Shown here piece after piece: positions 1-64,000 of a stretch of DNA of 64,000 nucleotides. Below the pieces are notes generated by a model. It was not told the DNA's origin. It saw nothing but the letters and a program-made list of their open reading frames with translations, and did no database searches. Numbering within the stretch: the stretch's first letter is position 1; every line of letters begins with the position of its first letter. The position numbers were made by a program, and so were the translations under genes. This stretch comes from an uncultured Oscillibacter sp. (GTDB lineage: Bacteria > Bacillota > Clostridia > Oscillospirales > Oscillospiraceae), in NCBI GenBank assembly GCA_950097265.1, contig CATNDJ010000006.1, forward strand, positions 11,767 through 75,766, read 5' to 3'.

Positions 1-663
1 TTTGCCCGCCGCAATCCCGGCGGCATTGGCGGCCTCCTTCTGAAGGAAGTACCGGAGATACGGCACCGGCGTGAGGCCGTAGAGCTTGAAGCCCTGGCCC
101 GCGTATTTTTCCACGCCCTTCCGAATGGCCTCCCGGGCGTAGTACAGGCGGCTCTTGACCGTGTTCTCGGAGGTCTCCATGGCCTCGGCGATCTCCTTGA
201 CGCTCATCTCGTCATAGTAGTAAAACAGCACGCTGAGCCGCTGGGCCTCCGGCAGGGACTCCACCAGCTCCACCACCATGCGGCGGTTTTCCTCGTTGTC
301 CAGAACCTTGTCGGGCACCACCTGGTCGTCCAGGTCCTCATACCGGCTCAGAGGCCCGCCGCCGGGCTCCTCCTTCCAAAGAGAAGGCTCCCGGCGGTCC
401 TGGTTTATATGCTTGCAGCAGATGTTGCTGGTCATCCGGTTCAGCCAGCCCCAGAAAGCGGCGGGCTCCCGCAGGCTCCCCAGGCCGTTCAGCATGGACA
501 GCAGAATGTCCTGGGTGGCGTCCATGGCGTCCTCCGGGCTCTTCAGCATCTTACGGCAGTGGTAATACACCCGGTCCTGAACCGCCGCCACCAGCATCTC
601 CTGGGCGCGGCGGTCCCCTGTCTTGCTTCTTTTGATCAGCTCTTCCAAATCCCTCTGTTTCAT
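1..663 (-). CDS. ECF-like RNA polymerase sigma factor, C-terminus cut by window edge
   Basis: The frame starts at ATG 663 behind AGAGGAGG and stays open for 221 codons to the window edge, so the C-terminus is missing. Residues 45-90 look like sigma region 2 (DAMDATQDILLSML, then a WGWLNRMTSN segment). Residues 128-185 look like region 4, with the helix-turn-helix MSVKEIAEAMETSENTVKSR. It would direct RNA polymerase to a special promoter set. After region 4 the frame continues past KGVEKYAGQGFKLYG into an extension (PYLRYFLQKE) beyond a minimal ECF factor, perhaps a fused regulatory or membrane-proximal domain that lies outside the window. A promoter is visible at 849-877. The family call is firm, the exact ECF class is not. 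Confidence 0.85.
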   Translation of the reverse strand, partial: MKQRDLEELIKRSKTGDRRAQEMLVAAVQDRVYYHCRKMLKSPEDAMDATQDILLSMLNGLGSLREPAAFWGWLNRMTSNICCKHINQDRREPSLWKEEPGGGPLSRYEDLDDQVVPDKVLDNEENRRMVVELVESLPEAQRLSVLFYYYDEMSVKEIAEAMETSENTVKSRLYYAREAIRKGVEKYAGQGFKLYGLTPVPYLRYFLQKEAANAAGIAAGK

Positions 664-780
664 GGAAGCCCTCCTCTGTCCCGGTCGGCGCTTCCTCCAG
701 TGTCACGCGGTCCGCGTCGCTGAGGAGGCAGCTCCGAATCCATTGGAAAAAAGTCATGCTCGGCTCCTTTCCGCGTCAGC

Positions 781-816
781 GCCGCCGGCTCTCCCCTCTC
801 CGGGAGAGCCGGCGGC
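781..816 (-). other. 15-bp perfect hairpin in the leader of the sigma factor gene
   Basis: Bases 781-795 and 802-816 are perfectly complementary (15 pairs, 6-base loop). No U-run follows on either strand, so it is not a classic terminator. It lies downstream of the promoter at 849-877 and upstream of the sigma factor start, hence in that gene's leader. It could also end transcripts arriving from the S-layer gene. Confidence 0.55.
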
Positions 817-848
817 CTGTCCGGAGCCGCCGGGTTTGTCCACCCTAT

Positions 849-877
849 ATGTTAGCACAGTTCCCGGCGGGACGCAA
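849..877 (-). promoter_or_regulatory. sigma-A type promoter for the sigma factor gene
   Basis: Read on the minus strand: TTGCGT, 17-base spacer, TAACAT. The expected start near 842 gives a leader of about 180 nt containing the hairpin at 781-816. Confidence 0.5.
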
Positions 878-907
878 GTCTGTGGACAGGGTTTATTGGG
901 ACGTTTC

Positions 908-3900
908 TCAACCGGCCAGATCCCGGTAGAGGTAGGTCACGATGTCCGCCCGGGGCGAACGGTTGGAGGGGTTGAAGGCGGTCCCGGCGCCGTCCAGCAG
1001 CCCGGCGGTGTCCGCCCAGGCCACGGCGTCGGTATAGTACTTGCCGGGATAGGAGGCGGCAAGGCCGCTGGAGCCGGAGGCGGCGGGCTTTCCGTTGGCC
1101 CGCCAGAGGAAGGTCACCACGTGCCCGCTGGTGCAGATGCCCGAGGGATTGAAGGAGGTGGCGGTGGTGCCGGTGGTAATCCCGTTCTCCTGGGCCCAGA
1201 GGATGGCCTTGTAGAAAGCGCTGGAGGCGGAGACGTCCTTGAAGGGATTGCTCTTGGTCTTGGGCTCCGGGGAGCCCTTGGCCCGCCAGAGGAAGGTCAC
1301 CACCTGGCCCCGGGTGCAGGTGGAATTGGGCTCGAACTGCGTGGCGGTGACGCCGGTGGTCACGCCCTTCTCCAGGGCCCAGCCCACCGCGTCGTGGTAG
1401 TAGGAGCCCGCGGGCACGTCGGTGAAGGGGGTAGAGCCGCCGGACGCCGTTCCGGGCTGAGCCGCAGTTCCGGCTTGGCTCCCCGCGCCTCCGCCGGTGG
1501 AGGTAAAGGCCCCGCTGGAGGCGTCAATGGAGTAGAAGGTGGGGACAGTGTCGTCATACCCGTTGGAACCGCCTCCGCCGGTGGCGTACCACACTACCTT
1601 GCCCCCCGCCAGGATGGGCTGGCAGTCGGAGAGATAAGCCTTAGCGGTCTGCACGGAACCGGAAGGACTGCCGGAACCGTCCAGGAAGACATAATTCAGG
1701 CTGTCGCTGTAGTAGTCGCTGGTTTTGGTGTTCCAAAGAGCCAGGAAACGGTCGCCGGACAGCTTCACCAGCTGGGGCGTATAGGCGTTGGCCCCCAGAG
1801 TAGAGGACTTGACGGCCCCGGCGCTGAAGGCGCTTTTGCTCACGGAGTAAGAGACAGCGCTCCGGCTTCCGGCTCCATAGTTGCCCACCGCCAGGTAGCT
1901 GGAGGAGGATTCCTCAAAACCGCCGAAGGAGGCATCGGTATTGTTCTGGCCGACGGCCCCTGGGAACTCCTTGAGCTTCACGTTGGCCGTGGGAGCGGGC
2001 TTGCCGTCGGAGCCCACGGTGTAGCGCACGGCGACGGCGGCCCGGGGATAGGCGTCGCCGTGGTCCAGGGTGACGATGGACCCGTCGGAGGCGGCTAGGA
2101 TGAATTCGTTGAAGGAGTGGGAGACATAGCCGGTGCCGATGTTGGAAACGCCGTAACGGGAGTAAATAATTTCCATATCGGACTCCCGGACGGCCATGGT
2201 AAGGTTGGCCTGGTGGTTCAGTCCATCGCTGGCCTTATACATCTGGTGGGCAGTGTGGACATACAGGTATCCGTTCAGCTCCGCACAGCGCAGAGAGCAG
2301 GAACGGAAAGGCACCGTGGTGTTGGCCCCCTTGAGGCTCGCTGCCCCCAGGCGTTCCCAGTCCTTGGAGTACTTCACCACCCGGACCACCTCCAGGCCGT
2401 CGTTCTGCCCGGGGTTGTCCTGACCAAAGATCAGGAAGTTATAGCCCCCGCCACAGTAAAAGCCTCCGAACTTGCTCAATTCCATGGGGATTCTTTTAGA
2501 AGTAAGCAGCTCAAAAGCGGGGCTGTAGACCTCCACGGCCACACCGTCCTTCACGGCCTCCACACGGGTGAGGTTCCCGTCGGAGCGCTGGTACAGGAAG
2601 GAGGTCATGGGGGCGCTGGCATAGCTGGAATAATTATTTTTATTCCGGTTTCCGCTGGCCGCCGCCTTGGCGGAAGAGTCCTTGCTCACGGGGGATTCTT
2701 TCGTCCCGCCCAGGGCGGCCACGCCCTCGGTTTTCACCTCGCCGCAGACGGAGCACGTCAGCGTCCGGGACCCGGCGCTGTCCGTTCCCGCCGCCGTAGA
2801 GCTGGTAACGGTAAACTTATGCTCCAGCTTGGGAACGGGATTCGTGGTCTGCTTCTCGCCGCAGACGGTGCAGGTCTGCACCGTGCCTCCCTCCTCCTTG
2901 CAGGTGGGGGCTTTATATTCGCTCTTCCACTTGTGGGCCGTCTTGGGAATCACTCGGGAAACCTGCTCGGTCCCGCAGACGGTACACGTCTGCACCACCT
3001 TGCCCTCGGCCTTGCAGGAGGCCTGAGCAGTACTGGTTTTCCATTTGTGGGTCTTGCAGGCGGTCTGGCCGCCGGTTTGATTCCCGGTCTGGTTGCCCGT
3101 TTGGTTTCCGGTTTGATTCCCGGTCTGGTTTCCGGTTTGATTCCCGGTTTGATTCCCAGTTTGATTCCCGGTCTGGTTTCCGGAGGACGAGCCGCTGGAG
3201 CCGGTCCAGGGAATGGTTTCAACCTTTGTTTCCCCGCACCCCGAGCAGTAGAACTTCCGCCAGCCGTCATTGTATTCGCTGGGCGGATAGTACTCTCTGC
3301 CGACGAAGGTGTGCTGGCCGGTCTTGGGGAGAATCAGCACCTGCTTCTCTCTGCACTTCACGCAGGTCTGATACTCTTTGCCGTCCTCGCCGCAGGTGGC
3401 CCTGCGAAGCGTGGTCGTTTCCCACACATGGTCGCAGGAGGCCGTCTGGCCGCCGCCCTGACTGCCGGAGTTCGACGTGGAGCCGGACCCGCTCCCGGAG
3501 GAACCGGCCCGGTACTCGAAGGTGCTGCCCCCGGGCTGGTGGGTGCCGTCCTCCCGCAGCGGAGGCACGGTCTCAATCACCTTAGCCCAGCAGACCTGGC
3601 AGGCCCAGACCTTCCGGCCCTCACGGTCCTCTTGGGCGTACATATTGTCCGTCAGCTTGTATACGTGGGTATGCCCGTCCTCGCCGGTGCTGTCAACGCC
3701 GGAGCCGGACCGTTGGTCCGGCGGACGGTTGTCGTCGCCGCAGCGGGAGCAGATGCCGTCGGAGCCGTAGTCGTGACCCAGGGCGCGCCCGCCGTTTTCC
3801 AGTTCCCAAGAGCCGATCGATTTGCCTGTAGCGCCGCAAGCGGGGCATTCCAGGTATATATAGCCGGTTTGGGTACATGTAGGCTGAACCGGCGTGCCTT

Positions 3901-4021
3901 CCATCACGCCGCCGCATCGGGGGCATTCGCTCTCATAGGCCGCCGCCGGGAGAGCGAGGGATACCGACAGCATCAGCGCCAGCGCCGCGGCTGTCAGCCG
4001 CTTACAAATTCTGCTTTTCAT
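908..4021 (-). CDS. S-layer homology domain surface protein with CxxC repeats and a GNQT linker
   Basis: The start is ATG 4021, preceded by AAGGAGGAGCAAC; an upstream in-frame start lacks a ribosome site. It encodes 1037 aa. The N-terminus is a Sec signal peptide (MKSRICKRLTAAALALML, cleavage near AAA-YES). Several 35-45 residue units follow, each with a C-x-x-C pair and a conserved C near a TCxxxG (for example CTVCGTEQ, CTVCGEKQ, CSVCGEV), split by a low-complexity GNQT linker. The central ~350 residues look like a repeated beta-strand domain. The last ~170 residues are three SLH modules (FTDVPAGSYYHDAVGWA, NPFKDVSASSAFYKAI, YYTDAVAWADTAG) that bind wall polymer pyruvyl groups. It is therefore a cell-surface protein. 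Its ligand is unknown. Confidence 0.88.
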   Translation of the reverse strand: MKSRICKRLTAAALALMLSVSLALPAAAYESECPRCGGVMEGTPVQPTCTQTGYIYLECPACGATGKSIGSWELENGGRALGHDYGSDGICSRCGDDNRPPDQRSGSGVDSTGEDGHTHVYKLTDNMYAQEDREGRKVWACQVCWAKVIETVPPLREDGTHQPGGSTFEYRAGSSGSGSGSTSNSGSQGGGQTASCDHVWETTTLRRATCGEDGKEYQTCVKCREKQVLILPKTGQHTFVGREYYPPSEYNDGWRKFYCSGCGETKVETIPWTGSSGSSSGNQTGNQTGNQTGNQTGNQTGNQTGNQTGNQTGNQTGGQTACKTHKWKTSTAQASCKAEGKVVQTCTVCGTEQVSRVIPKTAHKWKSEYKAPTCKEEGGTVQTCTVCGEKQTTNPVPKLEHKFTVTSSTAAGTDSAGSRTLTCSVCGEVKTEGVAALGGTKESPVSKDSSAKAAASGNRNKNNYSSYASAPMTSFLYQRSDGNLTRVEAVKDGVAVEVYSPAFELLTSKRIPMELSKFGGFYCGGGYNFLIFGQDNPGQNDGLEVVRVVKYSKDWERLGAASLKGANTTVPFRSCSLRCAELNGYLYVHTAHQMYKASDGLNHQANLTMAVRESDMEIIYSRYGVSNIGTGYVSHSFNEFILAASDGSIVTLDHGDAYPRAAVAVRYTVGSDGKPAPTANVKLKEFPGAVGQNNTDASFGGFEESSSSYLAVGNYGAGSRSAVSYSVSKSAFSAGAVKSSTLGANAYTPQLVKLSGDRFLALWNTKTSDYYSDSLNYVFLDGSGSPSGSVQTAKAYLSDCQPILAGGKVVWYATGGGGSNGYDDTVPTFYSIDASSGAFTSTGGGAGSQAGTAAQPGTASGGSTPFTDVPAGSYYHDAVGWALEKGVTTGVTATQFEPNSTCTRGQVVTFLWRAKGSPEPKTKSNPFKDVSASSAFYKAILWAQENGITTGTTATSFNPSGICTSGHVVTFLWRANGKPAASGSSGLAASYPGKYYTDAVAWADTAGLLDGAGTAFNPSNRSPRADIVTYLYRDLAG
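3063..3182 (-). repeat. In-frame 12-bp tandem repeat encoding (GNQT)9-GGQT
   Basis: Ten 12-bp units inside the S-layer gene encode Gly-Asn-Gln-Thr. The third codon positions differ between copies (ggtttgattccc, ggtctggttccc forms on the plus strand), so the peptide is kept while the DNA drifts. It links two CxxC blocks and is a likely site of length variation and glycosylation on Thr. Confidence 0.9.
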
Positions 4022-4149
4022 GTTGCTCCTCCTTCTTCTTTTGGGGCCGCCGCCCTCCCGGAGCCGCGTCCCTCTATAAAAGAAGTACCAATTCAAAGAC
4101 CGCAGGTTTTATTTTTTTGGGAAAAAATGAGACCATTTTCAGAAAACAG

Positions 4150-4198
4150 CAAAACGCCGAAAACCACCCGGTTTTCACAGGCAGTTTTCGGCGTTTTG
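4150..4198 (-). terminator. Terminator after the DUF624 gene
   Basis: 15-bp stem (4150-4164 with 4184-4198, AAAACGCCGAAAAC type arms) with a 19-base loop, just past the stop at 4215. T-rich bases at the end of the minus-strand arm fit an intrinsic terminator. The S-layer gene begins further down, so it needs its own promoter between 4149 and 4021; none was clear. Confidence 0.7.
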
Positions 4199-4214
4199 TA
4201 TGGCACAGGGCGGC

Positions 4215-4877
4215 TTACAGCCGCTTCAGTTCCGTCCGAATGAAGAACGCCCCCAGGAGGCAGGGCACGGAAAAGCCAATCAGCAGCAGATAAATCCCGC
4301 TGATGGGAAATTCCAGCACGGCGAAGACCAGGGACCCGTACACCGCCAGCGCCGCCAGCGCTCCCCGGAGGGGCCTCCCCGCCCCCAGGAGCAGGGACAG
4401 CCGCAGGCACTCCCGGAAACTCCGCTCCGTGGCCAGCAGTCCGTAAAGGTACGTGGAGGCCAGCAGGGTCAAAAGAAGCACCGTAGAGCACAGCATAAAG
4501 GGCAGGAGCAGCAGCGGCTGGGCCATCGCCCGGCTGAGGTAGAACCACACGCCGCAGCCGGAAAAAACCAGGGGGACCGCCACGGCGAAAAAAGCGGCGT
4601 AAGCTCTCCGCCACTCCTTTTTGAAAGCGGCCTTGTAGTGGTACAGCAGGGTCACCGGCTGGTCCAGGACCATCATCCGCGTCACGCGGCTCATGGAGAA
4701 AACCGCCGCCGGGATGGTGACCACGGGGAGGCAGCTTACCAAAAACAGCAGGTTCAGCTTCACCAGGGTGACGCACTCAATGGAAAAAATCTCCGCCAGG
4801 CGGGACACGCCTGTTTTCTCCGGCTCGTCCCGGTCCACGCCGGGCCCCGGTTTCGCGTAGTCCTTTCGGAAAAACAT
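4215..4877 (-). CDS. DUF624 (YesL-like) membrane protein
   Basis: 220 aa from ATG 4877. About five hydrophobic helices are visible (around residues 38-60, 90-112, 117-140, 158-178, 185-207) with charged linkers such as RVTRMMVL and KAAFKKEWRRAY. This matches DUF624/YesL proteins, typically encoded beside carbohydrate ABC transporters and YesMN systems. Their role is unproven. It is divergent from the msmK-like ATPase gene 217 bp away, which fits a link to sugar uptake. Confidence 0.8.
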   Translation of the reverse strand: MFFRKDYAKPGPGVDRDEPEKTGVSRLAEIFSIECVTLVKLNLLFLVSCLPVVTIPAAVFSMSRVTRMMVLDQPVTLLYHYKAAFKKEWRRAYAAFFAVAVPLVFSGCGVWFYLSRAMAQPLLLLPFMLCSTVLLLTLLASTYLYGLLATERSFRECLRLSLLLGAGRPLRGALAALAVYGSLVFAVLEFPISGIYLLLIGFSVPCLLGAFFIRTELKRL

Positions 4878-4921
4878 ACCCGTTCTCCTCCCGACCGTTT
4901 TCCTCGGTTGATTAAGTTTAT

Positions 4922-4950
4922 ACTATATCACACTCCGATTTTCGGCGCAA
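4922..4950 (-). promoter_or_regulatory. Promoter for the DUF624 gene
   Basis: Minus strand: TTGCGC, 17-base spacer, TATAGT, about 45 nt before ATG 4877. It is divergent from the ATPase promoter at 5034-5063. Confidence 0.6.
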
Positions 4951-5033
4951 GGGCGAGAATCTGACCTCCCGGGTAATTTTTTCGCCTGCCTGGAAAATGT
5001 CGCGTTTTTACCGCCGCCGTCGGGAATTTACCC

Positions 5034-5063
5034 TTGCCTTTTTCAGGGCGGCGGTGCTATGCT
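5034..5063 (+). promoter_or_regulatory. Promoter for the msmK-like ATPase gene
   Basis: TTGCCT, 18-base spacer, TATGCT, ending 31 nt before the start codon at 5095. Confidence 0.55.
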
Positions 5064-5094
5064 TTTGCCAAAATCACTGAGGAGGAGTTCCATC

Positions 5095-6189
5095 ATGGCC
5101 AGTATTACCTTCAAGCACGTAGAAAAGACCTATCCCGGCAACGTCACCGTCGTCCCCGATCTGAACCTGGAGATTCAAGACAAGGAATTTGTCATCCTGG
5201 TGGGCCCCTCCGGCTGCGGCAAGTCCACTACCCTGCGGATGATCGCGGGCCTGGAGGACATCACCAGCGGCGAGCTGTACATCGGCGACCGGGTGGTCAA
5301 CGACGTGGCCCCCAAGGACCGGGACATCGCCATGGTCTTCCAGAACTACGCCCTGTACCCCCACATGACCGTCTATAAAAACATCGCCTTCGGCCTGACG
5401 CTCCAGAAGATTCCCCAGGACGAGATCGACCGCCGGGTCCACGAGGCCGCCCGGGCCCTGGACCTGGAGCACCTGCTGAACCGCAAGCCCAAGGCTCTCT
5501 CCGGCGGCCAGCGCCAGCGGGTGGCCCTGGGCCGGGCCATGGTCCGCAACCCCGCCGTATTCCTCCTGGACGAACCCCTGTCCAACCTGGACGCCAAGCT
5601 GCGCACCGCCATGCGGGCGGAGATCAGCCGCCTCCACAAGCGCCTCCAGACCACCTTCGTCTACGTCACCCACGACCAGACGGAGGCCATGACCATGGGC
5701 GACCGGATCGTGGTCATGAAAAACGGAATCATCCAGCAGAACGACACCCCTCAAAACCTCTACGACTATCCCTGCAACCTCTTCGTAGCAGGCTTCATCG
5801 GCTCTCCTCAGATGAACTTCCTGGACGCCGTCATCGCCGAGGAGGGCGGGAAATTCATTGCCAAGACCTGCGGCGCCTCCATCGCCCTGCCGGAGCGGAT
5901 GGGGAAGGACGTCCTGGGCGCTTACACGGGCAAGACCGTGGTCCTGGGCGTCCGTCCGGAGGACGTGGACCCTGCTGTGGGTCAGAATTACGACCTGGAA
6001 GCCACCATTGAGATCGCCGAGCTCATGGGCGCGGAAACCCACCTGCACCTGGACTGCCAGGGAAGCAAGCTGGTGGTCAAGGCTCCCTCCAGCTATCCCG
6101 GCCGGGTGGGCGACGCCGCCAAGCTGACTTTGAACAAGGAGAAAATCCATCTGTTTGATAAGGAGACCGAACAGGCCATCGCCCACTAA
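5095..6189 (+). CDS. msmK: Carbohydrate ABC transporter ATP-binding protein (MsmK/UgpC type)
   Basis: 364 aa. ATG 5095 follows GAGGAGGAGTTCCATC; the longer frame from 5059 has no better site. Walker A GPSGCGKST (37-45), Q-loop in VFQNYALYPH, signature LSGGQRQRVALGRA (135-148), Walker B VFLLDE (155-160) and switch His193 in VTHDQTEAM are all intact. A C-terminal TOBE-like regulatory region follows. Such ATPases energise CUT1 sugar importers and are often shared between several systems. Neither importer in this window (7.46-10.5 kb and 55.9-59.1 kb) has its own ATPase, so this one could serve both. Confidence 0.93.
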   Translation: MASITFKHVEKTYPGNVTVVPDLNLEIQDKEFVILVGPSGCGKSTTLRMIAGLEDITSGELYIGDRVVNDVAPKDRDIAMVFQNYALYPHMTVYKNIAFGLTLQKIPQDEIDRRVHEAARALDLEHLLNRKPKALSGGQRQRVALGRAMVRNPAVFLLDEPLSNLDAKLRTAMRAEISRLHKRLQTTFVYVTHDQTEAMTMGDRIVVMKNGIIQQNDTPQNLYDYPCNLFVAGFIGSPQMNFLDAVIAEEGGKFIAKTCGASIALPERMGKDVLGAYTGKTVVLGVRPEDVDPAVGQNYDLEATIEIAELMGAETHLHLDCQGSKLVVKAPSSYPGRVGDAAKLTLNKEKIHLFDKETEQAIAH

Positions 6190-6211
6190 CTTTTCTCGAG
6201 AGAAAAGTTAG
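6186..6211 (+). terminator. Hairpin overlapping the msmK stop codon
   Basis: Nearly perfect palindrome ctaacttttct/agaaaagttag with a tight loop that includes the TAA stop at 6187-6189. No long U-run follows, so termination strength is doubtful; it may instead protect the 3' end. Confidence 0.5.
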
Positions 6212-6314
6212 CAAAAGAGCTTTATCGCGCTCTGGTTGTCCGGCGGAAAACCAAGCTGAAGCGACGGCAACGGAGATTCTTCTTTATCGGCGGCTGTTTA
6301 AACGGAGGTTTCGT

Positions 6315-7181
6315 ATGTCCCCACGCGCTCAAGAAAAGCGAGATATCTGCCCGGCGGCCCCGGGCCTCGCCGTCCAGGGGCTGCTGGTCCTGCCTTCCGC
6401 CCGTCTTCTGCCCCTCTCCGCCGGAGACCGCATCAACGGATACGGCCGGACGGGAGACTATATCCTCTCGGCGGCGGCGCAGGGAAACCTGACCGTTTCC
6501 GCCTACGACCACTATGCCCTGTTGGACGCCGGGCAGGCCTATCTGCTGGCGGAACCCGGGGAATATACCCTCCAGGCCGTCTCCGACGGGTTGTATTTTC
6601 TCCTCCAGCTCCGGGGCGAACTGGTGCCCCGGCTGCTGGCGGAGCGGCTGGCGGCGAAAAACACCCTGTTTCACGGCGGAGCGGCGGCGGTCCGGGAGGC
6701 GGCCATGTCCCTAGCGGTGCTGGAGGACGAGGGGGGCGAGGTCCCCGGCGAAACCGCCTCTTCCCTGGCCTATTCCATGCTGCTGAAGCTCCAGGCCCTC
6801 CCCACCGCCTTCCGTGTGGACGCCGGGTCTCCCCTGGTGGAGGCCGCCGTGGCCATCATTCAGGACGAGTTCCCCTTCCTGGAGGGCGTGGATGAGCTGG
6901 CCGAGCGGCTGGAGGTCTCCGCCGCCCACCTGGGCCGGGTGTTTACCAAGAAGATCGGCATTTCTCCCGGGAAGTATATCACCCGGGTGCGGGTGGAGTA
7001 CGCCAAGCTGCTGCTCCGGGACCCGGACACCACCATCGCCTACGTGGCCGAGGCCTCCGGCTTCGCCAACGCCAACTACTTCGCCAAGGTCTTCCGCCGG
7101 GAAACCGGCCTGTCTCCCACCGAATACCTGGCCGGCGCGCCCCGCCGCCCGGAAGAAAATATCCCGCATTTTGGTATATAA
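6315..7181 (+). CDS. AraC-family transcriptional regulator
   Basis: 288 aa, ATG 6315 after ACGGAGGTTTCGT. Residues ~15-110 form a cupin-like sensing domain. Residues ~190-280 hold two helix-turn-helix motifs: LAERLEVSAAHLGRVFTKK and the AraC signature region VAEASGFANANYFAKVFRR. It sits between the ATPase gene and the binding-protein operon and probably activates sugar uptake genes, perhaps from the AT-rich DNA at 7240-7400. The inducer cannot be read from sequence; an alpha-galactoside is the obvious guess. Confidence 0.88.
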   Translation: MSPRAQEKRDICPAAPGLAVQGLLVLPSARLLPLSAGDRINGYGRTGDYILSAAAQGNLTVSAYDHYALLDAGQAYLLAEPGEYTLQAVSDGLYFLLQLRGELVPRLLAERLAAKNTLFHGGAAAVREAAMSLAVLEDEGGEVPGETASSLAYSMLLKLQALPTAFRVDAGSPLVEAAVAIIQDEFPFLEGVDELAERLEVSAAHLGRVFTKKIGISPGKYITRVRVEYAKLLLRDPDTTIAYVAEASGFANANYFAKVFRRETGLSPTEYLAGAPRRPEENIPHFGI

Positions 7182-7202
7182 TGCCAAAACTTGGAATTTG
7201 GC

Positions 7203-7228
7203 AAGAGCCCCTTATAGGGGCTTTTCGC
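7203..7228 (+). terminator. Terminator after the AraC regulator
   Basis: Stem agcccc/ggggct extended by A-T pairs (7203-7211 with 7217-7225), loop ttata, T-run at the end. Confidence 0.75.
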
Positions 7229-7371
7229 CTATAACTTCCATTTTGCACAAATAAAAATTCACGTATCTGTCAAAAACTAATGAATTTTTTGAAAATATAC
7301 CCAGATGTCACTCGACTTGCATATAAAATATATTTTCTAGTATTTGGGCATATTTTATAAAATCCAGTCCA

Positions 7372-7401
7372 TTTACAGGACCCCATGGGTAGTATTATGA
7401 T
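7372..7401 (+). promoter_or_regulatory. Likely promoter of the alpha-galactoside ABC operon
   Basis: TTTACA, 18-base spacer, TATGAT, 56 nt before the binding-protein start. It lies at the downstream end of a markedly AT-rich stretch (7240-7400), a suitable place for AraC-type operator sites. Confidence 0.45.
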
Positions 7402-7456
7402 TTCATTAGATTGAAGGGGCGGAACCCCGGCAAATTTGAAGCAGAGGAGTGGAGTT

Positions 7457-8755
7457 ATGAAAAGATTTTCCCGCGCCGCCGCCATCGCTCTGGCCCTCAC
7501 GCTGCTGCTGAGCCTGTGCGGCTGCGGCGCCGCCGACGGCAAGACTCACCTGACCTTCCAGATTTGGGACGTCTACCAGCGGGACAGCATGGAGGCCATC
7601 TGCGCGGCCTACACGGAAAAGAACCCCGACGTGGTCATCGAGGTGCAGGTCACAAGCTGGAACGAGTACTGGACCAAGCTGGAGGCCGCCGCCGAGTCCA
7701 ACACCATGCCGGACATCTTCTGGATGCATACCAACCAGATTCTGTACTACACGGAGTTCGGCATGCTGGCGGACGTCACGAATCTCTATGACGATGTGGA
7801 CCCCAACTACTATCAGGAGCACTTCTCCGAAATTTCCATCGGCAACGCCCAGGGCTTCGACGGAAAAATGTACGGCGTGCCCAAGGACAAAGACAACATC
7901 GTCCTGTGCTACAACAAGGAAATGTTCGACGCGGCGGGCGTGTCCTATCCCGACGAGAACTGGACCTGGGACGACATGGTCGCGGCCTCTGAAAAGATTC
8001 ACGCCGCCACGGGCAAATACGGCTTCATGGCCTATAACGACGACCAGATGGGCTATTGGAACTTTGTCTACCAGGCCGGCGGCTGCATCCTCACCGAGGA
8101 CAAGACCCAGGGCGGCTTCGACCAGGAGGGCACCCGGAAGGCCATGGACTTCTACATTAACCTGCAGAAGACCGACTGGTGCCCGGATCAGACCTACTTC
8201 GCCGAGACCTCGCCTCAGACTGCCTTCTTTTCCGAGATGGGCGCCATGTTCCTGGAGGGCAACTGGAACCTGTGGAACGACATGACCAGCTTCCCCAACA
8301 TGCAGGGCAAGTGGGACATCGCCTACCTTCCCAAGTGCCCCGCCCCCGCTCAGGGCGACGGACGGGCCACCATCTCCAACGGCCTGTGCTACTCCACCGC
8401 CGCCCACGGCAAGACCCGGGAGGCCGCCCTGGACGTCATCAAGTTCTTCGGCACCGAGGAGGCCCAGAACATCGCCAGCTCCTACGGCGCGGCCATCTCC
8501 GCCTACGACGGAACCGAGCAGCCCTATTTCGACGCCTTCGCGGGCGCGGGCTACGACCTGGACCTGGAGGTCCTCAACGAGCAGTTTGCATACGGCGTCC
8601 AGAGCGTCAACAACTCCGCCCGGCCGAAGTGGAAAGCCCCCGTGCTGGATGAGCTGAACAAGGTCTACAACGGCCAGCAGAGCTTTGAGGCCGGAATGGA
8701 TAACATCCAAAGCATCATCAATACCGAAACCGCCAAAAAACTGGCGGACCAGTGA
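7457..8755 (+). CDS. Sugar ABC transporter substrate-binding lipoprotein
   Basis: 432 aa, ATG 7457 after AGAGGAGTGGAGTT; a TTG seven codons upstream is unlikely. The N-terminus is a lipoprotein signal with lipobox around LSLCGCG, so it is tethered outside the membrane. The mature part has family-1 solute-binding features (DIFWMHTNQILYYTEFGMLADVT, NWTWDDMVAASEKIH, AMFLEGNWNLWNDM). It delivers an oligosaccharide to the two permeases encoded next. The neighbouring GH36 gene points to raffinose- or melibiose-type alpha-galactosides. Confidence 0.92.
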   Translation: MKRFSRAAAIALALTLLLSLCGCGAADGKTHLTFQIWDVYQRDSMEAICAAYTEKNPDVVIEVQVTSWNEYWTKLEAAAESNTMPDIFWMHTNQILYYTEFGMLADVTNLYDDVDPNYYQEHFSEISIGNAQGFDGKMYGVPKDKDNIVLCYNKEMFDAAGVSYPDENWTWDDMVAASEKIHAATGKYGFMAYNDDQMGYWNFVYQAGGCILTEDKTQGGFDQEGTRKAMDFYINLQKTDWCPDQTYFAETSPQTAFFSEMGAMFLEGNWNLWNDMTSFPNMQGKWDIAYLPKCPAPAQGDGRATISNGLCYSTAAHGKTREAALDVIKFFGTEEAQNIASSYGAAISAYDGTEQPYFDAFAGAGYDLDLEVLNEQFAYGVQSVNNSARPKWKAPVLDELNKVYNGQQSFEAGMDNIQSIINTETAKKLADQ

Positions 8756-8769
8756 GGGGAGGGTTTTCC

Positions 8770-9663
8770 GTGAACAAGGGAGTAAAAATGTCCGCCGCCG
8801 CCAAGCGGGAGCAGAACTGGGCTTACATCATGGTAGCCCCCACCATCATCGGCCTCATCGTGCTCAACCTCTGGCCCTTCATCCAGACGCTGTACACCAG
8901 CTTCTGCGAGCACCTGGGCTTCGGCCACTACAAGTTTGTCGGCCTTCAAAACTACATCGACATCTTCCAGCGCCCGGAATTTTGGCGGGCCACCTGGAAC
9001 ACCATCTACTTCTGCATCCTCACCGTGCCCCTGGGACTGTTCCTGTCCCTGCTGGTGGCCATGCTGCTGAACGCCAAGATTAAGGGCAAGGGCGCTTTCC
9101 GCACCATCTTCTTCCTGCCCATGGTCTGCGCCCCCGCCGCCGTCACCATGGTGTGGTGCTGGATTTTCAACGGCGAGTACGGTATTTTGAACCAGGCCCT
9201 GGGGACCCGTATCGGCTGGATTACGGACCCCAACGTGGTGATGATCGCCTGTGCCGTGGTGGCCATCTGGTCCAACATCGGCTACGACGCGGTGCTGCTG
9301 CTGGCGGGCCTCCAGAACATCTCCAAGTCTTACTACGAGGCGGCCAGCATCGACGGGGCCAACAAGGTCACCCAGTTCTTCCACATTACCCTGCCCATGG
9401 TCTCCCCCACGCTGTTCGTGGTCATGATTATGCGGCTGATGGCCTCCGTGAAGGTATACGACCTCATCTACATGATGGTGGAGGACACGAACCCCGCCGT
9501 CACCAGCGTGCAGAGCCTCATGTACCTGTTCTACCGCGAGTCCTTCGTGGCGGGCAGCCGCGGCTCCGGCTCCGCCATCGTGATCTGGACCGTGCTTCTC
9601 ATCGGGCTGATTACCATTGTGCAGTTCATCGGCCAAAAGAAGTGGGTTAACTACGACGTGTGA
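8770..9663 (+). CDS. Sugar ABC transporter permease (MalF/UgpA type)
   Basis: The GTG at 8770 (after GGGGAGGGTTTTCC) gives 297 aa; ATG 8788 with its own GGGAG is an equally plausible start, and nothing visible decides it. Six membrane segments are apparent, beginning with YIMVAPTIIGLIVLNLWPF. The cytoplasmic EAA loop is present (YYEAASIDGANKVTQFFHITLP), which docks the ATPase. It lies 14 nt after the binding-protein stop in the same operon. Confidence 0.92.
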   Translation: MNKGVKMSAAAKREQNWAYIMVAPTIIGLIVLNLWPFIQTLYTSFCEHLGFGHYKFVGLQNYIDIFQRPEFWRATWNTIYFCILTVPLGLFLSLLVAMLLNAKIKGKGAFRTIFFLPMVCAPAAVTMVWCWIFNGEYGILNQALGTRIGWITDPNVVMIACAVVAIWSNIGYDAVLLLAGLQNISKSYYEAASIDGANKVTQFFHITLPMVSPTLFVVMIMRLMASVKVYDLIYMMVEDTNPAVTSVQSLMYLFYRESFVAGSRGSGSAIVIWTVLLIGLITIVQFIGQKKWVNYDV

Positions 9664-9679
9664 GAAAGGAGGAGTCTTG

Positions 9680-10522
9680 ATGAAAACCACCGCTTCCCTG
9701 GAACGGTCCCGCAAAATGACCACGTTCCTCACCTACCTGGCCCTGGTCCTGGGCTCCATCATCATGATCTTCCCCTTTGTGTGGATGATCCTCACCAGCT
9801 CCAAGACCATTCCCGAGAGCCTGGCCATCCCGCCCACGATTTTCCCCAAGGAACTCATCCTGGACAACTTCAAGGATGCCATCGCCAGCCTGCCCTTCCT
9901 GAACCTGTACTGGAACACGGCGCTGATGATTCTTTTCCGGGTGCTCTGCGCCATCGTGTTCAGCTCCATGGCGGGCTACGCCTTCGCCAAGCTGAACTTT
10001 AAGGGCAAGAACCTCCTCTTCGGCATCGTGCTGGTTCAGATGTCCCTGCCCAGCCAGATCTTTATCATCCCCCAGTACCAGATGGTGGCCCACATGGGCC
10101 TGGCGAATACGATTTTCGCCCTGGTCTTCCCGGGCCTGGTCAGCGCTTTCGGCGTGTTCTTCCTGCGCCAGACCTACATGGGCATCCCCAATGAAATCGG
10201 CGAGGCCGCGTACTTAGACGGCTGCAACCAGTGGCAGACCTTCACCAAGGTCATGTTCCCCCTGACGGGCACCTCTGTGGCCGCCCTGACCATCTTCACC
10301 GCCGTGTTCGCGTACAGCGACCTGATGTGGCCCCTGGTCGTGAACTCCGACCTGAAGATGATGACCCTGAGCTCGGGTCTCGCGACCCTTCGGGGCCAGT
10401 TCACCACAAACTTCCCGGTGCTGATGGCGGGCTCTCTGCTGGCCATGCTGCCCATGGTGATTCTGTACCTGATTTTCCAGCGCCAGTTCATCGAGGGCAT
10501 CGCCTCCACCGGCGGCAAATAA
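9680..10522 (+). CDS. Sugar ABC transporter permease (MalG/UgpE type)
   Basis: 280 aa from ATG 9680, preceded by AAGGAGGAGTCTTG; the frame opens upstream but overlaps the previous gene there. Six hydrophobic segments are visible, plus the EAA loop EIGEAAYLDGCNQWQTFTKV. It is the second half of the channel and ends the transporter operon; no ATPase gene follows. Confidence 0.92.
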   Translation: MKTTASLERSRKMTTFLTYLALVLGSIIMIFPFVWMILTSSKTIPESLAIPPTIFPKELILDNFKDAIASLPFLNLYWNTALMILFRVLCAIVFSSMAGYAFAKLNFKGKNLLFGIVLVQMSLPSQIFIIPQYQMVAHMGLANTIFALVFPGLVSAFGVFFLRQTYMGIPNEIGEAAYLDGCNQWQTFTKVMFPLTGTSVAALTIFTAVFAYSDLMWPLVVNSDLKMMTLSSGLATLRGQFTTNFPVLMAGSLLAMLPMVILYLIFQRQFIEGIASTGGK

Positions 10523-10580
10523 GTCCTGCAAGCGGCGTCACTTTTGTGACAGCCCTTCATACATCCACCTTTCTTCCACA

Positions 10581-10616
10581 CAGCCCCGGCGATTTACCCC
10601 GCCGGGGCTGTACCTT
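10581..10616 (+). terminator. Hairpin between the permease and alpha-galactosidase genes
   Basis: Perfect 10-bp stem cagccccggc/gccggggctg with a 10-base loop, followed by a short T-rich stretch. It may partly terminate, lowering expression of the GH36 gene relative to the transporter. Confidence 0.6.
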
Positions 10617-10644
10617 TCGCCTGCGACACAATGAGGAAATCTTT

Positions 10645-12819
10645 ATGGTACTTTGCGACAAGGGTCTTTTCACCCTGCACACAAACAATACCACCTATCA
10701 AATGAAGCTGGGGGCCTGCGGCGTTTTGCTCCACACCTACTACGGCCCCCGGGTGGAGGACTGCGACCTGTCCTATCTCATCCGGTACGCGGACCGCGGC
10801 TTCTCCCCCACCCCGGAGGAGGCGGGAAGGGACCGGACCTTCTCCCTGGACGTGGTCCCGCAGGAATATTCCGCCTGCGGCATGGGGGATTTCCGTCTGC
10901 CCTCCCTGGACCTGGAGCTGCCCAACGGCAGCCGGAGCGCCGATCTCCGGTACAAATCCTTCCGGGTGGAGAAGGGAAAATACGCCCTGGAGGGGCTCCC
11001 CGCCTTCCGGGGGGAGGAGGGCGAGACCCTGATTGTGGTTCTGGAGGACGCCGCAGCCGGCGTCGACGTGGAGCTCTATTACGGCGTGCTGGAGAACTAC
11101 GACGTCATCACCCGAGCCGTCCGGCTCGTCAACCGGGGCGGGCATACCGTCCGGGTCCGGCAGGCCGCCTCCCTCTGCCTGGACTTCCAGCGGGGAGACC
11201 TGGACCTTATCACCTTTGACGGCAAGCACGTCCTGGAGCGCCGCCCCAACCGGGCCCCCTTGCTCCCCGGCGTGCGGAGCGCGGGCAGCGTCCGGGGAAA
11301 CTCCAGCCACCAGCACAACCCCTTTGTCATCCTCTGCGAGCACGACGCCGGGGAGGACCACGGCCTCTGCTACGGCGCGGCCCTCCTGTACAGCGGCAAT
11401 TTCCAGGCCGCGGCGGAGCGGTCCCAGTTTGAGAACGTCCGCCTGACTCTGGGCATCCACCCCTGGCACTTCTGCTGGACCCTGGCCCCCGGGGAGAGCT
11501 TCACCGCCCCGGAAGCGGCCCTCTGCTGCTCCGGGCAGGGCTTCGCCGCTCTGAGCCACCGTCTCCACCGGGCCATCCGGGAACGGCTGATCCGGGACCC
11601 CTGGGCGGGACAGCCCCGGCCCGTCCTCATCAACAACTGGGAGGCCACGGAGTTCTCCTTCGACGCGGAGCGCCTGGCGCGCATCGCTGAAAGCGCCGCC
11701 GCCATGGGGATGGAGCTTTTCGTGATGGACGACGGCTGGTTCGGCGCGCGGAACAGCGACGAGGCGGGGCTGGGCGACTGGACCGTCAACCGGGAAAAGC
11801 TCCCCGGCGGCCTGGAAGCCCTGGTTCCCCGCATCCAGGCCCTGGGCATGAAGTTCGGCCTCTGGATCGAGCCGGAGATGGTCAGCGAGGACAGCGAGCT
11901 TTACCGGGCCCACCCAGACTGGGCCTTCCAGATTCCCGGCCGGGGCAAGGTCCGGGGCCGCCAGCAGCTGGCGCTGGACTTCTCCCGGCGGGAGGTCCGG
12001 GACCATGTCTACGGCGCGCTGAAAAAGGTCCTCTCCAGCGCGGACGTGTCCTATGTCAAGTGGGACGTGAACCGGAGCCTGGCCGCCGTCTGGTCCGCCG
12101 CCCTCCCGCCGGAGCGGCAGGGAGAGGTCTACCACCGCTGCGTCCTGGGCCTGTACGAGATGCTGGAGCAGATGCGCCGGGACTTCCCCCACATGCTCAT
12201 CGAGGGATGCGCCGGGGGCGGCGGGCGCTTTGACGCCGGAATGCTGTACTACACCCCCCAAATCTGGTGCAGCGACAACACCGACGCCATCGACCGGCTC
12301 CGCATCCAGTACGGCACCTCCTTCTGTTACCCCGTGTGTACCATGGGGGCCCACGTCTCCGCCGTACCCAACGCCCAGACCGGCCGGTCCGTCCCCGTGG
12401 AAACCCGGGGAATCGCGGCCATGCACGGCACTTTCGGCTGTGAGCTGGACCCGTCCCAGGTCACTCCGGAGGAACGGGAAATCATCCGCCGCCAGACGGA
12501 ATTTTTCAAGGAGCGCCAGGCTCTGATTTTCCAGGGAGACTACTACCGCCTCAGCGACCCCTTCCAAAACGGGCCCTTTACCGCCTGGGAGCACGTCTCC
12601 CCCGACCGGCGGGAAGCCCTGGTCTCCGTGGTCTGCGGCCCGGCCCAGGGCGCGCCGCCTTTCCTGGCCCTGCGGCTGAAGGGGCTGGACCCGGGCCTGC
12701 GCTATCAGGCCGGCGGCGAGGGCTCTTACCCCGGAAGCGCCTTGATGGAGGCCGGGCTGCCCCTGCCCCTGCCCTGGGGGGACTACCAGGCCCGGCAGTT
12801 TTACCTGACCGCCCTGTGA
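10645..12819 (+). CDS. Alpha-galactosidase, glycoside hydrolase family 36
   Basis: 724 aa, ATG 10645 after GAGGAAATCTTT. It has the full bacterial GH36 layout: N-terminal beta-sandwich, (beta/alpha)8 barrel, C-terminal sheet domain. The barrel shows LFVMDDGWFGARNSDEAGLG, FGLWIEPEMVS, the nucleophile Asp474 in KWDVNRSLA, and the acid/base Asp544 in CSDNTDAIDR. No signal peptide is seen, so it works in the cytoplasm on imported alpha-1,6-galactosides, releasing galactose. Length is typical for the family. Confidence 0.95.
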   Translation: MVLCDKGLFTLHTNNTTYQMKLGACGVLLHTYYGPRVEDCDLSYLIRYADRGFSPTPEEAGRDRTFSLDVVPQEYSACGMGDFRLPSLDLELPNGSRSADLRYKSFRVEKGKYALEGLPAFRGEEGETLIVVLEDAAAGVDVELYYGVLENYDVITRAVRLVNRGGHTVRVRQAASLCLDFQRGDLDLITFDGKHVLERRPNRAPLLPGVRSAGSVRGNSSHQHNPFVILCEHDAGEDHGLCYGAALLYSGNFQAAAERSQFENVRLTLGIHPWHFCWTLAPGESFTAPEAALCCSGQGFAALSHRLHRAIRERLIRDPWAGQPRPVLINNWEATEFSFDAERLARIAESAAAMGMELFVMDDGWFGARNSDEAGLGDWTVNREKLPGGLEALVPRIQALGMKFGLWIEPEMVSEDSELYRAHPDWAFQIPGRGKVRGRQQLALDFSRREVRDHVYGALKKVLSSADVSYVKWDVNRSLAAVWSAALPPERQGEVYHRCVLGLYEMLEQMRRDFPHMLIEGCAGGGGRFDAGMLYYTPQIWCSDNTDAIDRLRIQYGTSFCYPVCTMGAHVSAVPNAQTGRSVPVETRGIAAMHGTFGCELDPSQVTPEEREIIRRQTEFFKERQALIFQGDYYRLSDPFQNGPFTAWEHVSPDRREALVSVVCGPAQGAPPFLALRLKGLDPGLRYQAGGEGSYPGSALMEAGLPLPLPWGDYQARQFYLTAL

Positions 12820-12825
12820 GGGCGA

Positions 12826-12855
12826 AAAAAGTGACCGCCCGAGCGGTCACTTTTT
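12826..12855. terminator. Bidirectional terminator between GH36 and AraC genes
   Basis: 13-bp stem aaaaagtgaccgc/gcggtcacttttt with loop ccga. A-run on one side and T-run on the other serve both convergent genes. It overlaps the stop codon of the minus-strand regulator. Confidence 0.85.
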
Positions 12856-13728
12856 CGTCTGCTGTTTCTGGTGAATCTGGTTTTGCAGCCGCCACTCCCG
12901 GGGGGAGACGCCGTAGCGCTTTTTGAAGGCCCGGGAGAAGTGGAGCTGGTTGGGATAGCCGCAGAGGACGGCGATGTCCCCAATGGACTTCCGGGTCCCC
13001 TTCATGTAATCGGCGGCCTTCGCCAGCCGGAGGCGGATCAGAAATTCCTGGGGCGGGCAGCCCATGCTCTCCTTGAAGAGCTTGCTGAAGTAGCTCCGGT
13101 TCAGCTTGCACACGTCCGCCAGCTCCTCCACGCTGAGCTCCCGCTGGTAATTGCGCTCCATGTAGTTGATGGCCTCCTGGATATAGAAATCCTTGAGCCG
13201 GACGCCGTGGAGGGCCCGGCGGGTGGAAGAGGTCTCAATCAGCGCGTCCAGAAACAGAAACAGGTGTCCCATCAGGTGAAGGCTGGACGCGTCGGAGTGC
13301 TCCGCCATGTAGAGCATGATGTCCCGCATTTTCTGCCCCCCGGCGGCACTCTGCGGCCGGTAGACCGCCTGGGAGAGGCTCAGCCCGGCGCTCTCTACGT
13401 ACTCCGTCGCCCGGAGGCCGTCAAACTCCACCCAGACATACTTCCAGGGCCAGTCCTTGTCGGCGATGTAGGTGCTGATTTGGCCGGGGCAGATCAGGAA
13501 GCCCTGGTCCGGCCCCAGGTCGTAGTCCCGGCGCACGCCGTCGGCGTCGGTGGCGTCCAGGTGCCCCCGGCCGGAAATCACATAGTGGAACAGGTAGTGA
13601 TTGCGGATATAGGGGCCGAAGGAGTGCAGGGGCGCACACTGCTCCCAGCCGTATTGGTACAGCCGGAGGTCCAGAAAGTTCTCGTTGGGGAAGACGGAAA
13701 AGGAATAATCCTCCACCGGGGCCCACAT
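12847..13728 (-). CDS. AraC-family transcriptional regulator
   Basis: 293 aa from ATG 13728 (MWAPVEDYSF). The longer frame would run through the promoter at 13760-13788 and into the divergent gene. The ribosome site (AAGAAAGG) sits directly against the ATG, which is unusual. Residues ~15-110 are a cupin sensing domain (HYVISGRGHLD, GFLICPGQ). The C-terminal ~100 residues carry two helix-turn-helix motifs (VEELADVCKLNRSYFSKLFK; IAVLCGYPNQLHFSRAFKKR). Its position beside GH36 suggests control of alpha-galactoside genes. Confidence 0.88.
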   Translation of the reverse strand: MWAPVEDYSFSVFPNENFLDLRLYQYGWEQCAPLHSFGPYIRNHYLFHYVISGRGHLDATDADGVRRDYDLGPDQGFLICPGQISTYIADKDWPWKYVWVEFDGLRATEYVESAGLSLSQAVYRPQSAAGGQKMRDIMLYMAEHSDASSLHLMGHLFLFLDALIETSSTRRALHGVRLKDFYIQEAINYMERNYQRELSVEELADVCKLNRSYFSKLFKESMGCPPQEFLIRLRLAKAADYMKGTRKSIGDIAVLCGYPNQLHFSRAFKKRYGVSPREWRLQNQIHQKQQTKK

Positions 13729-13759
13729 CCTTTCTTGCCGCTGGAATGATTTGGCACCG

Positions 13760-13788
13760 ATTGTACCATAAAATCCCGCGAAAGCCAA
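13760..13788 (-). promoter_or_regulatory. Promoter for the AraC regulator
   Basis: Minus strand: TTGGCT, 17-base spacer, TACAAT. The expected start near 13753 supports ATG 13728 and excludes the longer frame. Confidence 0.65.
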
Positions 13789-13810
13789 GACAAACCGTGC
13801 AATTTCAGGA

Positions 13811-13839
13811 TTGTTTTTCCTCCTGTTCCTCTGTATAAT
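13811..13839 (+). promoter_or_regulatory. Promoter for the clostripain-type protease gene
   Basis: TTGTTT, 17-base spacer, perfect TATAAT. It is divergent from the AraC promoter 22 bp away. Confidence 0.7.
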
Positions 13840-13900
13840 AAGGAGGCAATTCATTTCTCCGGCGCTCCGCCGGAAAACCGATACAAAGGAAGTGCTCGTT

Positions 13901-16252
13901 ATGGACAGACCCAGAGGCCGGGAAAAGCACGTCACCGGCCCGGCGAAGAAAGTGGAAAAACGGGGCTCCGGCCTTGGAACCGGCCCGGTGGGCGCCGGTC
14001 AGGGCGGTCAGAGCTCCGGCGGCGGCTCCCGCAGCGGCGGCGGAAAGCGCGCCGGCGGCGGGGGCGGGATGATGAAAATCGTCCTCCTGCTGGCGGTGCT
14101 GCTGCTGGGCGGCGGCGGGGGCCTGGGAGCCCTGCTGGGCGGCGGGCAGGCCGGCGGCGGCCTGACGGCCCCGGTCAGTCAAACCTCCTCCGGCCAGAGC
14201 GGCGGGGCGGCGGACCTCAGCGCCCTCTTCGGCAGCCTGGGGGGCGGCAGCGTCTCCGGTGGCTGGGAGTCCCCCGCCAATACCGGGAAGCTGGATGAGA
14301 CCGTGGCTTCCGGGGCCCGGGAAAAGTACGTCCGGCCCCTGGGCAATGGCCGGGACTCCGTCACCCTCATGGTCTACATGTGCGGCACGGACCTGGAGTC
14401 CCGCAGCGGCATGGGCACCTCCGATCTCCAGGAGATGCTGGCGGCGGACTTGGGAAAGAACGTGAACCTGCTGGTGTACACCGGCGGCTGCTCGGGCTGG
14501 CGAAACAACCAGGTCAGCAGCAAAACCAACCAGATCTGGCAGGTGAAAGACGGCAAGCTGGTCTGCCTGGAAAAGGACCTGGGGGCCGTCTCCATGACGG
14601 ACTCCTCTACCCTGTACGGCTACATCCGCTGGTGCGAGCAGAAGTTTCCCGCCAGCCGGTACGGCCTCATCCTCTGGGACCACGGCGGGGGCTCCGTCAG
14701 CGGCTACGGCTACGACGAGAAATTCGCCTCCACCGGGTCCATGAGCCTCTTCGGCGTGGACCAGGCGCTGAAGGACGCCGGGGTGAAGTTCGACTTCGTG
14801 GGCTTCGACGCCTGCCTCATGGCCACGGCGGAGACCGCCCTGATGCTGACGGAGCACGCCGACTACCTCATCGCCTCCGAGGAGACGGAGCCCGGCGTGG
14901 GCTGGTACTACACGGACTGGCTCACCGCCCTGGGGAAGAATCCCTCCATGCCCACCATTGAAATCGGACAGAACATCGTGGACAGCTTCGTGGATACCTG
15001 CGCCCAGAAGTGCCGGGGACAGCTCACCACCTTGTCCGTCATCGACCTTGCCGAGCTGGAGGCCACCCTGCCCCAAGCCCTGGCGGACTTCTCCCGCTCC
15101 ACCTCCCGGATGATTGAGGCCAAGGACTATCAGACCGTCGCGGGCGCCCGGAACGGAGCCCGGGAGTTCGCCCAGTCCAGCAAGATCGACCAGGTGGACC
15201 TGGTGCACCTGGCCAAGAACCTGGGCACCAAGGAGGGCGAGGCCCTGGCGGAGTCCCTGCTGGGTGCGGTGAAGTACAACCGGACCTCCTCCAACATGAC
15301 CAACGCCTACGGCATCTCCATTTACTTCCCCTACCGGAAGTCCGCCACCGTAAATCAGGCCGTGTCCACCTACCGGGCCATCGGCCTGGACGACAGCTAC
15401 AGCAAGTGCATCCGGGACTTCGCCTCCATCCAGCAGGCGGGCCAGGCGGGCTCCGGCGGCAGCGGCTCCCCCCTGGAGGCGCTGATGGGCCTATCCGGCG
15501 GCGGCTCCTCCGGCGGCGCGGACGCCGTAGCCTCCCTGCTCCAGGCGGCCCTGGGAAGCGGCTTCTTTGCCGACCGCTCCCTGGATCTGAACAGCGTTTC
15601 CGAATATGTGGCGGACCACCGCTTCGCCGGGGAGAACCTGGCCTGGACCACCGGAGAGGACGGGAGGACGGTCCTCCGGCTCTCAGAGGAACAGTGGGCG
15701 CTGGTCCACTCTCTGGACCTGAACCTTTTCTACGACGACGGCGAGGGCTTCATCGACCTGGGGCTGGACAACGTCTTCGACTTTGACGGCCAAGGCAATC
15801 TGCTGGGAGACGTGGAAAAGACCTGGCTGGCGGTAAACGGGCAGCCTGTGGCCTACTACCACGAGAGCACCGTGGACGATGGGGAACACTATACCATCAC
15901 CGGCTATGTGCCCGTGCTCCACAACGGCCGCCGGGCGGAGCTGCTGCTGGCCTTCGACGACGAGACCCCCTACGGCTATGTCACCGGCGTCCGGGCCGTT
16001 TACAGCCAGGGCGAAACCGGAACCGTGGCCAAGAGCGATTCCGCCCTGCAGGAGGGCGACGCCCTGGAGTTCCTCTGCGACTACTACGGTTACGACGGTA
16101 CTTATCAGGACAGCTACCTCTTGGGCGACCCCCTGACCGTCCCCGCGGGGGGCCTGACCATCTCCGACGTGCCCCTGGACGGTGAGGTCCGGGCCACGTA
16201 CCGGTTCACCGATCTCTACCAGCAGAGCTGGTGGACCCCGCCCCTTCCCTGA
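13901..16252 (+). CDS. Clostripain-like cysteine protease (peptidase C11), membrane-anchored
   Basis: 783 aa, ATG 13901 after AAAGGAAGTGCTCGTT. A basic, Gly/Ser-rich N-terminus precedes a single membrane segment at ~58-80 and a Gly-rich linker. The C11 domain follows: VTLMVYMCGTDLES, catalytic His261 in LILWDHGGGS and catalytic Cys305 in VGFDACLMATAE. C11 enzymes cleave after Arg or Lys and mature by self-cleavage. About 300 C-terminal residues form an extra domain of unknown role. The protease domain probably faces outward. Confidence 0.87.
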   Translation: MDRPRGREKHVTGPAKKVEKRGSGLGTGPVGAGQGGQSSGGGSRSGGGKRAGGGGGMMKIVLLLAVLLLGGGGGLGALLGGGQAGGGLTAPVSQTSSGQSGGAADLSALFGSLGGGSVSGGWESPANTGKLDETVASGAREKYVRPLGNGRDSVTLMVYMCGTDLESRSGMGTSDLQEMLAADLGKNVNLLVYTGGCSGWRNNQVSSKTNQIWQVKDGKLVCLEKDLGAVSMTDSSTLYGYIRWCEQKFPASRYGLILWDHGGGSVSGYGYDEKFASTGSMSLFGVDQALKDAGVKFDFVGFDACLMATAETALMLTEHADYLIASEETEPGVGWYYTDWLTALGKNPSMPTIEIGQNIVDSFVDTCAQKCRGQLTTLSVIDLAELEATLPQALADFSRSTSRMIEAKDYQTVAGARNGAREFAQSSKIDQVDLVHLAKNLGTKEGEALAESLLGAVKYNRTSSNMTNAYGISIYFPYRKSATVNQAVSTYRAIGLDDSYSKCIRDFASIQQAGQAGSGGSGSPLEALMGLSGGGSSGGADAVASLLQAALGSGFFADRSLDLNSVSEYVADHRFAGENLAWTTGEDGRTVLRLSEEQWALVHSLDLNLFYDDGEGFIDLGLDNVFDFDGQGNLLGDVEKTWLAVNGQPVAYYHESTVDDGEHYTITGYVPVLHNGRRAELLLAFDDETPYGYVTGVRAVYSQGETGTVAKSDSALQEGDALEFLCDYYGYDGTYQDSYLLGDPLTVPAGGLTISDVPLDGEVRATYRFTDLYQQSWWTPPLP

Positions 16253-16270
16253 CGGCGGCCTGAAGACAAA

Positions 16271-16303
16271 ACGGCGGCGGAAGCGATGCGCTTCCGCCGC
16301 CGT
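16271..16303. terminator. Terminator after the C11 protease gene
   Basis: 14-bp perfect stem acggcggcggaagc/gcttccgccgccgt, loop gatgc, ending 13 bp before the stop of the convergent Sel1 gene. It can serve both directions although the T-run is short. Confidence 0.7.
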
Positions 16304-16315
16304 CTGTTTACGCGC

Positions 16316-17566
16316 TCACTTCCGCCGGACCCACTTGCCAAAGAGGGTCTTCTTGTAGTTCAGCAGCTCCTCCTTGGCCTTGCTGAAATTTCCGGCCTTT
16401 TGGAGATACTCCACGCCCTTGGGGATATCCTCCTGGACGCCGCCCAGGCCCCGGGCGAAGATGTAGCCCCGCATGTAGTCCGCCTCCCGGTTCTGCCAGT
16501 TTACCTTGTCCAGGAATTGGAGGGCCCTGGCGTAGTCCTGGGGAGTACCCAGGCCGCAGAAGCAGCACTTCGCCAGGTAGAATACGCCCCAATTGTTCCC
16601 CTTCTTGTCGTGGGCGATGGACAGGTGGTGGAAGGCCTTGGCGTAGTCCTGAGGCACGCCCTGCCCCTCGAAATAGGCCACGCCCAGGTGATTGTTGGCC
16701 CCGGTGTGGAGCGGATCCTTGGCCAGCTCCTTCTCATAGCAGGAAACCGCGTAGGCCATATCCTGCTCCGTGCCCTTGCCTTCTTCGTACATGTAGCCCA
16801 CCTCGAACCAGTCGTTGGGGTTGCCGCCGTCGGCGGCCTCCTTGTACCAGCGCAGGGCCTCCTCGTAGCGCTCCGCCTTCTTCAGCTCGTCGGCGTAGAT
16901 GGATTGATGAAGGGGATAGCCCAGCTCCGCGCCGGTCTTAAAGAGGTCCTTCGCCTTCTCCGGCTGAGGAGCGATAATGTCCTCGTCCCCCTTGGTGTAA
17001 TATTGGTTCAGATTGTTGGCGGCGAAGTAGACCCCGCCCCGGAAGGCCTTCCAGAACCAGTCCTCACACTTGGAAATCTGCTCCTTCAAATATGCCTTGA
17101 ACTCCGCCTGGCTGGGGAAGGAGTCCTTTCCCTTGTTCTGGATGCGGAGGAAATCCCACCAGAAATAGCTGTTGCCGACGACATACTGGCAGAAGGCGTC
17201 CCCGTCCCTTGCCAGGGCCTCCACCTGGTCAAAGGCCTGCTGGAGACTCTCGAAGGGCATCTTCCTCTGGACAGAAGGGGTCAGCTCCCCGCTCCGCAGG
17301 GCCACCAGCACCCCCAGGGCGCTGCCCTGCTCCACGGACTTGTGGAGGAGCTTCGTGGCTCTCCGGTCGTCCTCCGGGAAACCGTGACCCCGCCAGACGT
17401 ACTGATACCCGCACAGGCACCGGGCCAGGACGCAGCTGGCGTCCCCGTCCCCGGCGGCGGAAGCCTTCTCCAGAAGGGCGAACGCCTCCTTTCCCCGGCC
17501 CGTGCGGACGTCGTAATAGATGTCCTGAAGGGCCCGTTTTACTTCATCGCTCAAAACTGCTGCCAT
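16316..17566 (-). CDS. Sel1-like repeat protein
   Basis: 416 aa, ATG 17566 after AAAGGAGAGTTTCCATT. Repeated ~36-residue helical units carry the Sel1 pattern of alternating Ala/Gly positions (ALRWYKEAADGGNPNDWFEVG, YFEGQGVPQDYAKAFHH, CGLGTPQDYARALQFLDK). Such solenoids bind other proteins. There is no signal peptide, so it is probably cytosolic. It lies 23 nt after the stop of the membrane protein gene and is likely its operon partner. Confidence 0.8.
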   Translation of the reverse strand: MAAVLSDEVKRALQDIYYDVRTGRGKEAFALLEKASAAGDGDASCVLARCLCGYQYVWRGHGFPEDDRRATKLLHKSVEQGSALGVLVALRSGELTPSVQRKMPFESLQQAFDQVEALARDGDAFCQYVVGNSYFWWDFLRIQNKGKDSFPSQAEFKAYLKEQISKCEDWFWKAFRGGVYFAANNLNQYYTKGDEDIIAPQPEKAKDLFKTGAELGYPLHQSIYADELKKAERYEEALRWYKEAADGGNPNDWFEVGYMYEEGKGTEQDMAYAVSCYEKELAKDPLHTGANNHLGVAYFEGQGVPQDYAKAFHHLSIAHDKKGNNWGVFYLAKCCFCGLGTPQDYARALQFLDKVNWQNREADYMRGYIFARGLGGVQEDIPKGVEYLQKAGNFSKAKEELLNYKKTLFGKWVRRK

Positions 17567-17589
17567 AATGGAAACTCTCCTTTATCTGC

Positions 17590-19206
17590 TTATTTTGGTT
17601 TTTTAACCCGCTTCCAGTCCCGGCCTCCCGGCAGAAACTGTCCGTGGGGATACCCCGTCAGCCACGCCGCCGCCTCTCTGGGCGGCATTTTCGCCATGTA
17701 AAAGCCCAGCTCCTCTCCCTCGGGCTTTGTGGCTTCCACGGTGCAGCGGCCGTCCGTCTTGTCCCCCGCCGTCACCCGAATCCACAGATAGCCCGAGGCG
17801 TGGGTCAGGTCCACAAGTTGATATGTCCCGTCCACGATGCCCTCCGCCGCCGCTTGGACGTCCTCCGCCGTGAAGTTGGCGTGGTTCTCCGCCGCGCCGC
17901 TGGCGTAAACCAGGGACAGTCTCGCCTGAGACTTCCGCTGGGCCTGGGCCGTGCCGGTCCGGGGCGCGGCATAGAGCCGCCGCAGGTCCCAGTCCGTCAG
18001 GTCCGGGACCTCCCGGCGGAGCCAGCCCCGCAGGACGTCCCCCGCCCGCTGGGCGTCCGCGCTCAGCGCCAGGGCCAGATTCTCCTCCCCGCCGGAGGGG
18101 ACCAGTTCCAGCAGCAGCAGGACCTCCGGCTCTTCCCCTTCCCGGACCAGGCAGTCCAGGGACCGGAAGGTCCGGCCCCCGCCCTCCACGGGCCGGGTGG
18201 GCGTCAGCTCGAAGCCGGACTCCTCTCCCGCCAGGCAGCGTTTCAGAACCTCCTCCACCAGGGCGGCGGTCACCCGGGAGGTCACTTCGCCGTTCCGGCG
18301 CTTCAAAATCATATCCTGGGGCCCCTCGCTGAGAATTTCCCGCTGGGCGGCCTCCGAGGCCCGGAGGTTCTGCCGCTGGCGGAAGTCCCTCTCAAAGTCC
18401 TCCCGCTGGCTCTCGTCCATGCTCCAGAAGGCGCTCCACTGGCTGTTGGTCCCCCGCCGGGCCTCGGGGACCCGGAGGGCCAGGCAGTCCGCCGCCGCCC
18501 GGAGCTCGTCGGGCTTTTTGAAGTCGGTGATGTTCTTCTGCCAGCGGTCGTCCACCAGCACCAGCTGCAAAACGCGGCTGGTGACGGTACGGCCGCCGCT
18601 GCGGCGGGTCCTGGTCTCGTCTACCACAAAAATGCCCCGGATGCGGTCGATCCGGCTGGCCTGCTCTCCCAGGACCCACTCCCGACCGACGCCCAGGCCG
18701 TCAAACCACCGACCGTTGGCCCTCAGGTCGTTGTCCACCATGGCGAAGAGCTCCTCCACCGGCGGGGCCTCGTCCGGGTAGGGAAGCTGGCTGCGGATGG
18801 AATCCGCCAGGGCGCTCTTCCCGGGGAAGAACGCGTCCCGGGCCCCGGCATAACCCATGTACAGCCCCAGGAGCAGAAGCAAAGCCCCACCCCCGCCGCT
18901 GACCGCCAGGGTCACATAATCCGCCGTCTCCCAATAGGCCCGGTCCTGCTGAAGCCCTGTGTGGAACATATAAAACAGCCCCGCCGAGACCACCATCCAC
19001 AGCAGGCCCCACAGCACCCAGCTGAACCGCTTCCGGGTCCGGGTTAGGCAGTAGCCCTCCTCCACTCCGTGGGGGTTGTTCTTCCGCTGGACCGCCATTA
19101 AAATCAGAATGATGGGAATGGCGAACAGCCGGAACACCGCGAACAGCGCGATATAAACCACCACGTTCCAGGGCCAGCGGAGGAAGCCGCCCTTCTTCTC
19201 TTTCAC
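17590..19206 (-). CDS. Unknown membrane-anchored protein
   Basis: 538 aa from GTG 19206, with AAGGAGG 11 nt upstream; an ATG nearer the site is out of frame. I do not recognise the family. Three hydrophobic segments are visible near residues 14-37, 62-80 and 98-120, followed by a ~400-residue hydrophilic, presumably cytosolic region rich in Arg and Glu without a known catalytic motif. It is in an operon with the Sel1-repeat gene, so the two products may form a membrane-associated complex. A promoter is at 19259-19287. Confidence 0.75.
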   Translation of the reverse strand: MKEKKGGFLRWPWNVVVYIALFAVFRLFAIPIILILMAVQRKNNPHGVEEGYCLTRTRKRFSWVLWGLLWMVVSAGLFYMFHTGLQQDRAYWETADYVTLAVSGGGGALLLLLGLYMGYAGARDAFFPGKSALADSIRSQLPYPDEAPPVEELFAMVDNDLRANGRWFDGLGVGREWVLGEQASRIDRIRGIFVVDETRTRRSGGRTVTSRVLQLVLVDDRWQKNITDFKKPDELRAAADCLALRVPEARRGTNSQWSAFWSMDESQREDFERDFRQRQNLRASEAAQREILSEGPQDMILKRRNGEVTSRVTAALVEEVLKRCLAGEESGFELTPTRPVEGGGRTFRSLDCLVREGEEPEVLLLLELVPSGGEENLALALSADAQRAGDVLRGWLRREVPDLTDWDLRRLYAAPRTGTAQAQRKSQARLSLVYASGAAENHANFTAEDVQAAAEGIVDGTYQLVDLTHASGYLWIRVTAGDKTDGRCTVEATKPEGEELGFYMAKMPPREAAAWLTGYPHGQFLPGGRDWKRVKKPK

Positions 19207-19258
19207 AGCCCTTCATACCTCCTTGCGCCCCTGAAAAACGGGGCCGTATCTGTCCTTG

Positions 19259-19287
19259 ATTTTACCAGTCAACCGTGATTTTGTCCA
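19259..19287 (-). promoter_or_regulatory. Promoter of the membrane protein-Sel1 operon
   Basis: Minus strand: TGGACA, 17-base spacer, TAAAAT, about 50 nt before GTG 19206. Confidence 0.65.
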
Positions 19288-19316
19288 GTCCCGCCAGACG
19301 ATTTCCCGGACAAAAT

Positions 19317-19340
19317 AAGGCGGGAGCCCGCTCCCGCCTT
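19317..19340 (-). terminator. Terminator after spmB
   Basis: 10-bp stem aaggcgggag/ctcccgcctt, loop cccg, with T-rich sequence following on the minus strand, 11 bp past the spmB stop. Confidence 0.75.
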
Positions 19341-19350
19341 GCCGTCTTCC

Positions 19351-19872
19351 TCAGCTTCCAAAGAACAGCCTGACCGCCAGCGCCGCCGCGGCGAAGCCCG
19401 TCAGGTCCGCCGTCAGGGCGGCGGGGACGGTGTGCCGGGTCTTCGTAATTCCCGCGGAGCCAAAGTAAACGGCGATGGTGTAAAAGGTAGTCTCCGTGCT
19501 CCCCAGCATCACCGCCGCCACCCGGCCCACGTAGCTGTCCGGCCCGTGGGCGGCCATCAAATCGCTGGCCACCGCCAGAGCCCCATTGCCGGACACCGGC
19601 CGGACCAGCATCAGCGGCGCGGTCTCCGGCGGGATGCCCAGCAGGTCCAGCGCCGGGGCGAACAGCCCGGACAGCCACTCCATGGCCCCGGAGGCCCGGA
19701 ACATGCTCACCGCCGTCAGCAGGCCCACCAGAGCCGGGACGATACGCAGCAGCACGGACAGCCCTTCCTCCGCCCCGTGGGTCAGGGCGGCGTACACATC
19801 CACCCGCTTCCCCAGGCCGTACACCGCTACCCCGGCCAGCAGCACGGGAATTACCAGTGAGCTGAGGTTCAT
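19351..19872 (-). CDS. spmB: Spore maturation protein B
   Basis: 173 aa. The start is ATG 19872, overlapping the spmA stop as ATGA, so translation is coupled; the longer frame is not real. Nucleoside-recognition (Gate) type membrane fold with segments such as VIPVLLAGVAVYGL and LSVLLRIVPALVGLLTAVSMF, and the conserved VRPVSGNGALAVASDLM and GSTETTFYTIAVYFG. SpmA and SpmB are needed for full dehydration of the spore core in Bacillus and Clostridium, so the organism or its recent ancestor makes endospores. Confidence 0.92.
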   Translation of the reverse strand: MNLSSLVIPVLLAGVAVYGLGKRVDVYAALTHGAEEGLSVLLRIVPALVGLLTAVSMFRASGAMEWLSGLFAPALDLLGIPPETAPLMLVRPVSGNGALAVASDLMAAHGPDSYVGRVAAVMLGSTETTFYTIAVYFGSAGITKTRHTVPAALTADLTGFAAAALAVRLFFGS

Positions 19873-20450
19873 GGCCGCGCCCTCCCCCGGGAGAGGAGCC
19901 AAGCCGCCGTCAGCCCCGCCGTCACCGAGAGGACCGACGCCAGCCACACCGCCGGAAGGATGTCGAAGGGCGTTCCACACCCGGCGGCGGCCCGGACCGA
20001 AGCAATGGTTGCCGGAATCAGCTGGATAGAGGCGGTGTTCAGCACCACCAGGCGGCACAGCTCGTCGCTGGCCGCGCCGTTGCAGCCCTTCGCCATCCGC
20101 CGGGCGGCCCGGATGCCCAGAGGGGTGGCGGCGTTGCCCAGTCCCAGGAGGTTGGCGGACACGTTGGCGGACACTGCCGCCAGAGTCTCCGGGTCCCGGC
20201 TGGCCTCCGGCAGCAGCCTCCGCAGAACGGGGCGAAACAGCCTCGCCAGGCTCTCCGACAGGCCGCAGGCATTCATGATCTCCATCACGCCGCTCCAGAG
20301 GCACAGGACGCCCGCCATGGAAAGGCTCAGCTCCACGGCGGACCGGGCCCCCTCCAGGGCCGCGTTCGCCACCGCATCCAGGTTCCCCGAGAGGAGGCCG
20401 AAGACCAGAGACAGCGTGACCATCCCCGTCCAAACCCATGCCATTTCCAT
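19869..20450 (-). CDS. spmA: Spore maturation protein A
   Basis: 193 aa from ATG 20450, after GGAGGGAAAAT; a TTG 11 codons upstream lacks a site. Membrane protein of the Gate family with conserved VSANVSANLLGLGNAATPLGIRA (split here by Ser/Ala-rich stretches) and LNTASIQLIPATIASVRAAAG. First gene of the spmA-spmB pair. Upstream, CATAATTT resembles a sigma-E minus-10, expected for sporulation, but no convincing minus-35 was found. Confidence 0.92.
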   Translation of the reverse strand: MEMAWVWTGMVTLSLVFGLLSGNLDAVANAALEGARSAVELSLSMAGVLCLWSGVMEIMNACGLSESLARLFRPVLRRLLPEASRDPETLAAVSANVSANLLGLGNAATPLGIRAARRMAKGCNGAASDELCRLVVLNTASIQLIPATIASVRAAAGCGTPFDILPAVWLASVLSVTAGLTAAWLLSRGRARP

Positions 20451-20519
20451 ATTTTCCCTCCATATCTTTACTTTTTTCGCCAAATTATGAATATCTTCTT
20501 AATTTTTCCCAGGGAAGAA

Positions 20520-20547
20520 TTGACAAACTCCACACATGTGTGATAAG
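20520..20547 (+). promoter_or_regulatory. Promoter for the AbrB-type regulator
   Basis: Consensus TTGACA, 16-base spacer, GATAAG, about 50 nt before GTG 20599. Confidence 0.6.
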
Positions 20548-20598
20548 GTTACACCACCTGTTGGAAGATACCGCGGACATAGGGAAAGGAGGAGAGCT

Positions 20599-20850
20599 GT
20601 GAAATCGACTGGAATCGTAAGAAAGGTGGATGAGTTGGGCAGGATTGTGCTTCCCATCGAGATGCGGCGCACCCTGGACATTGCCGAGCGCGACGCACTG
20701 GAAATCTATGTGGAAGGCTCGTCCGTTATACTCAAAAAGTATAAGCCCAGCTGTATTTTCTGCGACGCCACCAAGGACATTACGCTCTTCAAAGGCAAGA
20801 GCGTTTGTCCCAGATGTATGAAGGAGCTGTCCCATGTGAACGCCTCCTGA
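20599..20850 (+). CDS. AbrB/SpoVT-family transition-state regulator with zinc-ribbon tail
   Basis: 83 aa from GTG 20599 after AAAGGAGGAGAGCT. Residues 1-45 are a SpoVT/AbrB swapped-hairpin DNA-binding domain (VKSTGIVRKVDELGRIVLP, EMRRTLDI). The tail has two C-x-x-C pairs (CIFC and CPRC) 19 residues apart, suggesting a small metal-binding knuckle. Proteins of this form are common in Clostridia as growth-phase and sporulation regulators. It is divergent from spmA, which hints at a sporulation link. Confidence 0.88.
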   Translation: MKSTGIVRKVDELGRIVLPIEMRRTLDIAERDALEIYVEGSSVILKKYKPSCIFCDATKDITLFKGKSVCPRCMKELSHVNAS

Positions 20851-21024
20851 GGCGTTGCCCTTTGCAGCGGACCAGGGCCGGAGCCCCAGGCTTCGACCCG
20901 CCCCCCATCGGGTATGCGCCAGGCGGCAAAAACCGAACCTAACGCATAAAAACACAACAGGGACTTTCTCCCCGCCGTGGTGGAAGACGGCGGGGGGGAG
21001 TCCCCGGAAGAGCCCAAAAAAGTC

Positions 21025-21068
21025 ACGCGGAAACCGCCGGTTCAGGCTGTTTCCGCGTTTTTTCTTGG
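21025..21068 (+). terminator. Terminator after the AbrB-type gene
   Basis: 10-bp stem acgcggaaac/gtttccgcgt with a 14-base loop followed by a long T-run, just before the convergent hisK stop. A weaker GC-rich inverted repeat lies at about 20968-20995. Confidence 0.8.
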
Positions 21069-21073
21069 TTTTA

Positions 21074-21895
21074 TTATTCTAACCGCCGCTCCTCCCGGCC
21101 CCCCAGCGTCAGCAGGACGGAGCGCTGGAAGCCCGCCGCCCGGGCCAGCTCCGCCGCCTGGGCGAAGCCGTAGACGATGGAGTCTGCGCTGTGGGCGTCG
21201 GCGGTGAGGATGATTTTCCCGCCCATGGCCCGCCACTCCTTCAAAAGAAACAGCGCCGGATAGGGAACGCTCCGGTAACCCCGGGACATGGCCCCGGTGT
21301 TGATCTCCAGCAGCGTCTCCCGCGGGTCCGCGGCGTGGAGGGCCCCCAGGGCGGCGGCGCGGTAGCCGGGGTCTGTCTCATCAAAGAAATACCCGTCCTC
21401 GTTAAACTTGGCAATCAAATCAATGTGACCCAGAATCGCCGGCTTTCGCTCCGCCATGCGGCGAACTTCGTCATAATAATACTCGGCCATCATCAGGGAA
21501 TTACCGGCGAATTGCTCCCGCAGACACCGCTTCAAGGTCTCAAAATCCCAGTCCACAGTATGCCGGCCCCCCTCCGGGCCCCGCATGTGGTGGACGCTTC
21601 CAATCCAGTAATCGAAGCCCTCCGCCGTCACGTCGGCGCAGCTGTCCAGCTCGACGCCCAGCAGCACGTCCATCCGCCCGGCGTACGCCTCCCGGAGGCG
21701 GAGGACCTCCGCCCGGTAGGCCGTCATGTCCGCCGGAAGCACTTCCCCCTCGTCCTCGGGGATGGGGGTGTGGCTGTGGCCCGAGGCCCCGAAGGAGATA
21801 CACCCGGCCGCAAAGGCCGCCCGGGCCATCTCCGCTAAGGTGTTCTTTCCGTCGCACATCGTGGAATGGGTGTGGACGGAGCAGACGTTTTTCAT
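21074..21895 (-). CDS. hisK: Histidinol-phosphatase, PHP family
   Basis: 273 aa, ATG 21895 overlapping the hisIE stop (ATGA). PHP metal-binding motifs: HTHS near residue 8, [27 protein letters not shown] and LTADAHS near the C-terminus. It removes phosphate from L-histidinol phosphate, step 8 of histidine synthesis. Last gene of the his operon. Also called hisJ in Bacillus. Confidence 0.92.
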
Positions 21896-22527
21896 TGCAT
21901 CCGCTCCTGCTTCACCTTGTGGTCCACCACGTGGCGCTTCTCCAGCTCCCGGGTGACGTCCTCCACGGTGATGCCCATTTGAACCATCAGCACCATCACA
22001 TGGTAGCAGAGGTCGGCAATCTCATAGACCGTCTCCTCTCTGTCCTCCTTCCGCCCGGCGATGATGACCTCGGTGCACTCCTCCCCCACCTTCTTCAAAA
22101 TCTTGTCCAGGCCCTTCTCAAAGAGATAGGTGGTGTAGCTGCCCTCCTTGGGGCTGGTCTTCCGCCCGGCGATGAGCCGGTACAGGCCCTCGTAGCTAAA
22201 CCGCTTCAGCTCCTCGGAGAGATAGAGCTCGTTGAAAAAGCAGCTCTCCGCCCCGGTGTGGCAGGCGGGGCCGTCCTTCACCACCTCCACCACCAGGGCG
22301 TCGCAGTCGCAGTCGGCGGTGATGGACACCACGTGCTGGCGGTTCCCGCTGGTCTCCCCCTTCCGCCAGAGCTCCCGGCGGCTCCGGCTCCAGAAGCAGG
22401 TCCGCCGCTCGTCGATGGTAATGGCCAGGCTCTCGGCGTTCATATAGGCCAGGGTCAGGACCTCCTTGGTGTAGTGGTCCTGAACGATGGCCGGAATCAA
22501 GCCTTTCTCGTCAAATCTCAGCTCCAA
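21892..22527 (-). CDS. hisIE: Bifunctional phosphoribosyl-AMP cyclohydrolase / phosphoribosyl-ATP pyrophosphatase
   Basis: 211 aa. I place the start at TTG 22527, nine bases after GGGAGG, which gives the family-like beginning [17 protein letters not shown]; a TTG seven codons earlier has no site. The N-terminal HisI part has the zinc motif [10 protein letters not shown] and [15 protein letters not shown]. The C-terminal HisE part (from ~residue 118) has [12 protein letters not shown] and [13 protein letters not shown]. It carries out steps 2 and 3 of histidine synthesis. The start overlaps the preceding gene by 17 bp. Confidence 0.93.
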
Positions 22528-22972
22528 TTTCAGGTTCCTCCCGTTCAATGATATGGAAGCGGCAGTCCTGGGCTCCGTTCAAAATGGTGCCCTCCGGGTC
22601 CACGATAAAGCTCCGGTCCGGCCACAGCTCCCGCAGGATGTGCATCACGCTCTGCCGGGAGCATTCGCAGAGCAGGCTGGTGTTGATGTACCCCTGAGTA
22701 TGCAGGGAGCAGGTGCACTGGTGGAAAATCAGCCAGAACTCCTTCCCCGGCCGCACGATCTCCGTGTCCAGGCCCCCCATCTCTCCCAGGGCCTGGAAAA
22801 ACTCGTCGATTTCCCCTCCGGTGCGCTCCTGTACGCCCCGGTAGAAATCCAGCATCCCCATCTGAAGGCAGTTTTCCGCGCAGCTTCGGAGCAGGGTCCC
22901 CCGCTCCTCTTCCGGCAGGGCGGCCAGCCCCGTCTCAAAGCCCGTGAACCACCAGCGAATCTCGTTATCCAT
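22511..22972 (-). CDS. Cysteine-rich protein of unknown function inside the his operon
   Basis: 153 aa, ATG 22972 after AAAGGAGCGTACGG, so clearly translated. I cannot name it with certainty. The C-terminal half has [19 protein letters not shown], then [10 protein letters not shown], ending in CRFHI. This Cys-rich pattern is shared by uncharacterised clostridial proteins (DUF6144-like or ATC-hydrolase-like), where the Cys residues may bind metal. It lies between hisF and hisIE with 15-bp and overlapping spacing. No histidine-pathway step is missing that it would need to fill. Confidence 0.7.
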
Positions 22973-22987
22973 CCGTACGCTCCTTTC

Positions 22988-23743
22988 TCAAAGCCGCATC
23001 TCCACGCCCTTGCCGCGGAGAAACTGTTTCAGGTCCTTGATGTCCACCTGCTTCGTGTGGAAAATGGAGGCCGCCAGCCCTGCGTCCACGCCGGGGCGGG
23101 TGAAGAGCTCCGCGAAATGCTCCCGGTTCCCCGCGCCGCCGCTGGCGATAATGGGCACCTTCACTCTGGCCGCCAGAGCGTCCAGCATCTCCAGGTCGAA
23201 GCCGCCCTTCACCCCGTCGGTGTCGATGGAGTTCAGCACGATTTCCCCCGCGCCGTCTCCCACGCCCCGGACGGCCCATTCCATGGCGTCGATGCCGGTG
23301 TCCTCCCGGCCTCCCTTGGCGAAGAGGCGGAATTTCCCGTCCACCCGCTTCACGTCCATGCTGAGGACCACGCACTGGTCCCCGTAGCGCTTGGCCGCCG
23401 CAGCGATGATGGAGGGATCCGCAATGGCCCCGGAATTGACGGACACCTTGTCCGCGCCGCACTTCAGCACCCGGTCGAAGTCCTCCAGCCCCCGGATGCC
23501 GCCCCCCACCGTCAGGGGGATGAAAATCTCGGAGGCCACCCGGCGGAGGATGTCCGTAAACAGCCCCCGGCCCTCGGCGGAGGCGGTGATGTCATAGAAC
23601 ACCAGCTCGTCGGCCCCGGAGTCGTTGTAGAACCGGGCCAGCTCCACCGGATCCGCCATGTCCCGGAGCCCCTCGAAGTTGGTTCCCTTCACCACCCGTC
23701 CGTCCCGCACGTCCAGGCAGGGAATGATGCGCTTGGCTAACAC
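22988..23743 (-). CDS. hisF: Imidazole glycerol phosphate synthase, cyclase subunit
   Basis: 251 aa from GTG 23743 after CAGGAGGTGGGGAC. TIM barrel with ACLDV-type opening IIPCLDVRDGRVVKG, catalytic Asp in the first strand and LNSIDTDGVKGGFDL, and phosphate loops (TVGGGIR, ASGGAG). Works with HisH to make IGP and AICAR. Overlaps hisA by 7 bp. Confidence 0.96.
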   Translation of the reverse strand: MLAKRIIPCLDVRDGRVVKGTNFEGLRDMADPVELARFYNDSGADELVFYDITASAEGRGLFTDILRRVASEIFIPLTVGGGIRGLEDFDRVLKCGADKVSVNSGAIADPSIIAAAAKRYGDQCVVLSMDVKRVDGKFRLFAKGGREDTGIDAMEWAVRGVGDGAGEIVLNSIDTDGVKGGFDLEMLDALAARVKVPIIASGGAGNREHFAELFTRPGVDAGLAASIFHTKQVDIKDLKQFLRGKGVEMRL

Positions 23744-24456
23744 GTCCCCACCTCCTGAATCACGGTCCGCAGGTCCAGCCGCCCGTCGTACAGGGCTTTC
23801 CCCAGGATGGCCGCCCGAACGCCCATGCGCTCCAGCCGCCGCAGCTCCTCCAGGGAGCTCACGCCGCCGGAGGCGGTGACGTCCAGGCCCTCGATCTGGA
23901 CCAGCTCCTCGTAAAGCTCCAGGTTGGTCCCCTGTCCCGCGCCGTCCCGGCTGATGTCGGTGTAGATGACGGTCCGCACCCCCGCGTCCCGGAGGCGGCG
24001 GCAGAAGTCCACCCCCTTTTCCCGGGAAAGCTCTTTCCAGCCGTTGACGGCCACATACCCGTCCCGGGCGTCCACGCCCACGGCGATCCGGTCCCCGTAG
24101 GTTTCGGCCATGCGGGCGGTAAAGGCAAAGTCCTTCACGGCGGCGGTGCCCAAAATGCAGCGGCCCACCCCCAGGTCCAGGTATTGGCGGATCCGCTCTT
24201 CCGTGCGGATTCCGCCGCCCACCTCGATATAGAGCCCGCCCTGTTTCGCAATGGCGGCGACGCTGTCGAAGTTCGCCGGGGCGCCGTCCCGGGCCCCGTC
24301 CAGGTCCACTACGTGGAGGTACTGGGCCCCGGCGGCGATAAACTCCCGGGCCTGGGCGCAGGGGTCCGAGCCATAGACGGTCTCCTGGCCGTAGTCCCCC
24401 TGGTAGAGGCGGACCACCTGGCCGCCCCGCAGGTCAATCGCTGGGAAAATCTGCAT
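23737..24456 (-). CDS. hisA: ProFAR isomerase
   Basis: 239 aa, ATG 24456 after AAAGGAGCGGAAGC. Opening FPAIDLRGGQVVRLYQGDY, phosphate-binding VGGGIRTEERI and TASGGVSSLEEL, and YTDISRDGAGQGTN carry the conserved catalytic Asp residues of the HisA barrel. Converts ProFAR to PRFAR, step 4 of histidine synthesis. Confidence 0.96.
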   Translation of the reverse strand: MQIFPAIDLRGGQVVRLYQGDYGQETVYGSDPCAQAREFIAAGAQYLHVVDLDGARDGAPANFDSVAAIAKQGGLYIEVGGGIRTEERIRQYLDLGVGRCILGTAAVKDFAFTARMAETYGDRIAVGVDARDGYVAVNGWKELSREKGVDFCRRLRDAGVRTVIYTDISRDGAGQGTNLELYEELVQIEGLDVTASGGVSSLEELRRLERMGVRAAILGKALYDGRLDLRTVIQEVGTC

Positions 24457-24471
24457 GCTTCCGCTCCTTTC

Positions 24472-24942
24472 TCACGGGTGGACCTTGCAGGTCAGCTCCT
24501 CGGCGTCCAGGCGGAAGACCTGGGTGCCCTCCAGGGCCGCCCCGCCGATCTCCCATTGATCCCTCCCGGTGACGTGGGCCAAAATGGCCAAAAGGCCCGC
24601 CCGCTTTTCCTCCTCCGCCTCCACCAGCGTCACCGGGCCTCCGCCCATGACGCATCGGAAGCGGGAGGTGGTCTCCTGGGCCTCCTCCCCCACGACCCAC
24701 TCGTGGCCCGTGTCCATCTCAAAGGCGGCCCAGCCGGTCTTCCGGATGAGGTCGATTTTCCGGCCCTCTTTTGCGCCGTGGAAATAGAAGGTATACCGCC
24801 CGTCCCGCTCCGCAAAGCCGAAGTCCAGGGGGACCACGTAGGCCCGCCCCTCGTCGCACAGCCCCAGGCGGCAGCAATCACAGGCCGTAATAATTTCCCG
24901 GATTTTGACTGAGTCCGTAACCTCCCGGTCTTTTCTTCTCAT
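24472..24942 (-). CDS. Pyridoxamine 5'-phosphate oxidase-family flavoprotein (NimA-like)
   Basis: 156 aa, ATG 24942 after GAGGGGAGACGCT. Split-barrel flavin fold: CRLGLCDEGRAYVVPLDFGF, YTFYFHGAKEGRKIDLIRK and WAAFEMDTGHE are typical of PPOX/NimA proteins that bind FMN or related cofactors. The substrate is unknown. It lies between hisH and hisA with 15-bp gaps, so it is co-transcribed with histidine genes although it has no known role in the pathway. Confidence 0.82.
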   Translation of the reverse strand: MRRKDREVTDSVKIREIITACDCCRLGLCDEGRAYVVPLDFGFAERDGRYTFYFHGAKEGRKIDLIRKTGWAAFEMDTGHEWVVGEEAQETTSRFRCVMGGGPVTLVEAEEEKRAGLLAILAHVTGRDQWEIGGAALEGTQVFRLDAEELTCKVHP

Positions 24943-24957
24943 AGCGTCTCCCCTCTC

Positions 24958-25569
24958 TCAAAGCTCCGCAAAGGCCCGCAGCAGCCGCAGTCCCGCGTCT
25001 CCGGACTTCTCCGGGTGGAACTGGGTTCCCCAGACGTTCCCCCGGCGGACCGCGCCGGTGACGGCCAGGTTTCCGTATAGGGAGACTCCCAGGGTGCTCT
25101 CCCGGCAGTTCCGGGCGTAGAAGCTGTGGACGTAGTAAACATATTCGCCGTCCTGGAAGTACTTGAACAGCGGATCCTCCCTTACAAGCTCCAGGCTGTT
25201 CCAGCCCATGTGGGGGACCTTCAGCGCCTTGTCCGCCAGGTCCTCCTCCAGAGAGGCCACCTCGCCGGGGATCAGCCCCAGGCCGGGGTGCTCCCCGTAC
25301 TCAAAGCTGCGGTCGAAGAGGAGCTGCATCCCCAGGCAAATGCCAAGCAGGGGCTTGCGCTCCGCCTCCTCCAGCAGGACCGGGACCAGGCCCGTGGCGT
25401 CCAGCTTGGCCCGGGCGTCGCCGAAGGCTCCCACGCCGGGGAGGATGATGCGGTCCGCCGCCCGAAGGCGCTCCGCCTCGCAAGTCACCTCCGCCTCCAG
25501 CCCCAGGGCGCGGAGGCTGGAGCCCAGGGAAAATAAATTCCCCACCCCGTAGTCCACGATGGCGGTCAT
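24958..25569 (-). CDS. hisH: Imidazole glycerol phosphate synthase, glutaminase subunit
   Basis: 203 aa. The start is ATG 25569, sharing one base with the hisB stop (TGATG); the longer frame overlaps hisB and is not real. Class I amidotransferase with nucleophile Cys in GICLGMQLLF and the His-x-Glu of TQFHPEKSGD, plus PGVGAFGDA for the oxyanion strand. Supplies ammonia to HisF. Confidence 0.96.
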   Translation of the reverse strand: MTAIVDYGVGNLFSLGSSLRALGLEAEVTCEAERLRAADRIILPGVGAFGDARAKLDATGLVPVLLEEAERKPLLGICLGMQLLFDRSFEYGEHPGLGLIPGEVASLEEDLADKALKVPHMGWNSLELVREDPLFKYFQDGEYVYYVHSFYARNCRESTLGVSLYGNLAVTGAVRRGNVWGTQFHPEKSGDAGLRLLRAFAEL

Positions 25570-26156
25570 CACAGCACCCCTTTCGTGCTGGGAATCTCGC
25601 CCATATGCTTGGGGTCCAAGGACACGGCCTGCTTCAGCGTCCGGCCCATGCCCTTGAAGACGGCCTCTAAAATATGGTGGGCGTTCTCCCCCGCCAGCTG
25701 CCGGATATGGAGGGAGCCGGGGCAGTTCCGTACAAAGCCCAGCCAAAACTCCTTGGCCAGCTCCGTGTCAAAGTCCCCCACCTTGGCGGCGGGCAGGTTC
25801 ACCGCCCAGCCCAGGTAATCCCGGCCGCTGAGGTCACAGGCACACAGGACCAGGGTCTCGTCCATGGGCAGCAGAAACTGCCCGTAGCGGACGATGCCCC
25901 GCTTGTCCCCCAAAGCCTCCTGAAACGCCTTGCCCAGGCAGATGCCGGTGTCCTCCACAGAGTGGTGATCGTCCACCTGGGTGTCTCCATGGCAGGCCGC
26001 GGCGAGGTCGAAGTCCCCGTGCCGTGCGAAGAGCTCCAGCATGTGGTCCAGGAAGCCGCAGCCGGTAGAAATTTCCGCCTTTCCGGTTCCGTCCAGGTTC
26101 AGCGTGAGCCGTATCTGCGTCTCTCTTGTGTCCCGTTGAATACTCGCGGTGCGCAT
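25569..26156 (-). CDS. hisB: Imidazoleglycerol-phosphate dehydratase
   Basis: 195 aa, ATG 26156 after ATAAGGAGGGAAGCGC. Monofunctional HisB with the two manganese-binding HH motifs: GFLDHMLELFARHG, VDDHHSVEDTG and, in the second half, ENAHHILEAVFKGMGR. Dehydrates IGP, step 6 of histidine synthesis. The histidinol-phosphatase is a separate gene here (hisK). Confidence 0.96.
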   Translation of the reverse strand: MRTASIQRDTRETQIRLTLNLDGTGKAEISTGCGFLDHMLELFARHGDFDLAAACHGDTQVDDHHSVEDTGICLGKAFQEALGDKRGIVRYGQFLLPMDETLVLCACDLSGRDYLGWAVNLPAAKVGDFDTELAKEFWLGFVRNCPGSLHIRQLAGENAHHILEAVFKGMGRTLKQAVSLDPKHMGEIPSTKGVL

Positions 26157-26168
26157 GCGCTTCCCTCC

Positions 26169-27233
26169 TTATCTCCCGGCCAGAAGCCGGTCAATCTGTT
26201 CCGCCAGAGCCTCCATCTGCTCCCTGGAGCCGATGGTAATCCGGCAGAAATCCCGGATGCGGTCCTTGCTGAACCAGCGGACCAGGACGCCGTTTTCCTT
26301 CAGCTTCCGGTACAGCTCCCCGCCGGGAATGCGGTCCGATTTGGCGAAGACGAAGTTGGCGGAGGAGGGCAGGACGGTGAAGCCCTGCTTCTCCAGTGCC
26401 GCCGTGGTCCAAGCCCGGGTCTTCTGAATGGTCCGGCAGCAGGACTGAAAATAGTCCTCATCCTCCACGGCGGCGGCTCCCGCCAGCAGGGAGAGGCGGT
26501 TGACGTTGTAAGGGTTGAAACTGTACTTCACCCGGTTCAAACCCGCGATGAGCTCCGCAGAGCCCAGGGCGAAGCCCACCCGGCCCCCGGCCAGGGAGCG
26601 GCTCTTGGACATGGTCTGGGTCACCAGCAGGTTCTCGTACTCCCGGACCAGGGGCGCGCAGCTCTCGGCGCCAAAGTCCACATACGCCTCGTCCACAATC
26701 ACCACCCGGTCCGGGTCCCTTTCCAGCAGCCGCCGGATGTCCGAGACGGGAACCGCCATGCCCGTGGGGGCGTTGGGGTTGGCAATGACCACGGCGCCGG
26801 GGAAATCCAGGTAGTCCTCCACGTTCAGGGAGAAATCCTCCCGCAGGGGGACCCGCTTGGCCTCCAGGCCGAAGAGGGCCGCCTGGGCCTCATAGAAGCC
26901 GTAGGTGATGTCGGCGAAGGCCACAAGCTTTCCCTCGCCGCAGAAAGCCCGGAAGGCAAAGGCCAGAATCTCGTCGGAGCCGTTGCCGGAAATGACGTTC
27001 CCCGGGTCCAGGCCATACCGCTTGGCAATGGCGGCGTTCAGCGCCGCACAGGTGGGATCGGAATAAAGATAGAGCTTCTCCGCCTCCGTCCGGCTCAGGG
27101 CCTCCAGCACCCTCGGGGAGGGCGGGAAGGGGCTCTCGTTGGTGTTCAGCTTGATGTACTGCTGGTCCCGGGGCTGCTCGCCGGGGGTATAAGGGTCCAG
27201 CCGCAGGGCCTCGGGGGATAAAAACCGGCTCAT
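26169..27233 (-). CDS. hisC: Histidinol-phosphate aminotransferase
   Basis: 354 aa from ATG 27233 (MSRFLSPEALR); the long upstream frame overlaps hisD. Class I/II PLP enzyme: KLNTNESPFPPSP, GNGSDEILAFAF, NPNAPTGMAVP, VDEAYVDF, and the PLP Lys in TMSKSRSLAGGRVGFALG. Transaminates imidazole-acetol phosphate with glutamate. Its ribosome site (AAAGCGGTG) is weaker than its neighbours'. Confidence 0.95.
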   Translation of the reverse strand: MSRFLSPEALRLDPYTPGEQPRDQQYIKLNTNESPFPPSPRVLEALSRTEAEKLYLYSDPTCAALNAAIAKRYGLDPGNVISGNGSDEILAFAFRAFCGEGKLVAFADITYGFYEAQAALFGLEAKRVPLREDFSLNVEDYLDFPGAVVIANPNAPTGMAVPVSDIRRLLERDPDRVVIVDEAYVDFGAESCAPLVREYENLLVTQTMSKSRSLAGGRVGFALGSAELIAGLNRVKYSFNPYNVNRLSLLAGAAAVEDEDYFQSCCRTIQKTRAWTTAALEKQGFTVLPSSANFVFAKSDRIPGGELYRKLKENGVLVRWFSKDRIRDFCRITIGSREQMEALAEQIDRLLAGR

Positions 27234-27246
27234 AAAAACACCGCTT

Positions 27247-28527
27247 TCATTCAAATTTTCTCCGGCTCTCCGCCGACCGGGCGTGGCCCTCCAGGCCCTC
27301 CCGCCGGGCGAAGTCCGCGATGCGGTCCGCGCAGGCACTCAGCGCCGCCCGGTCATAGCAGAGGAAGCTGGACCGCTTCATGAAGTCGTCCACTCCCAGG
27401 GGGCTGGAGAACCGGGCGGCGCCGTTCGTCGGCAGGGTGTGGTTCGGCCCCGCGAAATAGTCCCCCAGGGCCTCCGGAGTCGTCCGGCCCAGAAAAATAC
27501 TCCCGGCGTTTTTGATTCGGGGCAGCAGGGCGAAGGGGTCGTCCACGCAGAGCTCCAGGTGCTCCGGGGCGATGCGGTTCACCGCCTCCACCGCCTTGTC
27601 CAGACTGTCCGTGACGATGATTTTCCCGTTTTCCTCGATGGACCGGCGGGCGATGTCCTTCCGGGGCAGAGTCTCCAGCTGAGCCTCCACCTCCGCCTGT
27701 ACCTGTTCCGCCAGCTCCCGGCTGTCCGTCACCAGCACGGCGGAGGACAGTACGTCGTGCTCCGCCTGGCTGAGGAGGTCCGCCGCCGCCCATTGGGGAT
27801 TCGTCTTCCCGTCCGCCAGGACCAAAATCTCGCTGGGCCCGGCAATCATGTCGATGTCCACCCGGCCAAAGACCTTCCGTTTCGCCGTGGCCACGAAGAC
27901 GCCGCCGGGGCCCACGATCTTGTCTACCCGGGGCACGGTCTCCGTGCCGTAGGCCAGGGCCGCCACGGCCTGGGCCCCGCCGATCTTGAAAACCTCCGCC
28001 GCCTCCGCCAGCTCTGCCGCCATCAGGGCCTCCGGGCTGACGGAGCCATCCGGCCGGGGAGGCGTTACAATGACGATATCCCGCACTCCGGCGATCCGGG
28101 CCGGGATGACGTTCATCAAAATAGTGGAGGGAAACGCCTCCGGGCTCCGGGGCACGCAGATACCCACCCGCTCGATAGGGGTCCACCGCTGGCCCATGAC
28201 AATGCCGGCCCGGTCCGTGAGGACGAAGTCGTTGTGCCTCTGCCGCTCGTGGAAGCGCCGGATGTTCTCCGCCGCCGCCCGCAGCGTCTCCATAAAATAG
28301 GGGTCCACGGCTTCCCGGGCGGCGTCAAACTCCTCCGCGCTCACCCGCAGATCCTTCAGCTCCGCGCCGTCGAAACGGCGGGTATAGTCCCGCAGGGCGG
28401 CGTCGCCCCGCTTGCGAACGTCCGCGATGACCGCATCCACGGCGGCGGATACGTCCTCCAACCCCTGAATGTCCCGGTTCAAAAAGTCCTCTGGGGAGAG
28501 GGCGTCAAAGTCCAGAATTTTCATCAT
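27247..28527 (-). CDS. hisD: Histidinol dehydrogenase
   Basis: 426 aa, start ATG 28527 overlapping the hisG stop (ATGATG), with GGAGGT upstream. Conserved RWTPIERVGICVPRSPEAFPS, GPGGVFVATAKR, AGPSEILVLAD and the catalytic/zinc segment AGPNHTLPTNGAARFSSPLG are present. Oxidises histidinol to histidine in two NAD-dependent steps. Confidence 0.96.
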   Translation of the reverse strand: MMKILDFDALSPEDFLNRDIQGLEDVSAAVDAVIADVRKRGDAALRDYTRRFDGAELKDLRVSAEEFDAAREAVDPYFMETLRAAAENIRRFHERQRHNDFVLTDRAGIVMGQRWTPIERVGICVPRSPEAFPSTILMNVIPARIAGVRDIVIVTPPRPDGSVSPEALMAAELAEAAEVFKIGGAQAVAALAYGTETVPRVDKIVGPGGVFVATAKRKVFGRVDIDMIAGPSEILVLADGKTNPQWAAADLLSQAEHDVLSSAVLVTDSRELAEQVQAEVEAQLETLPRKDIARRSIEENGKIIVTDSLDKAVEAVNRIAPEHLELCVDDPFALLPRIKNAGSIFLGRTTPEALGDYFAGPNHTLPTNGAARFSSPLGVDDFMKRSSFLCYDRAALSACADRIADFARREGLEGHARSAESRRKFE

Positions 28528-30095
28528 ACCCCCGTCACCTCCGTCAGCTTCCCCAGCAGAGTCTCAATCTCCCGGCGCTTGAACTGGAAGCTGGCCCGGT
28601 TGGCCACGAACCGGGCCGAGATGGGCATGAACTCCGCCAGCACCTTCAAATGATTCTCCCGCAGGGTGGTCCCGGTCTCCACGATGTCCACAATCACATC
28701 GGAGAGGCCCAGGATGGGGGCCAGCTCAATGGACCCGTTCAGCTTGATGATGTCGATATCCCGGCCCTGGGCGGCGTAGTAGGCCTTCGCGATGTTCACG
28801 AATTTCGTCGCCACCCGGAGAGTCCGGCCCGGGTCGTCGGCGAAATCCTCGGCCCCCGCCACGCACATACGGCACTTCCCAAGGCCCGTGTCCAGCAGCT
28901 CGTACACGTCCGCCCCGGACTCGGCCAGGATGTCCTTGCCCACGATGCCCACGTCCGCCGCGCCGTGTTCCACATAGATGGCCACGTCGCTGGGCTTCAC
29001 CAGGAAATAGCGGACGCCCGCGGCGGGGTTCTCCACCACCAGCTTCCGGCTCTCGTTGTAGTCCTCGGCGCAGCCGTAACCCGCGCCGGCCAGGAGGCTG
29101 TAAACCTTGTCCCCCAGGCGGCCCTTGGGCAGGGCGATGTTCAGCATGACCCTCTCCCCCGCCTTGGGAACGGCGTCGCTCAGGCGGTCCAGCTCATCCA
29201 AGTACAGGGCGAAGCCCACGGCCCGGGCCCCGGGGCGGAACTGCTCCGCCAGGGGGTCGTAGCGCCCGCCCTTGAGCACCGCCCGGGGAAGGCCCGCCAC
29301 ATAGCCCTGGAGAACCAGGCCGTTGTAATACTCCATGTCGTTGACCAGGGACAAATCCAGCCGCAGGCTCTGCCCCTGGGCCTCCAGGGCGGCGCAGAGG
29401 GTTCTCAGCTCCGCCAGGGCCGCGCCTGCGGCGGCGTTGAGGGCGATGGGCTCCGCCTGGGCCAGCACCGCCTTCCAGTCCCCCGCCAGGACGTCCAGGC
29501 GGCAGAGGGCGTCGGCGCCCTGGCGTGACAAGCCCGCCTCTTCCGCCGCCGCTCTCAGCTCGTGCAGGTTCCGGTCCCGGATACAGCTGAGCAGCCGGGG
29601 CCGGGCGGTCTCCGGCGCGCCCACTGCGTCCAGCAGTCCCGCCACGAAGCCCATGTGGCTGGCCTCCAGCACGAAGTTCCGGCCCGTCAGGGCCAGACTC
29701 TTCCCCGCCAGAAGCACCGCCTGGGCGGTGGTCTCGTCGTCCACCGCGCCGATGCATTCCAGGCCCATCTGACTGATCTCCTGGAAGGTGTGGCTCTCCT
29801 GGCTGGGGCGGTAGACGTTCTCCGCATAGTAGAACCGCCCGCAGCCCCCCTCCCCGAACTGGGCGTTCTTGGCGATGGAAAGGGTCACGTCGGGCTTCAG
29901 GGCCAGCAGCCGCCCGTCCAAATCCGTGAAGGTGATGACTTGGTCGGAGGCCAAAAAACGGCGGTTCTGCTGGTAGAGGCCGTACTCCTCGAAGCGGCCC
30001 ATGCGGTACTGCCGGAAGCCCGCCTGCTCATAGAGCAGGCGGAGCCGGAGGGACAGCCGCTCCTGGGGCCGCAGCATCTTCAAATCCAATTCCAT
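28524..30095 (-). CDS. hisZG: Fused ATP phosphoribosyltransferase: HisZ regulatory domain plus short HisG
   Basis: 523 aa, ATG 30095 after CAAGGAGGAACCCC. Residues 1-~312 are HisZ, a class II tRNA-synthetase-like subunit (TFTDLDGRLLALKPDVTLSIAK, FYYAENVYRP, YYNGLVLQGYV, LKGGRYDPL). Residues 317-523 are the short-form catalytic HisG (MLNIALPKGRLGDKVYSLL, KPSDVAIYVEHGAADVGIVG, VETGTTLRENHL). The two are normally separate genes forming a hetero-octamer. Here they share one frame, joined at ~residue 312 without a long linker. Met317 also has GGGGGAGAGGGTC just upstream, so separate HisG may be made too. It catalyses and feedback-controls the first step of histidine synthesis. Confidence 0.94.
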   Translation of the reverse strand: MELDLKMLRPQERLSLRLRLLYEQAGFRQYRMGRFEEYGLYQQNRRFLASDQVITFTDLDGRLLALKPDVTLSIAKNAQFGEGGCGRFYYAENVYRPSQESHTFQEISQMGLECIGAVDDETTAQAVLLAGKSLALTGRNFVLEASHMGFVAGLLDAVGAPETARPRLLSCIRDRNLHELRAAAEEAGLSRQGADALCRLDVLAGDWKAVLAQAEPIALNAAAGAALAELRTLCAALEAQGQSLRLDLSLVNDMEYYNGLVLQGYVAGLPRAVLKGGRYDPLAEQFRPGARAVGFALYLDELDRLSDAVPKAGERVMLNIALPKGRLGDKVYSLLAGAGYGCAEDYNESRKLVVENPAAGVRYFLVKPSDVAIYVEHGAADVGIVGKDILAESGADVYELLDTGLGKCRMCVAGAEDFADDPGRTLRVATKFVNIAKAYYAAQGRDIDIIKLNGSIELAPILGLSDVIVDIVETGTTLRENHLKVLAEFMPISARFVANRASFQFKRREIETLLGKLTEVTGV

Positions 30096-30136
30096 GGGGT
30101 TCCTCCTTGCGGGGCAGCGCCCCGGTGATGGATTAC

Positions 30137-30165
30137 AGTATACTCCGATTTTTTAGCATAGTAAA
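30137..30165 (-). promoter_or_regulatory. his operon promoter, proximal
   Basis: Minus strand: TTTACT, 17-base spacer, TATACT. The leader to ATG 30095 is only ~35 nt, which leaves no room for a T-box. Confidence 0.7.
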
Positions 30166-30178
30166 GCGCTAATTCGGT

Positions 30179-30207
30179 AGTATAATAAATTCTCCGTTTT
30201 TTACAAA
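30179..30207 (-). promoter_or_regulatory. his operon promoter, distal
   Basis: Minus strand: TTTGTA, 17-base spacer, TATACT, 42 bp upstream of the proximal promoter and with the same minus-10. Tandem promoters may allow different control of the operon. Confidence 0.55.
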
Positions 30208-30232
30208 CATGCACCGCCGCCCGGCTAACGGT

Positions 30233-31594
<1,362 letters not shown>

Positions 31595-31629
31595 AGCGCT
31601 TCCTCTCCTTTATCTTTATTATGGCGCTT

Positions 31630-31658
31630 ATTATAGCCGCAAAGGGCGGCAAAAGCAA
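31630..31658 (-). promoter_or_regulatory. Promoter of fumC
   Basis: Minus strand: TTGCTT, 17-base spacer, perfect TATAAT, 35 bp before ATG 31594. Confidence 0.75.
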
Positions 31659-31695
31659 GGCCGTCTTTTCTCCCTCCTGAAAACGGGAATCCGTC

Positions 31696-31725
31696 TTGAC
31701 GAACGCCGGAAGAAAATGATATCCT
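31696..31725 (+). promoter_or_regulatory. Promoter of the EEP-family gene
   Basis: TTGACG, 18-base spacer, TATCCT, 28 bp before ATG 31754. Confidence 0.5.
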
Positions 31726-31753
31726 AGCAGAAAAACCAAGGAGGCCAATTACA

Positions 31754-32791
31754 ATGCAGGGATTGCCCAATGAAGAGCGGCAGCGTTTGGGGGCGCTGCT
31801 GGACCATACCTCCCAGGCGGAAGTCATGGCCATGATCCCCCAGTTTTCCCAGGCGGAAATCCACAACCTGGCCCCGGCCCCTTCGGAGGTCCCGGAGGCC
31901 CTGGGCACGCTGGTGTTCAACATGGAGCGGGGCGTGTGCCTGGAGGAGCTGGGTGACTTTCTGGAAACCTGCCCGGAGGCCCGGCCCTTCGACGTGATTT
32001 TGGCCAACGAGCTGGACGACGGCTGCATCCGCTCCGGCGGGAAAAACACCACCCTGGAACTGGCAAAGCGGCTGGGGATGAACGCGGTCTTCGGCCTGGA
32101 GTTCATCGAGCTGGTGAACGGGGCGGACCCCAAGGGCTTCCACGGCAACGCCATCTTCTCCCGCTGGCCCATCCGGCGGGCCAAGGCAGTCCGCCTGCCG
32201 GAGCAGTACAACTGGTACTTCGACCGCCAGCGGCGCATCGGCGGGCGGCTGGCGATTCTGGCGGAGCTGGACGTGGCGGGCGCGCCGGTGGGCGTGGGGA
32301 CCATCCACCTGGAGAACCGGACCCACGGCCCGGGCCGCCGGGCCCAGCTGGAGGCCGTGCTGGCGGAGGCGGAGGCCATGTTCCCCGGCATGCCGGTCAT
32401 CCTGGGGGGCGATTTGAACACCAACACCTTCGACGGCCGGGACAAGGACGCCATCCAGGCCGTGGCGGGAAGCCCCGCGCTTCAGCGCCGGTGCCTGGAG
32501 GACGTGGCCACCTGGGAAGCGTGCCTCCCGGCGGCGGAGGCGGCGGGCTACCGCCTCCTGCCGGAACAGGCCGTCCCCACCCGGCGCAAGCCCCTGCCGG
32601 GCGGGGGACACCTGGACCTGCGGCTGGACTGGCTGCTGGTCCGAGGGCTGGAGGCGGGAGAGAGCCGCACCGTCTCCACCCGGAGGGAGGACTGCACTTT
32701 CGCCCCGGCGGGCTCCGCCCTGGCGGCCTTTGCCGGGGAGGAGCTCTCCGACCACAATGCGGTTTGGGCTTCCTGCGCCTTGAAACGATAA
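31754..32791 (+). CDS. Endonuclease/exonuclease/phosphatase-fold metal-dependent hydrolase
   Basis: 345 aa, ATG 31754 after AAGGAGGCCAATTACA. The EEP (DNase I-like) motifs occur in order: VILANELDDG (metal Glu), GNAIFSRWPI, TIHLENRTHG, GGDLNTNTF (catalytic Asp/Asn), LDWLLVRG and the terminal SDHNAVWA (catalytic Asp-His). Such enzymes cleave phosphodiesters or phosphomonoesters; the substrate cannot be told (nucleic acid, inositol phosphate or sphingomyelin-type lipid). No signal peptide, so it is cytosolic. Confidence 0.82.
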   Translation: MQGLPNEERQRLGALLDHTSQAEVMAMIPQFSQAEIHNLAPAPSEVPEALGTLVFNMERGVCLEELGDFLETCPEARPFDVILANELDDGCIRSGGKNTTLELAKRLGMNAVFGLEFIELVNGADPKGFHGNAIFSRWPIRRAKAVRLPEQYNWYFDRQRRIGGRLAILAELDVAGAPVGVGTIHLENRTHGPGRRAQLEAVLAEAEAMFPGMPVILGGDLNTNTFDGRDKDAIQAVAGSPALQRRCLEDVATWEACLPAAEAAGYRLLPEQAVPTRRKPLPGGGHLDLRLDWLLVRGLEAGESRTVSTRREDCTFAPAGSALAAFAGEELSDHNAVWASCALKR

Positions 32792-32800
32792 AGAGAGAAA

Positions 32801-32845
32801 CGAACCGCCTGGGCCGGTCCGGCATGGACCCGCTCAAGCGGTTTG
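32801..32845 (+). terminator. Inverted repeat after the EEP gene
   Basis: 8-bp stem cgaaccgc/gcggtttg (one G-T pair) with further pairing inside the loop (ggtcc/ggacc). T-run short; moderate support for termination. Confidence 0.45.
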
Positions 32846-32884
32846 TTATGCATGATCCGGCGGCTTCCGCCGCCCGGGCAAGCC

Positions 32885-34009
32885 CTATTGGGTCAGCAGG
32901 ACCAGATTCCGGTCGGTGATGAAGTTCGGCACGCTGTACACCACGGCGATGGCGTCCAGGCCGTTCTCCTCCGCGTATTTCGCGGCGGAGTAGCGGTAAT
33001 ACCGGGGGTCCAGCAGGTGAACCTCCTCAAAGTGCAGGGCCAGGAAGGGGGCCATGGAATCCGCGTAGGAATCCCGGATGAGCAGCAGCTTCCCCGTTCC
33101 CTCGGGGTTGCGGATGACGCAGAGGGGCTGGTTGCCCCCCAGGAAGGCGGAGTATTTGTCCTTGGTCTGGAGCTTGTTCAGGTCGTACAGCGTGGACCAC
33201 TTCGAGGAACCGTCCCGCCAGGAGGTAACCTCGAAACCCACGTCCGGCACCCAGAACTCGATAGCGTCCGACGGAAGCCAATGGATGCCGGACTGGGAAT
33301 ACAGCGTCCCCTGAAACTCGTCGGAGTGATACTCAATCCAAGGCTCAAACGCCTCCTGCTCCAGGACCTCGTCTCCCCGGCCCAGGGACTCCATCAGGGC
33401 CGCATATCCATAGTAAGCCCCCAGGGTGGTCCAGTGGTGGTCCGTGCGGTAGAAAATGCTCTCTCCAGCGTGAGCGGCCAGCGGGGTCAAAAAGTCGACG
33501 GGCTCCACGCCCTCCAGCTCCAACCCCCGGGCGATAAAGGCCGCCTGGTCCCAGCTTTCCGCCCCCTTGGGCAGATCGTCCTTGCGTATCTCCGCCGCCG
33601 AGGGGATGAGGCCCAGGTACACCGGGACCTCCGTCCGCTCCGTCAGACGGGAAACATAGCTCAAATTCTTCTCCTCCAGGCCGTCCCTGGGAGGGTCCAC
33701 CTTGGCGATCAGCGCGTCGCCGCAGAGGTAGACCCCGTTGAACTCCCGCTTGCCCAGGACCTGCTCCGTCCGGGCCTTGAGGCCCGTCCACTGGTCCCGG
33801 AGGGGGAACTGGTCCGCAAAGTACTCCTCCACGCCCTCGGTAAAGCTGCCGTCCTTCAGAGCCTTCCAGGAAAATTCCGGAAACTGGGCCAGGGTCCGGT
33901 TCTCCACGTCGGACCGCTCCCGGTCCGGCAGGAGGACGTGCCACGCCAGCAGTCCCCCCAGGAAGAGGCAGAAGAACGCCGACAGGAAGCGGCTGTATCT
34001 CGTTGTCAT
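32885..34009 (-). CDS. DHHW-motif (AlgJ/AlgX-like) surface acetylation protein
   Basis: 374 aa, ATG 34009 after TTAAGGAGGCGGTAAG. One N-terminal membrane anchor (~8-27), then an extracytoplasmic SGNH-like domain with NRTLAQFPEFSW, the family motif TDHHWTTLGAYYGY and LLLIRDSYADSMAPFLA carrying the Asp-Ser. Such proteins work with an MBOAT acyltransferase to O-acetylate surface glycans, as AlgJ/AlgX do with AlgI. It lies 12 bp after the MBOAT gene in the same operon. Confidence 0.85.
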   Translation of the reverse strand: MTTRYSRFLSAFFCLFLGGLLAWHVLLPDRERSDVENRTLAQFPEFSWKALKDGSFTEGVEEYFADQFPLRDQWTGLKARTEQVLGKREFNGVYLCGDALIAKVDPPRDGLEEKNLSYVSRLTERTEVPVYLGLIPSAAEIRKDDLPKGAESWDQAAFIARGLELEGVEPVDFLTPLAAHAGESIFYRTDHHWTTLGAYYGYAALMESLGRGDEVLEQEAFEPWIEYHSDEFQGTLYSQSGIHWLPSDAIEFWVPDVGFEVTSWRDGSSKWSTLYDLNKLQTKDKYSAFLGGNQPLCVIRNPEGTGKLLLIRDSYADSMAPFLALHFEEVHLLDPRYYRYSAAKYAEENGLDAIAVVYSVPNFITDRNLVLLTQ

Positions 34010-34021
34010 CTTACCGCCTCC

Positions 34022-35416
34022 TTAAAACCGGAAATACAGGAAGGGGTTGTAGCTGCCGTCCACCAAATAGGCGGTGGAGAGGACCAGCCCCAGGGCCATC
34101 AGCACCGGGGCCAGCATCTTCCGGCCCCGCTCCGGGATTTTTCTCCACAGGTCCGCCGCCAGGGTGGTGGACCCCAGAGCCAGCAGAAGCAGGACCACGG
34201 CCCAGCTTCTCAAACGATAGCCGTCCGGGGCGGACCACAGCGGCCCGCCGCCAAAGCACACTCTGAGATACCGCCCGCAGACCCCCAGGTCCTCCATGGC
34301 GAAGATTCCCCAGCCCACGAACACCACCAGCAGCGTGTAAGCCCGCTTCACCCAAACCGGCGTCCGGACCAGGAGGCCCTTAAACACAAACCGCTCCAGA
34401 ATCAGCCACAGGGTGAAGTACAGCCCCCACAGAATGAAGTTCCAACTGGCCCCGTGCCAGAAGCCGGTGCAGAACCAGACAACGACCAGATTGCGCAGCG
34501 TCCTTGCCTTCCCCGCCCGGCTGCCCCCCAGGGGGAAGTACAGGTACTCCCGAAACCAGGAGGTCAGGGACATATGCCACCGCCGCCAGAACTCCCCCAC
34601 GGAGGTGGAGAGGTAGGGGTGGTCGAAGTTCTCGCCGAACCGGAAACCCAGGATGCGTCCCAGGCCGATGGCCATGTCGGAGTAGCCGGAGAAGTCGAAG
34701 TAAATCTGGAAGCCGAAGGCCAGGAGCCCCGTCCAGCCCCCCGCCACGGTCAGCGCCCCGGAGCCCTGGGAGGCAAGGCAACTCTCCCACAGGGCCCCGG
34801 CGGCATTGGCAAGCAGCACTTTTTTTGCAAGGCCCGCTGTGAACCGGCAGGCCCCCTCCGCGAAATCCACCGGCGTGACGGTCCGCCGAACCAGCTCCGC
34901 CGCCACGGTTTTGTACTTCACAATGGGCCCGGCGATGAGCTGGGGGAATAACGTCACGTAGGCCCCGAAGTCCACGACGTTTCGCTGGACCGGCGCGTCC
35001 TTGCGGTAGACATCAATCGTATAGCTCATGGTTTGGAAGGTAAAGAAGGAGATGCCCAGGGGCAGGGGCAGCCCCAGCCCGGGCAGGTCCACTCCCGGAA
35101 GCAGGGACAGGTTCGCCGCCAGGAAGTCCCAGTACTTGAAAAAGCCCAGGAGCAGCAGGTTGAACACCACCGACTGTCCCACGAACCACCGGGCCAGCCG
35201 GTCCCGCTCTCGAAACCTCTCCACCAAAAGGCCATGGGTGTAGTCGATAAAGATGGAGAGGAACATGACTCCCACGTACACCGGCTCCCCCCAGCCGTAG
35301 AAAAAGAGGCTGACGAGGAGCAGCACAAAATTACGCCGCCGAAGCGGCGTAAGGAAGTACAGGGCCAGCGTCAGCGGCAGATACCCAAATAAAAACGTCA
35401 GGCTGCTGAAAACCAT
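34022..35416 (-). CDS. MBOAT-family O-acyltransferase (AlgI/DltB-like)
   Basis: 464 aa from ATG 35416 after GAGGGGGATTCC; the longer frame overlaps the previous gene. Polytopic, with about ten membrane helices. MBOAT features: LPLGISFFTFQTMSYTIDVYR, FPQLIAGPIVKY, FGFQIYFDFSGYSDMAIGLGR, NFDHPYLSTSVGEFWRRWHMS and the active-site His in CTGFWHGASWNFILWGLY. It carries acetyl groups across the membrane for transfer to a surface polymer by the DHHW partner. Confidence 0.92.
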   Translation of the reverse strand: MVFSSLTFLFGYLPLTLALYFLTPLRRRNFVLLLVSLFFYGWGEPVYVGVMFLSIFIDYTHGLLVERFRERDRLARWFVGQSVVFNLLLLGFFKYWDFLAANLSLLPGVDLPGLGLPLPLGISFFTFQTMSYTIDVYRKDAPVQRNVVDFGAYVTLFPQLIAGPIVKYKTVAAELVRRTVTPVDFAEGACRFTAGLAKKVLLANAAGALWESCLASQGSGALTVAGGWTGLLAFGFQIYFDFSGYSDMAIGLGRILGFRFGENFDHPYLSTSVGEFWRRWHMSLTSWFREYLYFPLGGSRAGKARTLRNLVVVWFCTGFWHGASWNFILWGLYFTLWLILERFVFKGLLVRTPVWVKRAYTLLVVFVGWGIFAMEDLGVCGRYLRVCFGGGPLWSAPDGYRLRSWAVVLLLLALGSTTLAADLWRKIPERGRKMLAPVLMALGLVLSTAYLVDGSYNPFLYFRF

Positions 35417-35426
35417 GGAATCCCCC

Positions 35427-35921
35427 TCACCGGAATTGGAGGCCGAACTGCTCCTCCAGGGCCTCCTGATGCGCCCCAGAGGCAATCAGCGCCGTATAGG
35501 TCCCCTCCCGCAGCACCTTGGCCCTTTTCCAGGCCTCCAGGCTCTCGGGGTACCAGGCTCCGCCCTCCGCCTGGCTGTCAATCCGGTCCTGGAGAATGGC
35601 GGCGGCGGCCTCCGCATCCTCCTCCGTCTCACATTGGATGAGCACGACCTCGTTCACGTCGGAGCTCATGGCGGGCACCCTGGCGATGAGCTGCTTGGCG
35701 GGGATTTCGGAGAGGCCGGGGTAATAGCCCTCCAGCAGTTCCCCCTCCACGTCCGCCATGTAGCCCTCTTCCCAGCCGCACGCCTCCGCCATACCGGCGT
35801 ACAGGCTGTCCAGGGATACCTCCGCCGTTTCCGGCCCGTCCTCCTCCATCTGCCCTCCGCAGCCGGCGGCCAGCAGCAGCAAAGCCGCCAAAACCCATAC
35901 CGCTCTCTTTTTCAAGTGCAT
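35427..35921 (-). CDS. DUF4358 lipoprotein
   Basis: 164 aa, ATG 35921 after GGAGGAGCGGGAGGAG. Lipoprotein signal with lipobox LLAAGC (Cys ~21). The body resembles DUF4358 (MSSDVNEVVLIQCETEEDAEAAAAIL, EAWKRAKVLREGTYTALIAS), a family regularly found with MBOAT and DHHW genes in Clostridia. Role unknown, probably part of the acetylation machinery. First gene of the three-gene operon. Confidence 0.82.
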   Translation of the reverse strand: MHLKKRAVWVLAALLLLAAGCGGQMEEDGPETAEVSLDSLYAGMAEACGWEEGYMADVEGELLEGYYPGLSEIPAKQLIARVPAMSSDVNEVVLIQCETEEDAEAAAAILQDRIDSQAEGGAWYPESLEAWKRAKVLREGTYTALIASGAHQEALEEQFGLQFR

Positions 35922-35974
35922 CTCCTCCCGCTCCTCCGGCTCCCCCGCCGGGAAAAATTTTCTGTTTCTGTTCC

Positions 35975-36003
35975 TTGTTTTTATACAGGATTCGCGCTAT
36001 AAT
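35975..36003 (+). promoter_or_regulatory. Promoter of the threonine aldolase gene
   Basis: TTGTTT, 17-base spacer, perfect TATAAT. It overlaps the opposing acetylation-operon promoter almost completely. Confidence 0.7.
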
Positions 36004-36008
36004 TTCAA
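35980..36008 (-). promoter_or_regulatory. Promoter of the DUF4358-MBOAT-DHHW operon
   Basis: Minus strand: TTGAAA, 17-base spacer, TATAAA. It occupies the same DNA as the promoter at 35975-36003 on the other strand, so the two probably cannot be used at once. Confidence 0.7.
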
Positions 36009-36071
36009 CATCAAATCTGTAACATTCCGTAACAGTTCTCTGCCGCGGTTGTTACTTTCTGGAGGTTCGCC

Positions 36072-37088
36072 ATGTACAGTTTCCGCAACGACTACAGCGA
36101 AGGGGCCCACCCCAAGGTATTAAAGGCCCTCACCGAGACCAATTTCGAGCAGACCCGGGGCTACGGCCTGGACCCCCGCTGCCAGCAAACCCGGGAGCTC
36201 ATCCGTGAGCTCTGCGCCGCGCCGGAGGCGGACGTCCACTTCCTGGTGGGGGGCACCCAGACGAACCTTTTGGTCGTCGAGTCCATGCTCAAGCCCTATG
36301 AGGCGGTGATCTCCGCCCACACGGGCCACGTCAACGTCCACGAGACCGGGGCCATCGAGGGCACGGGGCACAAGGTGATCGCCGTCCCCAGCCCGGACGG
36401 GAAGCTCACCCCCGCCATGATCGAGTCCGTGCCGGAGCTCCACAGCGACGAGCACCAGGTGAAGCCCGCCATGGCCTACGTCTCCAACACCACGGAGATC
36501 GGAACCGTTTACTCCAAGGCGGAGCTGACGGCCCTCCGGCAGTGCTGCGACAAGCACGGGCTGATCCTCTTCTTGGACGGCGCCCGGCTGGGCTCCGCCC
36601 TGGCCTGCGGGGACATGACCTTCCCGGATTACGCGGCCCTGGCGGACGTGTTCTACATCGGCGGCACGAAAAACGGCGCCCTCTTCGGCGAGGCCCTGGT
36701 CTTCGCCAAGGCCCGGCCGGATTTCCGCTGGCACATGAAGCGCCGGGGGGCCATGCTGGCCAAGGGCCGCCTCCTGGGCATCCAGTTCCAGGCCCTGCTG
36801 GAGGACGGCACCTATGTGGAGGCCGCCCGGCACGCCAACGAGCTGGCCCTCCGGCTCCGGGACGGCGTGGCCGCCCTGGGCTATCCCCTGCCGGTGCCCT
36901 CCCCCTCCAACCAGCAGTTCCCCGTCCTGCCCAACGAGGCCATCGCAAAGCTCCAGGCCATGGGCTACGAGTTCGAGGTGGACCACGCCGCGGACCCGGA
37001 GCACACCTGCATCCGCCTGGTCACCAGCTGGGCCACGCCCGAGCGGGCCGTGGAGGACTTCCTCCGGGACCTGGCCTCCTGCAAATAA
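36072..37088 (+). CDS. ltaE: Low-specificity threonine aldolase family protein
   Basis: 338 aa, ATG 36072 after CTGGAGGTTCGCC. Fold type I PLP enzyme: FRNDYSEGAHPKVL, VGGTQTNLLVVESML, HVNVHETGAIEGTGHKV, SNTTEIGTVYSKAEL, FLDGARLGSAL and the PLP Lys in IGGTKNGALFGEALV. It should cleave threonine or allo-threonine to glycine and acetaldehyde. The beta-eliminating-lyase family is broad, so the true substrate could differ. Confidence 0.88.
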   Translation: MYSFRNDYSEGAHPKVLKALTETNFEQTRGYGLDPRCQQTRELIRELCAAPEADVHFLVGGTQTNLLVVESMLKPYEAVISAHTGHVNVHETGAIEGTGHKVIAVPSPDGKLTPAMIESVPELHSDEHQVKPAMAYVSNTTEIGTVYSKAELTALRQCCDKHGLILFLDGARLGSALACGDMTFPDYAALADVFYIGGTKNGALFGEALVFAKARPDFRWHMKRRGAMLAKGRLLGIQFQALLEDGTYVEAARHANELALRLRDGVAALGYPLPVPSPSNQQFPVLPNEAIAKLQAMGYEFEVDHAADPEHTCIRLVTSWATPERAVEDFLRDLASCK

Positions 37089-37099
37089 CGCTCCCGACG

Positions 37100-37132
37100 C
37101 GCCCCCTCCGGTCAACCCGGAGGGGGCGTTTC
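37100..37132. terminator. Terminator after ltaE
   Basis: 12-bp stem cgccccctccgg/ccggagggggcg, loop tcaac, then T-rich. It lies 5 bp from the stop of the convergent small gene and can serve both. Confidence 0.8.
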
Positions 37133-37136
37133 GCGC

Positions 37137-37319
37137 TTACTGGATGTGCTCTTCGGGAAAATTGTCCAGCACCCGGAAGCCCATCTCCTCGGATGTCGCC
37201 AGTGGGTACTTGTAGATAGAATCCGGGTCCTGAATGGGGCAGATTCTCTTTTCCGGCTCCAGCCGGAGAAACGGCTTGCCATCGTCAAGGTTATTTACCG
37301 CGCGCCTGTCCTTTGACAT
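37137..37319 (-). CDS. Small hypothetical protein, 60 aa
   Basis: ATG 37319 is preceded by GAGGTGATGTTTC, a credible ribosome site, and the frame closes against the ltaE terminator. The product is hydrophilic and acidic at the C-terminus (EEMGFRVLDNFPEEHIQ) without membrane segment or Cys. I do not recognise it. No other gene uses this stretch. It could be co-transcribed with ktrB-ktrA. Confidence 0.5.
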   Translation of the reverse strand: MSKDRRAVNNLDDGKPFLRLEPEKRICPIQDPDSIYKYPLATSEEMGFRVLDNFPEEHIQ

Positions 37320-37372
37320 GAAACATCACCTCAGAGACAGCATGCGCCGAAAGCCGGGAACTATGCCGGAAC

Positions 37373-38023
37373 TTAATGCAAATTCATCAGGCGGATGCCC
37401 GCTTCCTTGTCCCCGGCCACGATGATATGGGCGTCGTCCCGGAAGCGGTAGTTGGGGTCCACCAGGGGGACCACCACGTCGCCGCTCTTCACGCCTAAGA
37501 TGTTCACGTTATATTTCTGCCGGACTTCCAGTTCCACCACCGTATGTCCTTCCCACTCCTCGGGGATCTCCAACTCAAAAACGGCGAATTTCGGCGTGAG
37601 CTCAAAGTAGTCGAAGACATTCTCGGCGGAGAAGCGGATGGCCGCCCGGCGGGCCATGTCCATCTCCGTGTGGACTACGAAGTCCGCCCCGATTTTCCGC
37701 AGGAATTTAATCTGCCGCTCCTGGTCCGCCCGGGCCACCACGAACCGGGCCCCCAGCTCCTTCAGGGCCGCCGTGGCCTCCAGGGAGCACTGGAAGTCGT
37801 CCCGGACGCAGACGAAGCAAATGTCGAAATTCCGCACCCCCAGGGACTCCAAAACCTGCTCGTCCTGGCAGTCCCCCACACAGGCGGCGGTGGCCATGTT
37901 GGCAATCTTCGCCACCTTTTCCTCGTCGCGGTCCAAAACCATGACCTCGTTCCCCAGCTCCAGCAGATACCGGGTCAGGTGCCGCCCGAAGCGGCCCAAG
38001 CCGATGACCAAAAAGGATTTCAT
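37373..38023 (-). CDS. ktrA: Potassium uptake regulatory subunit (KtrA/TrkA type)
   Basis: 216 aa, ATG 38023 after GAGGGGAGGACAGGGA. The N-terminal RCK Rossmann domain has GLGRFGRHLTRYLLELG and the ribose-binding Asp in MVLDRDEEKV. The C-terminal RCK_C/TrkA_C domain (EWEGHTVVELEVRQKYNVNILGV, split by varied residues) binds a second nucleotide. It gates the KtrB channel by ATP/ADP or c-di-AMP. It follows ktrB by 16 bp. Confidence 0.93.
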   Translation of the reverse strand: MKSFLVIGLGRFGRHLTRYLLELGNEVMVLDRDEEKVAKIANMATAACVGDCQDEQVLESLGVRNFDICFVCVRDDFQCSLEATAALKELGARFVVARADQERQIKFLRKIGADFVVHTEMDMARRAAIRFSAENVFDYFELTPKFAVFELEIPEEWEGHTVVELEVRQKYNVNILGVKSGDVVVPLVDPNYRFRDDAHIIVAGDKEAGIRLMNLH

Positions 38024-38039
38024 TCCCTGTCCTCCCCTC

Positions 38040-39359
38040 TCAACCGATCAGAATTTTCTCCGGCACATAGCGCAGCCCGTTCTGCGCCGCCCGCCCGCGG
38101 GTCACCGCCATGGCCACGGAGATGCTGCCCACCCGTCCGGTGAACATCAGCAGAATCACCACCCATTTGGAAAGCAGCGGCAGGGACCCCGTCAGGTTCC
38201 GGCTGAGGCCCACGGTGCTCATGGCGGAGAAGATCTCGTACAGCGCGTCCGTCAGCTCCGCGCCCTGGACGCACAGCACCATCGTGCCCAGCGCCGCCCC
38301 AAACAGGTAGACGGCGGCGGTGGAATAGGCCTTGTGGATGTCCCCGCCGTCCAAGCGGCGGTGGAAGACGTTTACGTCGTCCTGCCGCCAGATCCGCGCC
38401 CGGACTCCCAGGGCCAGCACCGCGAAGGTGTTCACCTTCACGCCGCCGCCGGTGGACCCGGAGGCCGCGCCCACAAACATCAAAAGCAGCATCAGCAACA
38501 CGCCCCCCTGGCTCAGGGCGGTCTGGTCCACCGAGGCAAAGCCCGCCGTCCGGGCCGTCACCGACTGGAAAGCCGCCATCAGCGCCCGTGTGGGGCCGTC
38601 CGCCCCGGCGAAGGCACAGTCCGCCTCCAAAAACCAGAAGGCGATTCCGCCCCCGGCGAAGAGGAACAGGGTCACGGTAAAGGCCATCTTGGAGTGGAGC
38701 CGCCAGCGGCGGAAATGCCGCCCGTGGGTCAGGATGTCGTCCCACACCAGGAAGCCCAGGCCCCCGCAGATGATGAGGGCCATCAGCACGAAGTTCAAAA
38801 GGGGCTCCCCCGCCTCCGCGGTGATGGACGCGCCGGTACCCAGAAGGTCGAAGCCCGCGTTGCAGAAGGCCGAGACGGCGTGAAACACGGCCATCCAAAG
38901 CCCCCTCCCCAGTCCGTACCGGGGGCAGAACCAGAATACCAGCAGCGCCGCCCCCAGGCCCTCGCACAAAAACGTCACCAGCAGGGCCCGCCGGGCCAGG
39001 CGGACCACGCCCCCCAGCTGCAGGGCCCCCACGCTGTCCTGGAGCAGGGCCCGCTGCCGCAGGCCCACCCGCCGCCGGGCCAGCAGCGCCGCCGGAAGGG
39101 AGGCCGTCACGAAGCCAAGGCCCCCGATCTGGATGAGCAGAAGGAGGACCGCCTGGCCGAACGCGCTGAATTGGGTGGCGGTGTCGTACACCGTCAGCCC
39201 CGTGACGCAGGAGGCGGAGGCCGCCGTAAACACGGCGTTGGTCCAGGAGATACCCTCCCCGTTCCGGGAGGCGGCGGGCAGGGACAAAAGGCACGCCCCC
39301 GCCAAAATCAGCAGGGCGAAACCCAGGGCCAGGGTTTGAACGGCGTTTGGTCTGCGCAT
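38040..39359 (-). CDS. ktrB: Potassium transporter (KtrB/TrkH type)
   Basis: 439 aa, ATG 39359 after TAGGAGGCCCGCC. Four repeated membrane-pore-membrane units, each with a filter Gly: SASCVTGLTVY, VSAFCNAGFDLL, SVTARTAGFASV and SAMSTVGLSRNL. This matches the K+ or Na+-coupled K+ channel subunit. It forms the uptake system with KtrA. Confidence 0.94.
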   Translation of the reverse strand: MRRPNAVQTLALGFALLILAGACLLSLPAASRNGEGISWTNAVFTAASASCVTGLTVYDTATQFSAFGQAVLLLLIQIGGLGFVTASLPAALLARRRVGLRQRALLQDSVGALQLGGVVRLARRALLVTFLCEGLGAALLVFWFCPRYGLGRGLWMAVFHAVSAFCNAGFDLLGTGASITAEAGEPLLNFVLMALIICGGLGFLVWDDILTHGRHFRRWRLHSKMAFTVTLFLFAGGGIAFWFLEADCAFAGADGPTRALMAAFQSVTARTAGFASVDQTALSQGGVLLMLLLMFVGAASGSTGGGVKVNTFAVLALGVRARIWRQDDVNVFHRRLDGGDIHKAYSTAAVYLFGAALGTMVLCVQGAELTDALYEIFSAMSTVGLSRNLTGSLPLLSKWVVILLMFTGRVGSISVAMAVTRGRAAQNGLRYVPEKILIG

Positions 39360-39392
39360 GGGCGGGCCTCCTAAAATATGGTTTCCACTGCT

Positions 39393-39420
39393 ATTATACC
39401 CCGTTTTTTCCCATTTGCAA
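39393..39420 (-). promoter_or_regulatory. Promoter of ktrB-ktrA
   Basis: Minus strand: TTGCAA, 16-base spacer, perfect TATAAT, about 33 bp before ATG 39359. Confidence 0.7.
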
Positions 39421-39426
39421 GGGGGG

Positions 39427-40530
39427 TCATTCCAGCAGGAGCAGCCGCTTCAAAAACTCCACGCCCCGGGGCAGCACGGCCTCGTCGTCGAAGCAGAACT
39501 CCGGGGAGTGGAGCTCCGGCGTGTCTCCCACTCCCAGCAGGAAAAACAGGCCCGGCACCCGCCGCTGGTAGAAAGAGAAGTCCTCCGCCGTCAGCATGGG
39601 GGCCTCCAGAGACAGGGGCGCGGCCTCCCCCAGGGCGGACTGGACCGCCTTATAGAGCCCCTCGTGGTTCCAGACGGCGGGATAGCCCTCGCTCAGATGA
39701 ACCCCCGCGCCGCAGCCGGTCTCCGCCGCGATCTCCCGGCCGATCTCCTCCAGCCGCCGGCGGCAGAGGGCCTGAGTCTCGTCCCGATAGGTCCGAAGGC
39801 TCCCCTCCAGCACCGTCCCGCCGCTGACGGCGTTGCGGACCGTGCCGGAGACCATCTTCCCAAAGCGCAGCACCACCGGCTCCTCCCCCGGCAGGGTTTC
39901 CAGCATGGCGTAAGCCCGGCGGAGGTACTCCGCCCCCGCCGTCATGGCGTCAATTCCCTCCGCCGCCCGGCCGATGTGGACGCTCTTGCCGGTGAGCGTC
40001 ACCGTCACCTCGTTGGACCGGGCCATGATGGGACCGGGGCGGCAGTAAACCCGCCCCCGCTCCAGCTTGGGCCACAGGTGCAGGGCAAAGACCCGGGCGG
40101 CATGGTACCGCTCCAGGATTCCGGTATTGCAGAGCTTTTCCGCCCCGCCGGTGGTCTCCTCGGCGGGCTGGAAGAGGAAGAGGACATTCCGGGGCAGGGC
40201 TTCCCGGCGGGCGGCGGCGTACTCCGCCAGGGCCAGGACCATGGCGGTGTGCCCGTCGTGGCCGCAGGCGTGCATGGCCCCGGCGTGGGCCGAGGCGTAG
40301 GGGAGGCCCGTGACCTCCTCCACGGGCAGCGCGTCCATGTCCGCCCGGAAAGCCACAGTCTCCGCCTTCCCCGCGTCCAGATAGGCGCAGACGCCGGAGG
40401 GGATGGGGGAAAACGCCTCCAGGTCAAAGCTGGCCAGGGCGGAACGGACATAGGCGCAGGTCTCCGGCAGGCGGTCGTCCAGCTCCGGGATGCGGTGCAG
40501 GGCGCGGCGGTATTCGACAACAGGCTGCAT
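39427..40530 (-). CDS. M20D amidohydrolase, possibly N-acetyldiaminopimelate deacetylase
   Basis: 367 aa from ATG 40530 after CAAGGAGGCCGAAACC; the long upstream frame crosses the promoter. Di-metal peptidase family M20 with RRALHRIPELD, AFRADMDALPV, HACGHDGHTAMVLAL, FLFQPAEETTGGAEKL and EAPMLTAEDFSFY. The family includes N-acyl amino-acid hydrolases and the acetyl-DAP deacetylase (YkuR type). Because it is divergent from a lysine-riboswitch dap operon with an acetyltransferase-type DapH, the latter role is a reasonable inference, not proof. Confidence 0.85.
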   Translation of the reverse strand: MQPVVEYRRALHRIPELDDRLPETCAYVRSALASFDLEAFSPIPSGVCAYLDAGKAETVAFRADMDALPVEEVTGLPYASAHAGAMHACGHDGHTAMVLALAEYAAARREALPRNVLFLFQPAEETTGGAEKLCNTGILERYHAARVFALHLWPKLERGRVYCRPGPIMARSNEVTVTLTGKSVHIGRAAEGIDAMTAGAEYLRRAYAMLETLPGEEPVVLRFGKMVSGTVRNAVSGGTVLEGSLRTYRDETQALCRRRLEEIGREIAAETGCGAGVHLSEGYPAVWNHEGLYKAVQSALGEAAPLSLEAPMLTAEDFSFYQRRVPGLFFLLGVGDTPELHSPEFCFDDEAVLPRGVEFLKRLLLLE

Positions 40531-40566
40531 GGTTTCGGCCTCCTTGCGTTCGATTCGGTAAACCTC

Positions 40567-40596
40567 AATATAGCATGTTCCGGCGGCCCTGGGCAA
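40567..40596 (-). promoter_or_regulatory. Promoter of the M20 gene
   Basis: Minus strand: TTGCCC, 18-base spacer, TATATT, 37 bp before ATG 40530. Confidence 0.55.
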
Positions 40597-40648
40597 GAGG
40601 CGGCGGCGTTTTCGTCGGTTTCCACAAGGACTTTTTGCGCCTACCCTC

Positions 40649-40677
40649 TTGCAACCGGGTTTGGAAGATGATATGAT
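40649..40677 (+). promoter_or_regulatory. Promoter of the riboswitch-dap operon
   Basis: TTGCAA, 17-base spacer, TATGAT. It ends 10 bp before the lysine aptamer. Confidence 0.7.
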
Positions 40678-40687
40678 AGCCAAAAAT

Positions 40688-40848
40688 GAGATAGAGGCGC
40701 GGAGACGAAGAAGTCGCGGGAGCCGGCAGGCTGGGAACGCGGCGGAGGCAGCTCCGCCGAATCCTCCGCCCAGGCGTGGGCGGGAGATGGGCCCGGGGGG
40801 AAGACCTCCGGGACTGTCCGCAGCCCAAAGCTGCGGGGGCGCTATCCG
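40688..40848 (+). promoter_or_regulatory. Lysine riboswitch (L-box) aptamer
   Basis: The P1 strand gatagaggcgc at 40690 pairs with gcgctatc ending at 40846. The AGAGGcGC core, a CCGCCGAA segment near 40765 and the 3' element CTGTC-hairpin-GGGGCGCTATC (P5 arm cgcagc/gctgcg) match the L-box consensus. It senses lysine and controls the dapA-dapB-dapH operon 120 bp downstream. The 436-bp gene-free stretch 40531-40966 is fully explained by two promoters, this aptamer and its terminator. Confidence 0.88.
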
Positions 40849-40860
40849 CTTACAGAGCCG

Positions 40861-40917
40861 TCACGCCGTCCCGGCGTGAACACTGTCGGTAGGAGCGCGG
40901 CCTCTACCGGCTTTTTT
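40861..40917 (+). terminator. Riboswitch expression platform terminator
   Basis: A small hairpin tcacgcc/ggcgtga (40861-40879) is followed by a terminator stem built on tcggta...taccgg with a bulge (40886-40910) and a run of seven T. Lysine binding should favour it and stop transcription before dapA. Confidence 0.8.
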
Positions 40918-40966
40918 ATATCAACCGCCACCACCCCGACTATACAAACATCTGGAGGGCACTCAA

Positions 40967-41854
40967 ATGAAATTCAACAACCCAACCGGCTCCATCGTCG
41001 CCATGATCACCCCGTTTCACGAGGACGGCAGCGTTAATTTCGACGTACTCACCCAGCTCCTGGAACGGCAGATCGCCGGCGGGACCGACGGCATCCTCAC
41101 CCTGGGCACTACCGGCGAATACCCCACCATGAGCCACGAGGAGGACGCCTCCGTGGTGGCCCACACCATCAAGGTGGTAAACGGCCGGGTCCCCGTCATC
41201 GTAGGCAGCGGCTCCAACTGCACCGCCACCCAAATTGAGAAAAGCGTGGAGTACCAGGACATGGGGGCCGACGCCCTGCTGCTCATCGCCCCCTACTACA
41301 ACAAGGCCAACCCGGAGGGCATGTACCGCCACTTCGCCGAGACGGCGGACAAGGTGCACATCCCCTGCCTGCTCTACAACGTGCCGGGCCGCACGGGCTG
41401 CTCCATTCCCGTCTCCGTGGTGGAGAAGCTCAGCAGGCACCCCCAGATCTGCGGCATCAAGGAGGCCAGCGGGGACATGTCCTACGCCATGAAAATCGCC
41501 CACTGCGTGGGCCCGGACTTCGCCCTCTACTCCGGAAACGACGACATCACCCTGCCCCTGATGAGCATCGGAGGCAGCGGCGTCATTTCCGTCTTTGCCA
41601 ACATCTGCCCGGACGTGTGCCATGAGATCGTGACGGACTACGCCGGAGGGAATCAGGCCCAGGCCCTGAAGAACCACCTGAAATACCTGAAGCTGATGAA
41701 CGACCTCTTCATGGAGGTGAACCCCATCCCCGTCAAGTCCGCCATGAACATGATGGGCCTGAACGCGGGCCCCCTGCGCATGCCCCTGTGCGAGATGAGC
41801 GCCGGGCACAGGGAGGCCCTCCGGACCACGCTGGAGGAGGCGGGTCTACTGTGA
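40967..41854 (+). CDS. dapA: 4-Hydroxy-tetrahydrodipicolinate synthase
   Basis: 295 aa, ATG 40967 after TGGAGGGCACTCAA. TIM-barrel Schiff-base lyase: GTTGEYPTMSHEE, catalytic Tyr in LLYNVPGRTG and Schiff-base Lys in GIKEASGD. Condenses pyruvate with aspartate semialdehyde, the first committed step to diaminopimelate and lysine. Under lysine riboswitch control. Confidence 0.96.
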   Translation: MKFNNPTGSIVAMITPFHEDGSVNFDVLTQLLERQIAGGTDGILTLGTTGEYPTMSHEEDASVVAHTIKVVNGRVPVIVGSGSNCTATQIEKSVEYQDMGADALLLIAPYYNKANPEGMYRHFAETADKVHIPCLLYNVPGRTGCSIPVSVVEKLSRHPQICGIKEASGDMSYAMKIAHCVGPDFALYSGNDDITLPLMSIGGSGVISVFANICPDVCHEIVTDYAGGNQAQALKNHLKYLKLMNDLFMEVNPIPVKSAMNMMGLNAGPLRMPLCEMSAGHREALRTTLEEAGLL

Positions 41855-42570
41855 AATACATCCTGATCGGCCGGGGCAAAATGGGCCGCCTCCTCCAGGA
41901 GACCGCCCAGGCCGCCGGGGATGAAGTCGAGGCCGCCTTTGGGCGGGCGGACCTGGACAGCCTGGGGAAGCTGGGGAAAACCGCCGACGTGGTAATCGAC
42001 TTCTCCCGGCCCGAGGCCCTGCCGGAAATCTGCTCCTACGTCCGCCGGACCGGGACGCCCCTGCTCTCCGGCACCACCGGCTACACCGCCGCCCAAATGG
42101 CCCAGCTGGAAGCCCTGGGGGTCTCCGCCCCGGTGCTGTGGAGCGCCAACTTCTCCCTGGGCGTGGCCGTGCTGGTCCGGGCCCTGAAGGCGGTCTCCGG
42201 GGTGCTGAAGCCGGACTTCGACGTCGAGCTGACGGAGACCCACCACAGCCAGAAGGCCGACGCCCCCAGCGGAACCGCTAAGCTGCTGCTGGAGGCCATC
42301 GACCCCGCCCACGCCCTGACCCCGGTCTACGGCCGGGAGGGAAACACCGGGAAGCGCCGGAAAGAGGAAATCGGCGTCCACGCCCTCCGGGGAGGCACGG
42401 TGGCGGGGACCCACACCGTCCACTTCTTCGGCCCCGGCGAGGAGCTGGAGTTCACCCACCGGGCGGCCAGCCGCCAGATCTTTGTCAACGGCGCGCTGCA
42501 CATGGCCCGGCTGCTGCCGGGGAAGCCCAACGGGGTCTATGATTTGCAGAAAATTCTATTTGGAGAGTGA
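41851..42570 (+). CDS. dapB: 4-Hydroxy-tetrahydrodipicolinate reductase
   Basis: 239 aa, GTG 41851 overlapping the dapA stop as GTGA, with GGAGGAGG upstream. Short Rossmann N-terminus ([12 protein letters not shown]), [11 protein letters not shown] and the signature [18 protein letters not shown] with catalytic His-Lys. Reduces HTPA with NAD(P)H. Confidence 0.96.
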
Positions 42571-42575
42571 CGCCT

Positions 42576-43271
42576 ATGAACGCACAGGAGATCATCGACT
42601 ATATCGCAAACTCGGAAAAGAAAACCCCGGTCAAGCTCTATGTCAACACCACCGCTCCCGTGGACTTCGGCTCCGCCAAGGTCTTCGGCTCCGGAAACAG
42701 CTTCACCGTCTTCGGCGACTGGGCGGAGCTGGGCCCTATTCTGGAGGCCAACCGAGGCAGCATCTCAGATTTGGTTATTGAGAACGACCGCCGGAACTCC
42801 GGCGTGCCCCTGCTGGACCTGAAGGGCGTGAAAGCCCGCGTCGAGCCCGGCGCCGTCATCCGGGAAAAGGTGGAGATCGGCGAGGGGGCCGTCATCATGA
42901 TGGGGGCCGTCCTCAACATCGGCGCGGTAGTGGGCCCGGGCACCATGATCGACATGGGGGCCGTGCTGGGCGGCCGGGCCACGGTAGGGGCCCGCTGCCA
43001 CATCGGCGCAGGGGCCGTGCTGGCCGGCGTGGTGGAGCCCGCTTCCGCCACCCCCGTCATCGTGGAGGACGGCGTGCTGGTGGGGGCCAACGCCGTGGTC
43101 ATCGAGGGGGTCCATATCGGGAAAAACGCCGTGGTGGCCGCTGGGGCCGTGGTCATCGAGGACGTGCCGGAAAACGCCGTGGTGGCCGGAAGCCCCGCCC
43201 GGGTCATCAAGATGAAGGACGAGAAGACCGAGGGCAAGACCGCCCTGGTGGACGCGCTCCGCAAACTTTAA
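42576..43271 (+). CDS. dapH: Tetrahydrodipicolinate N-acetyltransferase
   Basis: 231 aa, ATG 42576 after TGGAGAGTGACGCCT. The N-terminal alpha domain ([20 protein letters not shown]) precedes a left-handed beta-helix of hexapeptide repeats ([20 protein letters not shown] and following). The length and N-terminal domain fit the Gram-positive acetyltransferase DapH rather than proteobacterial DapD. It commits the pathway to the N-acetyl branch, which needs an aminotransferase and a deacetylase later. Confidence 0.93.
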
Positions 43272-43275
43272 GATA

Positions 43276-43311
43276 AAAGAGACCGCCTGGAAATTTCCAG
43301 GCGGTCTCTTT
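43276..43311. terminator. Bidirectional terminator between dapH and lysA
   Basis: 15-bp stem aaagagaccgcctgg/ccaggcggtctcttt, loop aaattt, followed by T-run; A-run on the other side serves lysA. Confidence 0.9.
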
Positions 43312-44571
43312 TTACCACACCAGCGTCGCGAAATAGTCCTCCAGCGTCTCCGCCCGGCGGATAAGCTCCACGCTTCCGTCCTCTCGGAAGAGCAGCTCCG
43401 CCGAGCGGAGCTTGCCGTTATAGTTGTAGCCCATGGAAAAGCCGTGGGCCCCCGCGTCGTGGATCACCAGCAGGTCCCCCATGTCCACCTTGGGCAGCAT
43501 CCGGTCCACGGCGAACTTGTCGTTGTTTTCGCAGAGGCTCCCCGCCACGTCGTACTTGTGGTCGCAGGGGGCCCCCTCCTTCCCCATCACCGTGATGTGG
43601 TGGTAGGCCCCGTACATGGCGGGGCGCATCAGGTTACAGGCGCAGGCGTCCACGCCGATATACTCCTTGTAGATGTGCTTTTCATGGATGGCCCGGGTGA
43701 CCAGATGGCCGTAAGGGGCCAGCATGTAGCGGCCCAGCTCCGTGTACAGGGCTGCGTCCCCCATGCCGGCGGGGACCAGGATTTCCTCGTAGGCCTTCCG
43801 CACGCCCTCGCCGATGACGGCGATGTCGTTTTCCGGCTCCTCCGGGCGGTAGGGCACGCCCACGCCGCCGGAGAGGTTGATGAAGGTGATCCGGCACCCG
43901 GTCTCCTCCTGGAGCTCCGCCGCCAGCTGGAAGAGGATGCGGGCCAGAGCGGGGTAATAGTCGTTAGACAGGGTGTTGGAGGCCAGGAATGCGTGGACGC
44001 CAAATTCCTTAACGCCCAGGTCCCGCAAACGCCGGAACGCCTCGCTGAGCTGGGGCCGGGTCATGCCGTACTTCGCGTCGCCGGGGGTGTCCATCACCTG
44101 CACGCCGTCCCGGCTCTCCCCCAGGGTGAAGACCCCGCCGGGGTTGTACCGGCAGCAGACTTTCTCCGGGACCTTCCCCAGGGCGCTTACCAGGGTGTCG
44201 ATGAGGGTAATATCGTCCAGGTTGATGATGCCCCCCAGGCGGGCGGCGGCCTGAAACTCCTCCTCCGTGGTGTTGTTGGAGGAAAACATGATCCCCGCTT
44301 CCCCGGTGATCCCGCAGCGCTCCGCCAGGGCCAGCTCCGCCAGGGAGGAGCAGTCGCAGCCGCAGCCCTCCTCGTGGAGGAGCTTCAAAATGGCGGGCGT
44401 CGGCGTGGCCTTGACGGCGAAGTACTCCCGGAAGCCGGGGTTCCAGGCGAAGGCGGCCTTCAGCCGCCGGGCGTTTTCCCGAATGCCCCGCTCGTCGTAG
44501 ATGTGGAAGGGGGTGGGATGCCGGGCGGCGATAGCCTCCAGCTTCTCTTTTGTGACAAAGGGTGTTTTCAT
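43312..44571 (-). CDS. lysA: Diaminopimelate decarboxylase
   Basis: 419 aa from ATG 44571 after GAGGTCGTTTT; the longer frame crosses the promoter. Fold III PLP enzyme with Schiff-base Lys in YFAVKATPTPAIL, HAFLASNTLSNDYY, NLSGGVGVPYRPEE, ELGRYMLAPYGHLVTR and VAGSLCENNDKFA. It makes lysine from meso-DAP. The sequence is of the divergent LysA subgroup; a related amino-acid decarboxylase is less likely given the neighbouring dap genes. Confidence 0.9.
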   Translation of the reverse strand: MKTPFVTKEKLEAIAARHPTPFHIYDERGIRENARRLKAAFAWNPGFREYFAVKATPTPAILKLLHEEGCGCDCSSLAELALAERCGITGEAGIMFSSNNTTEEEFQAAARLGGIINLDDITLIDTLVSALGKVPEKVCCRYNPGGVFTLGESRDGVQVMDTPGDAKYGMTRPQLSEAFRRLRDLGVKEFGVHAFLASNTLSNDYYPALARILFQLAAELQEETGCRITFINLSGGVGVPYRPEEPENDIAVIGEGVRKAYEEILVPAGMGDAALYTELGRYMLAPYGHLVTRAIHEKHIYKEYIGVDACACNLMRPAMYGAYHHITVMGKEGAPCDHKYDVAGSLCENNDKFAVDRMLPKVDMGDLLVIHDAGAHGFSMGYNYNGKLRSAELLFREDGSVELIRRAETLEDYFATLVW

Positions 44572-44607
44572 AAAACGACCTCGCATCTTTTGTACTTTGA
44601 TTTTCTC

Positions 44608-44637
44608 ATTGTAGCCGCCCCCTGACCGCACTGTCAA
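44608..44637 (-). promoter_or_regulatory. Promoter of lysA
   Basis: Minus strand: consensus TTGACA, 18-base spacer, TACAAT, 37 bp before ATG 44571. No aptamer lies between it and the gene, so lysA escapes the riboswitch. Confidence 0.7.
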
Positions 44638-44682
44638 GGACTTTTCCGAAATCCCCGCGATATTCTTTTCAAAAAATAGCCC

Positions 44683-44711
44683 TTGCCTTTCGCCGCCCCC
44701 GGCGGTACAAT
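44683..44711 (+). promoter_or_regulatory. Promoter of the selenium/sulfur trio
   Basis: TTGCCT, 17-base spacer, TACAAT, 45 bp before the yedF start. Confidence 0.65.
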
Positions 44712-44756
44712 GATGAGGACAACACCCGCCCCCGGGCGGAAAACGGAGGTATGGAG

Positions 44757-45374
44757 ATGAAAACAATCGTTGTGAACGCCGTAGGCGAGCAGTGCCCCAT
44801 CCCGGTGGTGAAAGCTACCCGGGCCCTGCGGGAGATGACCGGGCCGGGAATCTTAGAGGTCCATGTGGACAATGAAATCGCCGTGCAGAACTTGACCCGG
44901 ATGGCCTCCGGCCACAAGCTGGCGGCGAAATCCGAAAAGCTGAGCGAAAAAGAGTTCGTGGTCGCCATGGAGGTGACAAATCCCGCCGGAGAGGCCCCTC
45001 TGGAGGAGCCCCCTCTGGCCTGCGCCCCGGACCAGCGGGGAAACCTGGTGGTCGCGGTGGACAGCGCCGTTATGGGCCGGGGCTCCGACGAGCTGGGGAA
45101 GGCGCTGATGAAGGGCTTTCTCTTCGCCGTGGGCCAGCTTCCCGAGCTCCCCAAAACCATGCTCTTTTACAACGGCGGGGCCTATCTTACCTGCCGGGGC
45201 TCCGACTCCCTGGAGGACCTGAAAAGCCTGGAGGCCCAGGGGGTGGAAATCCTCACCTGCGGCACCTGCCTGAATCACTACGCTCTGACGGAGGAGCTGG
45301 CGGTGGGCAGCGTCACCAACATGTATTCCATCGTGGAGAAGCTGGCAGGAGCGGGCAAGGTGGTCAAGCCGTGA
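44757..45374 (+). CDS. yedF: Selenium metabolism protein YedF (TusA domain plus DsrE-like domain)
   Basis: 205 aa. ATG 44757 lies 7 nt after GGAGG; an ATG two codons earlier is too close to the site. Residues 1-70 are a TusA/SirA domain with the carrier Cys in GEQCPIPVVKATRAL. Residues ~95-205 are DsrE-like (MGRGSDELGKALMKGFLFAV, EILTCGTCLNHYAL). This longer YedF form goes with selenium use in anaerobes and is thought to carry Se or S from a desulfurase. First of three overlapping genes. Confidence 0.9.
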   Translation: MKTIVVNAVGEQCPIPVVKATRALREMTGPGILEVHVDNEIAVQNLTRMASGHKLAAKSEKLSEKEFVVAMEVTNPAGEAPLEEPPLACAPDQRGNLVVAVDSAVMGRGSDELGKALMKGFLFAVGQLPELPKTMLFYNGGAYLTCRGSDSLEDLKSLEAQGVEILTCGTCLNHYALTEELAVGSVTNMYSIVEKLAGAGKVVKP

Positions 45375-46519
45375 TTTACCTGGACAACGCCGCCACCACC
45401 CGCACAAAACCCCCCGCCGTGGCCCAGGCCGTGATGGAGGCCCTGTCTTCCTACGGCAACTGCGGCCGGGGGGGACACGAGGGGGCCCTGTCCGCCGCCC
45501 GGACCATCTACGAGACCCGGGAAAAAATCGCCATCCTGCTGGGCTGCCCCCGGGTGGACCACGTCTGCTTCACCCAGAACTCCACCCAGGCGCTGAACAT
45601 TGCCATAAGCGGCCTGCTGGGCCCCGGGGACCACATTCTCTCCACGGACCTGGAGCACAACTCCGTTCTGCGTCCCCTGTACCGCCTCCGGGAACAGGGC
45701 GCGGCGGTGGACTTCGTCCCTGCGGATAAACGAGGCCGGCTGGACTACGGCGCGTTTGAGCGGCTGCTGCGGCCGGAGACCCGGGCCGTGGTCTGCACCC
45801 ACGCCTCCAACCTGACGGGGGATGCGGTGGATATCGCCCGGGTGGGCCGTTTTGCCAAGAAACACGGCCTCCTTTTTATCCTGGACGCATCCCAAACAGC
45901 GGGGGTCCTCCCCATCGACATGACGGCCCTGGGCGTCGACACGGTGTGCTTTACGGGCCACAAGTCCCTCCTGGGCCCCCAGGGCACCGGGGGACTGTGC
46001 CTCCGGGAGGGGCTGGAAATCCGGCCCTTCGCCGTGGGGGGCACCGGGGTCCAGAGCTACTCCGAGTCCCAGCCCGCCGAATACCCCACCCGACTGGAGG
46101 CCGGGACCCTCAACGGCCACGGCCTGGCGGGGCTGAACGCCGCCCTGGACTTTTTGAACGAGGCCGGCCTTGAGGCCGTCTGCGCCCGGGAGGACGCCCT
46201 GGCCCGCCGGTTTTACGAGGGAGTCAGGGACTTGCCGGGGGTGACGGTCTACGGGGACTTCACCGCCCCCCTCCGGGCCCCCATCGTCACGCTGAACATC
46301 GGGGACTGGGATTCCGCCGAGGTCTCCGACGAGCTGGCGGAGCGTTTCCAAATCGCCACCCGCCCCGGGGCCCACTGCGCCCCCCGGCTCCACCGCGCCC
46401 TGGGGACGGAGGACCAGGGGGCCGTCCGGTTCTCCTGGTCCTGCTCCAGCACGGAGGAGGAGACGGACGCGGCGGTGGAAGCGGTCCGCATCCTGGCCCG
46501 GGAGGCGGCGGAGGCATGA
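45371..46519 (+). CDS. Cysteine desulfurase / selenocysteine lyase-like aminotransferase class V
   Basis: 382 aa, GTG 45371 overlapping the yedF stop (GTGA). PLP fold I: YLDNAATTRTKPPAV, THASNLTGDAVDI, the PLP Lys in FTGHKSLLGPQGTGGL and a mobile-loop Cys in RPGAHCAPRLHRALG. It should release S from Cys or Se from selenocysteine as persulfide/perselenide. Coupling to YedF and DUF3343 supports a role in selenium delivery. Confidence 0.9.
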   Translation: MIYLDNAATTRTKPPAVAQAVMEALSSYGNCGRGGHEGALSAARTIYETREKIAILLGCPRVDHVCFTQNSTQALNIAISGLLGPGDHILSTDLEHNSVLRPLYRLREQGAAVDFVPADKRGRLDYGAFERLLRPETRAVVCTHASNLTGDAVDIARVGRFAKKHGLLFILDASQTAGVLPIDMTALGVDTVCFTGHKSLLGPQGTGGLCLREGLEIRPFAVGGTGVQSYSESQPAEYPTRLEAGTLNGHGLAGLNAALDFLNEAGLEAVCAREDALARRFYEGVRDLPGVTVYGDFTAPLRAPIVTLNIGDWDSAEVSDELAERFQIATRPGAHCAPRLHRALGTEDQGAVRFSWSCSSTEEETDAAVEAVRILAREAAEA

Positions 46520-46752
46520 GGCAAAAGACGGAGAAGTGCGTGGTGACCTTCCGCACCACGGTGGGGGCCATGGCCATGGAGGCCGCCTGCAAGGCGGAGG
46601 GTCTGCCCGGGCGGCTGATCCCCGTGCCCCGGAGCATTACCGCGGGCTGCGGCCTGTGCTGGGCCGCGCCGCCGGACAGCCGGGAGGCCCTGGAGGAGCT
46701 GGTGATGGAACGGCGTCTGAACGTGGACGGCATTTACGCCGTCATTTTCTGA
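46516..46752 (+). CDS. DUF3343 putative Se/S carrier protein
   Basis: 78 aa, ATG 46516 overlapping the previous stop (ATGA). Small protein with a conserved GCGLCWA motif holding two Cys that could carry Se or S, plus VVTFRTTVGAMAMEAACK. DUF3343 genes occur with yedF and csd-like genes in Clostridia. Exact partner unknown. Confidence 0.88.
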   Translation: MRQKTEKCVVTFRTTVGAMAMEAACKAEGLPGRLIPVPRSITAGCGLCWAAPPDSREALEELVMERRLNVDGIYAVIF

Positions 46753-46773
46753 AAACGGAAGCGTCGAAAACGG

Positions 46774-46802
46774 TTGAAAACCGCCGCCGCAAATGGTATG
46801 AT
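46774..46802 (+). promoter_or_regulatory. Promoter of the SIR2-STAND gene
   Basis: TTGAAA, 17-base spacer, TATGAT. The predicted start near 46809 leaves only about 12 nt before ATG 46821. Confidence 0.65.
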
Positions 46803-46820
46803 CTTCTTATCTTATAAGAG

Positions 46821-49781
46821 ATGCGGGTGAGTGCGTTGGCCAATATAACGTTTTCGGAAATCATGGACTTTTATCCCGAGCACAACCGTTCCGTTTACGA
46901 GGATCTGAAGCGGGACTGCCAGGCCGGGCGGCTGATCCCCTTTGTGGGAGCGGGTCTTTCGGCCTTCTGCGGCTACAAGGGGTGGACAGCCGTACTGAGG
47001 GACCTTGCGGGGTACATATTCGCCGACGGCATCCGCGACGGCGTCCAGGAGCTGATTGAAAAAGGAGAGCTTCTCCAGGCCGCCCAGGACATCTACGACC
47101 ACTATCCCCGGATGCTAAAGGAGCTCCAGAAAATCTTTGATTACCGCAACATTCAAAACTGCGATCCCGCCAAGCTCTCCGCCTCCGCCGCGTACGTCCT
47201 GCCGTACCTGTTCCACAGCGGCCTCGTCATGACCACCAATTTCGACCGGGTGCTGGAGGAGGTCTACGACAAGGGCCGCGCGAAATTCGGCAACGTCCTC
47301 ACGCCTTACGACTGCGCCCTGCTGACCCAGGCCCGGCAGGGAAATCCCCACTGCCTCTTCAAGCTCCACGGCGACATCGGGCCGGAGGTCCACGACATTG
47401 ATCGCCTGGTGCTTACGAAGAACCAGTACGACAAGGCCTACGCCGGGCCCCTCATGCAGGAGCTGCCCCAGTGGTTCCAGAGCAAGCGGCTGCTGTTCCT
47501 GGGGTGCAGCCTGGCCTCCGACCGGACCATGGAGGTCCTCCGGCAGGTGACGGAGGAACAGCCCGGCCTGGACCATTACGCAATCCTTGGATGCCGCCCC
47601 GAAGACGTCCAGAGGCGGTGCGTCGAAATGGGGAAGCTGGGGATTTCCGCCGTTTTCTACCCCAATACACATTACGAAGCGGTTCGCGTCATCCTGGAGC
47701 GGCTGCTGGAGGAAACCGATTCCGCCGCCTATCAGGAACTGAACCTCGGCGTGAAAAAGTCCGCGCCCAGGGCGGAGCGCCGCTTCATGTACGACTCCGG
47801 CTACATCCCGTTTGTCGGGCGGAAGGAGGAGCTCACACAGTTGGAGGCCTTCTGCGAGGCTCCCGGGCCGGTCTCCTGGTGGGCCGTCTCCGGTCCCGGC
47901 GGCATGGGCAAGAGCCGCCTGGTCTATGAGTTTACAAACCGGCAGAGAGACGGCGGCTGGAAAGTCCTCTGGCTAAAGCACAGCAACTACGGCGAGCTGA
48001 CCCGTCAGCCCCTGCCCGCGGACCGCTGCATTATCGTGGCGGACGACGTTCAGGCCCATTTCCAGGCGGTGGGAAGCTGGATCGCCTCCGTGTCGGAGCG
48101 CCCCCGCAGCGAAAAGCTGAGGATTCTCCTGCTGGAGCGGGACGGGAAGGACCTGGACTCCGCCAAGTGGGCCGAGCTGCTGCTATCCGACTCCCCCTAT
48201 GAGGACACCATTTCCTCCAAGTGCTACCGCCCGGATTTCCTGGACCTGGGGCCCCTCCAGGACAACGAGCTAAAAGCCATCATGATGGATTTCGCCCAGG
48301 CTTCGGCGAAGCCCCTGGCGGGCGAGGAGCACGCGGACCGCCTGCTTCAGGCGCTGAAAAACATCGACGGTGAGCTGCAGAGGCCGATTTACGCCCTGGC
48401 CATCACGGACGCCTGGTGCGGCGGAAAGGACCCCACCCACTGGAACAAGGAGCAGGTCCTGGACGCCCTCATTAAGCGGGAATTAAAGTTTTACCACGAC
48501 CGGCTCCGAGCCCTGTCCGCCGACAGCGTTTCCAAGGAAATGCGCTCCGAGCTGGAAAACCTCTTGGCCCGCGCATGCTCAAGGTCCTTTCTGCCCCTGG
48601 ATGAAATCGCGGACGGCGAATACCCAAAGCTTCGCAAGCGGGCCGACAAGCTGGATCTGACGTTCCGGGAACTGCTTCAGCAAATAGGCGCCGCCCACAA
48701 AATCGAGGTCCATGTCATCATGACTGGTCCGGGAAATCCGCCGGAGGAAATGAAAATCTTAGAGGCGGTGGTCATGGATTGCCCGGATCTGGTCAAAGAG
48801 TATCTGGTTTTGTGGCAGGTTTTCGGGAAGGGGCAAACCGGGCTCCTGCTGCCGGAAAATTGGGACAACGATCCCATGCAGCTCCTCTTCCTTGGAAATG
48901 TTCTCCGAGACTACCCGGAAAAGCTGGCGGAACGCAGTCAAATCCTGGACGTCCTCTTTACGGGCCAGCCCAGTTCTGTATTTATGGCCGCCTTTTACGG
49001 CAAGCTTTTGTATGATATGACGGAACAGCTTCCCAAAACGACGGAGCAGGCGCTGGACCGACTGGAAAAGCTGTATGACCAGTTTTCCGGGGAAGAAGCC
49101 ATCGCTGTTGAATATGCAAAAGCGCTGGTCAACCTGTCGGTCAAACAGTCTCCGACAGACTGCGTCTCCACTGTAGAAAAACTGGACTCCCTGCGCAAAC
49201 AATTCCCGGAAAATGAGGGCTTTGTGGTGACCTATGCAGCCGGTTTAGCCGCTCCTCTTGAAGATCAAACTATGGAAGAACGCCTTCAGGCGATAGACAG
49301 CGTGAGGCTTCTGCATGAGCAGCTTCCAGAAAACTTGGGAGTTGCGGGCATATACGCAATCAGCTTAGTCATCTTAGCAAGTAAGCAGCCGCTGGAAGGA
49401 CAAATTTGCTGTATGGACAAAGTACGGCTTCTGCATAAGCAGTTTTCAGAAGATGAGCAGTTTGCCTCCGTATATTCCGACGGCTTGGTGAACTTGTCTT
49501 TTATGCAGACCGAAGAGGGCAAAACCCGAGAGAACGTAAAGCAGTCGGAAGAACTGTTCACACGGTATCCTCAGAACGTAGAAATACAGGAAAACTACGC
49601 CAAAACCCTGTTCAATCTGACGCTGAAGCAGGAGCCGGAGGCTCTGCGGCAGACGGTGGCGGAGCTCCGGGAGTTTCTCTCGGCCCATCCCGAGGCAAAT
49701 CAAGATTTCCAGGCTTCCCTGGATAGATATCTTGAGGAGCACCCGGAGCACGCGGAGCGTTACGCGGCCCTCAGGCTCTAA
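46821..49781 (+). CDS. SIR2 - STAND NTPase - TPR protein, probable single-gene antiphage defence (Avs-like)
   Basis: 986 aa. Residues ~30-300 are a SIR2-type NAD-binding domain: FVGAGLSAFCGYKGW (43-47 GAGLS), VMTTNFDRVLEEV (138-146), Leu-His-Gly-Asp with His183 in LFKLHGDI, and FLGCSLASDRTMEVL. Residues ~328-600 begin FVGRKEELTQLEAF and hold Walker A GPGGMGKS (358-365) and Walker B IIVADD (404-409), as in STAND NTPases. The C-terminal ~300 residues are helical ~40-residue TPR-like repeats (VRLLHEQLPENLG, VRLLHKQFSEDEQ). In known systems of this layout, repeats sense a phage protein, the NTPase assembles and SIR2 destroys NAD+. The start is uncertain: ATG 46821 lacks a good ribosome site; TTG 46836 follows GGTGAG. 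The 3' part is less GC-rich. Flanked by its own promoter and terminator. Confidence 0.88.
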   Translation: MRVSALANITFSEIMDFYPEHNRSVYEDLKRDCQAGRLIPFVGAGLSAFCGYKGWTAVLRDLAGYIFADGIRDGVQELIEKGELLQAAQDIYDHYPRMLKELQKIFDYRNIQNCDPAKLSASAAYVLPYLFHSGLVMTTNFDRVLEEVYDKGRAKFGNVLTPYDCALLTQARQGNPHCLFKLHGDIGPEVHDIDRLVLTKNQYDKAYAGPLMQELPQWFQSKRLLFLGCSLASDRTMEVLRQVTEEQPGLDHYAILGCRPEDVQRRCVEMGKLGISAVFYPNTHYEAVRVILERLLEETDSAAYQELNLGVKKSAPRAERRFMYDSGYIPFVGRKEELTQLEAFCEAPGPVSWWAVSGPGGMGKSRLVYEFTNRQRDGGWKVLWLKHSNYGELTRQPLPADRCIIVADDVQAHFQAVGSWIASVSERPRSEKLRILLLERDGKDLDSAKWAELLLSDSPYEDTISSKCYRPDFLDLGPLQDNELKAIMMDFAQASAKPLAGEEHADRLLQALKNIDGELQRPIYALAITDAWCGGKDPTHWNKEQVLDALIKRELKFYHDRLRALSADSVSKEMRSELENLLARACSRSFLPLDEIADGEYPKLRKRADKLDLTFRELLQQIGAAHKIEVHVIMTGPGNPPEEMKILEAVVMDCPDLVKEYLVLWQVFGKGQTGLLLPENWDNDPMQLLFLGNVLRDYPEKLAERSQILDVLFTGQPSSVFMAAFYGKLLYDMTEQLPKTTEQALDRLEKLYDQFSGEEAIAVEYAKALVNLSVKQSPTDCVSTVEKLDSLRKQFPENEGFVVTYAAGLAAPLEDQTMEERLQAIDSVRLLHEQLPENLGVAGIYAISLVILASKQPLEGQICCMDKVRLLHKQFSEDEQFASVYSDGLVNLSFMQTEEGKTRENVKQSEELFTRYPQNVEIQENYAKTLFNLTLKQEPEALRQTVAELREFLSAHPEANQDFQASLDRYLEEHPEHAERYAALRL
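49180..49640 (+). repeat. Degenerate ~120-bp (40-aa) tandem repeats in the SIR2-STAND gene
   Basis: Units with LDSLRKQFPENEG, VRLLHEQLPENLG, VRLLHKQFSEDEQ and SEELFTRYPQNVE recur about every 40 residues. The two middle copies are close at DNA level (gcttctgcatgagcag and gcttctgcataagcag, 120 bp apart), suggesting recent duplication in the presumed sensor region. Confidence 0.7.
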
Positions 49782-49854
49782 CGCCCAAGTCCCGGGGAGC
49801 GCGGACCCGGCGGGCGGGGCAAAACTGAACGCGCCCCAAAGAGCGCAGGAAAAA

Positions 49855-49890
49855 CCGTCCCCGCAGGTTACATGCGGGGACGGCTTTTTT
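49855..49890 (+). terminator. Terminator after the SIR2-STAND gene
   Basis: 11-bp stem ccgtccccgca/tgcggggacgg, 7-base loop, then a T-run. Confidence 0.9.
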
Positions 49891-49983
49891 ACTCCCGCCC
49901 CATGCCGCAGGCCGGTCCGGAGAGGCCGGGGGAAGGTTCAATTCCGCCATTCAGCGGCAAAAGAACACATTCTCCGCCATAGA

Positions 49984-50012
49984 TTTCCGCCGCCTCCCCG
50001 ATGTACGATAAT
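49984..50012 (+). promoter_or_regulatory. Possible promoter of the GH94 operon
   Basis: TTTCCG, 17-base spacer, GATAAT, 25 bp before ATG 50038. The minus-35 is poor, which would fit an activated promoter. Confidence 0.35.
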
Positions 50013-50037
50013 AGCAACATGATGGGAGGCGGATGCC

Positions 50038-52437
50038 ATGGAGTATGGACATTTTGACCAGGCAAAGCGGGAATACGTCGTCGACCGGGTGGACGTGCCC
50101 GTGTCCTGGACCAACTACCTGGGGGTAGAGGACCTGGCTGCCGTGGTGAACCACACCGCCGGGGGCTACCTCTTTTACAAGAGCCCGGAGCACCACCGGA
50201 TCACCCGTTTCCGCCCCAACGGCGTGCCCATGGACCGCCCGGGGCACTACCTCTACCTCCGGGACGACGACACGGGGGAATACTGGTCCGTATCCTGGCA
50301 GCCCTGCGGAGGACCGCTGGAGCACTACCGCTGCCGCCACGGCCTGAGCTACTCCGTCTATGAGTGCGCCCGGGGTGGAATCCGCGCCGCCCAGACCCTG
50401 TTCATCCCCAGGGGGGAGGCGGCAGAGCTGTGGGACCTGGCGCTGGAGAACGTCTCCGGGCGGGAGCGGCGGCTGAGCGTATATTCTTACGCCGAGTTCT
50501 CCTACCACCAGATCCCCATCGACAACCAGAACTTTCAGATGTCCCTCTACTGCGCCGGAAGCGGCTGCGAGGACGGGATCATCGACTACGAGCTGTTCTA
50601 CGAGCACGCCCACCAGTTCATGGCGGCCTCCTTTGTCCCCGACGGCTTCGACTGCCTCCGGGACAGCTTCCTCGGCCCCTACCGCACGGAGTCCAACCCC
50701 CTGGCGGTGGAGCGGGGTGAATGCTCCGGCTCCTTCGAGAAGGGCGGGAACCACTGCGCCGTGCTGCAAAAGCGCCTCACCCTGGCCCCCGGCGAAAAGG
50801 CCCGGCTGGTCTGGATGCTGGGGGAGGGCGGCCGGGACGAGGGGCGGCGCATCCGAGCCAAATACAGCGACCCCGCCGCAGTGGACGCGGCCCTGGCCGG
50901 CCTGGCGGACTTCTGGGACCAGAAGCTCTCCAAGTTCCAGGCGTCCACCCCGGACCCGGACATGGACGTGCTGCTGAACACCTGGACGCTGTATCAGAGC
51001 GAGATCAACGTGATGTTCTCCCGCTTCGCCTCCTTCATCGAGGTAGGCGGGCGCACGGGGCTGGGCTACCGGGACACGGCTCAGGACGCCATGACCATTC
51101 CCCACTCCAACCCCGAGGGCTGCAAAAAGCGGATTATGCAGCTGATGCAGGGACTGACCTCCACGGGCTACGGCCTCCACCTCTTCGACCCGGCCTGGTT
51201 CGGGTCCCAGCGGTCAAAGCCCGCCTTCAAGTCCCCCACCGTCATCCCCACGCCGGACCGGGCTTCCTTCGTCCACGGGCTGGCCGACGCCTGCGCCGAC
51301 GACGCCCTGTGGCTGGTGTCCGCAGTCGTAGAGTACGTCCGAGAGACCGGGGAGCTGTCCCTTTTCGACGAGGTCGTGGGCTACGCCGACGGAGGAGAGG
51401 GGACCGTTTACGAACACCTGAAGAAAATCCTGGACTTCTCCGCCGCCCAGGTGGGGCCCCACGGCATCTGCAAGGGCCTCCGGGCGGACTGGAACGACTG
51501 CCTGAACCTGGGGGGCGGGGAGAGCGCCATGGTGTCTTTCCTCCACGTCTGGGCCCTGGGGCACTTCACGGACGCGGCCTGGGCCCTGGGCCGGACGGAG
51601 GACGGGTCGCATTACGAAGCCATGCGCCGGGGCGTCATAGAGACCTGTGAGCGGGAACTGTGGGACGGGAGCTGGTATCTCCGGGGCATCACCGCCGATG
51701 GGCGGAAAGTCGGAACTCACACCGACGCCGAGGGCCGGGTCCACCTGGAGAGCAACGCCTGGGCGGTGCTCTCCGGCGCGGCGGCGGGAGAACGGGCCTT
51801 CCGGGCCATGGACGCGGTGGACCGGAATCTCTACACGGAATACGGCCTGCGGCTCAACGCCCCGTCCTATACCAGGCCGGACGACGCCATCGGCTTCATC
51901 GCCCGGGTGTATCCCGGCGTGAAGGAAAACGGGGCCATTTTCTCCCACTCTAACCCCTGGGCCTGGTGTGCCGAGGCCCTGCTGGGCCGGGGAGGACGGG
52001 CCATGAAGTTCTACAAGGCCCTGTGCCCCGCCGCTCAGAATGATAAAATTGAGATTCGCCAGAGCGAGCCCTACTCCTACTGCCAGTTCGTCATGGGCCC
52101 CGACCACACCGCCTTCGGCCGGGCGCGGCACCCCTTCATGACGGGCTCCGCCGGGTGGAGCTACTATGCCGCCACCCGGTATCTCCTGGGCGTGCGGCCC
52201 CAGTTCGGCGGACTGCTGGTGGACCCCTGCGTCCCGGCGGACTGGAGGCGGTTTGAGATTACCCGCGTCTGGCGGGGGACTGTGTATCATATTACGGTGG
52301 AAAACCCGGACGGCGTGGAGAAAGGCGTGGCCTCCGTCACCTGCAACGGACGGACCGTGGACGGCCTTATCCCGGTAAAACCCGCCGGGAGCGTCAATGA
52401 AGTGATTGTCACCATGGGAAGGAGAGAGCCTGCATGA
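50038..52437 (+). CDS. Glycoside phosphorylase, family GH94 (cellobiose/chitobiose phosphorylase type)
   Basis: 799 aa, ATG 50038 after GGGAGGCGGATGCC. N-terminal beta-sandwich (HHRITRFRPNG, YWSVSWQPC), helical linker and (alpha/alpha)6 barrel (TGLGYRDTAQDAM, ICKGLRADWNDCLNLGGG). The catalytic Asp lies in RADWND near residues 484-487. Length fits cellobiose or diacetylchitobiose phosphorylases (~800 aa). It cleaves an imported beta-linked disaccharide with phosphate, giving a sugar 1-phosphate. Substrate not decidable from sequence. No signal peptide. Confidence 0.9.
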   Translation: MEYGHFDQAKREYVVDRVDVPVSWTNYLGVEDLAAVVNHTAGGYLFYKSPEHHRITRFRPNGVPMDRPGHYLYLRDDDTGEYWSVSWQPCGGPLEHYRCRHGLSYSVYECARGGIRAAQTLFIPRGEAAELWDLALENVSGRERRLSVYSYAEFSYHQIPIDNQNFQMSLYCAGSGCEDGIIDYELFYEHAHQFMAASFVPDGFDCLRDSFLGPYRTESNPLAVERGECSGSFEKGGNHCAVLQKRLTLAPGEKARLVWMLGEGGRDEGRRIRAKYSDPAAVDAALAGLADFWDQKLSKFQASTPDPDMDVLLNTWTLYQSEINVMFSRFASFIEVGGRTGLGYRDTAQDAMTIPHSNPEGCKKRIMQLMQGLTSTGYGLHLFDPAWFGSQRSKPAFKSPTVIPTPDRASFVHGLADACADDALWLVSAVVEYVRETGELSLFDEVVGYADGGEGTVYEHLKKILDFSAAQVGPHGICKGLRADWNDCLNLGGGESAMVSFLHVWALGHFTDAAWALGRTEDGSHYEAMRRGVIETCERELWDGSWYLRGITADGRKVGTHTDAEGRVHLESNAWAVLSGAAAGERAFRAMDAVDRNLYTEYGLRLNAPSYTRPDDAIGFIARVYPGVKENGAIFSHSNPWAWCAEALLGRGGRAMKFYKALCPAAQNDKIEIRQSEPYSYCQFVMGPDHTAFGRARHPFMTGSAGWSYYAATRYLLGVRPQFGGLLVDPCVPADWRRFEITRVWRGTVYHITVENPDGVEKGVASVTCNGRTVDGLIPVKPAGSVNEVIVTMGRREPA

Positions 52438-53867
52438 GCATCCAATTCGGAACCGGCGGCTGGAGGGCCGTCATCGGCGACGGCTTCACCAAGGCCAACG
52501 TCCAGCGGCTGGCCGCTGCCCTGGCCCGGAAGATGAAAGACGAGGGCGCGGCCCAGCGGGGCTTCCTCATCGGCTACGACCGGCGCTTCCTCTCCAGGGA
52601 AGCCGCCCACTGGGCCGCCGAGGTCATGGCCGGGGCGGAGGTGCCCTGCATGGTGGTAGAGCGGGAGGCCCCCACCCCCCTCATCATGTTCGCCGTGAAG
52701 TACTACGAGCTGTCCTACGGCATGGCGGTGACGGCCAGCCACAACCCGGCCCTGTACAACGGCGTGAAGGTCTTCACCAAAGGGGGCCGGGACGCGGACG
52801 AGTCCGTTACCCGGGACATCGAGGACTATATCGCCGCCCTGCCGGACGGGGAGATCCCTGCGGTCCCCTATGAGGAGGGGGTGCGCACCGGAAAAATTCA
52901 AATTGTGGACCCCATGAACCCCTACATTGACGCCATCATCCGGTCGGTAAACATGGACGCCATCCGCTCCCGGGGGCTGAAGGTGGTACTGGACCCCATG
53001 TTCGGCGTGTCCAAGACGGCGCTGAGCACCATCCTCATCACCGCCCGGTGCGACGTGGACGTGATCCACGAGCGGCGGGACGCCCTGTTCGGCGGCCGCC
53101 TCCCGGCCCCCAACAGCAAAACCCTCATCGGCTTTCAGTCCTTCGTGGTGGAAAACGGCTGCGACATCGGCATCGCCACCGACGGGGACGCCGACCGGCT
53201 GGGCATCATTGACGACCGGGGGAAGTTCCTCCACCCCAACAAGATTCTGGTGCTGCTGTACTATTACCTGCTGAAGTACAAGGGCTGGCACGGGGCGGCG
53301 GTGCGGAACCTGGCCACCACCCATCTGCTGGACGCCGTGGCGGCGGAGTTCGGCGAAGTCTGCTACGAGGTGCCCGTGGGCTTCAAGCACGTGTCCGGCA
53401 AGATGCTGGAGACCGGGGCGGTCATCGGCGGGGAGAGCTCCGGGGGCCTCACCGTCCGGGGCCACATCCAGGGCAAGGACGGCATCTACGCCGCCGCCCT
53501 GCTGGTGGAGATGCTGGCCACCACGGGCCGGAGCCTGTCGGAGCTCTACCGGGAGATTACGGAGCGCTGCGGCGCCTTTGAGATGGTGGAGCGGGGCTAC
53601 CGCTTTTCCCGGGAGGAAAAGGAGCGCATTCACCAGCAGGTCATGGCGGACAAGCTGCTGCCCGACTTTGGCCGGGACATCCAGCGGGTGAGCTACGCCG
53701 ACGGCTGCAAGGTCTGCTTTCAGGGCGGCGGCTGGGTGGTGGCCCGGTTCTCCGGCACAGAGCCCCTGCTGCGGGTATTCTGCGAGATGTCCGGCGAGCG
53801 GGAGGCGGCGGAGACCGCGGCCTGCATGGAGCGCTTCCTGGGCCTGGAGGGCCGGAATATCGAGTGA
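52434..53867 (+). CDS. Phosphoglucomutase/phosphomannomutase-family enzyme
   Basis: 477 aa, ATG 52434 overlapping the GH94 stop (ATGA). Alpha-D-phosphohexomutase motifs: phosphoserine loop TASHNPALYNGVK, metal loop ATDGDADRLGI, sugar loop GGESSGGLTV and phosphate loop RFSGTEPLLR. Translational coupling to the phosphorylase argues that it converts the released hexose 1-phosphate to the 6-phosphate for glycolysis. Confidence 0.94.
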   Translation: MSIQFGTGGWRAVIGDGFTKANVQRLAAALARKMKDEGAAQRGFLIGYDRRFLSREAAHWAAEVMAGAEVPCMVVEREAPTPLIMFAVKYYELSYGMAVTASHNPALYNGVKVFTKGGRDADESVTRDIEDYIAALPDGEIPAVPYEEGVRTGKIQIVDPMNPYIDAIIRSVNMDAIRSRGLKVVLDPMFGVSKTALSTILITARCDVDVIHERRDALFGGRLPAPNSKTLIGFQSFVVENGCDIGIATDGDADRLGIIDDRGKFLHPNKILVLLYYYLLKYKGWHGAAVRNLATTHLLDAVAAEFGEVCYEVPVGFKHVSGKMLETGAVIGGESSGGLTVRGHIQGKDGIYAAALLVEMLATTGRSLSELYREITERCGAFEMVERGYRFSREEKERIHQQVMADKLLPDFGRDIQRVSYADGCKVCFQGGGWVVARFSGTEPLLRVFCEMSGEREAAETAACMERFLGLEGRNIE

Positions 53868-53870
53868 CGG

Positions 53871-53899
53871 AAAGGGGGCTGCCGCGCAGCCCCCTTTTT
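53871..53899 (+). terminator. Terminator after the mutase gene
   Basis: 11-bp stem aaagggggctg/cagcccccttt, loop ccgcg, T-run. Confidence 0.85.
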
Positions 53900-53913
53900 G
53901 TCCTGGAAGGCTC

Positions 53914-53942
53914 TGGAAATCCGGAGGCCCGCGTGGTATCAT
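53914..53942 (+). promoter_or_regulatory. Promoter of the sensor kinase gene
   Basis: TGGAAA, 17-base spacer, TATCAT, 27 bp before ATG 53970. Confidence 0.45.
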
Positions 53943-53969
53943 GGATCTGAACGAAAGGAGGGCTGTCCC

Positions 53970-54005
53970 ATGGAAGCCGCGAAGCGCTCCCTGCGGGGCA
54001 AATGA
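53970..54005 (+). CDS. 11-codon leader ORF overlapping the kinase start, or the kinase N-terminus displaced by a frameshift
   Basis: ATG 53970 has the only good ribosome site here (GAAAGGAGGGCTGTCCC). It encodes MEAAKRSLRGK and stops at TGA 54003, overlapping ATG 54002 of the kinase (AAATGA). The basic peptide is exactly what one expects just before the first membrane segment of a YesM-type kinase. So either it is a coupling leader, or one A has been lost from the run and the real kinase starts at 53970. Confidence 0.5.
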   Translation: MEAAKRSLRGK

Positions 54006-55708
54006 CCTTTATCATTCTGCTGTGCTGGCTGCTGCCCATGCTGCTGGCGGCGGGGGCCCTGGGGGGCTACCTCAGCTTTGGCCTGGGCCGCCAGTCCCGG
54101 CGGGCCGTGGCCCAGCAGTTCCAGCTCAATCTCCAGATGGGGGCCGACCGGGTGGAGAGCGCCGTGGAGGCCAGCCGCCTGCCCTCCTACGATCCGGAGC
54201 TGCGGGAGGCCTGGACCCAGTACCGGCAGGAGGGGAATTACGCCCTGCTGTACCGCCGCTGCTCCTCCCTGTTCACCCGGCTCTACCAGTCGGACAGCCG
54301 CTTCCGCTACGCCGTGTTCTGTTTCTCCGACGACCCGGAGGGCCGGGCCATCGCCGTGGTCAACGGCAGCTCCGGCGCGTCGGAGCGCCAGGTGCGGGAG
54401 CGCTGGCGGGGCGATCTGCCCGCCGTGACGGAGCTGGCCTCCGGGCTGGACACCGCCGTGGGCTTCCTGGAGCGGGACGGTCAGATCTATTTGGTGCGCA
54501 ACCTGCTGGACTCCGGCTACCAGACCATCGGCGTGCTGGCCCTGGCGCTGAACCAGCCTTATTACTTCGAGGACCTGTCCCTGCTGAGCTGGGCGTCGGC
54601 GGTTTCGGTGGAGCTGGGGCCGGACACCCTCTTTCCCGTCAAGGGGGAGACCCCGCCGGAGGCCGGGGAAGGCGTGCTGGAGGCGTCGGTGAATAAGCGG
54701 GACTTCCTTCTGCGGGGCCGGGCGCTGGCGGACTACGACGCGCTGCTGGCGGGCTTCGGGGCCTACCGCTACATGCTGGGGGCTATGGCCCTGTCCCTGC
54801 TGCTGCTGCTGTTCACCTTCCGCTTCTTCCGGCGCAAGATCTCCCGGCCCATTCAGGCGCTGATGGCCGGGGCGGCGGACATCCAGGGGGGGCAGTGGGG
54901 CCGCCGGATCGACTGCCGGACGGGCAGCCGGGAATTTGAGTACCTCACCGCCTCCTTCAACCAGATGTCCGCCCAGCTGCAAAATCAGTTCGACTGCCTC
55001 TACCAGGAGGAGCTGGCCCGGCGTGACGCCCAGATCAAGGCCCTCCAGTCCCACATCAACCCCCACTTTCTGAACAACACCCTGGAGACCATCAACTGGC
55101 AGGCCCGGATCAGCGGGGACGCGAACGTCTCCAAAATGATCGAGGCCCTGTCCACCGTGCTGGACGCCGCCCTGGACCGGAAGGGGCGTCCCGAGGTTCG
55201 GCTCTCGGAGGAGATGACCTACGTCAACGCCTACCTCTACATCATCTCCCAGCGCTTCGGCAAGCGGCTCGCCGTGGACATTGACCTGCCGGACGCGCTG
55301 ATGGACTGCATGGTGCCCCGGCTCATCCTCCAGCCCGTCATTGAGAACGCCGTAGAGCACGGCATCGGCCCCGGGGGCACAGGCCGGGTGGCCCTGCGGG
55401 GTTATCTGAAAGAGAACTTTCTCATTTTAGAGATTGAGAACAACGGCGGCCTGTCTCCGGAAGATGAAGCCCATATCGCCCGGCTCCTCTCCCCGGACCA
55501 CGACATGGCGGCGGAGCCCTCGGGCAACATCGGCATCGCCAATGTGAACCAGCGCCTGCGCATCCTCTACGGGCCGGCGTGCGGCCTGTCCATTTTCCGG
55601 GGCGAGGGAAGCCTCGTCACCGCCCGCCTCACCGTGGCTCTCCCCCGGGAGGAGGGCGACGCCCGGGCTCCAGGCGGCCCTTCCGCCCCCTCCGGCCGGG
55701 AGGGATGA
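54002..55708 (+). CDS. YesM-type sensor histidine kinase
   Basis: 568 aa as read from ATG 54002, which lacks its own ribosome site (see the leader ORF at 53970). Membrane segments near residues 4-25 and 258-280 flank an extracytoplasmic sensor domain. HAMP follows (RKISRPIQALMAGAADI). The His_kinase domain has the phospho-His in LQSHINPHFLNNTLETI, and the ATPase has N-box VIENAVEHGIG and GIGIANVNQRLRILYG. It should sense an extracellular sugar and phosphorylate the YesN-type regulator at 59114, which is broken here. The C-terminal ~20 residues are Gly/Pro-rich. Confidence 0.9.
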   Translation: MTFIILLCWLLPMLLAAGALGGYLSFGLGRQSRRAVAQQFQLNLQMGADRVESAVEASRLPSYDPELREAWTQYRQEGNYALLYRRCSSLFTRLYQSDSRFRYAVFCFSDDPEGRAIAVVNGSSGASERQVRERWRGDLPAVTELASGLDTAVGFLERDGQIYLVRNLLDSGYQTIGVLALALNQPYYFEDLSLLSWASAVSVELGPDTLFPVKGETPPEAGEGVLEASVNKRDFLLRGRALADYDALLAGFGAYRYMLGAMALSLLLLLFTFRFFRRKISRPIQALMAGAADIQGGQWGRRIDCRTGSREFEYLTASFNQMSAQLQNQFDCLYQEELARRDAQIKALQSHINPHFLNNTLETINWQARISGDANVSKMIEALSTVLDAALDRKGRPEVRLSEEMTYVNAYLYIISQRFGKRLAVDIDLPDALMDCMVPRLILQPVIENAVEHGIGPGGTGRVALRGYLKENFLILEIENNGGLSPEDEAHIARLLSPDHDMAAEPSGNIGIANVNQRLRILYGPACGLSIFRGEGSLVTARLTVALPREEGDARAPGGPSAPSGREG

Positions 55709-55878
55709 CCTTGCCCTTTTTTGCCTCCGGTTGTCCCGCTCCCCTGCCTCTCCCCGCTTCCTCCCAAGAATATGCAAGAAATGGCAATTCCGGCTATTCG
55801 CCCCGGGCCCAAAAGGGTGTATGATGATATTGCACAAATGGAAGCGCGGAACGCGCGATGAATTATGGAGGTTTTGCT

Positions 55879-57216
55879 ATGAAACAGAAGAGATTTCTTG
55901 CCCTGCTCCTCGCCGCCGTGATGCTCACCGGCCTGCTGGCGGGCTGCGGTGGAAAATCGGGAGGAAGCGATTCCAGTTCGGGGAGCTCCGCGCCCTCTTC
56001 CGGCGGCCAGGACGCCGCAGAACCCGCCGCCGCCTCCGTGGAGCTGAACGTGGTCACCTCCTACGGCGGAGACGACGGCCACCGGAAGGACTATGAAAAC
56101 GCGGTCAAGGGCTATGAGGAAGCCACCGGGAACAAAATCCTGGACGCCTCCGCCACCTCCAACGAGGAGTGGAAGGCCAAGGTGCTGACCGACTTTGAGA
56201 CGGGCACGGAGCCCGACGTGCTGTTCTTCTTCACCAACGCCGACGCCGAGCCCATCGTGAAGGCGGGCAAGGTGGTGGACATCGCCACCATCCGGGCCGA
56301 CTACCCCGACTACGGCTCCAATATGCGCGATTCCATGCTGGCTGTGGCCTCCGACGGCAAAAACTACGCCGTCCCCTCCTCCGGTTTCTGGGAGAACATG
56401 TTTGTTAACACCAAGGTCCTCTCCGACTGCGGCGTGGCCGTCCCCGGACCGGACTACACCTGGGACCAGTTCCTGACGGACTGCCAGGCCATCAAGGACA
56501 AGGGCTATACCCCCATCGCCTGCTCGTTGTTCGAGGTGCCCCACTACTGGTTTGAGTTCTGCGTGATGAACAACGGCACCCTGGCCAATCAGCTGGACCT
56601 GCCCGCCTCCGCAGACGACGCCGCCGGGCAGAAGTGGGTGGCCGCCCTCAACGACATCAAGGACCTGTATGAAAAGGGCTTCTTCCCCGCCAACACCCTG
56701 ACCGCCACCGACGCCGAGACCGTCCAGCTCTTTGGAGACGGCGAGGCCGCCTTCCTCATCGACGGCTCCTGGAAGGTCACCCACTTTGTGGATAATTACC
56801 CTGAGCATCTGGATGAGTTCGCCATCTCCTATGTCCCCGCCAAGGGGGAGCGGAAGGCCAGCGAGGCCATCGGCGGCATCTCCATGGGCTACTTCATCAC
56901 GAAAAAGGCTTGGGACGACCCTGCCAAGCGGGAAGCCGCCGTGGAATTTGTCAAGCACATGACCTCTGACGAGGTGATGAGCACCTTTGTCACCACCGAG
57001 GTCACCGCCCTGAAAAACGGCGCCTCCCCCTCCGGCCTGAACGCGCTCCAGCAGTCCGCGGCGGACGCCAACGCCAACATCACCGGCGTGGTGGGAGCCG
57101 TCCAGGACACGGTGTCCAGCGAGTGCAAAACGGACCTGTTCGGCAATGTGCAGAACGTGGTCACGGGAGCCATGACCGCCGAAGACGCCGTCAACTCCGC
57201 CATCGCGTTGAACTGA
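55879..57216 (+). CDS. Sugar ABC transporter substrate-binding lipoprotein
   Basis: 445 aa, ATG 55879 after ATGGAGGTTTTGCT. Lipoprotein signal with lipobox LLAGC, then a Ser/Gly-rich tether. Family-1 binding protein features: FETGTEPDVLFFFTNADAEP, YAVPSSGFWENMFVNTKVL, YTWDQFLTDCQAI, GEAAFLIDGSWKV. Likely binds the disaccharide processed by the GH94 enzyme. Confidence 0.92.
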   Translation: MKQKRFLALLLAAVMLTGLLAGCGGKSGGSDSSSGSSAPSSGGQDAAEPAAASVELNVVTSYGGDDGHRKDYENAVKGYEEATGNKILDASATSNEEWKAKVLTDFETGTEPDVLFFFTNADAEPIVKAGKVVDIATIRADYPDYGSNMRDSMLAVASDGKNYAVPSSGFWENMFVNTKVLSDCGVAVPGPDYTWDQFLTDCQAIKDKGYTPIACSLFEVPHYWFEFCVMNNGTLANQLDLPASADDAAGQKWVAALNDIKDLYEKGFFPANTLTATDAETVQLFGDGEAAFLIDGSWKVTHFVDNYPEHLDEFAISYVPAKGERKASEAIGGISMGYFITKKAWDDPAKREAAVEFVKHMTSDEVMSTFVTTEVTALKNGASPSGLNALQQSAADANANITGVVGAVQDTVSSECKTDLFGNVQNVVTGAMTAEDAVNSAIALN

Positions 57217-57226
57217 TTCTTCGCTG

Positions 57227-57257
57227 AAAGGCCCCGCCCGGTGGGCGGGGCCTTTTT
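57227..57257 (+). terminator. Intra-operon terminator between binding protein and permease
   Basis: 13-bp stem aaaggccccgccc/gggcggggccttt, 3-base loop, T-run. Partial read-through would give more binding protein than permease, a common arrangement. Confidence 0.8.
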
Positions 57258-57287
57258 CCAAAACTACGGCAAAGGGAGTGACCGCGC

Positions 57288-58187
57288 ATGAACTCCAGCT
57301 CGACCCTGTATAAAAAGAAAGGCCCGCTGGTGGTCTTTCTGGTCCCGGCCTTCGCGTTTTTGATCCTGTACCTCTACTATCCCTTCCTGCAAAACATCGT
57401 CAACAGCTTCTCCGACATCACCGGCCTGGGCACCCCCGCCCAGGGGCTGAACGACCCCTGGTGGGCCAACTACACGGAACTGTTCACGGACCCGGCCCTG
57501 CGCACCGCCCTGAAAAACACGATGATTCTCACAATCTGCACCGTGGTCTTCCAGGTGGGCGTCGCCCTCATCCTGGCCCTGCTGGTGGACTCCATCCGGG
57601 TGGGCGCCCAGCTGTTCCGCACGCTGTACTTCTTCCCCATCGTCATCTCCGCCACCGCCCTGGGTTTGATGTTCAATTTGATCTTCCTGTACAACGGCGG
57701 CATGCTCAACCAGCTCTTAACGAACCTGGGATTCATCTCGGAAAACGTCGACTGGAAGGACACAAACCACTTCCTGGCCACCATGCTCACTCCCGTCATG
57801 TGGCAGTACGTGGGCTTCTACTTCGTCATCCTGGTCACCGGGCTGAACAACATCCCCTCCGACCTCTACGAGGCCGCCGCCCTGGACGGCTGCGTGGGAC
57901 TGGACAAAGTGCGCTACATCACCCTGCCCCTGCTGCGCAATGTGCTCTGTACCTGTCTGGTGCTGGCCATCACCGGGGCGCTGAAGGTGTTCGACCTGCC
58001 CTGGGTCATGTTCGGGGCGGGCATGCCCCAGGAACAGGGCTGGCTCACGGGCACCTACATGTATCACCAGACCTTCAACCGGGGCAACGTGGACTACGGC
58101 TCCGCCATTGCCATGCTGATCGTGGTGCTGGGGGTCGTGCTGTCCAACGTGGCCAACCGGGTGTTCAAGCCTCAAAACGACCTGTAA
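57288..58187 (+). CDS. Sugar ABC transporter permease (MalF/UgpA type)
   Basis: 299 aa, ATG 57288 after AAAGGGAGTGACCGCGC. Six membrane segments (first PLVVFLVPAFAFLILYLYY), and the EAA loop LYEAAALDGCVGLDKVRYITLP. Partner of the next permease; no ATPase gene in this operon. Confidence 0.92.
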   Translation: MNSSSTLYKKKGPLVVFLVPAFAFLILYLYYPFLQNIVNSFSDITGLGTPAQGLNDPWWANYTELFTDPALRTALKNTMILTICTVVFQVGVALILALLVDSIRVGAQLFRTLYFFPIVISATALGLMFNLIFLYNGGMLNQLLTNLGFISENVDWKDTNHFLATMLTPVMWQYVGFYFVILVTGLNNIPSDLYEAAALDGCVGLDKVRYITLPLLRNVLCTCLVLAITGALKVFDLPWVMFGAGMPQEQGWLTGTYMYHQTFNRGNVDYGSAIAMLIVVLGVVLSNVANRVFKPQNDL

Positions 58188-58201
58188 AGGGGGAAAGCGC
58201 C

Positions 58202-59059
58202 ATGAGAAAAAAGATAACGCCCGCCAAGGCGTGCACCTACGTCGTGCTGACCGCCTGGGCGCTGACCACCCTCTACCCCTTCGTGTGGGTCATTTTGAAC
58301 TCCTTCCGGGAAAAGGGGCTCATCCGAAAGGACTCCTTCTCCGTCCCCCTGCCCGGGAAGGGCTTCACCATGGGGAACTACGCCAAGGCCATGGACCGCT
58401 TCGACTTTGGAAACGCCTACTTCAACAGCCTGATCGTATCCATCTCCGTCACCATCGCCGTGGTCATTCTGGCGGGGCTGGCGGCCTACGGGCTGGTGCG
58501 CTACCGCTTTAAGCTGCGGGGGCTGTGCTACAGCCTGATTATGGCCGGGATGATGTTCCCGGTGTTCTCCACCATCATTCCGGTGTTCCGCATGGAGGCC
58601 GCCTGGGGCATCGCCAGCAGCGGCAGCCGCTGGCTGAGCCTGCTGGCCGTCATCCTGCCTCAAATTGCGGGCAATCTGTGCTTCGCCACCATCGTGCTGA
58701 TGGGCTTCATCGAGTCCGTGCCCATCGAGCTGGAGGAGAGCGCCTACATGGACGGCTGCCACGTGTTTCAGGTGTATTTCCATATCATCATGCCTGCGGC
58801 CAAGCCCTCCTTCGCCACGGTGGCCATCTTCTCCTTCCTGTGGAGCTACAACGACCTGTTCACCCAGAATTTCTTCCTCCGGGTACCCAGGGAAAAGACC
58901 ATTACCCTTCTGCTCAACGAGATCAGCTCCCAGGCGGGGGTGGACTACGGGCTGATGGCCGCCTCGGTGGTGCTGATCGTCATTCCAGTGATGGTAGTGT
59001 ATGTCCTTCTGCAAAAGCACATCATCAAGGGTTTGACGGCGGGGGCCATCAAGGGGTAA
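58202..59059 (+). CDS. Sugar ABC transporter permease (MalG/UgpE type)
   Basis: 285 aa from ATG 58202 after AAGGGGGAAAGCGCC; the frame is open far upstream but overlaps the other permease. Six membrane segments and the EAA loop ELEESAYMDGCHVFQVYFH. Completes the importer of the GH94 locus. Confidence 0.92.
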   Translation: MRKKITPAKACTYVVLTAWALTTLYPFVWVILNSFREKGLIRKDSFSVPLPGKGFTMGNYAKAMDRFDFGNAYFNSLIVSISVTIAVVILAGLAAYGLVRYRFKLRGLCYSLIMAGMMFPVFSTIIPVFRMEAAWGIASSGSRWLSLLAVILPQIAGNLCFATIVLMGFIESVPIELEESAYMDGCHVFQVYFHIIMPAAKPSFATVAIFSFLWSYNDLFTQNFFLRVPREKTITLLLNEISSQAGVDYGLMAASVVLIVIPVMVVYVLLQKHIIKGLTAGAIKG

Positions 59060-59062
59060 CCC

Positions 59063-59091
59063 TTGCGTTCCCAGTTCTTTCCTGCTATGAT
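59063..59091 (+). promoter_or_regulatory. Promoter of the response regulator gene
   Basis: TTGCGT, 17-base spacer, TATGAT, about 22 bp before GTG 59114. The regulator thus had its own promoter just past the permease stop. Confidence 0.6.
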
Positions 59092-59113
59092 GAAGCCAGG
59101 GGGGGTGAGGACC

Positions 59114-59575
59114 GTGTATAAGGTGGTGCTGGTGGACGACGAGGCCCTGATTGTAGAGGGCCTTCGGAAAGTGGTGGACTGGGCGGGCCATAACTGCCTG
59201 GTGGCCGCCGCCGCCTCCGACGCCGTATCCGGCGCCCGGGCCATCCGGGAACACCGCCCGGATATCCTGTTCACAGATATCAAAATGCCCGGGGAGGACG
59301 GCTTGACCATGCTGGCGGGGCTGAAGGGGGAGTTCCCCCGGATGCAGATCGCGGTGCTCACCGGCTACCGGGACTTCGAGTACGCCCAGCGGGCCATCCG
59401 GCTGGGCGTGGCCCGATTCCTGCTCAAGCCCTCCAAAATGGATGAGCTGGAGGAAGCCCTGGACTACATGACCGGCGTCCTGGACCGTCTGCCCCAGGGG
59501 AAGCGGGAAGACGCCCCCCAGGAACAGGGTGATATATGCTCTAAGCGACTTGTTAATTCACTGATTTTTCGGTGA
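59114..59575 (+). pseudogene. YesN-type response regulator, truncated by a mobile element
   Basis: GTG 59114 starts a receiver domain: VLVDDEALIVEGL (acidic pocket), phospho-Asp in PDILFTDIKMPGEDGL, switch Thr in VLTGYRDFEYAQRA and Lys in FLLKPSKMDELEEAL. About 135 residues are native; from GDICSKRLVNSLIFR onward the frame reads into element DNA and stops at 59575. The linker and C-terminal AraC-type DNA-binding domain expected in YesN proteins are missing, and they do not reappear before 64000. The kinase-regulator pair is probably non-functional unless the rest lies beyond the window. Confidence 0.88.
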
Positions 59576-59601
59576 TAGACGAGGGCAGCTTAGAGCATAT
59601 T
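59532..59601. repeat. Left-end inverted repeat of the recombinase element
   Basis: Arms ATATGCTCTAAG (59532-59543) and CTTAGAGCATAT (59590-59601), a perfect 12-bp pair 46 bp apart. It begins exactly where homology to the response regulator ends. Confidence 0.75.
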
Positions 59602-59623
59602 TCATTTTGAGGAGGTCTGTGCT

Positions 59624-60877
59624 ATGGCAAAAACCAAGATTGCGCTGCTGTACGAGAGGTTGAGCCGTGACGATGAACTGCAAGGGGCGAGTTTTTCAAT
59701 CCAACCAACGATCTATGGATTCTCATTCTACTGGAAAAAACTGCTGGAATATGCAGAGGAACGCCAAGCTGAGTTTTTCACAGTGGCATTGGGGGAAGAT
59801 TTCCTGAAAGAAGTGTGCCATATTGATGTAACTGCGGAAGAAGAGGCGCCAGGGCTGCCAAGATGGAAAGTCAATCCACCGAAGCGAGCTGTCTATCTGC
59901 TGGCGGATTTTCAAAGCAGCGGCAGCGTTTTGCGAAAGGGGAAAGGAAAGTACACGCCTGTTCCAGCCTGCTTTATGGAAATAACGGAACATTTTTACGC
60001 CGCGTGCAGGAGCCGCTATAATGGGGAACGGACGATAAAGTCCAAAAAATTTACAGTAGAACGGTTTTTACTGCACCTGGAGCAGAAAGGGATACAGAAG
60101 ATTGGAGAAATGCAGGACGCGGATATAACCAGCTTTCTGAGTACGATGACGGGGTGGTCTCCAAGGACCGTTGCCACATCAATTACAAATCTGCGGCAAT
60201 TTTTGGGATTTCTCTACCAGGAAAAGTATACCAAAAACAATTTCTCGAAATTTATTCCAACGGTTTCTCATGGAAGAGATGGACGTCTGCCCAATGTGTG
60301 GTCACAGGAATCTGTGCAAAAAATGCTGGATTCCATTGACCGGGCAAATCCAATCGGCAAACGGGATTACGCTATTCTGCTTATGGTGACACAACTCGGA
60401 CTGCGTGACAGCGACATCCAAAATCTGAAATTTGAGAATTTACTTTGGAAAGAATGCCGCATCCGCCTCATCCAGACAAAGACAAGGCGTACTTTGGAGT
60501 TGCCGTTAAGCGAAGAAATTGGTAGCGCAATCATTGATTATCTGAAGTATGGGCGTCCAAAGCAGGATTCCTCAGATTATGTATTTGTCCGTCACTGCGC
60601 TCCATATGGAAAATGCGGCAACTACTACCACATTATGAGGAGACGTTTAGCAAAGGCTGGCGTCCCATTCGACCGGGATAAGCCCCGTGGCCTGCATACG
60701 CTGCGTCATACATTGGCCACCCGTCTGCTGGAACAGGATATCCCTGTGCAGACCATATCTGAAATTTTAGGACACGCCCATGTCGGCTCAACGAAGGTTT
60801 ATTTGCAGGTGGATCTGGAGGGGTTGCGGAAATGCGCAATGAACCCCGATGAGGTATTTGCCGATGCTGACGAGTAA
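59624..60877 (+). CDS. Tyrosine recombinase (RitA-like) with a serine-recombinase-like N-terminus
   Basis: 417 aa, ATG 59624 after TGAGGAGGTCTGTGCT. From about residue 27 it is a tyrosine recombinase: SAM-like core-binding domain (~120-215), then catalytic Arg in TQLGLRDSDIQNL, LHTLRHTLATRLL, GHAHVGSTKVYLQ with the nucleophile Tyr. Residues 1-21 (MAKTKIALLYERLSRDDELQ) are instead the hallmark start of large serine recombinases of TnpX/TndX type, including the Ser of ERLSRDD. The protein thus looks like an in-frame chimera, with the join between residues 22 and 30. Confidence 0.85.
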   Translation: MAKTKIALLYERLSRDDELQGASFSIQPTIYGFSFYWKKLLEYAEERQAEFFTVALGEDFLKEVCHIDVTAEEEAPGLPRWKVNPPKRAVYLLADFQSSGSVLRKGKGKYTPVPACFMEITEHFYAACRSRYNGERTIKSKKFTVERFLLHLEQKGIQKIGEMQDADITSFLSTMTGWSPRTVATSITNLRQFLGFLYQEKYTKNNFSKFIPTVSHGRDGRLPNVWSQESVQKMLDSIDRANPIGKRDYAILLMVTQLGLRDSDIQNLKFENLLWKECRIRLIQTKTRRTLELPLSEEIGSAIIDYLKYGRPKQDSSDYVFVRHCAPYGKCGNYYHIMRRRLAKAGVPFDRDKPRGLHTLRHTLATRLLEQDIPVQTISEILGHAHVGSTKVYLQVDLEGLRKCAMNPDEVFADADE

Positions 60878-61856
60878 GAAGGAACAGGAATTTTGTTTCA
60901 CAGGCCCCCTTGCCGGAGTTATATCACATTTCTTTGAAGATATGAGGTTGTCTGGACGGGTATATAACGCTGAAGGATATTTTTTACGGCATCTGGCTCA
61001 TGACGCTGAGAAAGCAGGCCTTGATACAAACTGCATGACAAAAGAATTTGTGGAAGCATGGTGCCAAAAACGGGAATATGAAAGCCACAAGACTTGGAGC
61101 AACCGGGTCATTGTGATCCGTAAACTTGCGGATTATATGGATCTGCGGGGGATGAGCGTTTACAAACCTTCCATTGTGATTCCGGCAAAGCCATCTGATT
61201 TTACACCGCATATCTACACAACTTTTGAATTAAAACGGATTTTTGAGCAGGCCGATTTGCTCCCATTTTATACAAACTGTCCCAACAGAGGTCCCGTTGC
61301 CTCACTGCTGTTCCGTATGCTTTATGGCTGTGGACTGCGAATCTCTGAGGCGTTGGGTCTGACCATGCGGGATGTGGACTTGGAGAGCGGCGTTCTGACT
61401 ATATGCAACAGCAAATTTGGGAAAAACCGCTATGTACCCATGTCCCCAACACTGACCGAACGATGCAGACAGTATGCCGCGTGTACCAGAAATGGTGTGC
61501 CGGAGAACGCTCCGTTTTTCCCAGCGCCGGATGGCGGACACTATTCCAAGAGAGCGATCCATGGCACATTCCGGCGTATTCTTGAAAATGCCGGGATTCC
61601 CTGCACCGGGCAGGGGCCTCGTATCCATGACTTCAGACACACATTTTCCGTTCATTGTCTCAAAAAATGGATATTGGCCGGGAAAGATATGAATGCTGCC
61701 CTCCCTGTACTTTCCGCCTATTTGGGACATAAAGATCTCAGCGGGACTCAGGGTTATTTGAGATTGACCGCGGATATGTACCCCGACATAATAAGGACAA
61801 TGGAGCTGCGGTTTGGCGATGTTGTGCCAGGAGGGGAAACCGATGAAGAAAGCTGA
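60864..61856 (+). CDS. Tyrosine recombinase (RitB-like)
   Basis: 330 aa, ATG 60864 with GAGGT 9 nt upstream, inside the 3' end of the previous gene (14-bp overlap). Catalytic residues are intact: Arg in YGCGLRISEALGL, Lys region NSKFGKNRYVP, IHDFRHTFSVHCL, LGHKDLSGTQGYLRL with the nucleophile Tyr. Second of the trio; in RIT elements all three are thought to act together. Confidence 0.9.
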   Translation: MLTSKKEQEFCFTGPLAGVISHFFEDMRLSGRVYNAEGYFLRHLAHDAEKAGLDTNCMTKEFVEAWCQKREYESHKTWSNRVIVIRKLADYMDLRGMSVYKPSIVIPAKPSDFTPHIYTTFELKRIFEQADLLPFYTNCPNRGPVASLLFRMLYGCGLRISEALGLTMRDVDLESGVLTICNSKFGKNRYVPMSPTLTERCRQYAACTRNGVPENAPFFPAPDGGHYSKRAIHGTFRRILENAGIPCTGQGPRIHDFRHTFSVHCLKKWILAGKDMNAALPVLSAYLGHKDLSGTQGYLRLTADMYPDIIRTMELRFGDVVPGGETDEES

Positions 61857-62871
61857 CTTTCCCAAGGCAGTTTCGGATTTCCTGAGTGTCTACCTGCCAT
61901 CCCAGCGCAATTTCAGCAAAAATACAATCTCTTCCTACTGTGATACGATGAAGCTGTTCCTGCGCTATTGCGTGGAAGAAAAAGGCTGCGCCATTGAACG
62001 GCTCACCCTGAAACAGGTAAACCGTGCTTTCGTTCTTTCCTTTATGACCTGGTTAGAGAGGGCACGTCATTCGTCCGCATCCACTTTGAACCAACGGCTT
62101 GCCTGCATCCATACCTTCTTTCGATTTGTACAGATGTCCTACCCGGAAGTGCTTGACCAGGCCCAGCAGATCCTGTCCATCCCGTTTCGAAAAAAAACTG
62201 TCCCCGCCATTGGTTATCTCAACGCTGACGATATTAAAATCCTCCTGTCTCAACCGAACAGACACACCCGCAGCGGACGGCGTGATCTTGCGCTCCTTAG
62301 CCTCCTGTACGATTCCGGCGCCCGTGTCCAGGAGCTGGCTGACCTGACAGTTGCCTCCATACGGCTGGAGGCTCCAGCCCAAGTAACTTTGCTGGGAAAG
62401 GGAAGCAAAGTCCGTGTGGTGCCATTGATGAAACATACAGTTCAGCTTCTCCAGGGCTACTTTGCCGAAAATCACTTGGATATGCCCCACAAGCTCCAAT
62501 ATCCTCTGTTTACAAACCAGCGGAATGAAAAACTCACCCGCGCTGGAATCTGTTATATCCTGAAAAAGTATGCGATACTGGCAAATAAATCTCATGAACA
62601 CTTCCCTGATCCAAAATCCGTTACACCCCATATTTTGCGCCACTCAAAGGCGATGCACCTTTTGGAAGCCGGCGTTAATATTATCTATATCCGTGATATT
62701 CTCGGCCATGTCGATGTTTCCACCACCGAGGTCTATGCCCGCGCTAACATGGCCATGAAGCAGGCGGCTCTGGAGAAGGTGTCCCATATTTCTTCCTGTG
62801 AACTCCCTTCTTGGGCTACTGATTCCTCTTTGCTCGACTGGCTGGATTCCTTTAACAAGTCTCTACGCTGA
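61843..62871 (+). CDS. Tyrosine recombinase (RitC-like)
   Basis: 342 aa, ATG 61843 after CAGGAGGGGAAACCG, again overlapping the previous gene by 14 bp. Core-binding domain ~10-95 (NTISSYCDTMKLFLRYC). Catalytic Arg in YDSGARVQELADL, Lys in LLGKGSKVRVVPL, PHILRHSKAMHLL, LGHVDVSTTEVYA with Tyr. Third of the trio, ending 5 bp before the right-end inverted repeat. Confidence 0.9.
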   Translation: MKKADFPKAVSDFLSVYLPSQRNFSKNTISSYCDTMKLFLRYCVEEKGCAIERLTLKQVNRAFVLSFMTWLERARHSSASTLNQRLACIHTFFRFVQMSYPEVLDQAQQILSIPFRKKTVPAIGYLNADDIKILLSQPNRHTRSGRRDLALLSLLYDSGARVQELADLTVASIRLEAPAQVTLLGKGSKVRVVPLMKHTVQLLQGYFAENHLDMPHKLQYPLFTNQRNEKLTRAGICYILKKYAILANKSHEHFPDPKSVTPHILRHSKAMHLLEAGVNIIYIRDILGHVDVSTTEVYARANMAMKQAALEKVSHISSCELPSWATDSSLLDWLDSFNKSLR

Positions 62872-62875
62872 TTTA

Positions 62876-62940
62876 TTATGCGAAGTGATTTCTTTATTTG
62901 CTGCTCTCTTATGCCATATCTAAGACTTCACTTCGCATAA
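62876..62940. repeat. Right-end inverted repeat of the recombinase element
   Basis: Arms TTATGCGAAGTGA (62876-62888) and TCACTTCGCATAA (62928-62940), a perfect 13-bp pair 39 bp apart. Both this and the left-end repeat have (A/T)TATGC as outermost bases and span 65-70 bp. Confidence 0.75.
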
Positions 62941-63106
62941 CCTTTCTCTTTTCATAATCGAACCCACGGGCGCCCCCAGCCCCATAAAATCGGATGCCCC
63001 TGTCAATCAGGCCGGTGATCGTGTCCTCCAGCTTCACGGCAAGCTGCTCTCGCCCCCATATCGGCAGCTCCCGGTGGCCGGTAAAGCAACAGGTCTGCTC
63101 CCGCAC
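62909..63106 (-). pseudogene. SLOG-superfamily (DUF1273-like) gene, 3' part lost
   Basis: GTG 63106 after AAGGAGGGAGCGGA opens MREQTCCFTGHRELP, followed by LEDTITGLIDRGIRFYGAGGARGFD, the start of a Rossmann-like SLOG nucleotide-sensing fold common on integrative elements. After GFD (about 62957) the sequence stops matching the family and reads into the recombinase element, ending at 62909. Only about 50 native residues remain. It has a good promoter and is divergent from the XRE gene. Confidence 0.75.
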
Positions 63107-63138
63107 TCCGCTCCCTCCTTATGCCCTTCTGTTGCTGT

Positions 63139-63168
63139 ATTATATCATTGTATTGCCATAAATGGCAA
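63139..63168 (-). promoter_or_regulatory. Promoter of the truncated SLOG gene
   Basis: Minus strand: TTGCCA, 18-base spacer, perfect TATAAT. Its minus-35 is one half of the palindrome at 63153-63168. Confidence 0.7.
63153..63168. promoter_or_regulatory. Palindromic operator forming both divergent minus-35 boxes
   Basis: TTGCCATAAATGGCAA is a 7-2-7 perfect palindrome. Each half supplies the minus-35 of one of two back-to-back promoters, so a dimer bound here would shut off both. The XRE product of 63229-63456 is the natural candidate. Confidence 0.6.
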
Positions 63169-63182
63169 TCCCCATCTATAAA
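63153..63182 (+). promoter_or_regulatory. Promoter of the XRE regulator
   Basis: TTGCCA, 18-base spacer, TATAAA, 46 bp before ATG 63229; same geometry as its divergent twin. Confidence 0.6.
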
Positions 63183-63228
63183 TAAATCTGCTGGAAAGTG
63201 ATACCCTTTTAGCAGGAGGGGCGATGCT

Positions 63229-63456
63229 ATGGAAACACAATACCGGGAGCAGTACATCCGCTTTGGGCTGAAGGTGCAATACTACCGAAAATTGCAGGGG
63301 CTGACGCAGGAGGCATTTGCGGATAAGATCGGCAAGTCCTGGTCGTTTGTCGCCAAAGTCGAAAGCCCCACACGGGCCTTTGGCGTGTCGATGGAAACGA
63401 TGTTCAAGATCGCCGAGGTGCTGGAAGTCCCTGTTTCAAAACTGTTTGAGGAATAA
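63229..63456 (+). CDS. XRE-family helix-turn-helix regulator
   Basis: 75 aa, ATG 63229 after AGGAGGGGCGATGCT. Complete HTH_3 domain: FGLKVQYYRKLQGLTQEAFADKIGKS, with the recognition helix region SFVAKVESPT, then MFKIAEVLEVPVSKLFEE. DNA-binding only, no sensor domain. It probably represses itself and the SLOG gene through the shared palindrome. Typical cargo of integrative elements. Confidence 0.88.
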   Translation: METQYREQYIRFGLKVQYYRKLQGLTQEAFADKIGKSWSFVAKVESPTRAFGVSMETMFKIAEVLEVPVSKLFEE

Positions 63457-63462
63457 AAATCA

Positions 63463-63506
63463 CCCTGGACGAACTGTTTCCAGTCAGTCCAGGGCGTATT
63501 TTTTTG
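63463..63506 (+). terminator. Terminator after the XRE gene
   Basis: Stem ccctggac/gtccaggg (63463-63470 with 63487-63494) with inner actg/cagt pairs, then a seven-T run. Confidence 0.85.
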
Positions 63507-63929
63507 TTCAAGGCCGAAACTCGGCGGCTGTGGCCGGGTCACAGAGGTGGGAGGACACGACCCCCAGCTGCTCGCTATCCCCGTGGACAGGGATAGTTCT
63601 GTCGCTCCTGGGATGTGGGAAGCGGGTGGGGTCGGCTTCTTTCTGAGGAAGTGTGCTGAGAATATTTTCTCGCAGTTACGTTTGGCCCGTCCCCATACCT
63701 GGGCTATGGCATCATAGGTGATGCCATTCTCATAGATTGCCTGCACAAAATTGGCATCACCCATGATGCCATGCAGAGATGACGGCACATGACGTCAAAA
63801 ATGCCGTCATGATTCAGTTGAAGCCAATTAAGTGACGGCGACTTGCCGTTACGCTGTTTGCCGTTTTCTCCGAATGGCGTTCCTGCCCCCGTTCAGCGGC
63901 GTTATCTCGCTCGCTCCACGGCGGAGGTC
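63507..63929. other. Gene-free repeat-rich stretch in mobile DNA
   Basis: No frame here is convincing as a gene; a minus-strand frame ending at 63788 runs antisense through the XRE gene. The stretch holds two copies of TGGCATCA-N4-TGATGCCA (63707-63726 and 63752-63771) and a 9-bp inverted repeat ATGACGGCA/TGCCGTCAT (63779-63787 and 63802-63810). Short pieces look like decayed coding sequence. It could be a regulatory or transfer/replication site. Confidence 0.4.
63707..63771. repeat. Two 20-bp palindromes at 45-bp spacing
   Basis: TGGCATCA-tagg-TGATGCCA at 63707-63726 and TGGCATCA-ccca-TGATGCCA at 63752-63771. The 8-bp arms are identical in both copies while the 4-bp centres differ, the pattern of protein-binding sites. 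Confidence 0.7.
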
Positions 63930-64000
63930 ATGGCAAAGTATCCCATTCAGACGGTCATTCAGTTGTCAAAAGCAAAAAAGAAGCCGGTACACCAAAACCA
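63930..64000 (+). CDS. Possible start of a gene running off the right edge
   Basis: ATG 63930 has GGAGG two bases upstream (too close), and encodes MAKYPIQTVIQLSKAKKKPV to the window end. The same frame is open back to 63822 (with SPNGVPAPVQRRYLARSTAE just before the ATG), so the true start may be upstream or this may be a fragment. Family not recognised. Confidence 0.3.
   Translation, partial: MAKYPIQTVIQLSKAKKKPVHQN

Follow-up and report, generated by a model that had tools for sequence, protein, structure and literature searches.

A probable single-protein NADase receptor of the SIR2-STAND kind in Oscillibacter and its copy-number-variable repeat sensor

The recognition of phage proteins by bacterial STAND receptors is known to run through their C-terminal repeats. 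How such specificity evolves is a question that bears on a gene in a 64,000-nucleotide stretch of DNA from an uncultured Oscillibacter sp. (the window), which a first-pass annotation, made from the sequence alone, had put forward as a stand-alone SIR2-STAND-repeat protein and candidate single-gene antiphage system. That annotation left unremarked that the repeats belong to a specific family which varies in copy number, is carried behind other N-termini and stands free in a phage contig. The new part of the account given here is this repeat sensor.

The window gene and the other features discussed are collected in Table 1; L and G numbers denote loci and genomes. A motif check of the 986-residue translation found every motif that had been read by eye: GAGLS at residue 43, TTNFD at 138, LHGD at 182 (hence His183), FVGR at 331, GPGGMGKS at 358 and IIVADD at 404. 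The further claim that the gene forms a transcription unit of its own is in keeping with a promoter-like site (the pattern TTGAAA-17-TATGAT is found once, against a chance expectation of 0.8) and with a terminator-like hairpin that has the most pairs (11) among the seven such sites in the region, where 4.6 are expected. On visual inspection, the relative L003 has the promoter-like element ahead of its gene and L001 does not, and a hairpin and T-run stand at a similar place after the L001 and L002 genes. There is no clear ribosome-binding site at the ATG of the frame, and this start is supported because L003 has a GTG at the equivalent position. As had been remarked, the 3' end is less GC-rich (0.498 at 49000-49499 against 0.61-0.63 over 47000-48499) and the neighbours are unrelated to the gene, with a class V aminotransferase and a Se/S carrier protein encoded upstream and a GH94 protein downstream. 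Further upstream in the window, a lysA-like stretch at 43314-44517 has a 78% DNA match to L001:9441-10641, just downstream of the L001 relative; despite this shared stretch, the receptor genes of the window and L001 occupy different sites.

Table 1. Positions of the window gene, its parts and related genes (positions without a locus prefix are those of the window)
Feature	Position	Strand	Remark
Gene for SIR2-STAND-repeat protein	46821..49781	+	ORF list; 986 aa, open frame
Promoter-like site, sigma-70 type	46774..46802	+	TTGAAA, 17 nt, TATGAT; extended -10
SIR2 effector domain	46845..47738	+	aa 9-306
Asn140 of TTNFD	47238..47240	+	aligned with Asn112 of ThsA (phmmer alignment with 6lhx)
His183 of LHGD	47367..47369	+	aligned with His152 of ThsA (phmmer alignment with 6lhx)
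STAND-type NTPase and arm region	47784..49025	+	aa 322-735, limits approximate
Walker A, GPGGMGKS	47892..47915	+	aa 358-365
Walker B, IIVADD	48030..48047	+	aa 404-409
Five two-helix repeat units of 40 aa (120 bp)	49056..49658	+	aa 746-946; probable sensor
Intrinsic terminator-like hairpin, then T-run	49855..49883	+	
NTPase-repeat protein with membrane N-terminus	L098:6974-8995	+	two hydrophobic segments in N-terminus
NTPase-repeat protein, N-terminus without Pfam match	L071:4779-8798	+	
Free-standing array	L115:4789-6693	+	634 aa, 14 recognised units, little else; viral contig IMGVR_UViG_3300031521_003269
Array of at least five units	L114:5911-6645	+	runs off contig end

The N-terminal SIR2 domain (Pfam SIR2_2, 80.2 bits against a cut-off of 24.5) has an NADase-type fold according to Pfam and structural comparison. 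The structural neighbours of this part are NADases, the first deacetylase appearing only at row 49 of the match list, and Asn140 and His183 are aligned across 10 SIR2 domains, with Asn140 invariant in all 10. Together with the alignment of both residues to ThsA, this supports the suggestion that the effector is of the antiphage NADase type. Profile comparison with the PDB puts human FAM118B first (E 5.4e-14), by way of the SIR2 part; FAM118A and FAM118B are described as vertebrate filament-forming sirtuins in the available part of PMC12700824, and their matched chains (298 and 371 residues), unlike the window protein, have neither NTPase nor repeats.

The NTPase falls just under the Pfam cut-offs, with 31.7 against 32.6 bits for AAA_16 and 32.3 against 34 bits for nSTAND_NTPase5 (PF25199), its nearest Pfam family. 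Among the relatives, P0007 passes the latter cut-off with 42.6 bits and P0003 (33.6), L097 (31.4), P0006 (27.1) and P0004 (26.5) stay below it. nSTAND3 (PF20720) does not appear in the Pfam scan of the window protein, which listed matches up to E 1, and P0003 reaches 17.3 bits for it against a cut-off of 27.2. An AF2 model built from a four-row alignment is of low quality in the SIR2 and NTPase regions; it shows two helices per 40 residues from about residue 738 to 955, where pLDDT is mostly 80-95, and the structural matches of the whole model are mostly generic helical repeats. The general layout of STAND or NLR-like proteins is thus present, namely an effector, a P-loop STAND NTPase with sub-cut-off Pfam scores and a poorly modelled fold, and C-terminal superhelical repeats, and the three-part architecture first proposed is supported by the SIR2_2 score, the near-threshold NTPase scores and the modelled repeats.

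An affiliation with Avs5 or the DSR proteins, towards which the first-pass annotation had leaned, is not borne out. The NCBIfam Avs5 model (NF041814) gives 15.9 bits against an equivalog cut-off of 1000, and the PADLOC Avs5 model 13.9 bits over residues 176-235 only. Like the window protein, Avs5 has an N-terminal SIR2 domain with an NADase-type fold; the Avs5 proteins in the available text of PMC12931631 have nSTAND3, however, whereas the NTPase here is nearest to nSTAND_NTPase5, and PaAvs5-1 is described with one TPR and one Sel1 motif, in contrast to a specific 40-residue family of variable copy number. The comparison with DSR1 and DSR2 was made with Dsr1 models, no DSR2 model being among the matches listed, and gave 11.3 bits against a cut-off of 1400 (NCBIfam) and 25.4 bits over residues 36-233, in the SIR2 part only (PADLOC), with no full-length match. 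Lamassu of the LmuA-SIR2 type was set aside because similarity to LmuA covers residues 26-303 only and the adjacent genes, for the Se/S carrier and GH94 proteins, include no LmuB (SMC-like); Thoeris (ThsA SIR2-SLOG with ThsB TIR) was set aside because the Pfam scan found no SLOG and the adjacent genes do not encode TIR proteins. The matches of both ThsA and LmuA to the window protein end by residue 303. Fungal NLRs of the HET-D/E kind, as presented in the available portion of PMC4986451, share a STAND core, variable N-terminal domains and self-similar repeat arrays with number polymorphism; the present protein differs from them in being bacterial and in having a SIR2 effector, another NTPase and another repeat. 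High internal conservation, taken as at least 85% identity over at least 100 aa, is not found in the window array, across whose units residue identity is 18-40%. Neither the SIR2-STAND-repeat architecture nor the repeat is described among the matches listed by a literature search of titles and the beginnings of abstracts.

The C-terminal repeats of about 40 residues noticed by eye resolve into five units of 40 residues each. All three parts (SIR2, NTPase and repeats) are found in the relatives L001, L003, L028, L010 and L097, and the number of units differs: five in the window and L002, eight in L003, nine in L028 and 11 in L001. The last unit is conserved among the close relatives: that of the window shares 65-71% DNA identity with its counterparts in L001, L002 and L003, though not with the one in L028. 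With the last unit excluded, the mean DNA identity between units of one protein is 0.76 in L003 (maximum 0.91), 0.69 in L028, 0.61 in L001, 0.57 in L002 and 0.48 in the window.

A difference in copy number between close relatives is seen in L001 and L002, which are 91.6% identical across a 1.9-kb block. The units of L002 correspond to units 1, 2, 9, 10 and 11 of L001, so that the two arrays are exactly six units apart, an in-frame difference of 240 codons (720 bp), L002 being the truncated copy. In the L002 gene (L002:7713-10202, plus strand) the SIR2 part is replaced by unrelated sequence and the NTPase and repeats remain in frame; because the SIR2 part is lost, it is probably a decaying copy, and it reads as a truncated one fused to unrelated sequence. 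An inverted N-terminus was considered and rejected, as there is no credible SIR2 match inside L002 and a profile search of that genome gives NTPase and repeat matches only.

Within the unit, the most variable positions are 19, 22, 29, 30, 34, 37 and 38, and the variability profiles of three arrays are correlated (r 0.34, 0.46 and 0.65, values reached by 154, 12 and 0 of 10000 permutations); such a correlation is also what would be expected from buried versus exposed positions. Pooled pN/pS between units is 0.46-0.62, compared with 0.23-0.35 for the core. The higher value in the units is best taken as relaxed constraint and is no proof of positive selection, which across the whole unit is ruled out by a pN/pS below 1.

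A chance origin of the repeats is likewise rejected: when 220 shuffled proteins were searched with a model of the unit, no domain scored above 8 bits. The model does not match the classical TPR protein of L099. It does match 53 of 3727 ORFs in the collected loci, a set gathered by related searches and with mutual overlap, and these are STAND proteins or pieces of them, two arrays on viral contigs, a fragment of an array at the edge of a G874 contig (L106, L111) and L121. The last of these (L121:3320-6991, plus strand) is plasmid-borne; besides DUF2971, located near the C-terminus, it holds an extended series of similar 40-41-residue repeats whose consensus differs. The repeat is rare among genomes: it is present in four of 400 genomes of the same family (own included), always in SIR2-STAND proteins, and in three of 250 sampled from the family of the L003 genome, in STAND proteins and the G874 fragment.

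The same NTPase-repeat chassis carries other N-termini in two genomes, at L098 and L071, neither of which is matched by the SIR2 profile. The L098 protein can be aligned to that of the window through both NTPase and repeats (25% identity over 632 aa, E 3e-20). For the L071 protein the alignment takes in the repeats and, at 33% over 126 aa, the NTPase. The L098 frame is cut off within its array by the end of the contig, and the rest of this array may be the G874 fragment. At L099:5603-8470 (minus strand), a related SIR2 domain is fused to a different P-loop NTPase (AAA_16, with NB-ARC below cut-off) and classical TPRs; the effector is therefore shuffled as well.

Free arrays were sought by scanning viral contigs with peptide patterns as queries, and the same two contigs were found twice. 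The L115 array lies upstream of genes for an HNH protein, a methylase/ParB protein, the terminase large subunit and the portal. The L114 array, too, was at first taken to be of phage origin; this was dropped on account of a tRNA-Cys between the array and a prophage recombinase, and the array may belong to the host, as a gene next to a prophage boundary. A search of 50,697 phage records gives no hit for the window protein (E 1e-10) or for the L115 and L003 arrays (E 1e-5). Plasmid records give three matches to the window protein, in the SIR2 part only, and two weak full-length matches to the L115 array at 22% identity. For the window protein and the arrays, PHROGs names no known defence family; the same holds for PADLOC with the L114 and L115 arrays.

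The distribution of the gene is patchy. A full-length match is found in one of 86 genomes of the genus, its own, with weak partial matches in three others; completeness is 90% or more in 42 of the 86, its own among them. With a threshold of E 1e-20, eight of 400 family genomes match, again counting its own, and half of the eight carry the repeat. At E 1e-40 or better, a class sample yields four of 391: its own genome, G151, one match to the SIR2 part and one to the repeat part. The sampled family of the L003 genome has seven matches among 250, with all three parts in two (G867, G1040). The upstream selenium block, by comparison, is matched in 71 of the 86 genus genomes (E 1e-3, short matches counted). 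In all 29 loci retrieved from the 70 other genomes with such a match, homology breaks off close to where the Se/S carrier gene ends (window 46703-46760), and the downstream tails of 253 to 1500 bases contain neither the receptor gene nor GH94. In G073, of the same genus, a GH94 gene is present at 83% DNA identity; it gives no clean empty site because the stretch upstream of it does not match the window. These comparisons support the view, already open to a synteny check in the first reading, that the window gene is accessory and without conserved synteny.

The genomic surroundings differ among relatives. The L003 gene, whose best protein segment is 57% identical, has a type I restriction locus before it (L003:1-7580), in which a tyrosine recombinase lies between two specificity genes, an arrangement that is likely to be phase-variable. 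SIR2-only genes within type I restriction loci of viral contigs are a recurring theme: in four of six such loci (L116, L083, L118 and L119; SIR2 genes near 4.6-5.8 kb) Pfam recognises the preceding gene as Methylase_S (HsdS), adjoined by HsdM or HsdR genes; a fifth, L117 (same contig as L082), follows HsdS by eye, and L120 does not. At L082:4713-5873 the SIR2-only relative comes directly after the HsdS gene. The window, L001 and L028, as read, have no defence neighbour, which counts against a defence reading; on the whole a role in defence is still likely.

Collectively, the parts of the protein suggest that it is probably a single-protein, NLR-like (STAND) abortive-infection NADase receptor, the repeats of which bind the trigger. 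At rest, the repeat array and NTPase would keep the receptor inactive. A trigger, probably a protein of a phage or other invader, would be bound by the C-terminal repeat superhelix, and its binding would lead to nucleotide exchange in the NTPase and to oligomerisation, by which the SIR2 domains would be clustered and switched on; these would then hydrolyse NAD+ and growth would be halted before the invader multiplies, protecting against phage. By analogy with TPR-sensor STAND proteins (PMC6468293) and Avs5 (PMC12931631), as far as the available parts of both papers go, release of the NTPase by ligand, oligomerisation and SIR2 activation should follow one another in this way. Recognition would evolve through recombination of 120-bp units, which may be gained, lost or exchanged, and through change at a few unit positions, and such changes in the array would alter specificity.

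The same NADase receptor could instead have a non-phage trigger, acting against plasmids or other mobile elements or guarding a host process, which we regard as unlikely. The trigger of the window receptor is not known so far; a TubZ gene lies near the relative L097, so the receptor gene may help a mobile element to fend off competitors; and a guard-like, indirect mode is proposed for bNACHT25 in the available text of PMC12169576. The Avs5 proteins of PMC12931631, on the other hand, are also SIR2-STAND proteins and, in the part available, respond to a phage protein. It is improbable that the window copy is an inactive relic with a degenerate array that senses nothing any more. Its units 1-4 are indeed only 25-40% identical pairwise at the residue level, against 62-85% for units 2-6 of L003. 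However, the frame is open, the catalytic and Walker residues are kept, the core has a dN/dS of 0.21 against L001 and promoter-like and terminator-like sites are present, and what decay looks like in this family is exemplified by L002. SIR2 domains also occur as deacetylases, and STAND-TPR proteins include regulators such as MalT. That the protein is such a housekeeping or regulatory one, a sirtuin-type deacetylase or a regulator of the MalT kind (compare the available part of PMC10427625), is very improbable given that 85 of the 86 genus genomes have no full-length match, that its structural neighbours are NADases and that no DNA-binding domain is among its Pfam matches above cut-off.

For an abortive-infection NADase receptor with a repeat sensor, a sensor that differs by whole 120-bp units, on a chassis with different N-termini, makes the evolution of specificity testable. 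A wider reading, which is a long shot, is that bacteria have an NLR family in which one NTPase is shared and varied effectors (SIR2, membrane and unassigned) are combined with an evolvable sensor of recombining 120-bp repeats, and against which free phage arrays upstream of terminase genes would serve as decoys, soaking up the trigger or blocking the receptor. A decoy role for the L115 array is speculation, and this free array in a phage contig is a candidate counter-defence protein. If the decoy reading were true, the arms race would be waged with copies of the receptor's own sensor.
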